A DNA stretch of 41,198 nt from Candidatus Methanoperedens sp. (GTDB taxonomy: Archaea > Halobacteriota > Methanosarcinia > Methanosarcinales > Methanoperedenaceae). Positions 1 to 41,198 of the stretch are shown in pieces. The stretch is taken from the NCBI GenBank assembly GCA_027460585.1, contig JAPZAP010000082.1, forward strand, positions 1 to 41,198, read 5' to 3'. The translations under genes were made by a program, and so were the position numbers. Every line of letters starts with the position of its first letter. Position 1 is the first letter of the stretch. The notes below the pieces were generated by a model. It was given only the letters and a program-made list of their open reading frames with translations, ran no database searches and was not told the DNA's origin.

Positions 1-280
1 ATTCATGCATGCGCTGGATTGCGCCGCATCCTTATACTGCTTATGTTATGTTTTCCATAAAACAATCGATCACGTTTGTTTTTATATGATTTGCATAAGA
101 CTATAATAATCTCGATATCATTTGACAATTTAGCCTTGACAGGACACTAATCCCAAATGAGAATATATGCTTTCCATCGGGCATCGGTTAAGGAGGCAAA
201 TTCGAGAATAGATTGTGAGCAAATAAAGTGTAACCGAAACAAATAATACCTATTTCCAATATAAGATAACACGGATAATC

Positions 281-427
281 ATGCAAGTTGAAAATTGTAA
301 TTTCTGCTCGGATGAGAAATGCACGGCAGCAGACCTTGAATTATGCGATTTTGCTGGAAAAAATTTCAAGGAATGCCTTCGCTACAAGTTGCATTTCCTG
401 AGACCCCAGCTCATGCAGTTGCGCTAG
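281..427 (+). CDS. small Cys-rich protein, 48 aa, hypothetical
   Basis: I read a 48-residue ORF with ATG at 281 and TAG at 425-427. It has five cysteines, including an N-terminal C-x2-C-x4-C arrangement (NFCSDEKC) followed by two more at about residues 22 and 32, so it could bind a metal or Fe-S cluster. A TATA-like AATATAAG lies at about 259-266 and there is no Shine-Dalgarno sequence, which would suit a leaderless or near-leaderless message, although the TATA-to-ATG spacing is slightly short. It sits 73 bp upstream of rubredoxin on the same strand, which hints at a redox or iron role. I do not recognise the family. The first 280 bases of the window hold no gene that I can support. Confidence 0.5.
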   Translation: MQVENCNFCSDEKCTAADLELCDFAGKNFKECLRYKLHFLRPQLMQLR

Positions 428-500
428 CCATCCTTATCTTTTACAGGATGATAAAAAAGAATGAACATACGTTGAACTAAGGAAATAAAAGGAGTAATCT

Positions 501-656
501 ATGACAAAATATCGTTGCACAGTATGTGGTTATGAATACGACCCGGAAGTGGGAGACGCTCCTAAAATAAAACCGGGAACTGCATTTGAGGATCTGCCTG
601 ATGATTGGGTTTGCCCCCAATGCGGCGTGGGCAAAGAAATGTTTGAAAAAATATAA
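501..656 (+). CDS. rubredoxin
   Basis: This 51-residue protein is a complete rubredoxin, a small electron carrier with one iron bound by four cysteines. Both ligand pairs are visible: [13 protein letters not shown] near the N-terminus and [13 protein letters not shown] near the C-terminus. The conserved aromatic and acidic segments of the fold (DLPDDWVCP) are present, and the length matches the family norm. An AGGAG ribosome-binding site at about 490-494 precedes the ATG. In anaerobic archaea rubredoxins pass electrons to oxygen- or superoxide-detoxifying enzymes and other partners; no such partner is adjacent here. The next gene, 82 bp downstream, is nifB. Confidence 0.94.
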
Positions 657-738
657 TAATGCGACAATTGGGAAAATACCTAAATAGTATTGCCACCAAT
701 AATATGTTCGTATAATTACGAATAAAACTGAGGAACAA

Positions 739-1629
739 ATGAAACAAGAACGCTGGGGCAACATAGGCTCAAAATTCGCGCATCTTACAAGCGCTCACCC
801 GTGCTACAATGAAAAAGCTCATTTCACAACCGCAAGGATCCACTTACCTGTGGCTCCGCGCTGCAATATCCAGTGCAATTACTGTATCAGGAAACTGGAC
901 AAATGTGAACACAGGCCCGGCGTTGCCTCAAGTATCCTTAATCCACGTGAAGCTCTTGTAAGGGTAGATAAATACTCAAAGGAAATGCAAAATCTTAAGG
1001 TCGTGGGTATCGCCGGACCTGGCGAGGCGCTTGCGAATGAAGACTCCTTTGAGACTATGCGCCTTGTGCATGAAAAATATCCTGATCTTATAAAATGCGT
1101 GGCAAGCAACGGTCTTATGCTTTCCGAAAGAGTGGATGATCTTGTCAAAGCGGGAGTAACAAGCGTCACTGTTACAATAAACGCAGTTGACCCTGAAGTC
1201 GGGGCAAAGATATATTCCTTCGTCCGATACCATGATCAGACATACAGAGGTGTGGAAGGCGCAAAACTCCTGATCGAGAAACAGTTCGAGGGTGTAAAGA
1301 AGGCAAGCGAAGCCGGATTGAACGTAAAAGTAAATATGGTGCTGATTCCTGAGATCAATTTTGAGCAGGTTAAAGAAGTCGCGAAAAAAGCTGCAGAGAA
1401 CGGCGCAATAATTATGAATATCATCCCGATGATTCCGCTTAACAGGTTTGAAAAAGAAAGACCTCCGGACTGTGACGAACTTAATATCGCAAGAACCATA
1501 GCAGAAGAATACCTGCCCCAGTTCAGGCTGTGCAGGCAGTGCCGCGCAGATGCGGTCGGTGTTCCAGGCCAGGAACCCTGCGGCTCACCCATTCAGCAGC
1601 GCACAAGCACCGAATACTATCATGCTTAA
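739..1629 (+). CDS. nifB: NifB, radical-SAM nitrogenase cofactor maturase
   Basis: NifB fuses two [4Fe-4S] clusters and inserts carbon from SAM to make NifB-co, the precursor of the FeMo and related cofactors of nitrogenase. The 296-residue protein shows the N-terminal HPCYNEKAH motif, the radical-SAM cysteines CNIQCNYC, the following RKLDKCEHRPGV block, the GPGEALAN SAM-binding loop and the C-terminal CRQCRADAVGVPG motif, all NifB hallmarks. It is the short stand-alone archaeal form without the NifX-like C-terminal domain of many bacterial proteins. A GAGGA ribosome-binding site lies just before the ATG. No nifH, nifD or nifK is in the window, so nitrogen fixation is not shown here; the other genes would have to lie elsewhere. 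Confidence 0.94.
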   Translation: MKQERWGNIGSKFAHLTSAHPCYNEKAHFTTARIHLPVAPRCNIQCNYCIRKLDKCEHRPGVASSILNPREALVRVDKYSKEMQNLKVVGIAGPGEALANEDSFETMRLVHEKYPDLIKCVASNGLMLSERVDDLVKAGVTSVTVTINAVDPEVGAKIYSFVRYHDQTYRGVEGAKLLIEKQFEGVKKASEAGLNVKVNMVLIPEINFEQVKEVAKKAAENGAIIMNIIPMIPLNRFEKERPPDCDELNIARTIAEEYLPQFRLCRQCRADAVGVPGQEPCGSPIQQRTSTEYYHA

Positions 1630-1667
1630 TACTGATAAAAGAATTAGTAAGAATAAGAGGTGAAAAA

Positions 1668-1823
1668 ATGTGTTTTGCAGATTCATCCGTAAGCGTTGAG
1701 CTAGAGGAAGGAAACTTTGTACTGGAAGAGTATCAATGCATGGAATGCAGTTCCAGTTTCCGCGGGATCGGAAAAAAAGTAAGATGCCCATCGTGCGACT
1801 CGGCGAAGGTAAAGAAAGTTTAG
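1668..1823 (+). CDS. zinc-ribbon small protein, 51 aa
   Basis: The start is set by GAGGTG at about 1657-1662 followed by ATG at 1668; longer readings would run back into nifB. The 51-residue protein has an acidic N-terminal half and a C-terminal zinc ribbon made of two Cys pairs (YQCMECSSSF and VRCPSCDSAKV), reminiscent of FmdB-like or rubrerythrin-like zinc ribbons. The start lies 38 bp after the nifB stop on the same strand, so the two are probably co-transcribed. The gene is convergent with the Cys-rich gene at 1846-1980. The function is unknown; metal or Fe-S handling with NifB is an inference from position only. Confidence 0.7.
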   Translation: MCFADSSVSVELEEGNFVLEEYQCMECSSSFRGIGKKVRCPSCDSAKVKKV

Positions 1824-1845
1824 CCGATGATCGTTATACGAAAAA

Positions 1846-1980
1846 CTATATTTTAGGAAACTCATATCCACAATTGGGGCACATAACCTGCCCGCATTTC
1901 ATAAAACGTGGGCACATCATGCAGCCCTGCGCTTCTTTCTCCTCAAATTTAAATCCGCAAAGCGGGCATTGAGTTTTCAT
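1846..1980 (-). CDS. Cys-rich 44-aa protein coupled to feoB
   Basis: On the minus strand the feoB stop codon (TGA, 1979-1977) overlaps the ATG (1980-1978) of a 44-residue ORF in an ATGA arrangement, strong evidence for a translated gene at the end of the iron operon. The product has eight cysteines: CPLCGF, then C-x2-C (GCMMC), then a single Cys (KCG), then CPNCGYEF. The flanking CPxCG knuckles resemble a duplicated zinc ribbon or rubredoxin-like site. It has no membrane segment. Small proteins beside feoB are known in other lineages (FeoC and Cys-rich FeoB-associated proteins), but I cannot assign this one to them. A role in Fe(II) delivery or in sensing FeoB activity is an inference. Confidence 0.75.
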   Translation of the reverse strand: MKTQCPLCGFKFEEKEAQGCMMCPRFMKCGQVMCPNCGYEFPKI

Positions 1981-3983
1981 AACAGGTGGAAATATCCTAT
2001 AAACCTGAAAGCTATTCCGCCGATAAGTATTGCAAGCACTATGGTAAATGTCATGATACCCAGCGCCCGCTTCCAGCCAAGTTCGCGGCCCAGTACTGCG
2101 ATCGTCGCAACGCAGGGGATATATATCGTATTCACAAGAGCATAAACGAACAATTGTGCTTTCGTCATGAAAAGCAGGAGGTTATTTGCACCGCCGCCAT
2201 ACATGACAACTGCAAGCGTGACAAGAAGCTGCAGGGCAAGTTCCTTTCTAAGTACTGCAAATATCAATGTCAGTCCTGCAACAGCGGGAAGGCCAAGCCA
2301 TCCCTCGACTATTGGTGATAATGGCAAGGCCAGTTTCCAGAGGTATCCGGTTTCATAAAGCCCACCGAGCAACATTGAACCAACAAGCACTATCGGAAAA
2401 GCCACGAATACGAAGTCCTGGAACCTGTACCAGGTCTTTTTCAAAATGTTGGAAATTATAGGCGCCCTGAATGGGAACATTTCCATAACGAGGCCTGTCG
2501 ATTCACCTGGCATGATCTTGTTAAGACCCACACCTACAAGAAAAACAAGAACCAACACTATTAGAAATATCGCGACTGCCGGCTTCCATCCTACGAACAG
2601 GGAAACCGCGCCCAGGATGACCGCAGTTCTGGCGCTGCATGGAATAAGAGTAATGAGGGTGCTGGCTATCGTTCTTTCCCTAATCGTTGTCAGGACGCGC
2701 GTTCCGATTATCGCTGGCACATTGCAGCCAGCGCCTGCGACAAGCGGTATGATTGCGCGGCCATGCAGCCCGAACTTGTGCATGAGCCTGTCTGTCAGGA
2801 ATGCCACGGAATTCAGGTATCCTGAATCCTCCAGGAAAGCGAGCATGAAATAGAAGGTAAGAACATACGGTATGCCCACGGCAAGAGCGGCAAGGATTCC
2901 TGCATCAAAACCCCAGATGAGTATCTTTCCAAAATGTCCGCTTCCAAAAACAGAAAAAATCGCCCCATCGATCAGGGGAGATGCGTACAATGCCCAGTTA
3001 CTGCTTAAAATCCTGGAGAGCCAGTTCCCTGCATAAAACAGGAAAGAAAAAATTAATGCCAGGGCGCCAATAAGAATTGGGATACCAGTGACAGGGGAAG
3101 TTGTGTATGCCCATATCTTATCCGAAATGAGGGGTTTTACATCACCCTGCACCTGTGATGCTATTGACCCCGCAAGCCCATGTCTTTCGCGTGCGATCCT
3201 TATAGGAGTTTTCTCACCATGTAATTTTTCGATTTCCCTGCTTATCCTTTTTGCTTCGGAAACGATCGATCTGCCATTTTCATGCTTACCCACAAGTTCA
3301 CTGAATTCAGAATCTTCTTCAAGAAGAAGTATCGACAGAGCCCTTCTATTTATCCCAAAATCATACGGATCAAGCATCTTTTCGAGTTTCTTGATGTTGG
3401 ATTCAATATCATCTCCATAATGTGGTGGATATTTGATATCTTCTTTTTTCATGGCGGTATCTACAGCTTTCTGGATCATGTCATCAAGACCGCTGCCCGT
3501 TGTGGCTATTGTCCGGACAACAGGTACGCCAAGAAGCTGCGAAAGTTCCTCCGAATTGATAATGATATTCCTTTTCTCAGCTTCATCTACCAGGTTCAGG
3601 GCAGCCACAATAGGTATGCCAAGATCGAGGAACTGGATAAGCATGTAAAGATTCCGGGCAAGGTTTGTGGCATCAAGTACCATTATTGCTGCATCGGGTT
3701 TGCAGTCAAGAACCGCCCTTCGCGCAACCCACTGGTCTTCCGAAACCGCGCCCAGCGCGTAGCTGCCAGGAAGGTCGATTATGCCTATCTTAAGATTTTT
3801 AAAATTCGTGGTCGCCATATTGAGTTCCACGGTTTTTCCGGGATAGTTCGCAGTGACCACTCCCATTCCCGTGAGGCGGTTGAATATGCTTGATTTTCCC
3901 ACGTTGGGATTTCCAGCAAGCACAAACGTGAAATCAGTCGCACCTTTTATATCTTTCAGGGCGCCATGACATGAAATAGCCAT
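1977..3983 (-). CDS. feoB: FeoB, ferrous iron transporter
   Basis: FeoB imports Fe(II) across the cytoplasmic membrane. The 668-residue protein has an N-terminal G domain with P-loop GNPNVGKSS (about 24-32), switch region NYPGKTVE, G3 DLPGSY and G4 NLVDE, then a helical guanine-dissociation-inhibitor-like region (about 170-270), then a polytopic membrane domain with the family's two Gate repeats; the Cys in GAGCNVPAI and in IPCSAR are conserved pore-region residues. The length is normal. It starts 12 bp after the DtxR-family gene and ends overlapping the small Cys-rich gene. No stand-alone feoA is present; a FeoA-like domain is instead found in the upstream regulator. Confidence 0.98.
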   Translation of the reverse strand: MAISCHGALKDIKGATDFTFVLAGNPNVGKSSIFNRLTGMGVVTANYPGKTVELNMATTNFKNLKIGIIDLPGSYALGAVSEDQWVARRAVLDCKPDAAIMVLDATNLARNLYMLIQFLDLGIPIVAALNLVDEAEKRNIIINSEELSQLLGVPVVRTIATTGSGLDDMIQKAVDTAMKKEDIKYPPHYGDDIESNIKKLEKMLDPYDFGINRRALSILLLEEDSEFSELVGKHENGRSIVSEAKRISREIEKLHGEKTPIRIARERHGLAGSIASQVQGDVKPLISDKIWAYTTSPVTGIPILIGALALIFSFLFYAGNWLSRILSSNWALYASPLIDGAIFSVFGSGHFGKILIWGFDAGILAALAVGIPYVLTFYFMLAFLEDSGYLNSVAFLTDRLMHKFGLHGRAIIPLVAGAGCNVPAIIGTRVLTTIRERTIASTLITLIPCSARTAVILGAVSLFVGWKPAVAIFLIVLVLVFLVGVGLNKIMPGESTGLVMEMFPFRAPIISNILKKTWYRFQDFVFVAFPIVLVGSMLLGGLYETGYLWKLALPLSPIVEGWLGLPAVAGLTLIFAVLRKELALQLLVTLAVVMYGGGANNLLLFMTKAQLFVYALVNTIYIPCVATIAVLGRELGWKRALGIMTFTIVLAILIGGIAFRFIGYFHLL

Positions 3984-3995
3984 CTTATTTTACCT

Positions 3996-4646
3996 TTATT
4001 TAACTTTTATTTTTGATGCTACTTCTCTCCCAAGAGCATAACGGGAACCCGAAACGCATACTATCAGCGGCCCTCCAAAAGGAGCCACTTCCTCGACTCT
4101 TACACATACATCTGGAAGTAATCCAAGGGAAGCAAGGTACTGAAGCATTTTTGGGTCTTCTTCGAAGACGCTTACGATTATTGCTTTTTCGGAGGCTTTT
4201 AACTCTGAAAGAGGTCTTACATTCTCCTTCACGAACAGCCCGTCCTTATCCGGTATTGGATGGCCGTGTGGACAGGTTTTCGGGTTTCCAAGGCTCTGTG
4301 CAATGCGGTCTTCCATTTCAGGGCTTATGGCGTGTTCCAGCCTGCATGCTTCCTCATGCACCTCGTCCCACGCAAAACCAAGGATATCGGTAAGCAGCCT
4401 TTCAGAAAGGCGGTGCCTTCGAACTACCTTTTTGGCCATTTTATTCCCCTCATCTGTAAGACATACACCTTTTTCGGTGTGCTTTACGAGGTCCTTTTTC
4501 ACAAGCTTCTTCACCATTTCGGAAACGGATGGTGGGGACAGCTTCAGGTGTTCCGCAAGACGCGAAGTGCTTACAGGATGCTGCTCCTGCTGTAATTTGT
4601 ATATCGATTCCAGGTATTCTTCAATCCTGGGGGTATCAGCTTCCAT
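3996..4646 (-). CDS. DtxR/MntR-family metal-dependent repressor
   Basis: This 216-residue regulator has the DtxR layout: N-terminal winged helix-turn-helix (about 5-65, with TSRLAEHLKLSPPSVSEMV as recognition region), a metal-binding and dimerisation domain (about 66-140, with RRHRLSERLL and EEACRLEHAIS carrying the usual Glu and His ligands, then CPHGHPIP), and a C-terminal FeoA/SH3-like domain (about 145-216). Family members repress iron or manganese uptake genes when metal is bound. It lies between the FTR1-type permease (11-bp overlap) and feoB, so it very probably controls its own operon through the palindrome at 5506-5519. Whether it senses Fe or Mn cannot be told from sequence; the neighbours favour iron. 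Confidence 0.95.
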   Translation of the reverse strand: MEADTPRIEEYLESIYKLQQEQHPVSTSRLAEHLKLSPPSVSEMVKKLVKKDLVKHTEKGVCLTDEGNKMAKKVVRRHRLSERLLTDILGFAWDEVHEEACRLEHAISPEMEDRIAQSLGNPKTCPHGHPIPDKDGLFVKENVRPLSELKASEKAIIVSVFEEDPKMLQYLASLGLLPDVCVRVEEVAPFGGPLIVCVSGSRYALGREVASKIKVK

Positions 4647-5484
4647 TTTTCACCTCCGTCCCTGTTTTATAATTCCTGTATATGAATGGACCAATTATTA
4701 TCCAGTAGCCAATATATGCCAGGACTTCAGTGAGCGAAGGGGCGGCATTGTAACCGACCAGAGCTTTTAAGCTTCCTCCGATGAGCCCATTATCATGAAG
4801 GAGCGGATATGAACCGTCAGGATTCAGCGGGGGGTTCAAATCCCATACATGGGTGATTCCATAAGGTATGACGCCTGCGTCGTTGAAATCATGCACGCCT
4901 GTTGCCACAAGTCCCGCAGAAAATAAAATCAATATAAAACTTGTGTACCTGAAGAATTTGCCTACGTCAAGGCTGTATGTTCCCTTGAACATGATAAATG
5001 AAAGGACAATGATTGCCGCCAGGCCTATAAAAAAACCTGAAATAGTATCAACCGGATTGTTGATTGCAAGTGTTCCAAGGAACAGGACTGTCTCAACCCC
5101 TTCCCTGAAAACAGCTATGAATGAGAGTCCTGCGATCCCCAACATATTGCCTTTGGATATGGAAAGGTCGATCTTTTCCTGGACTTCACCTTTTACCTGC
5201 CTGGAATTATTCGCCATCCAGAAGATCATATAAGTAAGTACAATCGCTGCGGCAAGGTCAGCCGTGCCCCCGAACAATTGTTCTGCCGTGCCGCTAAGGT
5301 CGCCATATACTGTTTTGAAAATCATGGCGACTGCAAGGCTTGCGATCAGGGCGCCGATTATCCCTATATTGATATAGCGGTTGAGGTCTTTTCGTCCTAT
5401 CTTTGCGACATAAGCCGATATTATTCCTATTATCAGGGCTGCTTCGAGAGCTTCCCTGAAGGTTATTAAGAAACTTGCTAACAT
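4636..5484 (-). CDS. FTR1-family iron permease
   Basis: This polytopic membrane protein carries both REXXE iron-binding signatures of the FTR1/EfeU family: FREALEAALIIG in the first helix and FREGVETVLFLG in the fourth, within about seven predicted helices. The family moves iron in oxidase-coupled systems of fungi and bacteria; no multicopper oxidase or EfeO/EfeB partner is adjacent. I prefer the internal ATG at 5484 (282 aa, starting MLASFLITF as in family members) because GGTGA lies 5 nt upstream; the ATG at 5496 would add four residues and lacks a ribosome-binding site. It is the first gene of the operon, directly behind a TATA box and a DtxR-like operator. Confidence 0.93.
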   Translation of the reverse strand: MLASFLITFREALEAALIIGIISAYVAKIGRKDLNRYINIGIIGALIASLAVAMIFKTVYGDLSGTAEQLFGGTADLAAAIVLTYMIFWMANNSRQVKGEVQEKIDLSISKGNMLGIAGLSFIAVFREGVETVLFLGTLAINNPVDTISGFFIGLAAIIVLSFIMFKGTYSLDVGKFFRYTSFILILFSAGLVATGVHDFNDAGVIPYGITHVWDLNPPLNPDGSYPLLHDNGLIGGSLKALVGYNAAPSLTEVLAYIGYWIIIGPFIYRNYKTGTEVKNGS

Positions 5485-5505
5485 TAGATTCACCATTTTT
5501 TATTA

Positions 5506-5519
5506 TTAGGTATACCTAA
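5506..5519. promoter_or_regulatory. DtxR-like operator palindrome
   Basis: TTAGGTATACCTAA is a perfect 14-bp palindrome. The TTAGG half-site matches the general form of boxes bound by DtxR/IdeR-type iron repressors. It lies about 11-24 bp downstream of the TATA-like element at 5530-5538 and so covers the expected transcription start of the FTR1-DtxR-FeoB operon, an ideal place for repression. The regulator assignment is inferred from the DtxR gene inside the operon. Confidence 0.72.
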
Positions 5520-5529
5520 CGCATTGAAG

Positions 5530-5538
5530 AATATAAAG
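5530..5538 (-). promoter_or_regulatory. TATA box of the iron-uptake operon
   Basis: On the minus strand the sequence reads CTTTATATT, a good archaeal TATA box. Its centre is about 25 bp upstream of the operator palindrome, which places transcription initiation in or beside the operator, about 12-25 nt before the permease start codon. Confidence 0.6.
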
Positions 5539-5763
5539 TTTTCGGGAAGCTGTGGGTGTAAAATCTTTTGGTGTTAAATATTTTTTGAAATGTTATTTAG
5601 CCAATAATTCTTCCTGACATCCAGGTATTTTAAAGTTCCATGGGGTGTTTTGAATATCCTTTAGGTTGATCCTGATGTTTCCAAGGCACTGGGCTCAAAA
5701 ATAGAGAACATCTTTTCTTTTAGAAGATAACCATTTCCTACCATAAGATTTATTACAATACAC

Positions 5764-5797
5764 GTCTATTTAGAAATAAACTTGTCTATTTTTAGAC
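5764..5797 (+). promoter_or_regulatory. repeated GTCTATTT..AGA motif upstream of secreted-protein gene
   Basis: GTCTATTTAGAAATAAAC is followed by GTCTATTTTTAGAC, whose GTCTA and TAGAC arms form an inverted repeat. The pair lies just upstream of an AT-rich promoter-like stretch (TTAAAATAA at about 5802) and about 40 bp before the gene at 5835. It may be a binding site for a regulator of the downstream cluster; the regulator is unknown. Confidence 0.3.
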
Positions 5798-5834
5798 TAG
5801 CTTAAAATAATTTGATTGCGGAGGCTAATAAAAT

Positions 5835-7088
5835 ATGAATAAATATACAAGAATCCTGGCATTTGTACTCATACTTGCCATGTCGGCAGGGATCGCTACA
5901 AGTGAACAGGTTGTTACGACAAAAATGGTGAGTGTAGATGGTATGCCTGCACCCGAACAGGCAATTAATTTCACAAAGCTTGAAATTTCTCCCCCTTATA
6001 TCAATTTCATGCTGCAGCCGGGAGAGACAAAAGAACTGACTGTCACACTCAAGAACAAAGAGACAACAGTTGTGAGCGTGAAACCCAATACAATATTGGC
6101 GCCATACGGCGGATATAATGTGTATCCCGAATGGATCAAAATCACCCCGGAAAGTGCAGAAATACCCGCAGGGGGCAGCCAGAAATTCACAATTAAAGTT
6201 AGCGTGCCAGTGGATGCATCAATAGGCGGTTCCGGTGTACAGATAGCATTTACCAATGAAACAATGCCATCGCCTTATCCATCGCCATTCCCTAACTATA
6301 TTCACGTATTACAGGTTTCGCTTGATATCTGGACTACTCCAAAGATACAGATAATGACACCATATATAAACGATATACTTGAAGCTGGTAAGGAATATGA
6401 TTACGAGGTAAAACTCAAGAATGTAGGTACAGAAACAATAAATATCGACCCAAAGATGAGCAGTGACAACAACAGGTATTACGGAGGCCCTTATGGACAG
6501 ATGTCAGCAGCTTTCAAAGATGATGCAATAACAATATCTGCGCCTTCAAATGTTCCCGCAGGAACCACCGAAATTGTAAAAATTCATATCAAAGTACCAG
6601 TCGATGCAAAAGGTTCCTACAACGGCGCTATAAACCTTAATATCGATGACCCATCAATTCAGGTATATGACGGAATGGTCCAAATGAATTTCAACGTCTG
6701 GACACAACCAGCTGAACCTTTTGAAAGGTCTTTCAAACTGGAAGAGGCTGCCCCTATTACCATTGAGGTCAGCTCCGGCATCAATTATAATTATCCTTAT
6801 GGCGGCCAGGCTATAGGAGCTGATAGAAAAGAACCTTCGTTTGAAACAACACTTGATGGCCCGGCAGGAAAGGCTGACATCAAAGCCACAAAGACATTAA
6901 TAAAAGGTGTCGTGAATATGGGAGGTCAAATTCCACCATGGGAACTTGACAGCAAAGGGATATACCAGGAAAATGGGGTACAGCTTATTGAAACATATAA
7001 GGTAAGCGGTTCTCCGGGTGAATGGAAACTGAAGGTTCTGCCAAAGAATACGGAGAGTTTTGAATACTCCATATTAATAGGAGAGTAA
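5835..7088 (+). CDS. secreted protein with tandem Ig-like/CARDB-type domains
   Basis: The 417-residue protein has an N-terminal signal peptide (about 1-24, hydrophobic core ILAFVLILAMSAGIA) and no C-terminal membrane anchor, so it should be exported. Two beta-sandwich domains are suggested by internal repetition: LQPGETKELTVTLKN with IPAGGSQKFTIKVSVPVDA in the first (about 45-165), and LEAGKEYDYEVKLKNVG with VPAGTTEIVKIHIKVPVDA in the second (about 175-290). This resembles CARDB/NEW3-type extracellular domains. The C-terminal region (about 290-417) is unassigned. GGAGG at 5820-5824 supports the ATG. It heads a same-strand cluster ending in an ABC-2 exporter, which suggests a cell-surface role. 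The precise function is unknown. Confidence 0.85.
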   Translation: MNKYTRILAFVLILAMSAGIATSEQVVTTKMVSVDGMPAPEQAINFTKLEISPPYINFMLQPGETKELTVTLKNKETTVVSVKPNTILAPYGGYNVYPEWIKITPESAEIPAGGSQKFTIKVSVPVDASIGGSGVQIAFTNETMPSPYPSPFPNYIHVLQVSLDIWTTPKIQIMTPYINDILEAGKEYDYEVKLKNVGTETINIDPKMSSDNNRYYGGPYGQMSAAFKDDAITISAPSNVPAGTTEIVKIHIKVPVDAKGSYNGAINLNIDDPSIQVYDGMVQMNFNVWTQPAEPFERSFKLEEAAPITIEVSSGINYNYPYGGQAIGADRKEPSFETTLDGPAGKADIKATKTLIKGVVNMGGQIPPWELDSKGIYQENGVQLIETYKVSGSPGEWKLKVLPKNTESFEYSILIGE

Positions 7089-7100
7089 ATCTCTCCTATT
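7076..7100 (+). terminator. hairpin over the stop codon of the secreted-protein gene
   Basis: AATAGGAGAG and CTCTCCTATT form a perfect 10-bp stem around a 5-nt loop that contains part of the TAA stop codon. A short TTAAAATT follows. It could end or attenuate transcription between the secreted-protein gene and the genes from 7240 on, or protect the 3' end of the message. The trailing T-run is weak, so termination is uncertain. Confidence 0.45.
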
Positions 7101-7212
7101 TAAAATTGAAAGTATGCGAAAAAATTACGAACCTATTCCATTCATCATCTCTGTCTTCATGCTTCTTATACAGCAGATCTTTGGTGGAAAGAGGTCGAAA
7201 AGATAAGCCGGA

Positions 7213-7230
7213 TGTGAAAATATTTTCACA
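7213..7230. promoter_or_regulatory. 18-bp perfect palindrome before the gene at 7240
   Basis: TGTGAAAATATTTTCACA is a perfect 18-bp palindrome ending 9 bp before the ATG at 7240 and touching the AGGT ribosome-binding site. It could be an operator for a dimeric regulator, or as RNA a hairpin next to the ribosome-binding site. The binding protein is unknown. Confidence 0.5.
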
Positions 7231-7239
7231 GGTAAGAAA

Positions 7240-7818
7240 ATGGATAAGAAAACAATAATCACCATAATATTACTTATCGTGGGGCTTGGCATTGGACTCG
7301 CTTTTGAAACGGAAACATCAAGTGTAAGGCCAGTATGGGCTCATAATGTCCAATGGCTGGGACAAAAACCGGACAATGTTCAAACTATTGAAGAATTACT
7401 ATGGAATGAAATTGCCCCATATAAGACAGAATATGATATTGTGAATATCAGCTCAACAGGGGATGCCAATGAGATGCGCATATCTGTGACGGCAAAGGCA
7501 GTTGATTCAGAAAACCTCGATATCTACGAATATACATATCAGAATAATGAATTGTTGCTCACAGGCTATCTTCTTGAAGCTGTTCCGCAGATGTTCAGGA
7601 ACGAAGCCATCGGGATAGCACTTAGTGATAAAGACCTGGCAACATCTATTCGAAATTCGGGAGAGCCGACTGTAAAAAGGATATTGCCAAAGACATCGGA
7701 AAAGTTCTATGCCCCAAAAACGCTATTGAGTGTGACATGGAAAGGAATATCAGCACTTGTTGACCCTGATGAACGAAAAGTGGTACAGGTGTGGAGAGAA
7801 GGTGGGACTGGAAAGTAA
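7240..7818 (+). CDS. membrane-anchored hypothetical protein, 192 aa
   Basis: One hydrophobic helix at the N-terminus (about 5-21, ITIILLIVGLGIGLAF) anchors the protein or serves as an uncleaved signal; the remaining roughly 170 residues are soluble, mixed alpha/beta and without a motif I recognise. AGGTAAG stands 5' of the ATG at a usable distance. The gene lies between the secreted beta-sandwich protein and a Yip1-like membrane protein and is probably co-transcribed with the latter (47-bp gap). A role at the outer face of the membrane with the downstream exporter is an inference from context only. Confidence 0.8.
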   Translation: MDKKTIITIILLIVGLGIGLAFETETSSVRPVWAHNVQWLGQKPDNVQTIEELLWNEIAPYKTEYDIVNISSTGDANEMRISVTAKAVDSENLDIYEYTYQNNELLLTGYLLEAVPQMFRNEAIGIALSDKDLATSIRNSGEPTVKRILPKTSEKFYAPKTLLSVTWKGISALVDPDERKVVQVWREGGTGK

Positions 7819-7865
7819 TGCTAAATTGATAATTGACAACAGAGTTCACAAATTTGGAAATCATA

Positions 7866-8519
7866 ATGAGTTTTATTGAACGGATCAAGGGTACCATAAC
7901 GAATCCCAATAATACCATGAAAATCATAGCGCAAGAGCCCATGATCGAAGAGGCTGTGATGATCGTGGGTATATATGCTGCATTAATTTCGATAGCTGCA
8001 TATCTACAATCATATAAAATAACCCTGGTTTTCGAAGGGGTTCCAAATATGCCATCATCAATGCAGTCCATAATGACGATTTCCTCGATCGTTTTCGCAT
8101 TGATCACGCCATTTCTTACCTGGTTTATAATTGCAGGAGTCGTCTATCTTCTGTCCATGGCAATAGGAGGAGAAGGAAGGTTCTATCCCCAGGTAATTAC
8201 CATCACAGGTTACAGTATGCTTCCGATGATCCTTGCTGGTTTTGTAAGCATAGGGGTCTTTTTGATGATGGAGCCGCAGACAGTTAATTTCTCTCCGGCA
8301 AATCCGGGAGCTTTAAATGAAATTTATATCAGCCCCATTTATCTTACTTTTGAATTTGTGGGTATAATCCTGCAGGCATGGTGTACACTGATATTGTTCT
8401 ATGGAATCAGGACCGCCCATAATATTTCTTCTAATGCATCCGCAATAATAGCATCAATTCCAATTGCTTTCAGCCTCATGTCAATGGCATTTGCTCTTCG
8501 GGAATTTAGAATCATATGA
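7866..8519 (+). CDS. Yip1-family membrane protein
   Basis: I start this gene at ATG 7866 (MSFIERIKGTITNPNNTM), which gives 217 residues; an upstream TTG at 7833 is open but has no ribosome-binding site. The N-terminal segment with NP and a short amphipathic stretch, then about five hydrophobic helices with GGEGRFYPQVITITGYSMLP in the centre, is the pattern of prokaryotic Yip1-domain (PF04893-like) proteins. Their role in prokaryotes is poorly defined and they often sit beside ABC exporters, as here. It ends 107 bp before the start of the ABC ATPase. Confidence 0.82.
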   Translation: MSFIERIKGTITNPNNTMKIIAQEPMIEEAVMIVGIYAALISIAAYLQSYKITLVFEGVPNMPSSMQSIMTISSIVFALITPFLTWFIIAGVVYLLSMAIGGEGRFYPQVITITGYSMLPMILAGFVSIGVFLMMEPQTVNFSPANPGALNEIYISPIYLTFEFVGIILQAWCTLILFYGIRTAHNISSNASAIIASIPIAFSLMSMAFALREFRII

Positions 8520-8520
8520 G

Positions 8521-8643
8521 GGTAATATTGGAAATCAACTATTATTAAACACATGGCAGGGACTTGCGGATAATTGCGAAAGGATTATCCGGTTGAAAGA
8601 CGGGAGAATTGAAAAAGGAGATCAAAATGGAAAGATCGGTTGA
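8521..8643 (+). pseudogene. 3' remnant of a second ABC-transporter ATPase gene
   Basis: The open frame after the Yip1 stop has no start codon suited to it, but from about 8551 it reads GLADNCERIIRLKDGRIEKG before stopping at TGA 8641-8643. This closely resembles the C-terminal end of MacB/LolD-type ATPases, where the switch region is followed by ADRIIRLRDGRI. Its last 17 bases overlap the start of the intact ATPase gene in another frame, and its AAAGGAG serves as that gene's ribosome-binding site. I infer that an ATPase gene was deleted except for its tail. Chance coding-like sequence is the alternative. Confidence 0.55.
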
Positions 8644-9508
8644 AGTTTCGCACTTATCAAAATCCTATAACGGTCAAAGCGTTGTCAAAGATATATCCTT
8701 TAATATCTCAAAAGGTGAGGTTTTCGGCCTCATTGGCCCCAACGGCGCCGGAAAAACAACGATAATACGGATGCTTCTTGATATTATCAGGCCCGATTCG
8801 GGGGAGATACGGATATTGAACGATATGCTTTCAGGTGAACTGAAAAATAAGATAGGTTATCTTCCCGAAGAAAGAGGTCTTTATAAAAAACTTACTGTCA
8901 TGGAAACACTCCTGTATCTTGGAGCATTGAAGAACATGAAATCAAAAGACAGGGTGTCAATGTTCCTTGATAAGATGGGAATGCTTCCTCATAAGGATAA
9001 AAAGATATCAGAACTTAGCAAGGGAATGCAGCAAAAGATACAATTGATCGCAGCGCTCATCCACGATCCTGAATTCATAATCCTTGATGAGCCTTATAGC
9101 GGTCTTGATCCTGTCAATATGAAACTTGTAAAGGACTTGATAATTGAGCTCGGCCATGAGGGAAAAACCATCCTGATAAGCACTCACATGATGGACCAGG
9201 TGGAACGGATGTGCGACAGGATATTTATGATCCATAAAGGAAAAGGGGTTTTATATGGCAGTGTAGATGAGATAAGATCCCGCTATGGAAAAAACACTGT
9301 TTTACTTGAGTTTGAAGGCGAGCTGAAAAACATTCCCGGCGTCAGGAAAATAAACAATTCCGGCAATTATGCTGAATTAATACTTGAGCAGGATGCGGAT
9401 CCGGGCGATATCCTGAAAATCCTTGCATCAATGGTGCGGGTCAATAAATTCGAGATATCAATGCCTTCTCTTAATGAAATCTTTATTGAGGTCGTGGAGG
9501 GAACATGA
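8627..9508 (+). CDS. ABC-2 exporter ATP-binding subunit (NatA-like)
   Basis: The 293-residue ATPase has Walker A GPNGAGKTT, a Q-loop near GYLPEERGLY, signature LSKGMQQK, Walker B FIILDEP, D-loop SGLD and the switch histidine in ISTHMMDQ. The C-terminal roughly 80 residues match the extension typical of NatA-type ATPases. I choose ATG 8627 because AAGGAG lies 6 nt upstream; a TTG at 8609 would add six residues without support. It overlaps the permease gene by 4 bp (ATGA), so the two form a unit. The substrate is unknown; NatA relatives are linked to sodium, lipid or peptide export. Confidence 0.96.
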   Translation: MERSVEVSHLSKSYNGQSVVKDISFNISKGEVFGLIGPNGAGKTTIIRMLLDIIRPDSGEIRILNDMLSGELKNKIGYLPEERGLYKKLTVMETLLYLGALKNMKSKDRVSMFLDKMGMLPHKDKKISELSKGMQQKIQLIAALIHDPEFIILDEPYSGLDPVNMKLVKDLIIELGHEGKTILISTHMMDQVERMCDRIFMIHKGKGVLYGSVDEIRSRYGKNTVLLEFEGELKNIPGVRKINNSGNYAELILEQDADPGDILKILASMVRVNKFEISMPSLNEIFIEVVEGT

Positions 9509-10701
9509 GCAAATGGGCAACGATCGCAAAGCATGAATACCTGACCAACATCAAGCGAAAGGAATTCCTTTTCGTGACCTTTGGCATCCCGTTGTTCATG
9601 GCTGCAATAATGGGTATTTCATTTCTTTTTATGGGTGTGGCTTCACATAATGAAGTTTCTAAAATAGGATACATTGACAAAACAGGACTGTTTGAGACTA
9701 CAAATATAACAAATTTTACAAAATATACAGATGAAGGACTGGCAAGGAAAGACCTTATTGCGAATAATCTCACAAACTATTTTGTCATTCCTGAAAATTA
9801 CACCGCTACCGGAAGAATTCTGATTTATTCTTCAAAGAAAAACTTTGCTGATAATATTAATATCGAGGAGAAGATAAAGAACTTTCTTCTTGCCAATCTC
9901 CTGAAAAATGAGCCGCCGGAAATAACCCGGAGGATCAATCAACCTATAATCAGTGAATATTTTACTCTTAATGAAAATGGGTTGAAAAATGAAGATAATG
10001 GAATTACGATCCTTTTAGTACCAATTGTTTTTTCACTGCTTTTTACTCTTTCCATTTTTACTTCTTCGGGTTTCCTCCTCCAGGGTGTTGTCGAAGAAAA
10101 AGAGAACAGGATAATTGAAATCATCCTTTCATCAGTGTCACATAAAGAACTGCTTCAGGGCAAGGTCATTGGTCTTGGAGCCCTCGGACTTACCCAGATA
10201 GCCATCTGGCTGGTAGTCGCAGCGTCATTAATATTAATAAATCCTGCAATTTTGTTAGCGGTCTTGTCGCAGATCCACATTTCTATTCCCCTGCTGCTTT
10301 ACGCAATGATCTATTTCGTACTGGGTTACCTTATCTTTGCCAGCATTATGGCAGGCGTGGGCGCAGTGGCAACGACATCGCGGGAAGGACAGCAGATAGC
10401 CGGGATATTTTCACTCGCCGGGGCTTTCCCGCTAATGTTTGCGCAATTTATAATTTTTTCTCCCAACGAAGTCTTTGCAAAAGCATTGAGTATTTTTCCC
10501 CTGACATCGCCCACAGCGATGATACTGCGCCTTTCCATAACAGATGTGCCCTTATATGAATTGATGATCAGCCTCATTTTACTTGTGGTTTCTGCATACT
10601 TTATTATGGAATTGTCTGTTCGAATCTTCAGGGCAAGCCTGCTTATGTACGGGAAAAAACCAACGATAGAGGAGTTAATAAAATATGTGCGCCAGGGTTA
10701 G
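9505..10701 (+). CDS. ABC-2 exporter permease subunit (NatB-like)
   Basis: This 398-residue permease has one N-terminal helix (about 22-42), a large extracytoplasmic domain (about 45-170) and five or so C-terminal helices, the usual ABC-2/NatB layout. The conserved coupling segment GVVEEKENRIIEIILSS follows the second helix. It begins inside the stop codon of the ATPase gene (ATGA overlap), so the two are translationally coupled. It ends 26 bp before the convergent peptide-importer operon. The transported substrate cannot be told from sequence. Confidence 0.95.
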   Translation: MSKWATIAKHEYLTNIKRKEFLFVTFGIPLFMAAIMGISFLFMGVASHNEVSKIGYIDKTGLFETTNITNFTKYTDEGLARKDLIANNLTNYFVIPENYTATGRILIYSSKKNFADNINIEEKIKNFLLANLLKNEPPEITRRINQPIISEYFTLNENGLKNEDNGITILLVPIVFSLLFTLSIFTSSGFLLQGVVEEKENRIIEIILSSVSHKELLQGKVIGLGALGLTQIAIWLVVAASLILINPAILLAVLSQIHISIPLLLYAMIYFVLGYLIFASIMAGVGAVATTSREGQQIAGIFSLAGAFPLMFAQFIIFSPNEVFAKALSIFPLTSPTAMILRLSITDVPLYELMISLILLVVSAYFIMELSVRIFRASLLMYGKKPTIEELIKYVRQG

Positions 10702-10727
10702 ATCCTGTATATCTTTAACCCTATTTC

Positions 10728-11675
10728 TCAATACAAATGGCACATCACAAAATGCCCTTTCCCGACCTCTTTCATTTCAGGCTCAATTGATACGCACCTG
10801 TCAAGTTTTTTTTCACAACGCGTATGAAACCTGCATCCATCCGGCGGGTTCATCGGGGATGGAACTTCACCCCTTAAGACCTTTCTGTTCCTGCTTCCGG
10901 GAAGTGAGGATAATAATGCAACAGTATAAGGATGCAGTGGATTTTCGAACAGCTCATCCTTGTCTGCAAGTTCTACGATCTTTCCAAGATACATGATAGC
11001 CACCCTGTCAGAGATATATCGTATGACCCACAGGTTATGAGCGATGAACAAATACGAAAGCTTAAGCTGTGTTTTCAGTTCCATTAGCAGGTTCAATATC
11101 TGCGCCTGCACTGAAACATCAAGAGCGCTTACCGGTTCATCTGCCACGATCAATCCCGGATTCACAGCAAGCGCCCGCGCTATGCCGATCCTTTGCTGCT
11201 GCCCTCCGCTTAATTCATGCGGATATCGCGGCATATAATCGAGTGTGAGCCCGACTTTCAAGAGAAGCTCCCCGACCATGCGTGTTCGCTCTTCCCTGGC
11301 GCCAATATCATGAATGATAAGTGCCTCTTCGATCGAATTTCCTACTGTCATCCTGGGGTCAAGACTTGATTTAGGATCCTGGAAAATTATCTGGCAATCT
11401 TTCCTGAACTCTTTTAACTGGTTTTTCCTGGATTTCGTGATATCGCGCCCCCTCCAGAGTATATTCCCGGAATCAGGTTCTTCAAGCTTCAGGATAGTAC
11501 GTCCAAGGGTTGATTTACCGCACCCGGATTCACCCGCAAGACCAAGTGTCTCACCTTCCTGGATAAAAAATGAAACCCCATCCACTGCCTTTACATCGCC
11601 TCTTTTTTTCGAAAGGAAGCCGCGAGTGACAGGATAATATTTCCTGAGGTTCTCTATCTCAATGATCTTAGCCAT
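10728..11675 (-). CDS. dppF: peptide-type ABC importer ATPase (DppF/OppF)
   Basis: The 315-residue ATPase shows Walker A GESGCGKST, signature LSGGQQQRIG, Walker B LIVADEP followed by VSALDVSVQAQ, and the C-terminal DppF region with GCRFHTRC and later cysteines, which in this family can bind an Fe-S cluster. I start at ATG 11675 (MAKIIEIENL), preceded by GGGGGTG; a TTG at 11687 would add four residues. The start overlaps the 3' end of dppD by 8 bp. It is the last gene of the importer operon and powers uptake together with DppD. Confidence 0.96.
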   Translation of the reverse strand: MAKIIEIENLRKYYPVTRGFLSKKRGDVKAVDGVSFFIQEGETLGLAGESGCGKSTLGRTILKLEEPDSGNILWRGRDITKSRKNQLKEFRKDCQIIFQDPKSSLDPRMTVGNSIEEALIIHDIGAREERTRMVGELLLKVGLTLDYMPRYPHELSGGQQQRIGIARALAVNPGLIVADEPVSALDVSVQAQILNLLMELKTQLKLSYLFIAHNLWVIRYISDRVAIMYLGKIVELADKDELFENPLHPYTVALLSSLPGSRNRKVLRGEVPSPMNPPDGCRFHTRCEKKLDRCVSIEPEMKEVGKGHFVMCHLY

Positions 11676-12636
11676 TAACACCCCCAAGAAAACAGCTCAC
11701 ATAATGTTCATCCGTGATCTTTGTCATTGGCGGTCTTTCCATCCTGCAAATATCCAATGCATTGACACATCTTGGATGAAAAATACAACCAGCCGGAGGG
11801 TTTATCAAACCGGGTATAGTTCCTGGGATCGGAATAATAATTCCTTTTTCCGAAGGCAGGCAGCCCATCAGTCCTTTTGTATATGGATGCACCGGATTCC
11901 CTAAGACGTCCCTGCTTCCTCCTTTTTCCATTATCCTTCCTGCATACATAACAACAATGCTATCTGCTATTTCGGATACCACGCCAAGGTCATGCGTAAT
12001 ATAAATAATTGACATTTCAAATCTGGCGCGAAGCTCAAGGAACAGGTCAAGTATCTGCGCCTGGACTGTCAGGTCAAGGGCAGTCGCAGGCTCATCGGCT
12101 ATTAAAACACGGGGATGGCATGCCAGCGCCATAGCAATAACCACTCTTTGCTTCATCCCGCCTGAGAACTGGTGTGGATAATCATGGTATCGCTCTTTTG
12201 CCAACGGGATGCCTACCAGTTCCAGAAGCTGCGTGGCTTGTGATGACGCATCTTCTTTGTTGCAGCTTTTATGCGCACTTATTGCTTCGCTTACCTGGTC
12301 GCCTATCGTGAAAATGGGATTTAGGGCAGAATGCGGGTCCTGGAAAACCATGGCAATTTTATTCCCGCGCACGTCCTGCATTTTGTGGGGCGACAGTTCA
12401 AGAAGGTTATCCTCATCCAGGATTATTTTCCCCTCTATTATTTTCCCGGGGCTTTCGACAAGGCGCAAAATAGATAATGCAGTAACGGTTTTCCCTGAGC
12501 CGGATTCACCCACGATGCACAAGATCTCACCTTTTCGAATGTCAAATGAAATATTATCAACTGCCCTGACTATCCCTTTTTTTGTGAAAAAATAAGTCTT
12601 TAGATTCTCGATCGAAAGGATAATTTCAGAAGTCAT
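11668..12636 (-). CDS. dppD: peptide-type ABC importer ATPase (DppD/OppD)
   Basis: The 322-residue protein carries Walker A GESGSGKT, signature FSGGMKQRV, Walker B VLIADEP then ATALDLTVQAQ, and the C-terminal GCIFHPRC with two further cysteines typical of DppD, where a [4Fe-4S] cluster has been described. It is the partner of the DppF ATPase whose start it overlaps. It is separated from dppC by 148 bp that hold an inverted intergenic repeat, whereas the other junctions in the operon are overlapping or only a few bases apart. Confidence 0.96.
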   Translation of the reverse strand: MTSEIILSIENLKTYFFTKKGIVRAVDNISFDIRKGEILCIVGESGSGKTVTALSILRLVESPGKIIEGKIILDEDNLLELSPHKMQDVRGNKIAMVFQDPHSALNPIFTIGDQVSEAISAHKSCNKEDASSQATQLLELVGIPLAKERYHDYPHQFSGGMKQRVVIAMALACHPRVLIADEPATALDLTVQAQILDLFLELRARFEMSIIYITHDLGVVSEIADSIVVMYAGRIMEKGGSRDVLGNPVHPYTKGLMGCLPSEKGIIIPIPGTIPGLINPPAGCIFHPRCVNALDICRMERPPMTKITDEHYVSCFLGGVNG

Positions 12637-12693
12637 CTATCTTCACTCCCCTTCATATTCAAGAACATTATTTATTTTACAGATATGCTGAAC

Positions 12694-12764
12694 GCTTTGC
12701 GATCTTTGCGTCCTTTGCGGTGCACGTTTTCTTTTCACCGCAAAGAGCGCAAAGGACACAAAGA
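12694..12764. repeat. CTTTGCG-type inverted intergenic repeat
   Basis: Two 29-nt arms (12694-12722 and 12736-12764) match in inverted orientation at about 23 of 29 positions, with a perfect 10-bp tip (CTTTGCGGTG against CACCGCAAAG) around a 13-nt loop. Each arm is itself built from repeats of CTTTGCG. From memory, CTTTGCG/CGCAAAG repeats are common between genes in many bacteria and archaea. It lies inside the dpp operon between dppC and dppD and may be an insertion that now forms a hairpin in the message. Confidence 0.8.
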
Positions 12765-12784
12765 TAGTTTGAATGGATTGATTT

Positions 12785-13693
12785 TTAATTATAATCACCT
12801 TTTGGATCAAAAGCATCCCTGAGCCCTTCGCCAAGAAAATTAAATGAAATAACCGTAAAGAATAACATGATCCCCGGTTCGACCGCTATCCACCAGGCTG
12901 CCTGGAGGTCATTTTGTCCTGCGTTGAGTATATTTCCCCAGCTGGCAACCTGCGGGTCCCCAAGACCTATGAAGCTCAAAGCCGCTTCAGCAAGGATCGC
13001 GCCAGGGATTGAAAGTGTCGCAAGTACAATAATTGAACTTATCGTGTTGGGAAGGAGGTGATAAAAAATAATTCGAAGATCGCTTGCGCCAAGGGCTTTT
13101 GATGCTATCACGAAATCCCTTGTACGAAGAGACAGCGTTTCGCTCCTCACAAGCCGCGCCGTTCCCGTCCAGCCGGTAAGACCTATGGAAAGAATTATTA
13201 GCGCCAGGCTTGATCCGAACATGTAAACAATGAGTATCAGGAGAAGAAGGAACGGGAAAGTAATCATAATATCCGTGAACCTCATCAGGATACTATCTGC
13301 GATCCCTCCGAAATAGGCAGACGAAACGCCTATTATCGCACCGATGACGATTGCAAGACCCGTGGCGAGCAAACCCACAAGCAGGGAAACCCTGGCGCCT
13401 GAGATGAGCTGTGAGAGCAAGTCCCGTCCCATGCCGTCAGTGCCAAGAGGATGCTTCCATGTTCCATGCATATTTGTCATGACCAAACCTCCAACTTTCG
13501 CGCTGTATTCTGATTGTTCTGAGGAAAATCCAATCGGTGGCAGGTTCTTCTCGCTAAAATTGACCTGCGTTGGACTTACCGTAAAAAACGGACCTATCAG
13601 GGCAGTCAAAACCAGGAATATGATAAATGCCAGTCCGATTATTGCGGTTTTGTTGCCTTTTAGACGTTCCAGGTAGTATGCAGCCAGTTTCAT
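12785..13693 (-). CDS. dppC: peptide-type ABC importer permease (DppC/OppC)
   Basis: The 302-residue permease has the N-terminal OppC segment (GNKTAIIGLAFIIFLVL), the HPLGTDGMGRDLLSQLISGAR motif region after the first periplasmic stretch, and an inner-membrane component domain with the EAA-type loop GASDLRIIFYHLLPN that contacts the ATPases. About six membrane helices are evident. Only 3 bp separate it from dppB upstream, so they are co-translated. Downstream lies the intergenic repeat and then dppD. Confidence 0.95.
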   Translation of the reverse strand: MKLAAYYLERLKGNKTAIIGLAFIIFLVLTALIGPFFTVSPTQVNFSEKNLPPIGFSSEQSEYSAKVGGLVMTNMHGTWKHPLGTDGMGRDLLSQLISGARVSLLVGLLATGLAIVIGAIIGVSSAYFGGIADSILMRFTDIMITFPFLLLLILIVYMFGSSLALIILSIGLTGWTGTARLVRSETLSLRTRDFVIASKALGASDLRIIFYHLLPNTISSIIVLATLSIPGAILAEAALSFIGLGDPQVASWGNILNAGQNDLQAAWWIAVEPGIMLFFTVISFNFLGEGLRDAFDPKGDYN

Positions 13694-13696
13694 GTA

Positions 13697-14659
13697 TTAT
13701 TCGTACCTTATCCTGGGATCTAAATATGTATATGCGATATCTGCGACCAGATTGAAGAACAGGGTCACAAACGCCCCTATTAATGTAACCGCCATCACAA
13801 CTGAATAATCATCGGAAAAAACCGCCTTCAGGGACATCCAGCCAAGACCCGGTATCCCAAAAATAAACTCGGTTATATATGCGCCTCCAAAGATGATGCC
13901 GCTCATATCAAGCATGATTATCGTAACGACAGGCAAAAGCGCATTTCGAAAAACGTGTTTTCTCAGAACTACGCTTTCAGGTAGACCTTTTGCCCTTGCT
14001 GTTCTTACAAAATCCTTGTTCATATTTTCAAGCATTGAACTTCTTACAAACCTGCCATATCCTGCCACCATGCCTGTTGCAAGAGTAATAACCGGCAATA
14101 TCAACGCATAAAGGTTGGAAAGTGAGAACATGGGAAGACCTGTATCATAATAAGTCTTGAACCAGCCCAGTTTTACCGAGAAAATAAGGATCAGCATCAT
14201 GCCAAGCCAGAAATTCGGGATCGATATGCCGGCAAATGAAAAAAATGTGGCTATGTGGTCTGCTTTTGTGTTTTTTCTTGCGGCTGTAAATATGCCCAGT
14301 GATATCCCAAGGATTATCGCAAGAATCGAACTTAAGAAAATAAGCTGGAAAGAATATGCCCAATGTATTTTGATAAGGTCAGAAACGGGCATGGACGTAC
14401 TGAATGACCATCCCCAGTCACCGTGCAGCAGGGAATTGATGTAATTGAAATACTGCTCATAAAGAGGGCGGTCAACGCCGTAACGTGATTCGATGGCGGC
14501 AGTGACCTGGCTTACATTATGGCCTGCTCCAAGGGTTGCCAGGTATTTATCAGCGGGAGAATGCGGACCAATCCTCATCAGGAAAAAGCTGGCTGTCATG
14601 ACGCCCCATGCGATAATCAGGGCATGAAGGAGCCTTTTTGCAAGGTAGGATCTATCCAA
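13697..14659 (-). CDS. dppB: peptide-type ABC importer permease (DppB/OppB)
   Basis: The 320-residue permease has the typical DppB start (SYLAKRLLHALIIAWGVM), the conserved GVDRPLYEQYFNYI segment, the GLGWMSLKAV region and the EAA-type loop AKGLPESVVLRKHVFRNALLP. Six transmembrane helices are expected. The start overlaps the substrate-binding protein gene by 8 bp, and the stop is 3 bp before dppC. It forms the membrane pore with DppC. Confidence 0.95.
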   Translation of the reverse strand: MDRSYLAKRLLHALIIAWGVMTASFFLMRIGPHSPADKYLATLGAGHNVSQVTAAIESRYGVDRPLYEQYFNYINSLLHGDWGWSFSTSMPVSDLIKIHWAYSFQLIFLSSILAIILGISLGIFTAARKNTKADHIATFFSFAGISIPNFWLGMMLILIFSVKLGWFKTYYDTGLPMFSLSNLYALILPVITLATGMVAGYGRFVRSSMLENMNKDFVRTARAKGLPESVVLRKHVFRNALLPVVTIIMLDMSGIIFGGAYITEFIFGIPGLGWMSLKAVFSDDYSVVMAVTLIGAFVTLFFNLVADIAYTYLDPRIRYE

Positions 14660-16415
14660 AATACCATTCCTGGTAATTATAGTTCATGCTAATGCCGGGG
14701 TCTATCCCCCGGATATTTGATTTAAAGGCAATATTCGCTGTGGGATATGCCAGGAAATCAAGCGGCTGATCTTCCGATATGATCTTTGAAAGCTGTGCAT
14801 ATATCTTTTTCCTGGCAGTTACATCGAGCGCCTCTTTTGAGTGCACTTTTTTAAATAAAGCGTCAACTTCAGGATTTGAGTATCCCGATGTATTTAATCC
14901 GCCATCTGTGACGAAGAATATCTCGGTTCCGGATGGCTGCAACACATCAGTACTTTGCCCTGCATACATGAGATCCCATGGTTCTTCGCTCACAGCGCGC
15001 GGGCCATTGTTGTTCCTTGCCGGCTGGTCACTTCCAGGGACTTTGTTCATGTAATATTTCCTAAGCATTGTTTCCCATGGAACGAATTTTATATCGACTT
15101 CGATACCTATGTCGCCAAGTTCCTTCTGGATTAGATATGCCATCGATTCATGGACTTTGCTCCCTGTGATCGTGAAAAATTTAAGTTTTATTTTATCGCC
15201 TTTTTTATCAATGACCTGGATGGCTCCATTTTTTTCGATACCATATCCCGCCTCTTTCATCAGTTCTTTTGCCCTGGTCTTGTCATAGAGGGCCCCAACC
15301 CCGATCTTTGAGAGTCCTTCTTCGCTGTACCACGGGGAGACATTTGGAATGAAACTGAATGCGGGCTCACCGAATCCAAGTAATATATCCTGAATTATCT
15401 TTTCTTTGCTGATAGACATTGATATTGCCTGTCTTACTTTTCGGTCTTTTAAGCCCTCCCAGCCATTATCTCTCATGTTATACTGGAGCACGCGGTAGCC
15501 CGTTGTGGGTACTGTGAAAACCTTGATTGATGGGATCGCCTTGAATTTCATGACCTGTTCGGGGTCAATTCCCGTGTTTGTGATATCTCCTGCTTCCATT
15601 GCAGCATGGCGTGCAGTTGATGTACCGAATATCTTTACCTCATAATTTTCAAAATATGGCTCCCCATTTTCTTTTCCAAGATAATAATCAGGATTTCGCT
15701 CCATCACTATCTTGTCATTTCGTATCCATTCCTTATACCGGTAGGGACCAAGATTTCCAGTGTAGGAGAGGTTATTCAGTTCCGGAGCCTGTGTGAATGC
15801 TTTGACATCGCCTTCATATTTTGATACGATGTGTTTCGGGTAGATCATAAGATCAGTGACTGTGTACAGGAACTCAGGGTCAACAGTCTTCCTCTTGATC
15901 GTGAAAGTGGTTTCGTTCTCAACGACAGGCTCGACAAAAACGCTCTTCCCATCAACCTCCTCAGTCCAGTCTCCCGCGTATGTATATGCCATCCAGTCTG
16001 CAAACATAAGGTTTTTCATCGTATAAACGAAATCATCGGATGTGACAGGCTTTCCGTCGCTCCATTCAAGGTCGTCGCGGATGGTGACGGTATATGATAA
16101 TCCATCATCGGATGTTTTGATATCATTTTTCAACCAACGATTAACGATATTGAACTTGTTGTCATAGGCAATCAAACCGTCAAAAGCAAGTGAAATATAT
16201 CCCAATGACGTGGCATCTGCCGCAAGTATCCAGTTCAGTGTCTCGGCATCAGCGCCCGATGCGCCTTCGATGAATGTGCCGCCCAATTTGCCGGCAGTCA
16301 AATCTTTTGTCTTGTTCCCGGAATCCCTTTCAAGACATCCTGAAAGTCCGATACCCGCGGAAAGGATCGCTGCCTTGCCGCACATGCTCATGAATCTGCG
16401 CCTGCTGAGTCTCAT
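14652..16415 (-). CDS. Tat-exported lipoprotein, family 5 solute-binding protein
   Basis: This 587-residue extracytoplasmic binding protein belongs to SBP family 5 (DppA/OppA/NikA). The N-terminus combines a twin-arginine motif (SRRRFM, residues 4-9) with a hydrophobic stretch and a lipobox LSGC whose Cys27 would be lipidated, so it is predicted to be Tat-exported and membrane-anchored. The family signature region follows (about 115-160, YTVTIRDDLEWSDGKPVTSD). It is the first gene of the importer operon and overlaps dppB. The substrate could be peptides, nickel chelates or sugars; sequence alone does not tell. Confidence 0.96.
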   Translation of the reverse strand: MRLSRRRFMSMCGKAAILSAGIGLSGCLERDSGNKTKDLTAGKLGGTFIEGASGADAETLNWILAADATSLGYISLAFDGLIAYDNKFNIVNRWLKNDIKTSDDGLSYTVTIRDDLEWSDGKPVTSDDFVYTMKNLMFADWMAYTYAGDWTEEVDGKSVFVEPVVENETTFTIKRKTVDPEFLYTVTDLMIYPKHIVSKYEGDVKAFTQAPELNNLSYTGNLGPYRYKEWIRNDKIVMERNPDYYLGKENGEPYFENYEVKIFGTSTARHAAMEAGDITNTGIDPEQVMKFKAIPSIKVFTVPTTGYRVLQYNMRDNGWEGLKDRKVRQAISMSISKEKIIQDILLGFGEPAFSFIPNVSPWYSEEGLSKIGVGALYDKTRAKELMKEAGYGIEKNGAIQVIDKKGDKIKLKFFTITGSKVHESMAYLIQKELGDIGIEVDIKFVPWETMLRKYYMNKVPGSDQPARNNNGPRAVSEEPWDLMYAGQSTDVLQPSGTEIFFVTDGGLNTSGYSNPEVDALFKKVHSKEALDVTARKKIYAQLSKIISEDQPLDFLAYPTANIAFKSNIRGIDPGISMNYNYQEWYFG

Positions 16416-16642
16416 GTTGTTGATAATAAAACCACCTTTTCAGGATACAGGAATATTGTTAGGAGTAGATAAATCTCACGTCGCCCTATATCGCGTATGC
16501 GGTTTGGAATATCAATCAAAATACTGCGCCAAAGTTTGCATCTGTGTCCTTCTTCCCTCAGGTGTTACTGCAGGATCGGGAAATGGCTGGGTTATTGGCA
16601 TTATTGTCAGGATTTAGAAAACAGTAATCATCCGTACGAATG
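16416..16642. other. upstream region of the importer operon, no gene
   Basis: About 230 bp before the binding-protein gene hold no ORF I can support. On the minus strand AAGGTGG lies roughly 17 nt before the start codon, farther than usual for a ribosome-binding site. The promoter is not obvious. The region ends at the GC-rich repeat at 16643. Confidence 0.5.
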
Positions 16643-16680
16643 GAACGCGGATGCCGCGGATTGCGCGGATTTACACGGAT
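16643..16680. repeat. CGCGGAT-type tandem repeat, left copy
   Basis: About four units of roughly 10 bp with CGCGGAT or CACGGAT cores. An inverted copy lies at 18439-18477 and a shorter, diverged version at 32103-32128. From memory, such CCGCGGAT repeats are scattered between genes in many prokaryotes. The two strong copies bracket a 1.8-kb stretch. Confidence 0.75.
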
Positions 16681-16852
16681 AGTTATAGTTTAGTGCAACA
16701 CACTTCATAATATCGACCTAAACAATATCTTTAGTTATACAATTGGAACATTATAAATCCTAACGATTTAAACTTTTATAAAATGTGTGTTGTTTTATGA
16801 AACGTTATAATTCGTATTGGTAGTTATCCTTAGACACAATATCTTACATCTT

Positions 16853-17656
16853 TCAATTCCCGTCGGGAAGCTTCTCTTGGATTTTCAATATAAGTTCATG
16901 CATAAACTCAGCATCTTTTTCCGATTTTTTAATTTCTTTGCGGAAATTGAGTGTTTCAAACATAGAGCATATGCCTAAACCCATCAAGATAAAACCAAAA
17001 ACAGTGAAAGCTATTTTTGGCACAGAAGATAAATCACCCGCAAGAAAAACAGATATTCCTATAATGAAGAGTGTTGTAGCAATTGAAAATATACTAATAA
17101 AATATGACTTAGAAGATTTTTTCGATTCATTCTTTGAAATAAGTGATTCTGTATACTTCTGCATATATCTGAATTGATTCCCTTTCGTGATCTCCTTAAT
17201 AGCAGAAGTGTCAGTGTCTTCTATCCTAATCGCTTCTTCAACTATATTTCTCAAACTCCCAAAATCCATTACTTTTTCAGCCTCTTTACTCATATATCCA
17301 GGTTCCTCCCTTATCTTTTTTCGCAATTCTATTAGGTCGTAGTAAAGCTTAGTCCAACTTGGAAATTCTCGGTGGGTCAAAATCAGTAAAACAACAATAT
17401 ATAAAATAAGTAAAATCATTTTTTGCGGGGCATCTAATAAGTTTAACATAAGGGCAGTCAATGCCGTTATAAGAATAGCACCCGGAAATAATATGCTTGA
17501 TTCGTGCTTGGTTATTTCTATGGCATCATTAAGAATATCCTTATCACTGCATACCTTTTTTAACTTATCCAACCTCTTCTCAATGTCACTTTCCTTTCTT
17601 ATATCTTTTCTTACATCATCGATTTGTTCATAAAGTGTCCTCACCGTCTTTATCAC
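16853..17656 (-). CDS. four-helix membrane protein with coiled-coil segments, hypothetical
   Basis: The 267-residue protein starts with a charged, probably coiled-coil stretch (1-50), then two close membrane helices (about 55-74 and 79-95), a cytoplasmic helical domain (about 96-183), two more helices (about 185-206 and 213-233) and a charged C-terminal helix. Paired hairpin helices with cytoplasmic coils recall SLATT-like or other effector-type membrane proteins, but I see no diagnostic motif. The gene is isolated: 437 bp upstream-of-importer sequence on one side and about 850 bp of non-coding sequence on the other. Base use is AT-rich relative to neighbours, and inverted repeats bracket it, so horizontal acquisition is possible. 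The function is unknown. Confidence 0.75.
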   Translation of the reverse strand: MIKTVRTLYEQIDDVRKDIRKESDIEKRLDKLKKVCSDKDILNDAIEITKHESSILFPGAILITALTALMLNLLDAPQKMILLILYIVVLLILTHREFPSWTKLYYDLIELRKKIREEPGYMSKEAEKVMDFGSLRNIVEEAIRIEDTDTSAIKEITKGNQFRYMQKYTESLISKNESKKSSKSYFISIFSIATTLFIIGISVFLAGDLSSVPKIAFTVFGFILMGLGICSMFETLNFRKEIKKSEKDAEFMHELILKIQEKLPDGN

Positions 17657-18052
17657 CCTTTTAACACATCCAACATATCCTAATTGTATATTAATATATC
17701 TTAGAATATATAGTAAAAAAAAAGCTTTGCAAACTATTGTGACTTTTCATTTTTATAAAAATCTATCTACCACTCGTGACGGTCAATTATTATAAATGAG
17801 CCAAGCAGACGGAAAGATGTTTAAAAGTGTCACAACGAAGAACGAACCTAAAAAAAGGTTATATAGGGACGTTGTTGAGTTGTTCTAGTGATAATAATAA
17901 ACAAACACGACTAAGATCATTCAACAGCTATCAATTTTCAACAATGAAATGAAAGCAGAGAAGCACCACGTAAATTAATTAACATGATGATTATTTAGGT
18001 CATATAAAACCAATTAGCCCTTAAAGGTTTCAATTACTCTAATACGATCAAG
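17657..18052. other. AT-rich intergenic stretch, nothing recognised
   Basis: Nearly 400 bp with no gene that I can support. It contains AT-rich promoter-like stretches upstream of the membrane-protein gene (around 17685-17715) and TTATATAGGG at about 17858. A 30-codon ORF at 17796-17888 has no ribosome-binding site and no recognisable sequence. Confidence 0.5.
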
Positions 18053-18436
18053 ACGCCGGACGGCGCGCAAGCGCGCCAGTCCGCGTGCGTGCATCTAAGA
18101 AGATCAAACCATAAAATGACCCTTAAAAATTGTTATATGGGATAGAGCGCCAATTTAACAATCGCGCCGGACAACGTGCGCGATAGTTAAATCGGGAGGT
18201 TGGGCGATAATGCGAAATGCGCATAATCGCGTTTTTCCTCAACCCTCACGCTTCACAAAAATTAATTTGCATTGCGAGGTCACGGAAATTATCAAGATTG
18301 ACCCCCCCGCCCTAAAGGGAGCACGCAAAAGCGAATGTGCGCCCGACCGCGCCGAATTAACCCTTCGGGATGGTGTAAGCAGCGAACAACGCCCCACGAT
18401 GCCTTATTAGCGATTATAAAGTGTTGCACTGCTAAT
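18053..18436. ncRNA. hairpin-dense region, candidate structured RNA
   Basis: Within an AT-rich gap this stretch is clearly more GC-rich and packed with strong hairpins: 18053-18086 (CGGAC+GGCGCG against CGCGCC+GTCCG, tetraloop CAAG); 18153-18192 (ATTTAAC, A, ATCGCGC against GCGCGAT, A, GTTAAAT, 10-nt loop); 18204-18230 (GCGAT, A, ATGCG against CGCAT, A, ATCGC), enclosed by GGTTG/CAACC; and 18406-18436 (ATTAGC/GCTAAT enclosing AGTG/CACT). TTATAT at 18132-18137 could serve as a TATA box for a plus-strand transcript beginning near 18160. I do not recognise RNase P, SRP or a riboswitch class. The alternative is a cluster of palindromic repeats without a transcript. The strand is not established. 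Confidence 0.35.
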
Positions 18437-18438
18437 CA

Positions 18439-18477
18439 AATCCGCGGGTATCCGCGTCATCCGCGCAATCCGCGTTC
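18439..18477. repeat. CGCGGAT-type tandem repeat, right inverted copy
   Basis: About four units with ATCCGCG cores, the reverse complement of the array at 16643-16680 with small differences. Together the two copies form a 1.8-kb inverted-repeat bracket around the membrane-protein gene and the hairpin-rich region. Confidence 0.75.
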
Positions 18478-18511
18478 TATCTCAAATTTTTTTCTCTCAA
18501 CCTATGAAATA

Positions 18512-18631
18512 TTAATCCTGTACTTTGCGGTGGTTATGAATGATTTTGTCAACTTCTGTTTCTTTTATCCCTCGTTCTCTTGCTATCGTTTCTGCTTTTG
18601 CAGCAAGAATTTCAAATTCCTTTATTTCCAT
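18512..18631 (-). CDS. small acidic/basic helical protein, 39 aa
   Basis: Four bases after the cgi121 stop codon (TGA, then TTGG) an ATG opens a 39-residue ORF that ends with TAA at 18512-18514. The product (start MEIKEFEILAAKAETIARER, then GIKETEVDKIIHNHRK) is highly charged, almost certainly two helices, and looks like real protein rather than noise. The tight spacing suggests co-translation with Cgi121. No motif is recognised. KEOPS complexes have small accessory subunits in some organisms, so a link is possible but is only an inference from position. Confidence 0.6.
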   Translation of the reverse strand: MEIKEFEILAAKAETIARERGIKETEVDKIIHNHRKVQD

Positions 18632-18635
18632 CCAA

Positions 18636-19127
18636 TCACTTCATTACATCCACAAGCGCAACCCTTTCCAGCACAAGTTCCGGGATCTTGTCGGCGCCCG
18701 CAGCTTCGATCTCCTCTTCAGTTATATTGAAAATATCCATCACAGCGCTTTTCTTTGATCCGTTGTATTGGAGCACATTACGCGGCGTGATCTCCTCAAA
18801 TACAGACAGGTCGATCATATCCTCGACAGCCACAATGGCGATATTGTTCCAGCCATCATGCACACCGATCTTTACAGCCCTGTTTATCTGGCGGGTCCCT
18901 GCAGCGTAAAGCATGATCTCTTTTGCAAGGTCGTTGGCGATATTTGTGCCTTTTTTGAATGAATCCAGCGCTTTCCCGATGGCGAATGTGAGATGTTCTT
19001 TGCCTGCCAGTTTATCAGCGTCAAAAGCCTGTATGGCTATGTTTTTTCCTGTGCTTATTTCTTTTATCTTTTTCAGGAAAAGCTCCTTATTTTCAATGAA
19101 AACAGTTCCTTCAAGTATCTGGATCAT
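18636..19127 (-). CDS. cgi121: Cgi121, KEOPS complex subunit
   Basis: The 163-residue protein matches Cgi121/TPRKB: it begins with the typical MIQILEGTVFI strand, has IQAFDADKLAGKEHLTFAIGKAL (the conserved DAD..AG..HL block) and the hallmark YAAGTRQINRAVKIG segment. Cgi121 binds Bud32 and tRNA in the KEOPS complex, which makes the t6A modification at tRNA position 37. The length is normal. It follows a zinc-finger protein gene by 4 bp, and a 39-residue ORF follows it. The other KEOPS genes (Kae1-Bud32, Pcc1) are not in the window. Confidence 0.87.
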   Translation of the reverse strand: MIQILEGTVFIENKELFLKKIKEISTGKNIAIQAFDADKLAGKEHLTFAIGKALDSFKKGTNIANDLAKEIMLYAAGTRQINRAVKIGVHDGWNNIAIVAVEDMIDLSVFEEITPRNVLQYNGSKKSAVMDIFNITEEEIEAAGADKIPELVLERVALVDVMK

Positions 19128-19131
19128 TGAT

Positions 19132-19722
19132 TTAATCCCTGTTTTTTATCAGATCATTCATTGCAGGAACATAATCCTTTAAACTTCCATCATCGTGGGC
19201 TTTAATGTCATTTAATATCTCAATAATAGAATTATCGATCTCATCGCACAATTCTGTCATTTTTTCATCATTCTCAAGATCTTTTTTAGTATATTTTGAG
19301 GTCAGGTTTCCAATGATCGCGATCCCGATAAGATTACCCAGGGCATGCAATGCATGTATTTCAGATGACTCAATGTTCTGCGGATTGCGGCGGCCTTTGC
19401 CAAAAAGCAATATCGAGCGAGCTGCAATTATCATTGAATTCTCAAAAACCTCGTCCGATTCATCATTTCCTGCACTGACAAGGGCAATTCCCATGAGATC
19501 ATGCGACAGGCTTTTTGGGAACATTGTTGCGTATAGATTTAATGCATCCACATAGATATCTTCCTCTTTTTTTACCATGGATTTCAGGAATTTATCCTCT
19601 TGCGGCTTCTTATTTGCCAATTTGTTTATTTTCAGATTTGAGAAACATGATTTACAGACTTCAAGTGTATAATATTTTTCCCCATTGTCCAGTAATTCAT
19701 CGCAAAAAAAACAATTTGTCAT
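19132..19722 (-). CDS. zinc-finger hypothetical protein, 196 aa
   Basis: An N-terminal treble-clef or zinc-ribbon-like site is visible (C4-F-F-C7 and C23-K-S-C26), followed by a helical domain of about 150 residues with no motif I recognise. ATG 19722 is preceded by CAGGAGC, and a TATA-like TTATATAAAA lies at 19741-19751, so this is the first gene of a unit with cgi121 and the 39-residue ORF. A nucleic-acid or complex-associated role would fit the company of Cgi121, but the function is unknown. Confidence 0.8.
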   Translation of the reverse strand: MTNCFFCDELLDNGEKYYTLEVCKSCFSNLKINKLANKKPQEDKFLKSMVKKEEDIYVDALNLYATMFPKSLSHDLMGIALVSAGNDESDEVFENSMIIAARSILLFGKGRRNPQNIESSEIHALHALGNLIGIAIIGNLTSKYTKKDLENDEKMTELCDEIDNSIIEILNDIKAHDDGSLKDYVPAMNDLIKNRD

Positions 19723-19740
19723 AATGTTGCTCCTGTGTAT

Positions 19741-19751
19741 TTTTATATAAT
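19741..19751 (-). promoter_or_regulatory. TATA box of the zinc-finger/cgi121 unit
   Basis: On the minus strand this reads ATTATATAAAA, a near-consensus archaeal TATA box about 24 bp upstream of the ATG at 19722. The spacing predicts a very short leader, although an AGGAG is also present in front of the start codon. Confidence 0.5.
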
Positions 19752-19868
19752 ATGCAAATAATGACCGCTTTAAGATTATATTTTTGCATAACTCCGAAGT
19801 TAACTAAATATGGAAAAGATAGAGAATAGACAACTCTTTGAATAATATATAAACAAGGAATCGGAATT

Positions 19869-20615
19869 TCAAATCAACAAATCAGAAAGTTTTGCGAGCT
19901 CTTCTGGAGAGATCGTTTCTGCCCTTTGTTCGATAATATCCTGCGGCAGCTTTTCAAGCGCACTTTCTTTAATCCCAAGCATCGCTGCATTATTCAATAT
20001 TGCATTCTTAAGTTTTTTTCTTCGTTGTGAAAAAGCTGCTAATATGAATTTCATGAAGAAATCCACATCCCTGACTTCATATGGTGGTGGTCGCGGTACT
20101 ACCCTGACTATTGCCGAATCCACTTTAGGGGGAGTACTGAAAGCATGCCGCGAGACAACTTCAAGAATTTCAACCTGGGCATGATACTGGACAGCAATTG
20201 AAAGCCTGCCGTAATCCTTGCTGCCAGCTGAAGCGACCAGCCTTTTTGCAAATTCATGCTGGTACATAAGGATTCCCAGTTCAAATCCATGCTGCAGCAA
20301 TCTAAAAGTAACAGGAGAAGAGATAGAATAAGGAAGATTTGAAATTACTTTATTATAATGCGGGAATTCCTCTTTAAGGGCATCTCCTATTATCACTTCA
20401 ACATTTTCCGCCTTTTTTATTGAAGGAGCAAGTTCCGGATCTACTTCAATGGCTATTACTTTCCCGGCCTTCTTTGCAAGTTTTGCAGTAAGGTTCCCAT
20501 AGCCTGCACCGATTTCAAGGACGGTATCAGCCTTAGTTAACTTTCCGTATTCGATGATCCTTTCAAGAACCTGCTCATCTATCAGGAAATGCTGGTCCTT
20601 TTTATACCATTTCAT
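19869..20615 (-). CDS. ksgA: KsgA/Dim1, 16S rRNA adenine dimethyltransferase
   Basis: KsgA dimethylates two adjacent adenines in the 3' terminal loop of small-subunit rRNA during late ribosome assembly. The 248-residue protein has N-terminal DQHFLIDEQVLERI, SAM-binding VLEIGAGYGNLT, IEVDPEL, GDAL and the catalytic motif NLPYSISSPV, then the small C-terminal helical domain (AAFSQRRKKLKNAI). It lacks the longer N-terminal extension of many bacterial forms, as is usual in archaea. Its ATG overlaps the stop of the DUF655 gene upstream, the usual archaeal gene pairing. Confidence 0.97.
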   Translation of the reverse strand: MKWYKKDQHFLIDEQVLERIIEYGKLTKADTVLEIGAGYGNLTAKLAKKAGKVIAIEVDPELAPSIKKAENVEVIIGDALKEEFPHYNKVISNLPYSISSPVTFRLLQHGFELGILMYQHEFAKRLVASAGSKDYGRLSIAVQYHAQVEILEVVSRHAFSTPPKVDSAIVRVVPRPPPYEVRDVDFFMKFILAAFSQRRKKLKNAILNNAAMLGIKESALEKLPQDIIEQRAETISPEELAKLSDLLI

Positions 20616-21202
20616 CTTTTAAGCGGCATCGGGGTCGTAAAAATGCGATATTTTATATTGTCATCCTTTAATTCGTCCATAACCCTGTGAGCTATAAGTT
20701 TTTCAGGCGCGTGGAGTCCTTTGACCCTTTCCACCAGATTTTTGAAACTCTCGAATTTCCCTTTCTTTTTCTCTTCTATTATTCCCCACATGAGTTTCTT
20801 TCCTATACCTGGCAGAAGCTCAAGCATATGAAGGCGGGTGGTTATAGGGTAAGCATCATTAAAGAAAGCCAGGAAATGTGTTTCATTTGCAAGGATAACT
20901 TCCTCAATAACATGTGGGAGTTCCATCTGGGAGCCATGTGTCAGTTCAGTAAAAGCTATCCTTCTCTTGACATGATCAATGGCCGGGCGGTCTCCGTCCC
21001 CGATATAGACTTTATCCTGGACATTTACGATTGCATTCTCTTTGGGCATAAGTTCCATCAAGACAAAATGTTTCTCTCCAACAGCCTGGATAAGGGGTTT
21101 TTTTTGATAGATCGGCCGGGAATCATCTGAACGCCCATACTGTAGATAATCAAGAATATAAGCTGTGTTTTCTTTTTCCTGTTTTTTCCCTAGGGTTATC
21201 AT
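20612..21202 (-). CDS. DUF655 RNA-binding-like protein
   Basis: I start at ATG 21202; a TTG one codon earlier is open but unnecessary. The 196-residue product matches the archaeal DUF655 family: an N-terminal OB-like part with ILDYLQYG and VYIGDGDR, and a C-terminal helix-hairpin-helix region with LELLPGIGKKLMWGIIEE. It is embedded in the conserved archaeal order L21e, RpoF, DUF655, KsgA, which suggests a role in ribosome or RNA metabolism. The biochemical function is not established. Confidence 0.92.
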   Translation of the reverse strand: MITLGKKQEKENTAYILDYLQYGRSDDSRPIYQKKPLIQAVGEKHFVLMELMPKENAIVNVQDKVYIGDGDRPAIDHVKRRIAFTELTHGSQMELPHVIEEVILANETHFLAFFNDAYPITTRLHMLELLPGIGKKLMWGIIEEKKKGKFESFKNLVERVKGLHAPEKLIAHRVMDELKDDNIKYRIFTTPMPLKR

Positions 21203-21281
21203 CAAATACCACTCGCTTTGAAACTTTTCTTGGTCGAACTATAACTATTTAGAATAAATGCAACTTTAGTATTTTTCGGTT

Positions 21282-21632
21282 TCAGGTATATTTCATCACA
21301 ATTTCAAGGATGTCTTTTAGCTCGTTTTCACTGAGAGTATATCGCTCTTTTGCATATATTGACCTGACCTCATCATTGGTCATGGGAAGTATATCAGCAA
21401 TCCTAACTGCGATCTCAGGTTTCATTTTCTCAAGTTTAGATAACTCGTTCATTAATTCCCTGGATTTTTGTGCGTCAAGCCTGGCAAATATCTCAGCATG
21501 TGATATTGCCTTTCGCAATTCATATCCGAGTTCCTTTTCTTCTTTTGACCTTTCTTCCCTGACCTCTTCAAGCAGGTTCCTGACCTCACCAAGGGTCAGT
21601 ATCTCTTCGCTGATTATCTGCTTCACTAACAT
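21282..21632 (-). CDS. rpoF: RNA polymerase subunit F (Rpb4 homologue)
   Basis: RpoF pairs with RpoE (Rpb7) to form the stalk of archaeal RNA polymerase, which helps open-complex formation and binds emerging RNA. The 116-residue protein has the family features: an N-terminal EEILTLGEVRNLLEE segment, a central helix with ISHAEIFARLDAQKSRELM, and the C-terminal HRDC-like helices ending ELKDILEIVMKYT. The length is normal. It starts 11 bp after the L21e stop and is probably co-transcribed with it. Confidence 0.95.
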   Translation of the reverse strand: MLVKQIISEEILTLGEVRNLLEEVREERSKEEKELGYELRKAISHAEIFARLDAQKSRELMNELSKLEKMKPEIAVRIADILPMTNDEVRSIYAKERYTLSENELKDILEIVMKYT

Positions 21633-21643
21633 TATTTCACCGG

Positions 21644-21934
21644 TTATTTCTGGGGGGTCAAATGCTCAGGTAGAATAATGACTTCTTTCATTAGCCCGCC
21701 ATCCCTGACTTCAACTATATAGGCACGGCCGCGCTGGCTCAGGACTTTTCCTGTTCTTCCCTGGAACTTGGGATGTGGCATTCCATTCTGGATGCCGGGG
21801 TCAAGATCTATGTTCACGATATCTCCTTCTTTAAAGAGCTGTATCGCCCTGCTTATTGGGGACATTCCCTTTTCCCGAACTGTTTTCTTTAGCTTATATC
21901 GTGATTTTCTTCTTGTTCCGTGACTTTGTGGCAT
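21644..21934 (-). CDS. rpl21e: ribosomal protein L21e
   Basis: The 96-residue product is a complete L21e of the large ribosomal subunit, recognisable from [17 protein letters not shown], the SH3-like core with [20 protein letters not shown] and [11 protein letters not shown]. It is basic at the N-terminus as expected for rRNA contact. It lies in the archaeal translation cluster between pus10 (29 bp upstream) and rpoF. Confidence 0.98.
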
Positions 21935-21963
21935 AATATTTCTCCGAATTATAACTGTTATTC

Positions 21964-23202
21964 TTATCCTACTTTAATTACTTCAAGTTCTATAACTTTT
22001 GCCTCGCTTCCAATTAGTGAAGCTACGCTTGGTATGGTACGTCCGCCATCACCAGAAACCAGTTCCTTGACATAGAGCCCGCCTTCACAATTTATGACGA
22101 GAATCGCGGTATTTTCATTATACGATTCAAGGTCGGCCGAGTGAACCTTGCGTATTCGTTCAAGATCAGCACGCCTGTGAAGCACTCTTGTTGGTGTGTT
22201 CTGTTTGATGAGAGTTTTACTTATTACGTTAAGGGATGATTTAAGTTTTTCCTCTGTTGTATTGTGAGTTATCTTCATTCGATATACTTTATCCACTTTC
22301 ATTGATTTCAATTGTTCAACAGTTTCACTCTCTACGAATTTAAGACCGAGTACCTCGATCTTACCTTCCGCGCCCCGGTTTATTTCGGCTTCAAGCGCAC
22401 TCAGGTCAAGGCTTCTTTTATGGGGTCTTTTTGCCTCAACCACAAATGGCCTGCCATCACCCAGCATCAGGGCATCGATATCCTCGCGCCCAGCCCCGTG
22501 AAAAGCTGTATCATCACACTGTGCCGCCGCCAAAAGATGCGGTTTTATGAGTTCATCAACTGATTCCGGGTACATCTTTCCCGTATTATCGCAACGTTCA
22601 CATCCTTCCCCGCCGCATTCCCGGCATGGCCACCTGGTCTGTGGTATTCCCCGGATAAGTTTCCGGTACCTTCCATAGATATAAAGGGAGTTTATTTGGA
22701 CCTCCACATCATTATTTTCAAGATCAAGAAGCGCCACAACCTGCGGTTTCTTAAGGTTTGCCCTCTTGCCTGTAATCCTTTCTATCCTTTTTCCCACCTC
22801 ACGGTTCAATTCAGTCTTCAGGGGCTCGGCAAAAGTAGTGCCGCTTTCTGCCCACAGGATCTCCTCGTTCTCGGCAAGAAGCCCTGTAACCTTTGTTCCA
22901 ACGAGAAAATTGCTATATTCATAATCCGAAAGTGCCTCAACACTCTTCTTTACCCATGCATCGATATCCAGGAAAAGATTATTGCAGACCCAGCATTTTA
23001 TTTCGCCGCTGCTTCTTGTAAGCAGATCCTGGAGCTCTTTATCCTTTTCTGCTCCCGCATTCATGGAACTTACAAGTTTCAGGGCTGCACCGCGCTGGTC
23101 ATTGGACAAACCGGTTGAGAGTTTTGCGAACTGTCTTCCGAGGCAGTGATCGCAAATCGCTCCTTCATGCAAGATCTTACGGGTTATATCAATGATTGTC
23201 AT
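21964..23202 (-). CDS. pus10: Pus10, tRNA pseudouridine-54/55 synthase
   Basis: Archaeal Pus10 makes pseudouridine at tRNA positions 54 and 55. The 412-residue protein has the N-terminal THUMP-containing part with zinc-binding cysteines (CDHCLGRQF and CWVC), a mid-protein cluster [12 protein letters not shown], the catalytic aspartate region [19 protein letters not shown] and the C-terminal [22 protein letters not shown] block. The length is typical. It starts 24 bp after trmY, whose product methylates the pseudouridine-54 that Pus10 makes, so the pair forms a two-step pathway to m1-pseudouridine-54. Confidence 0.97.
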
Positions 23203-23226
23203 CCGGTTCTCAATATCCGGGGTGTT

Positions 23227-23817
23227 CTAAATATGTTTCCCTCTGTCCATCTCATTATGCAATAACATAATGCAGTGGTCAGCATGCAGTGATAGCGGTC
23301 CAACGCTGATCATCTCATGTTCGCACCCAAGTATTATTTTCTCTTCATCTTCTGTCAACCCTAAATGATCACCCAGCACAAACAACCGATCTGACTGCGG
23401 ATCAAATTTATTTACGCGGATATCCTCCCCGTCTTCCCTCAGATAGGTTACTTTCATATCCAATTCTTTAATAATGTCATCCAGGTCACCTTTGCGTATG
23501 CTCACCCCGGCAGTGGATTCTGTCCAGAAATCCTGGGCTTTTTTCTCAAGAGCCTTTTTGATCAATGAAGCGGCGCTTCGTTCATCTGGGCTCAGGTATC
23601 TGACAGCGCTGCCATCAAAGCGGATGATTTTTGGGGGTGAAGGTTCACCTTTGAGCACAAGAAAAACGCAAACATCCCGTCTTATGTCATGGGATAAGAA
23701 GAGCGCCGCATTAACGCACCTGCAAAGGATATCCATGCGCCCTGCCGCACCCGGAAGGTCATTAAGTGAAAAAGTTTCAGTAACCGCTTTGTGTCCGATG
23801 ATCAGGAAATTCTTCAT
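23227..23817 (-). CDS. trmY: TrmY, tRNA pseudouridine-54 N1-methyltransferase
   Basis: TrmY is a SPOUT-class enzyme that methylates N1 of pseudouridine-54 in archaeal tRNA. The 196-residue product has family blocks near the N-terminus (IIGHKAVTETFSLNDLPGA and GRMDILCRCVNAALFLSHDI), then IRFDGSAVRYLSPDERSAA, and the C-terminal knot with FVLGDHLGLTEDEE and SVGPLSLHADHCI that binds SAM. It heads the run trmY, pus10, L21e, rpoF, DUF655, ksgA. Confidence 0.96.
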   Translation of the reverse strand: MKNFLIIGHKAVTETFSLNDLPGAAGRMDILCRCVNAALFLSHDIRRDVCVFLVLKGEPSPPKIIRFDGSAVRYLSPDERSAASLIKKALEKKAQDFWTESTAGVSIRKGDLDDIIKELDMKVTYLREDGEDIRVNKFDPQSDRLFVLGDHLGLTEDEEKIILGCEHEMISVGPLSLHADHCIMLLHNEMDRGKHI

Positions 23818-23896
23818 GAGAGAAGAAATGCATGATGAATATGATTCATTTTAATTTTTTCTGGTCGGAGGTAAATTCACTCAAAAATTGAGAGTT

Positions 23897-24250
23897 CTAC
23901 TGATGTGATTTCAAATCAGTAGATCTTATTTCATCAAGGACTTTTGATATCAATGTTTTAGCATTCTGGAGATGGGCTGTGCCGCTCCCTGCCAGTTGGG
24001 TGAAATTATCCTGTATGAAAACCTCATTCTCCTGCAACAGGTAAACGTAATAAACAAGTATGCCCCAATAAATAGAAGCACCAATGAACATTGCACCTGA
24101 CATTGCAAGCAACTGGTAATATATCATCGCAGTTGTCATTCCACCGGGTCTTAAAATATCAATTGCAGAAATGAAATTGTATAATATTATCAATCCTAAA
24201 ACTATCGGTATGATACCGATTATTAGCAGGTTATTCTTGTTCAGTCTCAT
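23897..24250 (-). CDS. small membrane protein, 117 aa, hypothetical
   Basis: Two membrane helices are evident (about 8-30 and 44-70), followed by a soluble helical tail of about 45 residues. There is no motif I recognise. The gene stands alone on the minus strand between trmY (79 bp from its 3' side) and a divergently transcribed gene. CATATAATA at 24262-24270 could be its TATA box on the minus strand, which would make it nearly leaderless. Confidence 0.7.
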   Translation of the reverse strand: MRLNKNNLLIIGIIPIVLGLIILYNFISAIDILRPGGMTTAMIYYQLLAMSGAMFIGASIYWGILVYYVYLLQENEVFIQDNFTQLAGSGTAHLQNAKTLISKVLDEIRSTDLKSHQ

Positions 24251-24400
24251 ATTTCCCTCTGCATATAATATGTGAATTCACTATTTAAATCTGCCTGATA
24301 TTGAAGAAATAATAAAGGTTCTTAAAAGAAGGAATCTAAATAAGAATACTTTCACATTGCTTGAGAAAGCTTATTTGCCTGATAAGAGGATGTATACCAT

Positions 24401-24820
24401 ATGAAAACAGTTTATCTTGCCGCTCCACTTTTTTCCGAAGCTGAGTGCGATTTTAACAGGAAACTGAAAGGCGAACTGCATAGCCTTGGCTTTAAGGTTT
24501 TCCTGCCGCAGGAAGATTCTAACAATGTACATGATACAACTAACAGGCAGAAGATAATTTTCAATAAGAATCTTACCGGCATTGAGAATTCGGATCTGAT
24601 TGTTGCAGTGATCGATGGCGCAGATGTTGATTCCGGCACAGCATGGGAAATAGGTTACGCTTTTGCAAAAGGCAAACCTGTGATCGGCTTGCGAACCGAT
24701 TTTAGAACACTTGGCATTGAAGGAACGGTGAATCTTATGATAGAGCGTTCTGTGATCCTGTGCATGAGCATTTCGGAATTATTAAATCATTTAAAGTCAA
24801 TTCGAGATTCAAATAAATGA
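24401..24820 (+). CDS. nucleoside 2-deoxyribosyltransferase-like protein
   Basis: The 139-residue protein fits the nucleoside 2-deoxyribosyltransferase superfamily (PF05014): N-terminal VYLAAPLFSEAE, LKVFLPQED-like second strand (KVFLPQED), and the active-site region IVAVIDGADVDSGTAWEIGYAFAKGK, shortened here to its key residues D, D-S-G-T and E-IGYA. Members cleave or transfer the glycosidic bond of deoxynucleosides or nucleotides and are used in nucleotide salvage and housecleaning. It overlaps the next gene by 4 bp (ATGA). Confidence 0.85.
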   Translation: MKTVYLAAPLFSEAECDFNRKLKGELHSLGFKVFLPQEDSNNVHDTTNRQKIIFNKNLTGIENSDLIVAVIDGADVDSGTAWEIGYAFAKGKPVIGLRTDFRTLGIEGTVNLMIERSVILCMSISELLNHLKSIRDSNK

Positions 24821-25224
24821 ACGAAGATCATTTGAGCAAGCAATTTTCAAAACCCGAAGATGGAGAATATGTACCGATAACTTTCATTGAGTTCAAACGA
24901 AAAACTGTGGGTTGGTCTAAGGAATTAAAAAGAAGTGTTTATATCGATAATGAGGAGGAAAAAGCAAAGCTCAAAAGAGTGAGAGAAGTAAACCTGATGA
25001 TCGCAATAAACCATCTTTCAGGAAAAACCTCATCCATAGAGCTTACAGATGAGGAAAAAACCCAGTTTGAAGAAGTATATAGTTCTTTTCTGAAAAAAGG
25101 CGGCATGCTGATGTACACACGCAAAAAGATCGGCTCAAAGAATGTATCATTTTTTGAGCTTCGAGAAGCACAGAAGAAAGTTATTGATGCGCCCCGGAAA
25201 AATCTGCTCTCTGAATTGTTGTAA
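24817..25224 (+). CDS. hypothetical protein, 135 aa
   Basis: The gene starts inside the stop codon of the deoxyribosyltransferase-like gene (ATGA), so the two are translationally coupled. The product is highly charged, mostly helical and without membrane segments, cysteines or a motif I recognise. Its 3' end overlaps by 44 bp the convergent small ORF at 25181-25351. A role tied to nucleotide metabolism is an inference from coupling only. Confidence 0.72.
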   Translation: MNEDHLSKQFSKPEDGEYVPITFIEFKRKTVGWSKELKRSVYIDNEEEKAKLKRVREVNLMIAINHLSGKTSSIELTDEEKTQFEEVYSSFLKKGGMLMYTRKKIGSKNVSFFELREAQKKVIDAPRKNLLSELL

Positions 25225-25351
25225 TTGGATCGTTATGAACTGGAATACCTATGATCTTAAAACCATTAGACTTTAGATACAGCAGTTCGATTGTTTTTGC
25301 AGATATTCCTGCTTTTAATAATTTTACTCTTTCCTTGGACGTTTCTAACAT
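25181..25351 (-). CDS. small protein, 56 aa, hypothetical
   Basis: ATG 25351, preceded by AGAGGA on the minus strand, opens a 56-codon ORF ending TAA at 25183-25181. The product begins METSKERVKLLKAG-like (MLETSKERVKLLKAGIS), then KTIELLYLKSNGFKIIGIPV. From memory, short proteins with a SKERVKLLKAG start recur in Methanosarcinales, often in many copies; I cannot verify this here. The 3' end runs 44 bp into the convergent gene at 24817-25224, so the two would give overlapping messages. Confidence 0.5.
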   Translation of the reverse strand: MLETSKERVKLLKAGISAKTIELLYLKSNGFKIIGIPVHNDPITTIQRADFSGAHQ

Positions 25352-25656
25352 AATCCTCTTTCTACATTGGAAACCTGTTCCTTTTGAGATTCGAATATTG
25401 TCATAAATATCATAATGAATATAACTTAATATAAATTCATTGAGGATTTTTTAAGTTTATTTTGATTTTTAAGCTTTACTACAGTTTATTATTGTTTTTA
25501 ATAGTATAGCATTTCTTTTTTTGACATTCAGATTAAGAATATCTTTTTTTATAAGCAATAAAGGTATTTTTGGGTATTTCGACTATGAGTAAAAGAGAGA
25601 TCAAAGCAATAAAAATACAAAAGAACTAAAAATCAGTCACTACATGTTGATAAGAG
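25352..25656. other. AT-rich intergenic region downstream of mch
   Basis: About 300 bp with no supported gene. It is very AT-rich with several T-runs (for example near 25515-25550). It should hold the promoter of the small ORF at 25181-25351, but I cannot pick out one TATA box with confidence. Confidence 0.5.
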
Positions 25657-25676
25657 GAGAGGTTGTAATACCTCTC
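25657..25676 (-). terminator. hairpin just downstream of mch
   Basis: GAGAGGT and ACCTCTC form a perfect 7-bp stem with a 6-nt loop, starting about 11 bp after the mch stop codon on the minus strand. There is no immediate T-run, but T-rich sequence follows within 50 bp. It probably ends or stabilises the mch message. Confidence 0.42.
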
Positions 25677-25687
25677 TATAAAAGATA

Positions 25688-26638
25688 TTAAATCCCGGTT
25701 ATACCGTAAGACTCTAAAATAACTTCACCGTTGAGATGACCTGCATGATATGTCTTGCCGGTTTCAAGGTCATTCACCGTGATCTCAGCCGGAGCGAACA
25801 CATTGGCATCGATCTTAAAGAAATCATATCCTGCGTCCTTGAATGTCTTAAAGAAAGGTTTTCCATAATCCTTGGAGGTACTGGACGGTACCATTTTGAA
25901 TTTATCCTCTTCAAATCCCCGCACGGTCAGGAATACTGAGCCATAATATATTACGCTGTCATTTGTGGAGCCCATGGCTTTCAGGTCATCCTTGACAACA
26001 GGGGCAATTGGCGCGCTTCCAGTGCCGCATACGATCTTTGTCGTGTCATATCCCAGTTCATTGAGTTTAAATATTGCTGTCTCGACAACCCGACCCGAAA
26101 CCTGCACCGAACCAACGATACTGGCTGTTGGCGCAACAAGGGCGATCACGTTCTCTGAATCAACATGGCAAGCCTCGGCAATAACGTCAATTACCTTTTC
26201 ATCTGGAAGCTGGTTTGATTCAAGAGCAATAACAGCATGCTCATAATCATCTTCATATTTTATTCGCTCAAACGTCTTTTTGGGTTTGAGGGCAAGTGCT
26301 CTTGCAGGACCGGAACCCATTGCGAAATACTTGTCCACGCTTATTCTCCAGCCTGCTTTCTGGGCGCCAAGACAGGACATCGCAGGGTGATCTGTTGTAA
26401 CATCTATGAACGCAAGCGGTATATCATTGATCTTGTGAACGGACATTGAGCAGCCGCCAAATCCACCCATGCATATCTCAGTGAACATGAGACCGGCTTC
26501 ATATCCTCCGGGCACATTTATCCCGCAATCTATCACTTTGCCACCGTTTTTCAGTTCCAATGCTTTGATCTTTAATTCTTCCGACCAGTCCATCATATCT
26601 TCTGCGATTTCCATTGATTTTTCATTGACGCTTAACAA
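25688..26638 (-). CDS. mch: methenyl-tetrahydromethanopterin cyclohydrolase
   Basis: Mch interconverts N5,N10-methenyl- and N5-formyl-tetrahydromethanopterin, a core C1 step in methanogenesis and its reversal. The 316-residue protein has family features such as [50 protein letters not shown] and the [13 protein letters not shown] segment. The start codon is TTG at 26638, supported by GGTGGTGA 6 nt upstream (26645-26652 on the plus strand). It is monocistronic, with a TATA box at 26686-26693. It is the main evidence that the host uses methanopterin-dependent C1 metabolism. Confidence 0.97.
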
Positions 26639-26685
26639 AACAATTCACCACCGAATAGTAGATTGTAGTTAGTAGGCAAAACAGG

Positions 26686-26693
26686 CTTATAAG
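26686..26693 (-). promoter_or_regulatory. TATA box of mch
   Basis: CTTATAAG lies about 50 bp upstream of the TTG start codon. Initiation about 25 bp downstream would give a leader of roughly 25 nt that contains the GGTGGTGA ribosome-binding site, consistent with leadered translation from a non-ATG start. Confidence 0.5.
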
Positions 26694-26915
26694 GTTTTTG
26701 AATTTTGATTTTGATAATTAGATTTTTTAATGATTATTCATCATGTTGCATATGCTTATATATTGCAGAATTCCATTTATTTCAGGGATTTTATGTCAAT
26801 AAATCGAACCAAAATACTTTTGCATATTACGACATGACTGGAAATATGGCCAAACTTAGATAGAAATCGCAAAAATGATGGGAAGGAGAATAGCGCAAAT
26901 CAGCAAAAAGAAATT

Positions 26916-27530
26916 ATGAAATTTGATGAGCTGGCTTCGAAAGAAACTATTAGAAGAACAATGGAAGCATTGAAAGAGCGCAATATTCATGCTGAACTTG
27001 TTGATTCGAAAGAAGATGCATTAAAGAGAATAATTGACCTGGTACTAAAAGGAAAGGAAGTAATGACTGCCAGTTCGACCACTCTTGAACAGATAGGTTT
27101 TACTGATTTGCTTAAATCCGGAAAGCATCCCTGGAAAAACCTGAAGGACCAGATCCTTTCGGAAAAAGACAGGGTAAAACAGATGGAACTTCGGAAGAAA
27201 AGTGTCACATCGGAATACTTCCTGGGAAGTGTTAATGCGCTTGCAGAAACGGGAGAAATATTGATTGTGAATGGAACAGGTAGCGCGCTTCCGTCATATT
27301 CTTTCACTTCGGACAACGTTATCTGGATAGTCGGGACACAGAAGATAGTACCAACTCTTGAAGATGCTTTCAAGAGAGTTCGTGAATATTGTGTTCCATT
27401 GGAAGATAAACGAATGAAAAGCATAGGGTATAAGGGCACTACCATTGGGAAATATTTGATTATTGAGAAGGAAATAAATGAAAATCGAAAAATAGATCTT
27501 ATTTTTGTACCTGAAAAACTAGGTTTCTGA
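26916..27530 (+). CDS. LUD-domain protein (LutC/YkgG-like)
   Basis: The 204-residue protein matches the LUD family: KEDALKRIIDLVLKGKEVMTASSTTLEQIGF near the N-terminus (only its outline given here: E-x2-K, then ASSTTLEQIG), and the core TGEILIVNGTGSALPSYSF with IWIVGTQKIVPTLEDAFKRV, typical of LutC and related proteins. LutC takes part in lactate oxidation with the Fe-S protein LutB; no partner is adjacent here, and stand-alone LUD proteins have no fixed function. The ATG lacks a clear ribosome-binding site; a GGAAGGAG lies 28 nt upstream. Confidence 0.88.
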   Translation: MKFDELASKETIRRTMEALKERNIHAELVDSKEDALKRIIDLVLKGKEVMTASSTTLEQIGFTDLLKSGKHPWKNLKDQILSEKDRVKQMELRKKSVTSEYFLGSVNALAETGEILIVNGTGSALPSYSFTSDNVIWIVGTQKIVPTLEDAFKRVREYCVPLEDKRMKSIGYKGTTIGKYLIIEKEINENRKIDLIFVPEKLGF

Positions 27531-27588
27531 CAGCAACTATTATATCAATCCAGATTGATTTAACACAACTTTACTTGAGTTGATTACA

Positions 27589-28116
27589 ATGATTTTTCCG
27601 CCAGGCACCCCAACCCAACCAGAGATAATAGCCTTGGCTTTATCAAAACTGGGAATTAAAAAAACTGATATTTTCGTAGATATCGGGTGTGGGAGCGGCT
27701 CTGTTTCCATCGCTGCAGCAGGATATGCAAAACAGGTTGTCGCAATTGACAGCCGGAATGAGGCAGTACTTGCTACATCCGCAAATATTAAAGAGGCTGG
27801 GATAAAAAACATCGAAGTAATAAAGGGAAATGCTGAAACACTGCTTCTCGCTATTGAACTTGACTGTGCATTTATAGGAGGCAGTCAAAAAATAGAGAAA
27901 ATTCTTAGGATAATGATGCAAAAAGGACCTGCCAGGTTCGTAGTAAGCGCTGTAAAGATTGAGACCGTCGCCCTTGCTCTTGATATAATGAAAAAGAACA
28001 ATGTTTTCAAGGAATTGTTGCAGATACAATTATCGAGGGGAAATGAGCTGGCAGGCGGTATTATGCTAAAACCTGAAAATCCCGTTTTCCTTATCTCAGG
28101 AGAGAACAGATGTTGA
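27589..28116 (+). CDS. cbiT: CbiT, cobalt-precorrin-6B C15-methyltransferase/decarboxylase
   Basis: CbiT methylates C15 and removes the C12 acetate carboxyl in anaerobic corrin synthesis. The 175-residue protein is a class I SAM methyltransferase with motif I FVDIGCGSGSVSIAAA, acidic AIDSRNEA at the end of strand 2, and GNAETLL. I choose ATG 27589 (MIFPPGTPTQPE); an upstream TTG at 27580 is open. It lacks a fused CbiE domain, and no separate cbiE is in the window. The 3' end overlaps the next gene by 7 bp. Confidence 0.93.
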   Translation: MIFPPGTPTQPEIIALALSKLGIKKTDIFVDIGCGSGSVSIAAAGYAKQVVAIDSRNEAVLATSANIKEAGIKNIEVIKGNAETLLLAIELDCAFIGGSQKIEKILRIMMQKGPARFVVSAVKIETVALALDIMKKNNVFKELLQIQLSRGNELAGGIMLKPENPVFLISGENRC

Positions 28117-29435
28117 TCGGTGTGGGTCTTGGTCCTGGAAACCCTGATCTTCTTACGCTTTCCGCTGTAAAGGCGCTAAAAGAAAGCAGGAAGGTTTTTG
28201 TTCCTGGAAAACTGGCGGAAAAACTTGTTGCGCCCTATGCTAAAGCACAGATTCTTGATTTTCCAATGATACAGGACAAGTTTGAGCTATCAAAATTATG
28301 GGATAAAAATGCAAGTATCGTGGCTTCTGAGGCAAAGAAAGGACTGGTTTCATTTGCAGTTCTGGGTGACCCCAATGTGTTCTCAACATTCTCACACCTT
28401 AAGAGGACAATACAGAAAAAACATCCTGAAATAGAAATTATGACCATTCCAGGTGTCAGTTCAATAACAGCGCAGGCTGCACGCACAAATACAAGCATCG
28501 ATAGTTCATTTGTGGTTAGTGATGGATCGCCTGTTGACACAAAAATAATACTAAAATCAAAACATCCACAAAATGTTAAAAAAACATTGATTGATGAGGG
28601 TTTTGATGAATTCATTTTTGCACAACGGCTGTTCATGGAAAATGAATTGGTGACAGATGATGTCCCGGAAATCGGCGATTATTTCAGCCTTATGATCGCA
28701 AAACATACCAAAAAAAATAAAGAGAATCGGAGGATCGTCTATTTTGTGGGAGCCGGGCCCGGAAATCCCAAATACATCACAGTGAAAGGACGTGAACTTC
28801 TTGAATCTGCTGACTTCGTGATGTATGCAGGCTCACTTGTCAATCCAGTGGTCTTAAATTACGTGCATGGTGAGAAACTTGACAGCTATGGCATGAAACT
28901 TGAAGATATCGCCGATGCCCTTGCAAAAAAAATGGATGAAGGAAAAACCGTAGTCAGACTGCACAGCGGTGACCCTTCGTTATATGGTGCGATAATAGAA
29001 CAGATCGACAGCCTGAAAAAAAGAAACATCGATGTGAAGATAATACCCGGTGTTACATCACTATTTGCTGCAGCAGCGGCGCTAAAGACGCAGCTTACGA
29101 TCAACGGCATTACGGAAACTCTAATTATAACAAGACCCGCCGGAACAACTCTTGAGAAAGACTCACTCAGGGAACTGTCGCGCCACAATGCCACAATGGC
29201 GATCTATCTTGGAACTGATAAATTAAGGCACATCATGGATTCAGTGGAATATCCACAGGAAACACCCGCTGCTGTTGTATATCACGCTTCATGGAATGAC
29301 GAGAAAGTAATCATCGGTACGGTTGGGGATATTGCTGATAAGGTTGAAGCGCAAGGTATCGAAAGATCGGCCATGATAATTATCGGAAATGTCCTGACAC
29401 CTGAAAATTACAAGAGGTCTCATCTTTATGGCTGA
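28110..29435 (+). CDS. cbiLF: CbiL-CbiF fusion: C20- and C11-methyltransferases
   Basis: Two complete tetrapyrrole methyltransferase domains lie in one 441-residue ORF. Residues 1 to about 205 are CbiL (cobalt-factor II C20-methyltransferase): GVGLGPGNPDLLTL, LGDPNVFSTF, IPGVSSITAQAA. Residues about 209-441 are CbiF (cobalt-precorrin-4 C11-methyltransferase): YFVGAGPGNPKYITVKG, LHSGDPSLYGAI, IPGVTSLFAAAAAL. A short Lys/Asn/Glu-rich linker (KHTKKNKENRR) joins them, and no stop codon or alternative start is seen at the junction. CbiL and CbiF are usually separate proteins. The gene overlaps cbiT by 7 bp and cbiG by 8 bp. Confidence 0.94.
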   Translation: MLIGVGLGPGNPDLLTLSAVKALKESRKVFVPGKLAEKLVAPYAKAQILDFPMIQDKFELSKLWDKNASIVASEAKKGLVSFAVLGDPNVFSTFSHLKRTIQKKHPEIEIMTIPGVSSITAQAARTNTSIDSSFVVSDGSPVDTKIILKSKHPQNVKKTLIDEGFDEFIFAQRLFMENELVTDDVPEIGDYFSLMIAKHTKKNKENRRIVYFVGAGPGNPKYITVKGRELLESADFVMYAGSLVNPVVLNYVHGEKLDSYGMKLEDIADALAKKMDEGKTVVRLHSGDPSLYGAIIEQIDSLKKRNIDVKIIPGVTSLFAAAAALKTQLTINGITETLIITRPAGTTLEKDSLRELSRHNATMAIYLGTDKLRHIMDSVEYPQETPAAVVYHASWNDEKVIIGTVGDIADKVEAQGIERSAMIIIGNVLTPENYKRSHLYG

Positions 29436-30318
29436 GGTCGCCATAATCGCTTTTTCACGGAATATTGGGATTGCTGAAAAAATAAAGGATATGACAGGCG
29501 GAGACATTATCATCTACTCAAAGGATGCCTTCAAATCAGCATTTGAGAAATACAGATCTATAATCGCCATCATGGCAGCGGGTATCGCTGTTCGAAATAT
29601 TGCCCCTCTTGTATGCGATAAATGGAATGATCCGGCAGTTGTAGTCGTAGATTCGGGATTGACATTTGCGATACCGATCCTTGGCGGTCACCATGGCGGA
29701 AATGAAATTGCAAGGAAACTTGCCGATGCGGGGTTAATTCCAGTGATAACCACGGCCACGGAAGTTAAAGGGAAATATTCTGTTGAGGGGATCGCAGATA
29801 GTCTTGGATGCAGGATAATAAACAAGGATTCAACGAAAAAAGTTAACCTGGCTTTGCTTGAAACAAATGTTGAAGTTCTTGATATCAAAGGTCCAAAGAT
29901 CGTAGTTGTTGAAGATGATGTAAGCGTCCTCAAAAGAACTGATCTAAGACCGATGAGAAAAGGGCTGGTCATCGGAATAGGCGCGAACCGAGGTGTTGAC
30001 CGGTCTGAAGTGATCGAAGCAATAAATGCGGGACTTTCGGAATTGGATGCAGGGATTGATGATGTTAAATATTTTGCTTCTGCAACAATCAAAGAAAATG
30101 AAAAAGGTATTATTGAAGCGGCAGAAGTCTTCGGAAAAGAGTTAAAATTCGTTCCCCATGAAGTCATTAATTCGATCAAGCCACCGACGCCATCAAAAGC
30201 AAACAGCCTTGGATTAACAGGTGTTTGTGAACCGGCAGCTCTTGCGCTTTCAGATGAAAAGGAACTAATATTAAAAAAGAGGAAATACGGAAATGTCACC
30301 ATCGCTATCGCACGCTAA
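29428..30318 (+). CDS. cbiG: CbiG, cobalt-precorrin-5A hydrolase
   Basis: CbiG opens the delta-lactone of cobalt-precorrin-5A and releases acetaldehyde, a step specific to the anaerobic pathway. The 296-residue protein has the N-terminal domain block IMAAGIAVRNIAPLVCDKW followed by DSGLTFAIPILGGHHGGNE, and a C-terminal domain with GLVIGIGANRGVDRSEV and the ASATIKENEKGIIEAA segment. The length is typical. It overlaps cbiL-F by 8 bp and cbiH by 26 bp, so translation is coupled through the operon. Confidence 0.96.
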   Translation: MAEVAIIAFSRNIGIAEKIKDMTGGDIIIYSKDAFKSAFEKYRSIIAIMAAGIAVRNIAPLVCDKWNDPAVVVVDSGLTFAIPILGGHHGGNEIARKLADAGLIPVITTATEVKGKYSVEGIADSLGCRIINKDSTKKVNLALLETNVEVLDIKGPKIVVVEDDVSVLKRTDLRPMRKGLVIGIGANRGVDRSEVIEAINAGLSELDAGIDDVKYFASATIKENEKGIIEAAEVFGKELKFVPHEVINSIKPPTPSKANSLGLTGVCEPAALALSDEKELILKKRKYGNVTIAIAR

Positions 30319-31054
30319 ATTATACATTGTGGGTATTGGACCGGGAGGAGCAGAGCATCTTACCAAAAAAGCCACGGATGTGCTTCTTGGATCTGAATAT
30401 ATAATCGGGAACGGCACATATCTTGACCAGATAAAGGAAATTATTCATGATAAAAAGATCATACGAAGCGGGATGGGCGGCGAAGTGGAACGCGCAAGGA
30501 AGGCTGTGGAACTTGGAAAAGACCATATTGTATCTATAATCAGCGGCGGGGATGCGAATGTGTACGGAATGGCAGGCATCGTTCTTGAGGTAGCTCAAAA
30601 AGCGGAGGATATCGAAATAGAGGTCATCCCGGGTGTAACAGCAATAAGCGCCGCAGCTTCGCTTCTTGGGGCGCCTCTTATCAATGATTTTGCGATAATA
30701 AGTTTAAGTGACCTCCTGACGCCGCAAAAAATGATCGATCAGCGTCTCAGGAGTGCGGCAGAAGCTGATTTTGTGATCGCCTTATACAATCCCAAGAGCA
30801 GGAGCCGGAAAGAGAATTTTGGACGGGCGTTGGATATCATACGAAAATACAGGACCGAGAATACACCTGTTGGGATCGTAAAGAACGCAACACGAGAAGG
30901 TGAGACGGTCATTGCCACAACGCTTGGCACTTTAATGGAATATGATAATATTATTGATATGAGTACGATAGTCCTTATCGGCAACAGCGAATCAAAACTA
31001 TGGAAAAACAGGATAATAACGCCACGAGGATACCAGAGGAAATATGAATATTGA
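30293..31054 (+). CDS. cbiH: CbiH, cobalt-factor III C17-methyltransferase
   Basis: CbiH methylates C17 and contracts the ring in the anaerobic pathway. The 253-residue protein has the methyltransferase motifs YIVGIGPGGAEHLT, ISGGDANVYGMAG and VIPGVTAISAAASLLGAPL, then the CbiH-typical DFAIISLSDLLTP and YNPKSRSR segments. It begins 26 bp inside the 3' end of cbiG and overlaps cbiC by 11 bp. No Fe-S-type C-terminal extension is present. Confidence 0.95.
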   Translation: MSPSLSHAKLYIVGIGPGGAEHLTKKATDVLLGSEYIIGNGTYLDQIKEIIHDKKIIRSGMGGEVERARKAVELGKDHIVSIISGGDANVYGMAGIVLEVAQKAEDIEIEVIPGVTAISAAASLLGAPLINDFAIISLSDLLTPQKMIDQRLRSAAEADFVIALYNPKSRSRKENFGRALDIIRKYRTENTPVGIVKNATREGETVIATTLGTLMEYDNIIDMSTIVLIGNSESKLWKNRIITPRGYQRKYEY

Positions 31055-31658
31055 TTTTGGCGCGCGAACAAGAGAAGCAAAAGAGATCAATGAGAAAAGC
31101 TGGTCGATAGTTAAGGGCATTGTGAAAGGTGATACACCCCAGGACAGGATAATACAGCGCTGTGTGATTGCCACAGGAGACACCGCATTTTCTGAACTTA
31201 TGAGGTTTAACAACGATCCTATCAAATCTGGTATTGAAGCCATCAAAAGCGCGTCTCCTATATTTACGGATATCAGGATGGCGCAGGTTGGTATCACAAA
31301 GCGGGGGCATAAATGCCAAATTCGGTGCGTTCTTGATGAAGGCCTGGAGATAGCTGAAAAAACCGGAGTTACAAGAACAAGTGCTGGCTTCATGGCGCTT
31401 GAGGATAAGCTCAATGGAGCGATAATAGTGATCGGGAATGCGCCATCTGCTGCGCTGACCGTGTGCCGGATGATAGAAGCTGGCCTTCACCCGGCGCTTC
31501 TTGTTGCAATGCCTGTGGGTTTTGTTAATGCTGCGGAATCAAAGGAGCTTGTGAGAACGCTGGATATACCGTCCATTACTTGCGTTGGGACAAGAGGCGG
31601 GACGCCGGTGGCTGTGGCGGTTGTTAATGAATTGATAGAAATCGCGTTGAGGAAATGA
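31044..31658 (+). CDS. cbiC: CbiC, cobalt-precorrin-8 methylmutase
   Basis: CbiC moves a methyl group from C11 to C12 to give cobyrinate. The 204-residue protein has the family blocks TDIRMAQVGITKRG, TRTSAGFM, AIIVIGNAPSAALTVCRMIE and MPVGFVNAAESKE, and the length is normal. One oddity: in relatives such as CobH the catalytic His lies in a RMIHACG-type motif, whereas here the aligned stretch reads RCVIATGD, with Ile where His is expected. Either this clade uses another residue, or the enzyme is altered. It is the last gene of the cbi run. Confidence 0.94.
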   Translation: MNIDFGARTREAKEINEKSWSIVKGIVKGDTPQDRIIQRCVIATGDTAFSELMRFNNDPIKSGIEAIKSASPIFTDIRMAQVGITKRGHKCQIRCVLDEGLEIAEKTGVTRTSAGFMALEDKLNGAIIVIGNAPSAALTVCRMIEAGLHPALLVAMPVGFVNAAESKELVRTLDIPSITCVGTRGGTPVAVAVVNELIEIALRK

Positions 31659-31710
31659 GGATATGCGTCATTAAACCACAGAATGCACAAATTTTTGGAA
31701 GCTCCAGATA

Positions 31711-31720
31711 ACTATAAATA
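31711..31720 (+). promoter_or_regulatory. TATA box of hairpin element 1
   Basis: ACTATAAATA lies 34 bp (first base to first base) before the 11-bp stem of hairpin element 1. The second element has ACTATATATA at exactly the same distance, so promoter and hairpin were duplicated together. Confidence 0.65.
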
Positions 31721-31740
31721 ACCCTTATACCTATTAGAAT

Positions 31741-31804
31741 GCTTGGCGAGCAGGTAACATTTTTTTACTAACCCCCACTCCCCAACCTGCTCGCCATTCT
31801 TATT
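31741..31804 (+). ncRNA. candidate small hairpin RNA, copy 1
   Basis: GGCGAGCAGGT (31745-31755) and ACCTGCTCGCC (31785-31795) form a perfect 11-bp stem around a 29-nt loop with a run of seven T and the C-rich ACCCCCACTCCCCA. T-rich sequence (ATTCTTATTATAT) follows the stem and could end transcription. With the TATA box at 31711-31720 a transcript would begin near 31741, just before the stem, giving an RNA of about 55-65 nt. No ORF fits. The stem plus loop is identical in the second copy 243 bp downstream. Confidence 0.6.
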
Positions 31805-31953
31805 ATATCCATGTATAGAATATTTGTAATATATATTTTTTTGAGAGGATACTCACTACTGTTCTGAAACTCAACTCCAAATTTTTCAGAAGTGTTCAAT
31901 ATTAATAATCTTTACACGTAATATTATAATGACGTTGAATATATACTCAAGTA

Positions 31954-31963
31954 ACTATATATA
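31954..31963 (+). promoter_or_regulatory. TATA box of hairpin element 2
   Basis: ACTATATATA lies 34 bp before the stem of the second hairpin element, matching copy 1 in position while differing slightly in sequence, which suggests conservation of function. Confidence 0.65.
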
Positions 31964-31983
31964 CCCCTTTTACCTATTAGAAT

Positions 31984-32047
31984 ACTTGGCGAGCAGGTAA
32001 CATTTTTTTACTAACCCCCACTCCCCAACCTGCTCGCCTTTCTTGTT
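31984..32047 (+). ncRNA. candidate small hairpin RNA, copy 2
   Basis: The same 11-bp stem (31988-31998 with 32028-32038) and the same 29-nt loop as copy 1, with no base change across the 51-nt hairpin. The upstream 38 bp differ at only four positions; the downstream T-rich tail (TTTCTTGTTATG) and the intervening sequence have diverged. Conservation limited to promoter plus hairpin argues for a functional RNA rather than a recent simple duplication. The C-rich loop could pair with G-rich ribosome-binding sites. Confidence 0.6.
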
Positions 32048-32102
32048 ATGTTCGTTTTGTGGGGCTAATAAATATAGCTCGAAAGCAAATAGGACAATGT
32101 GC

Positions 32103-32128
32103 AAATCCGTCAAATCCGTGTCATCCAT
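32103..32128. repeat. diverged ATCCGTG-type tandem repeat
   Basis: About three roughly 10-bp units (AAATCCGTC, AAATCCGTG, TCATCCAT) resembling the CGCGGAT repeats at 16643 and 18439, but less GC-rich. It is probably another intergenic copy of the same repeat family. Confidence 0.45.
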
Positions 32129-32270
32129 ATTTCTGATATATTAAATGATGTGTCATTATATGTCCGTTCTGTCAATAGCTCCTGGTTTATCGGGCATAAT
32201 GAATTGTTTGAAATGTAAACAGACGATCTTTTTTCGATGGAATATGCAGAAATATTTTATCTAGAGGTAA

Positions 32271-32414
32271 ATGTCATATGCTGCACTTCGATTGGAATTG
32301 AAATATATCCATAAGTGTATTGAGCAAATTACAAACCAAAAAATTGAGGGTGTAGTTATTGATCCTAAGGGTGTTGATGCGAGAATCAAAAAGATCTTAT
32401 CCACTTATCGATGA
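32271..32414 (+). CDS. small protein, 47 aa, hypothetical
   Basis: AGAGGT at 32263-32268 precedes ATG 32271 by a short spacing, and the ORF ends TGA at 32412-32414. The product (MSYAALRLELKYIHKCIEQ, then KIEGVVIDPKGVDARIKKIL) looks like protein, with an N-terminal helix and a strand-turn-helix end. No family is recognised. It could be a small gene or the tail of a lost larger one; the ribosome-binding site favours a gene. Confidence 0.45.
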   Translation: MSYAALRLELKYIHKCIEQITNQKIEGVVIDPKGVDARIKKILSTYR

Positions 32415-32446
32415 TGGGAATTTTAACACAACAAATTGGATAAAAG

Positions 32447-32470
32447 AACCCACTCCCCAACCCGCTCTTA
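32447..32470. repeat. decayed third copy of the hairpin element
   Basis: AACCCACTCCCCAACCCGCT resembles the C-rich loop and right stem of the twin hairpin elements (AACCCCCACTCCCCAACCTG). The left stem and TATA box are not recognisable here, so this is probably a degenerate remnant. Confidence 0.4.
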
Positions 32471-32627
32471 CTGACCCCAGTAGTCTCTATCTCACATTAA
32501 TAGGAATATAGTAGCACCAATAAATAATGTGTTGAATAACAGGTACTACTATTTTAATATCATCTTGTGTTAAGTGTGAAAAGATATATATCTAATGAAT
32601 CCAGTGTTACTTCAGTAGTAATAGATT

Positions 32628-33674
32628 ATGGTCGTAAGAAAAAACATCTCACTTGAGCAAATTCATTTGAAAAAACTGGACTCTTTGATACTGAAACATA
32701 ATGGTAATCTTAGCGCAGCGATAAGGGATGCAATTGATGTCACTGAGGCTTCACTTAAGCGTTATGGTTCTGTCGAAGATGCGATAATCGGAATTAAATT
32801 TGATAAAAAAGAACTGACTGGTATTGAAGAATCCATAAATTCAGGAATAAATGTTCTTTTAAGCAGACCTATTTTCCTCTGGATGCTAAAATGGGTAAGA
32901 GGAATTCCATTTGAGAACGAAAAATTTGAAGACGTGCTTGACCCCCTGAAGATTAACACAATTTCAGAACTGGATAAGCGGATAAACGATATCAGTCGTG
33001 AATCCGGCTGGAATTGCCAGATATCCATCTTTAGCATGGACGATATAAATCCTGTATCTGTGACACTTACAATTGCAAGCGATAATGAATTAATTCGTGA
33101 GTTTGTTGCTCAGCTGGCCGTGATGTTCCTTGCAAATTATAAGAGTCTCGATATAGACGTAGTTCACAAAAGGGCCACAAGTATCAGGATCGACCTTAAG
33201 ATCCGGGAAAAGGGAGCCCAACCCGTTGGAGCGATCAATTATTTCGGATATTTGAAAGATATTATGACCGAGTTAAGGTCAAAAGAAGAATTCTGGAAAA
33301 ACTTAATGGAAATCTATAGTGCTGTTAATTATAATATGGTGTCTATTTATAAAGGCAATTATCAGGATCTGCTTGCCTGCGATTTGCCCGTGGACGCCGG
33401 AATATTCGAGTCGATATCAAAAAAACATATTGCAGATATCCCGCACCAGGATTTCTTGAAACTATTAAAGAAAACTGAAGAATCCCTGCTGGTAGTGGAT
33501 AAGATCGAGATAATGAATGATGGGATCAATATTTATCACAATTATAAGAAGGAAACAGCTATAAAGAAAATCCAGGAACATTACATATCACTCCTGAGGG
33601 CGAACGGGCATGAATATGAAGCAAAATATTCCACGACTTTGATAGTGTTAAATCACGTTTGCTGTAAGAAATAA
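32628..33674 (+). CDS. ribbon-helix-helix N-terminus, 348-aa putative regulator
   Basis: The first 45 or so residues (VVRKNISLEQIHLKKLDSL, then HNGNLSAAIRDAID) look like a ribbon-helix-helix DNA-binding unit: a short basic strand followed by two helices. The remaining 300 residues form a mixed alpha/beta region of unknown type with few cysteines (one in WNCQIS, one in LACDLP, two at the extreme C-terminus, VCCKK). I infer a transcription factor with a sensing domain. The AGATATATAT stretch at 32582-32591 may be the TATA box. It is convergent with the methyltransferase gene (6-bp gap). Confidence 0.75.
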   Translation: MVVRKNISLEQIHLKKLDSLILKHNGNLSAAIRDAIDVTEASLKRYGSVEDAIIGIKFDKKELTGIEESINSGINVLLSRPIFLWMLKWVRGIPFENEKFEDVLDPLKINTISELDKRINDISRESGWNCQISIFSMDDINPVSVTLTIASDNELIREFVAQLAVMFLANYKSLDIDVVHKRATSIRIDLKIREKGAQPVGAINYFGYLKDIMTELRSKEEFWKNLMEIYSAVNYNMVSIYKGNYQDLLACDLPVDAGIFESISKKHIADIPHQDFLKLLKKTEESLLVVDKIEIMNDGINIYHNYKKETAIKKIQEHYISLLRANGHEYEAKYSTTLIVLNHVCCKK

Positions 33675-33680
33675 CGCAAA

Positions 33681-34694
33681 TTAGATAATAATAGTTTTTT
33701 TCGAAATATCTTTACATGCAGCCATGAACCGGGATGGATCCATAGCAGGGAAGGTGTCGATTAAACAAATATCACAATCCCTAACTGCCATTTCAAGTTT
33801 CCTGATATCGCCGTGATACACCATTACTTGCGCATTCCCTTTCGCACTTGCCAGTAACACGGGTTCATCACCGATCAGTTCATGATGATCCATCTTTTCA
33901 AAATTTATCTTGATCCCAAGAAGGCTTGAGTTGATCTTGAGATTCAAAATAGTGTTTTCTAATGCAGGAAGCCATGCATCGTTGAAGACTACCTTTCGTG
34001 CTCCTGCAAGAATACATAACATTCCAAGCGTTCCAGGACCGCACATCCCATCAACTACTGTTGCGTTTTCGATTTCACCTTTAAAGAATAGCTCTTCCAT
34101 TTTTGCTATTTTTGTGTTATTGAACTCTATATGGATCTTTGACTGGTTCTTATAAACGCATATTTCTCCTAATAATGAAGAGACTACATCACATCGCATA
34201 TCACACCCTGCAAGTAATTCATAGGTATGAGGCGAGCTTGTCGTGTCAAGAATGCCTATACTCTGGGATTGCCTGCCAACTCTTTTGATAACTCCTCTCA
34301 CTTCCGGTACCTGTATCATTATTTCATTTGCAATATCCTGGGTCACAGAATCCATTATAAGAACAAGGCTTTTTATACCAAGCCTTGGCGGATAAGGCAC
34401 TTTAAAACCAAAAGCAATAAGCGGCGTTCCCACATCTTTGAGCGCGGCGTCCCTGGGAAATAGCCCTTTTTCCTTTAAGATCGTAAGGACATTCCCGATT
34501 ACGAAATCCAGATGCCTCTTGCCGCATTTTGGGCATTTTCCTGAAAGTCCATTAAACTTTTCCGATATGGGGACGGATTTATTGTATCCGGGGTCGGGAG
34601 GACAGGCGCTACAAGCCATATACTTCCCGAAAATGTCAGCCAGTACTTTATCGGGGGGAAGTATGCAATCCCCGTTGCATGTAGGGCATTTCAT
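33681..34694 (-). CDS. zinc-ribbon SAM-dependent methyltransferase-like protein
   Basis: The 337-residue protein begins with a Cys-rich zinc-ribbon region (CPTCNGDC, ACSACPPDPG, then GKCPKCGKRH) and has a C-terminal Rossmann-type methyltransferase domain with motif I VVDGMCGPGTLGML, the acidic VVFNDAWLPALEN, and a later LIDTFPAMDP. The C-terminal half resembles Trm5/Met-10-type methyltransferases. The central part (about 60-190) is unassigned. The substrate could be RNA or a cofactor; nothing adjacent decides this. It lies 21 bp after a small membrane-protein gene on the same strand. Confidence 0.75.
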   Translation of the reverse strand: MKCPTCNGDCILPPDKVLADIFGKYMACSACPPDPGYNKSVPISEKFNGLSGKCPKCGKRHLDFVIGNVLTILKEKGLFPRDAALKDVGTPLIAFGFKVPYPPRLGIKSLVLIMDSVTQDIANEIMIQVPEVRGVIKRVGRQSQSIGILDTTSSPHTYELLAGCDMRCDVVSSLLGEICVYKNQSKIHIEFNNTKIAKMEELFFKGEIENATVVDGMCGPGTLGMLCILAGARKVVFNDAWLPALENTILNLKINSSLLGIKINFEKMDHHELIGDEPVLLASAKGNAQVMVYHGDIRKLEMAVRDCDICLIDTFPAMDPSRFMAACKDISKKTIII

Positions 34695-34715
34695 AGAAAC
34701 TATTTATTTTTAATT

Positions 34716-35081
34716 TTATTCCAGGAGGTTTTTCTTTTTCGCAAATGGCTTTAAAAAAATATACCAATTATATGCAAATAGAAAAAGAGTTAAAATTGTT
34801 ATCATATCAAATAATTCAAAAAAAAGTATTGAATTTGGTATATTTAATACTTCTAAATTAAATCCTTCAAAAAATTCATGCATAATGAAGAATGAACTGA
34901 ATAAAAATATATAAATACAATTTTTCCTAAAAAATGATTCATTAGCCAATGACTTCAAAAAGAAATCGTTTTTTTCTATATCTTTCCATAGAAACCATAT
35001 CTGAATCAAGAAATATATAAAAATTAAATAAACTGAAAAAATAAAAAACTCTATATATCTATATAATGTATCTTCATTCAT
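34716..35081 (-). CDS. small membrane protein, 121 aa, hypothetical
   Basis: Three hydrophobic helices are evident (about 10-30, 54-70 and 84-108), separated by short charged segments; the Phe content is unusually high. No family is recognised. Codon use is markedly AT-rich relative to the flanking purL and methyltransferase genes, which may mean recent acquisition or a relaxed, fast-evolving gene. It lies just upstream of the methyltransferase gene. Confidence 0.7.
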   Translation of the reverse strand: MNEDTLYRYIEFFIFSVYLIFIYFLIQIWFLWKDIEKNDFFLKSLANESFFRKNCIYIFLFSSFFIMHEFFEGFNLEVLNIPNSILFFELFDMITILTLFLFAYNWYIFLKPFAKKKNLLE

Positions 35082-35159
35082 AACCTATTCCGATATGTAT
35101 TCATACGGATTACTCAGGATAAATGTTTCGGTCTTTTGGATACAGCGAAGTTAAATTAT

Positions 35160-38090
35160 TTACCACCTTAACGTCTTCTGCCACGCATCTTTAAGCTCAT
35201 CAATCCCGGCGCGTAGCACAACTTTTTCACCGTCCATTACTGTGAAATCCAGCTGCGCCGTAACTGCGCCCACATCAGCGAATACATTTCCTTTCATGAG
35301 CCCCTCAAACCTCGCAACATTTTCAGGCGCAACAGTAACAACAAAACGGCTCTGGGATTCGGAAAAGAGTATCGTGTCCGAGCGCCGTATATTTTCAACC
35401 GGGACTTTTGCCAGCTCAATGACCATTCCAAAGCCGCCTGAAAATGCACTTTCAGCAAGCGCAACACCAAGACCACCATCAGAGCAGTCGTGACAGGACG
35501 CCACAACGCCTTCATGGATCGCGTTTTCAAGAGCGATATACAATTTTCTCGCAGACTGTGCGTTCACCCTTGGCACATCATTCCCGATAAATCCAAGAGA
35601 TGCATAATATTCGGAAGCTCCAAGTTCGTCTTTTGTCATTCCGAGAACGTAAACCCTATCCTCCGGTTTCTTTGCATCCATGGTCACCGCTTTTCTCACA
35701 TCTTCAATCTTTCCAATGGTTGAAAAAAGAACTGTGGGAGGAATCGATATCTTCCGTCCTCCTATCTGGTAATCGTTCTTCATGCTGTCTTTCCCTGAAA
35801 TGCAGGGAACGCCGTATGCTTTGGTATATTCATACAGTGCCATGTTGGCTCTCACAAGTTGCGCAAGCTTATATTCCCCGTCCGGTGTTTTTTCAGACTT
35901 CTCAGGGTCGCACCAGCAAAAGTTATCAAGACCCGCGAGGTGGTCAAATGAACCGCCTACTGCAATGTGGTTTCGCACAGATTCATCAATGGCGCATGCT
36001 GTCATGTGATATGTGTCGATATCCCCGTATCTCGGACAGATGCCGTTAGCGACCACTACGCCTTCCATGCTGTCCAGAAGCGGACGTATCACCGCAGCAT
36101 CACTTGGTCCATCTCCTGTAAGCGGTTTTATTACAGATCCAGCCTGAACTTCATGGTCGTACTGACGTATGACATATTCTTTTGAACAGATATTCAGGCG
36201 GCAAAGTAGGGTTTTAAGTGTCATTGCCAGATCCACGATCCCGATAACAGGCTCTTCGAACCTTCGCGACACCCAGCGTGCATTCAGTTTCATCTCCGGA
36301 AGGCCATTATGCAGGAAATCCATATCCAGATAAGCCACATTTTTATCGCCATATTTTACATGGAATTTGCCTGAATCTGTAAATGTCCCTATAACGGTCG
36401 CTTCGACATCCCTTGTTCCTGCAAGAGCCAGGAATTCATCGATCTTTTCTGGGGAAACAGCAAGCGTCATCCGCTCCTGCGACTCGGAAAGTAGTATCTC
36501 CCAAGGATCAAGACCTGGGTATTTCAACGGGCACTTATCAAGTTCTATAAGGCATCCACCCGAAAGCTGCGCCATCTCGCCCACTGATGACGAAAGACCT
36601 CCTGCGCCGTCATCGGTAATAGAATTATATAATCCCCTGTCGCGCGCTTCAAGCAGGAAATCAACCATCTTCTTCTGGGTTATGGGGTCGCCGATCTGTA
36701 CGGCTGTCACAGGTGAATCCTCATCAAGCTGGAGAGATGAAAATGTAGCGCCGTGGATGCCGTCTTTTCCTATGCGCCCTCCAGTCATTACTATGAGGTC
36801 ACCGTTATTGATCTCTTTGAGATGAGTTGGTTTTCCATTGATCATGGAAGGCATTATCCCGCCTGTTCCGCAATATACAAGAGGTTTTCCAAGATACCTC
36901 TCATCAAAAACGATGCAACCATTCACGGTAGGAATGCCGCTTTTATTTCCGCCATGCTCAACGCCCCGCCTTACGCCTTCGAAAATCCTCTTGGGATGAA
37001 GAAGCCGTGGCGGCATCTCTTTATCATAGAATGGGGAAGCAAAACAGAAAACATCTGTGTTAAATATCAACCGGGCGCCGATGCCTGTTCCGAGAGGATC
37101 GCGGTTTACGCCAACGATGCCTGTAATGGCGCCGCCGTAGGGATCAAGTGCAGACGGAGTATTGTGGGTTTCCACTTTCATCACAAGATTGTAATCGTCA
37201 TTGAATTTGATAACGCCCGCATTATCTGTAAAAACAGAAACAAGCCATGGTTTATTTATTTCCTTTGTGGCGCGTTTTATGTAAGTATTGAATAACGAGT
37301 TTATGACAAAGCTTTCTTTTTCGTCAGAATAAGTAATCTGGCTATTGAAGATCTTATGTTTGCAATGTTCCGACCATGTCTGCGCCAGCACTTCAATTTC
37401 CACATCAGTAGGCAATGTAAGATCTAAATCATTTCTTTCCCTGGAAACTCTTTCCTCGTTAAAATATCCCTGGATGGCTTTCATTTCTGCAACGTTTAAG
37501 GCAAGGAGTTTCTGGTTGCTCATTTCCTTTAATTTTTTGTCGCTGATATTTAGGTCGATGAGGGCGACTGAAGGTGTGTGTTTTCCCCTTACGACCGGAA
37601 GCGGTAGATGGACTTTTTCACCTTTATATTGATCTTTACCGGATATTATTTCCCAACGTTCAATAAGACCATTTGCGAGAAGTCCTCCTGCTATCTTTTC
37701 TGCATCTTCTTTTGTAATCTTTCCTTCCAGAAGATATTGTCTTGAGAAATATACCCCATTCAAAGAAGTTCCCAATATATCTTCACAAGCCCGTTTTGCA
37801 GTTGCTCCCACATTATCTGTAACGCCAGGTTTGAAACCAACTTCTATGAGCCATGAAAAATCCTTCGCAAGCGGCTTATCTGAAAAAACCTGTATGATAG
37901 GATCAGCAAATAGTTTTTCTCCAAGGATTTTGACCTGTTCGTCTGTCAGATCGGCGTCAATTGAATATACGTCAATCGTCCTGAGCGTATCCACATTTAT
38001 GCGGAGGTCTTCGACTATCCTTTTCCTGATGCTATCGCCAAGAGCATCTTTCATTCCCTGTTTGAAGCCGACTTCGATTCTATTTACCAT
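35160..38090 (-). CDS. purL: PurS-PurS-PurL fusion, FGAM synthase
   Basis: Phosphoribosylformylglycinamidine synthase converts FGAR to FGAM in purine synthesis. The 976-residue protein has two N-terminal PurS-like units (about 1-73, RIEVGFKQGMKDALGDSIRK, and about 79-155, WLIEVGFKPGVTDNVGATAK), a linker, and a full PurL region with TWSEHCKHKIF, VETHNTPSALDPYGG, GGRIGKDGIHGATFSS, DDGAGGLSSSVGEMA and SGKDSMKND. In most archaea PurS is a separate dimeric protein; here a tandem copy would supply the dimer within the chain. No glutaminase (PurQ) domain is attached, so purQ must lie elsewhere. Confidence 0.96.
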   Translation of the reverse strand: MVNRIEVGFKQGMKDALGDSIRKRIVEDLRINVDTLRTIDVYSIDADLTDEQVKILGEKLFADPIIQVFSDKPLAKDFSWLIEVGFKPGVTDNVGATAKRACEDILGTSLNGVYFSRQYLLEGKITKEDAEKIAGGLLANGLIERWEIISGKDQYKGEKVHLPLPVVRGKHTPSVALIDLNISDKKLKEMSNQKLLALNVAEMKAIQGYFNEERVSRERNDLDLTLPTDVEIEVLAQTWSEHCKHKIFNSQITYSDEKESFVINSLFNTYIKRATKEINKPWLVSVFTDNAGVIKFNDDYNLVMKVETHNTPSALDPYGGAITGIVGVNRDPLGTGIGARLIFNTDVFCFASPFYDKEMPPRLLHPKRIFEGVRRGVEHGGNKSGIPTVNGCIVFDERYLGKPLVYCGTGGIMPSMINGKPTHLKEINNGDLIVMTGGRIGKDGIHGATFSSLQLDEDSPVTAVQIGDPITQKKMVDFLLEARDRGLYNSITDDGAGGLSSSVGEMAQLSGGCLIELDKCPLKYPGLDPWEILLSESQERMTLAVSPEKIDEFLALAGTRDVEATVIGTFTDSGKFHVKYGDKNVAYLDMDFLHNGLPEMKLNARWVSRRFEEPVIGIVDLAMTLKTLLCRLNICSKEYVIRQYDHEVQAGSVIKPLTGDGPSDAAVIRPLLDSMEGVVVANGICPRYGDIDTYHMTACAIDESVRNHIAVGGSFDHLAGLDNFCWCDPEKSEKTPDGEYKLAQLVRANMALYEYTKAYGVPCISGKDSMKNDYQIGGRKISIPPTVLFSTIGKIEDVRKAVTMDAKKPEDRVYVLGMTKDELGASEYYASLGFIGNDVPRVNAQSARKLYIALENAIHEGVVASCHDCSDGGLGVALAESAFSGGFGMVIELAKVPVENIRRSDTILFSESQSRFVVTVAPENVARFEGLMKGNVFADVGAVTAQLDFTVMDGEKVVLRAGIDELKDAWQKTLRW

Positions 38091-38143
38091 TTCTTACCCT
38101 TTTTTGCGATTATAGTTTTTAACCAAAAGGTCATAAACAAAAA

Positions 38144-38623
38144 CTAATATTCGTATTCGCAGCCTGCACCCTGTCCTATCCCTTCATCAACCCGCACTGT
38201 TATTTTCTTGATATTATCTACTCCATTTGAATCAAGTGCCTTCTTGATATTTGCTGTAAAATACTGGCATAGATCCTCCGCGCTTGCCGATCTTGTGGGC
38301 AGGAACATGATATCTTCGAAAGGGAGCACATATTTTTTCGTGCTTTTGATGATCTCAATCGATACGCTGTCACTTTTCCTTATCAGTAGGCGCGGGTCTT
38401 TTTCAGCGATAAGTATTTTATGGTCAAGCCTGTCGCATATCCTGTTAACTATCCCTTTGATCGTTTCAAAATCAATAATGAACTCGCCTTTTAATTCACC
38501 CTCGAGCTTTACGCTGACCGCGTATGTATGACCGTGAAGGCATCCGCATTTGGGGTGATCCGGGATGAAATGGCATGCAGAAAACCGCAGTTTTGCCATC
38601 CAGCCGTCTATTTCAATGAACAT
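38144..38623 (-). CDS. queD: QueD/6-pyruvoyl-tetrahydropterin synthase-family enzyme
   Basis: The protein has the T-fold enzyme signature: zinc ligands SACHF and HGHTY, the KCGCLHGH catalytic Cys region, the DFETIK helix, and the C-terminal glutamate segment VRVDEG. QueD makes carboxy-tetrahydropterin on the route to queuosine or archaeosine; related archaeal PTPS proteins act in pterin synthesis, so the exact reaction is open. I start at ATG 38623 (159 aa), because the TATA box at 38646-38655 places initiation at about this codon; the TTG at 38647 would add eight residues. Confidence 0.88.
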   Translation of the reverse strand: MFIEIDGWMAKLRFSACHFIPDHPKCGCLHGHTYAVSVKLEGELKGEFIIDFETIKGIVNRICDRLDHKILIAEKDPRLLIRKSDSVSIEIIKSTKKYVLPFEDIMFLPTRSASAEDLCQYFTANIKKALDSNGVDNIKKITVRVDEGIGQGAGCEYEY

Positions 38624-38645
38624 GAGATTGCTTAAGTACTCATGC

Positions 38646-38655
38646 AAGTATAATC
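38646..38655 (-). promoter_or_regulatory. TATA box of queD, leaderless start
   Basis: Minus-strand GATTATACTT is centred about 27 bp upstream of ATG 38623, the normal TATA-to-start distance, so the message is probably leaderless. This decides between the two possible start codons. Confidence 0.52.
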
Positions 38656-38680
38656 TTTTCTAAATTCCGGGTTTTCGAGA

Positions 38681-38733
38681 CTTTCTATTATTTTCTGGTT
38701 TGAAAATCACAGAAAATAATGGCACATAGAAAG
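38681..38733. repeat. AT-rich inverted repeat between queD and metG
   Basis: ATTATTTTCTG (38687-38697) pairs perfectly with CAGAAAATAAT (38710-38720) across a 12-nt loop. Just outside, CTTTCTA (38681-38687) can pair with TAGAAAG (38727-38733). It lies between two divergent promoters and may be a protein-binding site or part of a small element. Confidence 0.5.
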
Positions 38734-38737
38734 AAAG

Positions 38738-38833
38738 TGGGACAAAAATGGGATGACCGTATTGGCACTGCATTAACATTTAACTGGGTCTTGCATAATT
38801 TGATGCATCTATACCCCGGTTAATTTTGTCCCA
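38738..38833. repeat. 96-bp element with perfect 10-bp terminal inverted repeats
   Basis: TGGGACAAAA (38738-38747) and TTTTGTCCCA (38824-38833) are exact inverted repeats. Inside, TTAAC/GTTAA and TTGCAT-aatttg-ATGCA form nested stems toward the right end. AG flanks both ends. It could be a miniature inverted-repeat element or a regulatory structure; it lies just upstream of the metG TATA box. Confidence 0.5.
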
Positions 38834-38852
38834 AGCCCTCTTTACAGAAACG

Positions 38853-38861
38853 TATTTTATA
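38853..38861 (+). promoter_or_regulatory. TATA box of metG, leaderless start
   Basis: TATTTTATA is centred about 26 bp upstream of ATG 38883, and no Shine-Dalgarno sequence is present, so the metG message is probably leaderless. This supports ATG 38883 over the upstream TTG at 38826, which would lie before the promoter. Confidence 0.6.
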
Positions 38862-38882
38862 CAGAAATCCCATTTAGCATCC

Positions 38883-40904
38883 ATGTCCAACTTTCCATCT
38901 GATAAACCCGTCCTGATAACCTGCGGGCTTCCCTATGCTAATGGTAAATGCCACATCGGGCACCTTCGCACTTATGTCCCCGCAGATATTTTCGTAAGAT
39001 CGTTGCGAAAACAGGGACAAGAGGCAGCCTTCGTTTGCGGTTCGGATGCCCATGGGACCCCGATAGTGGTAAACGCAGAAGAGCAAAAGATCACTCCTTC
39101 TGAACTTGTTAATAAATATCATCAGCATTTTGAGAAAATATTCAAGGCAATGGAAGTTGAATTCAGCATCTTCGGGAATACTGATTCACCCACAAACCAT
39201 GCTAGAACGAACAGTATCGTTGAAGCGCTAATCAACGGCGGGTATGTCTATCCACAGGTCATAAGGCTTGCTTACTGCCCGCACGATGAGCGATTCCTTC
39301 CTGACAGGTATGTAGAAGGAATATGCCCTTATTGCGGAAAAGTAGCACGCGGTGACGAATGCGACCAGGGATGCGGGAAACATCTTGAACCCGGGGAGAT
39401 CAAGAGTGCAAAATGCCGGATATGCGGGAATCCTGCCGAATATCGGGAGCAGGAGCATTTCTTTTTCAAGCTTTCGGCTTTTGGCGATTATCTATCTGAT
39501 TACCTGAAAACCCTGGGCGGAACATCTAATGCCATAAACTATGCTAAAGTATGGGCAAAGGAATTAAAAGACTGGTGCATCACAAGGAATCTTGAATGGG
39601 GCGTCCGGTTCCCGGGTCATGATGACCTTGTTGTATATGTCTGGGTGGATGCGCCAATAGGATATATCTCATTCACAGAAGAATGGGCGAATAAAACAGG
39701 TGGGGACTGGGAAAAATACTGGCGGCGCGATTCACGGATAATTCATTTCATTGGTGAAGATATAACATATCATCACTGTATCTTCTGGCCTGCGATGCTA
39801 AAAGGTGCAGGATACACACAGCCGTGGGCGGTTGTTGCGTCAGGCATGCTGAAAATTGACGATAAGAAGTTCTCAAAGAGCCGGGGCTTTGTTGTATGGG
39901 TGGATGAGGATTACCTTGACCATGGTTTCCATCCTGATCTTTTGAGGTATTATATCGCCAACTATACATCCCATACGAAAGAATTGAATTTCTCATGGAA
40001 GGTTTTCCAGGATAAGGTCAATAATGAGCTTGTGGGGGCGCTGGGGAATTTCCTGCACAGGACACAGCATTTTACCCATAAGAATTTCGGCGCGGTGCCG
40101 GAAGGCAGGATTGATGATGAGATCCTTGAAAAAATAAAATCCACCATTGACACCGTCATTTGCGCTTTTGATGAATATGAATTCAAGAAAGCCACAGATG
40201 CAATGATGGAACTTGCCCAATTCGGGAACGCATATTTCCAGTCACATGAGCCCTGGGCGCTTATTAAGAAAGACAAAGAGGCTTGCGCACGTGTTGTAAA
40301 GAACTGCCTCCAGATAGGAAAGGCGCTTGTGCTGTTGTTTGAGCCCATACTTCCGGGAAATATGGAAAAGGCATGGAAGCAGCTCGGACTTCCCGGTGAT
40401 GTTCATAGTGCGCGATTCGAAAACGCTTTGACTGAGTTCCCATCGATGGAACTTAGTGCGCCAGAGATATTGTTCACAAAGATAGAGGATAAGAAGATCA
40501 AGGAAATGGAAGCTATCCTTGATAAAAGGATCAAGATCGCAATGTCTAAAGAGAAAAAGCACACAGAAGAAACAAAGGAAGAGAAAACAGAAATAACATA
40601 TGAAGAATTCCAGAAGCTTGATATCAGGATCGGTAAAGTGTTATCGGCGGAGAATATCAAAGGTTCGGATAAACTACTGAAACTGGAAGTTGACATCGGC
40701 GAGAAAAGACAGATAGTTGCAGGTATTGCGAAATCACATGCTGCCGCAGACCTTGTTGGACGCCAGGTAGTCGTGATGGCAAATATGAAGCCTGCAAAGC
40801 TCTTTGGCGTAGAATCGCGTGGAATGGTGCTTGCCGCTGACGGAGAGGAAACTGTGCTGCTTATGCCGGCTAAAGAAGTTAAGGAAGGGACGAGAGTAAG
40901 GTAA
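38883..40904 (+). CDS. metG: methionyl-tRNA synthetase with C-terminal tRNA-binding domain
   Basis: MetG charges tRNA-Met. The 673-residue protein has the class I signature [17 protein letters not shown] (HIGH = HIGH), a knuckle region with two zinc sites ([19 protein letters not shown] and [10 protein letters not shown]), the KMSKS-equivalent KKFSKSRG, an alpha-helical anticodon-binding domain, a charged linker (about 565-585) and a C-terminal Trbp111/EMAP-like tRNA-binding domain (about 590-673, [17 protein letters not shown]). The length is typical of the fused form. I start at ATG 38883 for promoter reasons. Confidence 0.97.
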
Positions 40905-41198
40905 TTGAGCCTTGAAAGATGAAAAAGGAAAACTAAATTTTCACCAAATCTACTCGCCTGTAAGAAAGCTCATAGTGTTAGTACCTGAGAAGAGAGAAAA
41001 TTATTTCTAAAAACAATAACGAGGAGGCTGAAGGTGGGATTTATTAGGAAAGTCCTGATGGCACAATCCTAAAATCCAGTGATTTAATAATTTTTCACAA
41101 CAAAAAACAGAATAATCTGGTAACAAATGAATCCACATAAATCGCTTCCACTGAAAAACAGGTCTTTTTTGAACTAAAGACGAAAATTATCAGACACG
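40905..41198. other. intergenic region after metG, nothing recognised
   Basis: About 290 bp to the window end without a supported gene. GAGGAGGCTGAAGGTG at about 41021-41036 looks like a ribosome-binding site, but the ORF after it (from GTG at 41034) stops after about a dozen codons. No hairpin with a clear T-run was found after metG. Confidence 0.45.

Follow-up and report, generated by a model that had tools for sequence, protein, structure and literature searches.

Two short, almost identical stretches of DNA follow one another behind the cobalamin gene cbiC in a contig of Candidatus Methanoperedens sp. What do they encode, and what would their product do? They lie on contig JAPZAP010000082.1 (assembly GCA_027460585.1), of which we analysed a stretch of 41,198 nucleotides, referred to as the window in this text. 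An earlier note, made from the letters of the window, had read them as candidate small-RNA genes with promoters of their own, each forming a hairpin whose C-rich loop might cover Shine-Dalgarno (SD) sequences.

Two tandem copies in the window

A direct-repeat comparison of the window delimited two copies of 98 nt each, 31709–31806 (copy 1) and 31952–32049 (copy 2), which are 94% identical and spaced 243 bp apart. This confirms the tandem arrangement of TATA box and hairpin described in the earlier note. Beyond approximately 31709–31806, a block-wise comparison gave a between-copy identity of only 3–6 of 10 per block, so the sequence between the copies has indeed diverged. The drop in identity on both flanks indicates that only a promoter-plus-hairpin block has been kept, whose limits lie shortly upstream of the TATA box and shortly downstream of the stem. 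The four differences that had been counted in the 38 bp upstream of the stem were found again when the sequence was read. The features of the locus are as follows (R1 and R2 are covariance models described below).

31044..31658, +: cbiC (precorrin-8X methylmutase), upstream neighbour; Pfam PF02570, E 2e-58
31713..31720, +: TATA box of copy 1, TATAAATA, read from the sequence; predicted transcription start at about 31740–31745
31744..31796, +: hairpin of copy 1, arms 31744–31755 and 31785–31796, loop 31756–31784; R1 in own genome E 1.3e-22 (a model whose input included this copy)
31760..31766, +: U7 tract in the loop of copy 1, read from the sequence
31772..31783, +: C-rich core CCCCCACTCCCC of copy 1, from the sequence and the family comparison
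31797..31806, +: T-rich tail of copy 1, possible 3' end; sequence, weak evidence
31956..31963, +: TATA box of copy 2, TATATATA, read from the sequence; spacing to the stem as in copy 1
31988..32038, +: hairpin of copy 2, 11-bp stem, 29-nt loop; R1 in own genome E 4.3e-22 (this copy was likewise part of the model's input)
32003..32009, +: U7 tract in the loop of copy 2, read from the sequence
32015..32026, +: C-rich core of copy 2, from the sequence and the family comparison
32039..32049, +: T-rich tail of copy 2, read from the sequence
32449..32467, +: partial copy, probably decayed, with the C-rich core and right arm only; direct repeat

Each copy folds into a single hairpin (−22.1 kcal/mol for copy 1, −20.8 kcal/mol for copy 2), with z-scores of −7.25 and −6.24, respectively, against 200 dinucleotide shuffles. 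The stem has 12 pairs in copy 1 and 11 in copy 2. As the earlier note had stated, the 29-nt loop is identical in both; it contains T7 and CCCCCACTCCCC, or U7 and CCCCCACUCCCC at the RNA level. From the first base of TATAAATA or TATATATA to the first G of the stem we counted 32 nt in either copy. The spacing is therefore equal, as claimed, but the figure of 34 bp given for it has to be corrected. The partial piece at 32449–32467 reached 9.0 bits with model R2 (E 3.1), which is not significant.

The Pfam match of cbiC agrees with the cobalamin genes noted before on the upstream side. The downstream gene, taken for a putative regulator, is a 348-aa ORF (32628–33674) that had no match in Pfam or NCBIfam and no relative in viral contigs, and the label of a regulator thus found no support in these searches. 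By eye only, its N-terminus looks ribbon-helix-helix-like. A 337-aa ORF on the minus strand (33681–34694) also gave no Pfam or NCBIfam match. Against Rfam 15, the window had no match at the gathering threshold; a permissive search of 31600–32600 returned four matches only, all far below threshold (E 2.2 to 9.3).

A hairpin family of the Methanosarcinia

A blast of 98 relatives and the own genome returned the same hairpin, with differing stems around the same loop. The first 34 sequences form alignment A1. Model R1 was built from matches sharing the exact core, and the invariance of the core in A1 is thus partly due to selection of the sequences. A broader covariance model, R2, was made from alignment A3, which holds 80 distinct rows, one of them antisense. 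Both models were short-calibrated and their E-values are rough. In the own genome, R1 matched at E<0.01 both window copies, C110:42131, C137:6517, C137:6942, C153:3467 and an antisense mirror of copy 1.

The covariance search in related genomes that the earlier note had proposed found the hairpin nearly everywhere in the class. Matches to R1 were present in 175 of 185 genomes of the order (E<=0.01), or 116 of 117 of good quality (completeness >=90%, contamination <=5%), and in 193 of 199 genomes of the class sample (E<=0.001), where the good-quality genomes numbered 149 of 150. Genomes of the Methanoperedens genus (g1) carry 2–23 matches each, and the other matching genomes of the order 1–7. 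R1 found no match in any of the six searched genomes of genus g25, in either of the two searched genomes of g26 and in two incomplete genomes (56% and 60%) of the order, nor in four of the g25/g26 genomes and both genomes of family f7 in the class sample. The no-match genomes of g25, g26 and f7 (e.g. G107, G108, G120, G186, G188) are small, with 0.8–1.8 Mb. Members were found in Methanothrix, Methanolobus, ANME-2 and Methanoperedens, and in genus g19, which we take to be Methanosarcina; genome G152, used below, is presumably M. acetivorans.

Outside the class the hairpin is nearly absent. All 53 matching genomes among the 294 of a phylum sample belong to the own order or class when searched with R1. 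With R2 (E<=1e-4), 84 of 392 phylum genomes matched, 83 within the order or class and a single one outside it (G328, family f11), with a weak E of 3.9e-5; 308 genomes gave no match, and the 20 of them that were listed all lie outside the class. The exact 17-mer of the loop also occurs in Bacteroides (L115), an unnamed bacterium (L122), Oscillospiraceae (L149), Phycisphaerales (L151) and Saccharothrix (L218), but these sites do not match the model and look like chance. A 3.1-kb Desulfuromonadales contig (L162) does fit the model and is probably a mis-binned archaeal contig.

For the family statistics, 296 matches were reduced to 190 members by dropping identical sequences and rows in which C did not exceed G (antisense mirrors). 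Of these members, 104 had been fetched via the 17-mer and the other 86 without use of the motif. Changes on both sides of the stem were observed in 6 of the 12 pairs in A1 and in all 12 in A3, where 92.6% of cells pair, a measure that leans towards the model since the A3 rows were fitted to it. Double-change cells numbered 173 in A3 as compared with 63 (sd 10.5) in shuffles, and the covariation score was 0.451 versus 0.202 in shuffles and 0.063–0.139 for slid structures. These comparisons indicate that the hairpin structure is under selection.

The loop keeps a simple layout. Nearly all members (188 of 190) have a run of at least four U, and in 186 this run stands ahead of the first C run. Runs of three or more C number two in 129 members, four in 29, three in 25, one in five, and none and six in one member each. 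Among the 86 members fetched without the motif, the 17-mer is kept in 29, the 12-mer CCCCCACTCCCC in 54 and CCCACTCCC in 69. Methanosarcina loops contain a repeated unit ACCCCCCACUCCCC or several CCCC blocks in series, and in a few paralogues (L249, L250) the canonical loop sits on quite different, unrelated stems. Some Methanoperedens paralogues carry an additional small hairpin ahead of the main stem and have a looser loop. In this second subfamily, a GTTCGT...ACGAAC-type hairpin lies between the TATA box and the main stem, and the loop is ACCACCCACTCCCC or shorter; the copies on C137 form a tandem array of three. Its loci in genome G000 are:

C137:6517–7019 (L241:1518–2020)
C110:42131–42203 (L240)
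C153:3467–3529 (L242)

A TATA-like 8-mer (at least 7 of 8 matches) starts 28–32 nt upstream of the stem in 134 of 190 members. At eight other offsets on the C-rich strand the number is 3–12 of 190, and on the G-rich strand it is 6 of 189 at the same offset and 0–9 at others. The family consensus is A-rich at −36 to −33 and reads TTTTTATA at −31 to −24, which is the picture of a putative archaeal BRE/TATA promoter. In a study of Methanolobus, BRE/TATA elements are described about 19–22 nt from the start (PMC5378194), a distance that would place the 5' end near the base of the stem. The T fraction after the stems is only mildly raised across the family and the 3' end is therefore less certain. 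Accordingly, the start near the stem base predicted in the earlier note agrees with the TATA position, while a T-rich 3' end is less clearly marked. The window copies have all features of the family, namely a covarying stem of 11–12 bp, a U tract, a C-rich loop and a TATA box about 30 nt upstream. An own promoter for each candidate is strongly supported by the strand-specific placement of the TATA box, and together with covariation and class-wide conservation it argues strongly for the reading of the hairpins as probable small-RNA genes.

Possible partners of the loop

At about even chances, we propose that the copies are standalone hairpin sRNA genes of a multicopy Methanosarcinia family whose loop pairs with G-rich stretches of mRNA. 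Sequence comparison supports the family, the stem, the promoter and vertical descent, and we infer transcription, action in trans and the pairing of the loop with G-rich stretches. Each copy would be a non-coding RNA gene in its own right, with a product of roughly 55–65 nt, and transcription would begin at about the base of the stem, with the TATA box some 30 nt upstream. The RNA would form one hairpin whose stem displays a long unpaired loop, in which a U tract is combined with a C-rich motif that is largely conserved (ACUAACCCCCACUCCCC, with variants). This loop would act in trans by pairing with G-rich stretches of several mRNAs, most likely near translation starts, and the U tract may be a site for an Sm-like protein. 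Several copies would add dosage, and different promoters could switch them.

We prefer pairing because multicopy C-rich-loop sRNAs with this mode of action are documented and methanogen sRNAs have been reported to occlude ribosome binding sites. The UCCC motifs of LhrC are described to pair with a G-rich site upstream of the start codon (PMC4132741), the C/U-rich loop of RepG with a G repeat (PMC8295292), and sRNAs of Methanosarcina mazei are described as typically blocking the ribosome binding site (PMC6560208). Like the family described here, LhrC1-5 are multicopy and carry a C-rich motif in unpaired loops or stretches (PMC4132741), and standalone multicopy genes with such a motif are what we found, by sequence only. 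However, LhrC-type sRNAs (LhrC1-5 and the UCCC-motif RNAs RsaE, RNAIII, SprD and FsrA) belong to Gram-positive bacteria, whereas the present family is archaeal in promoter and lineage, forms one hairpin with a single long loop, carries the motif CCCCCACUCCCC and shows no SD preference of its loops beyond base composition. RepG of Helicobacter pylori likewise presents a C/U-rich loop on a hairpin (PMC8295292), but this loop is described as part of a terminator hairpin with a known G-repeat target, while the family described here is multicopy, and neither the own genome nor 14 genomes yielded a conserved complementary site.

In 400 kb of M. nitroreducens (G015), 317 start regions served to examine the proposed covering of SD sequences by k-mer complements and by duplex energy. 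Start codons were picked by a crude rule that favours SD matches and inflates the SD signal for all loops. Complements of loop 5-mers peak at −18 to −7, with 46 and 52 per six-base bin, but this peak is not above that of shuffled (43.7, 70.6) or reversed loops (49, 96) at the 317 starts. Nor did 6- and 7-mer complements show a clear excess over shuffled or reversed loops at these starts. The largest single excess concerned 6-mers within the six bases directly preceding the start (12, versus 7.9 for shuffled and 4 for reversed loops). Duplexes of −12 kcal/mol or lower form at 52 of 317 start regions compared with 17 and 15 in the flanks; 20 shuffled loops, however, reach a mean of 69 (range 52–98) at the same starts. 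Four Methanosarcina loops gave 37, 66, 59 and 69 strong duplexes at 225 starts of G152, against shuffled means of 48.7, 73.5, 82 and 87.6. Neither test beats shuffles, and a specific anti-SD role was rejected: complementarity to SD or G-rich start regions did not exceed composition at the 317 and 225 starts, and the prediction of targets at ribosome binding sites, which had been suggested as a check, gave no excess over shuffled loops. Use of the loop on SD sequences is only generically possible.

A fixed RNA partner was not found either. The own genome (84% complete) contains seven sites complementary to the 12-mer core with at most one mismatch; three lie in members and four elsewhere. Of the latter, two are inside long open frames, two have no start codon nearby, and none lies at a recognisable ribosome binding site. 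The exact 11-mer CCCCACTCCCC is almost private to the family, with 36 of its 44 sites in 14 genomes falling in members. Neither search thus revealed a conserved complementary partner. These results would fit a protein partner as well as the pairing of a short seed with several G-rich sites in mRNAs.

As a lead on sRNA41, cdhC-region genes on two 16-kb stretches of G152 were ranked among the 225 starts. Their best ranks were 4 and 5 for one loop and 13, 11 and 2 for three others, which is not significant given the number of comparisons. The start region with GGAGCGGAGGTG (L323:11062–12469 and L324:3107–4514, around cdhC) is the one at ranks 4–5 for one member's loop; we regard it as a lead on a link to sRNA41, not as evidence.

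It is possible that the same RNA serves as a protein-binding decoy or RNP core, in which a conserved C-specific protein would be titrated by several copies and C runs, as CsrB/Rsm RNAs titrate CsrA. Loop conservation and the two negative SD tests make this reading a close second to pairing; we consider it a serious candidate, though short of an even chance. That paralogues share the core, even where it sits on unrelated stems, fits a protein partner at least as well as it fits pairing, but a seed common to many targets would look similar. Two or more C runs in most loops and the repeated ACCCCCCACTCCCC unit of Methanosarcina loops would provide several binding sites, and neither a complementary partner nor an SD preference was found in the own genome, the 14 genomes or the start-region tests. 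On the other hand, 6 of 190 members carry a single C run or none, the full 17-mer is kept in only the 29 of 86 members mentioned above, and the common precedent for C-rich loops is mRNA pairing, as described for LhrC (PMC4132741). A narrower form of the decoy, which we find doubtful but conceivable, is an archaeal counterpart of CsrB/Rsm: class-wide hairpin RNAs with own promoters would be decoys for a putative global C-binding regulator, and motif number per RNA and copies per genome would set the dose. The family resembles CsrB/RsmX-Z in being multicopy and in repeating a short motif in some members. CsrB/RsmX-Z carry GGA motifs that bind CsrA/RsmE, whereas the loops of this family are C-rich and carry C runs in place of repeated GGA motifs. 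CsrA is not expected in archaea.

Compatible with pairing as well as with the decoy, and somewhat tentative, is the idea that the family is already known in Methanosarcina by a different name, sRNA41 being one example, or corresponds to some of the cold-induced sRNAs found in Methanolobus psychrophilus, in which case only its breadth would be new. Members are indeed present in Methanolobus and in g19. In reports on these organisms, sRNA41 is described to mask ribosome binding sites within polycistronic ACDS mRNAs (PMC5867862), and M. psychrophilus to have nine 'highly conserved' cold-induced sRNAs (PMC5378194). The M. mazei sRNAs sRNA41, sRNA154 and sRNA162 are intergenic, come from the same archaeal class and are reported to mask ribosome binding sites. 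Unlike this family, sRNA162 is described with 191 nt, three stem-loops and homologues only in M. acetivorans and M. barkeri (PMC3510493), a misfit in size and range, and sRNA154 (130 nt, with an NrpRI operator), judged by its description, misfits in size or range. Our literature searches on the motif, on Methanosarcina sRNAs and on Methanoperedens small RNAs returned no title or abstract on such a family, with the primary sRNA41, sRNA154 and M. mazei dRNA-seq papers outside their coverage; a search with the exact motif returned no title on archaea among its matches. The family has apparently not been described as such, and single members may stand in published lists.

Neighbourhood and descent

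The hairpin genes recur beside the same protein genes. cbiC is the upstream neighbour at seven loci including the window (the neighbour cluster has 10 members), rtcA lies downstream at five of the seven, and the order cbiC-sRNA-rtcA is found at Methanoperedens loci. Another gene, rfcL (named at L081 and assigned at the other loci via its blast cluster), adjoins the sRNA in opposite orientation at two Methanoperedens loci (L022, L216) and at five loci of another family (L079, L080, L081, L084, L261). Further recurrent neighbours are a chaperonin, a lumazine-synthase-like gene, an ABC transporter ATPase and a pyridine-nucleotide oxidoreductase with a Fer4_20 domain. Under a crude longest-ORF rule, an open frame of at least 70 codons overlaps 27 of 190 members, and these are mostly short frames. 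Neighbouring members within 500 nt form 22 pairs at 20 loci, so that tandem doubling as in the window appears to be common, although some of these loci represent one genome under two names and the events need not be independent. The orthologous places indicate that the hairpin genes are inherited, not mobile.

In the window, a hairpin followed by T-rich sequence after cbi genes could also be a terminator, attenuator or leader element of the neighbouring genes. Yet the neighbours have mixed orientation (upstream 96 same, 80 opposite, 14 with no neighbour in the stretch covered; downstream 69, 108 and 13; n=190), the hairpin has its own TATA box, and a terminator would not need a conserved loop sequence. 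On synteny, the strand-specific promoter and neighbour orientation we rejected this explanation as very improbable. Least probable of all is a dispersed mobile or REP-like DNA repeat without RNA function, which several unlinked copies per genome and the tandem pairs might suggest, because a REP or MITE would be dispersed without orthologous location or compensatory change, whereas here TATA spacing is fixed and strand-specific, stems change in a compensatory way (A1, A3), locations are orthologous across families and the hairpin is restricted almost wholly to one class. The small-RNA reading has thus survived the possibility, raised in the earlier note, of a dispersed repeat lacking these features. 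Very probably, the copies belong to a vertically inherited, multicopy small-RNA gene family of Methanosarcinia.

Lineages of Methanosarcinia govern much of the methane cycle. The functionally studied sRNAs of methanogens in the literature consulted here come from M. mazei, and sRNA162 is described as confined to two close relatives (PMC3510493); the family reported here recurs across the class, including Methanothrix, Methanolobus, ANME-2 and Methanoperedens. Its nearly class-wide recurrence in methane-making and methane-eating archaea suggests a common layer of gene control. The presumed Methanosarcina members are genetically testable, and results obtained with them would be transferable to uncultivated methane oxidisers. 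The loop core stays while the stems drift, which points to a shared partner. If it exists, such a partner would amount to a new global regulator or regulon in these archaea.
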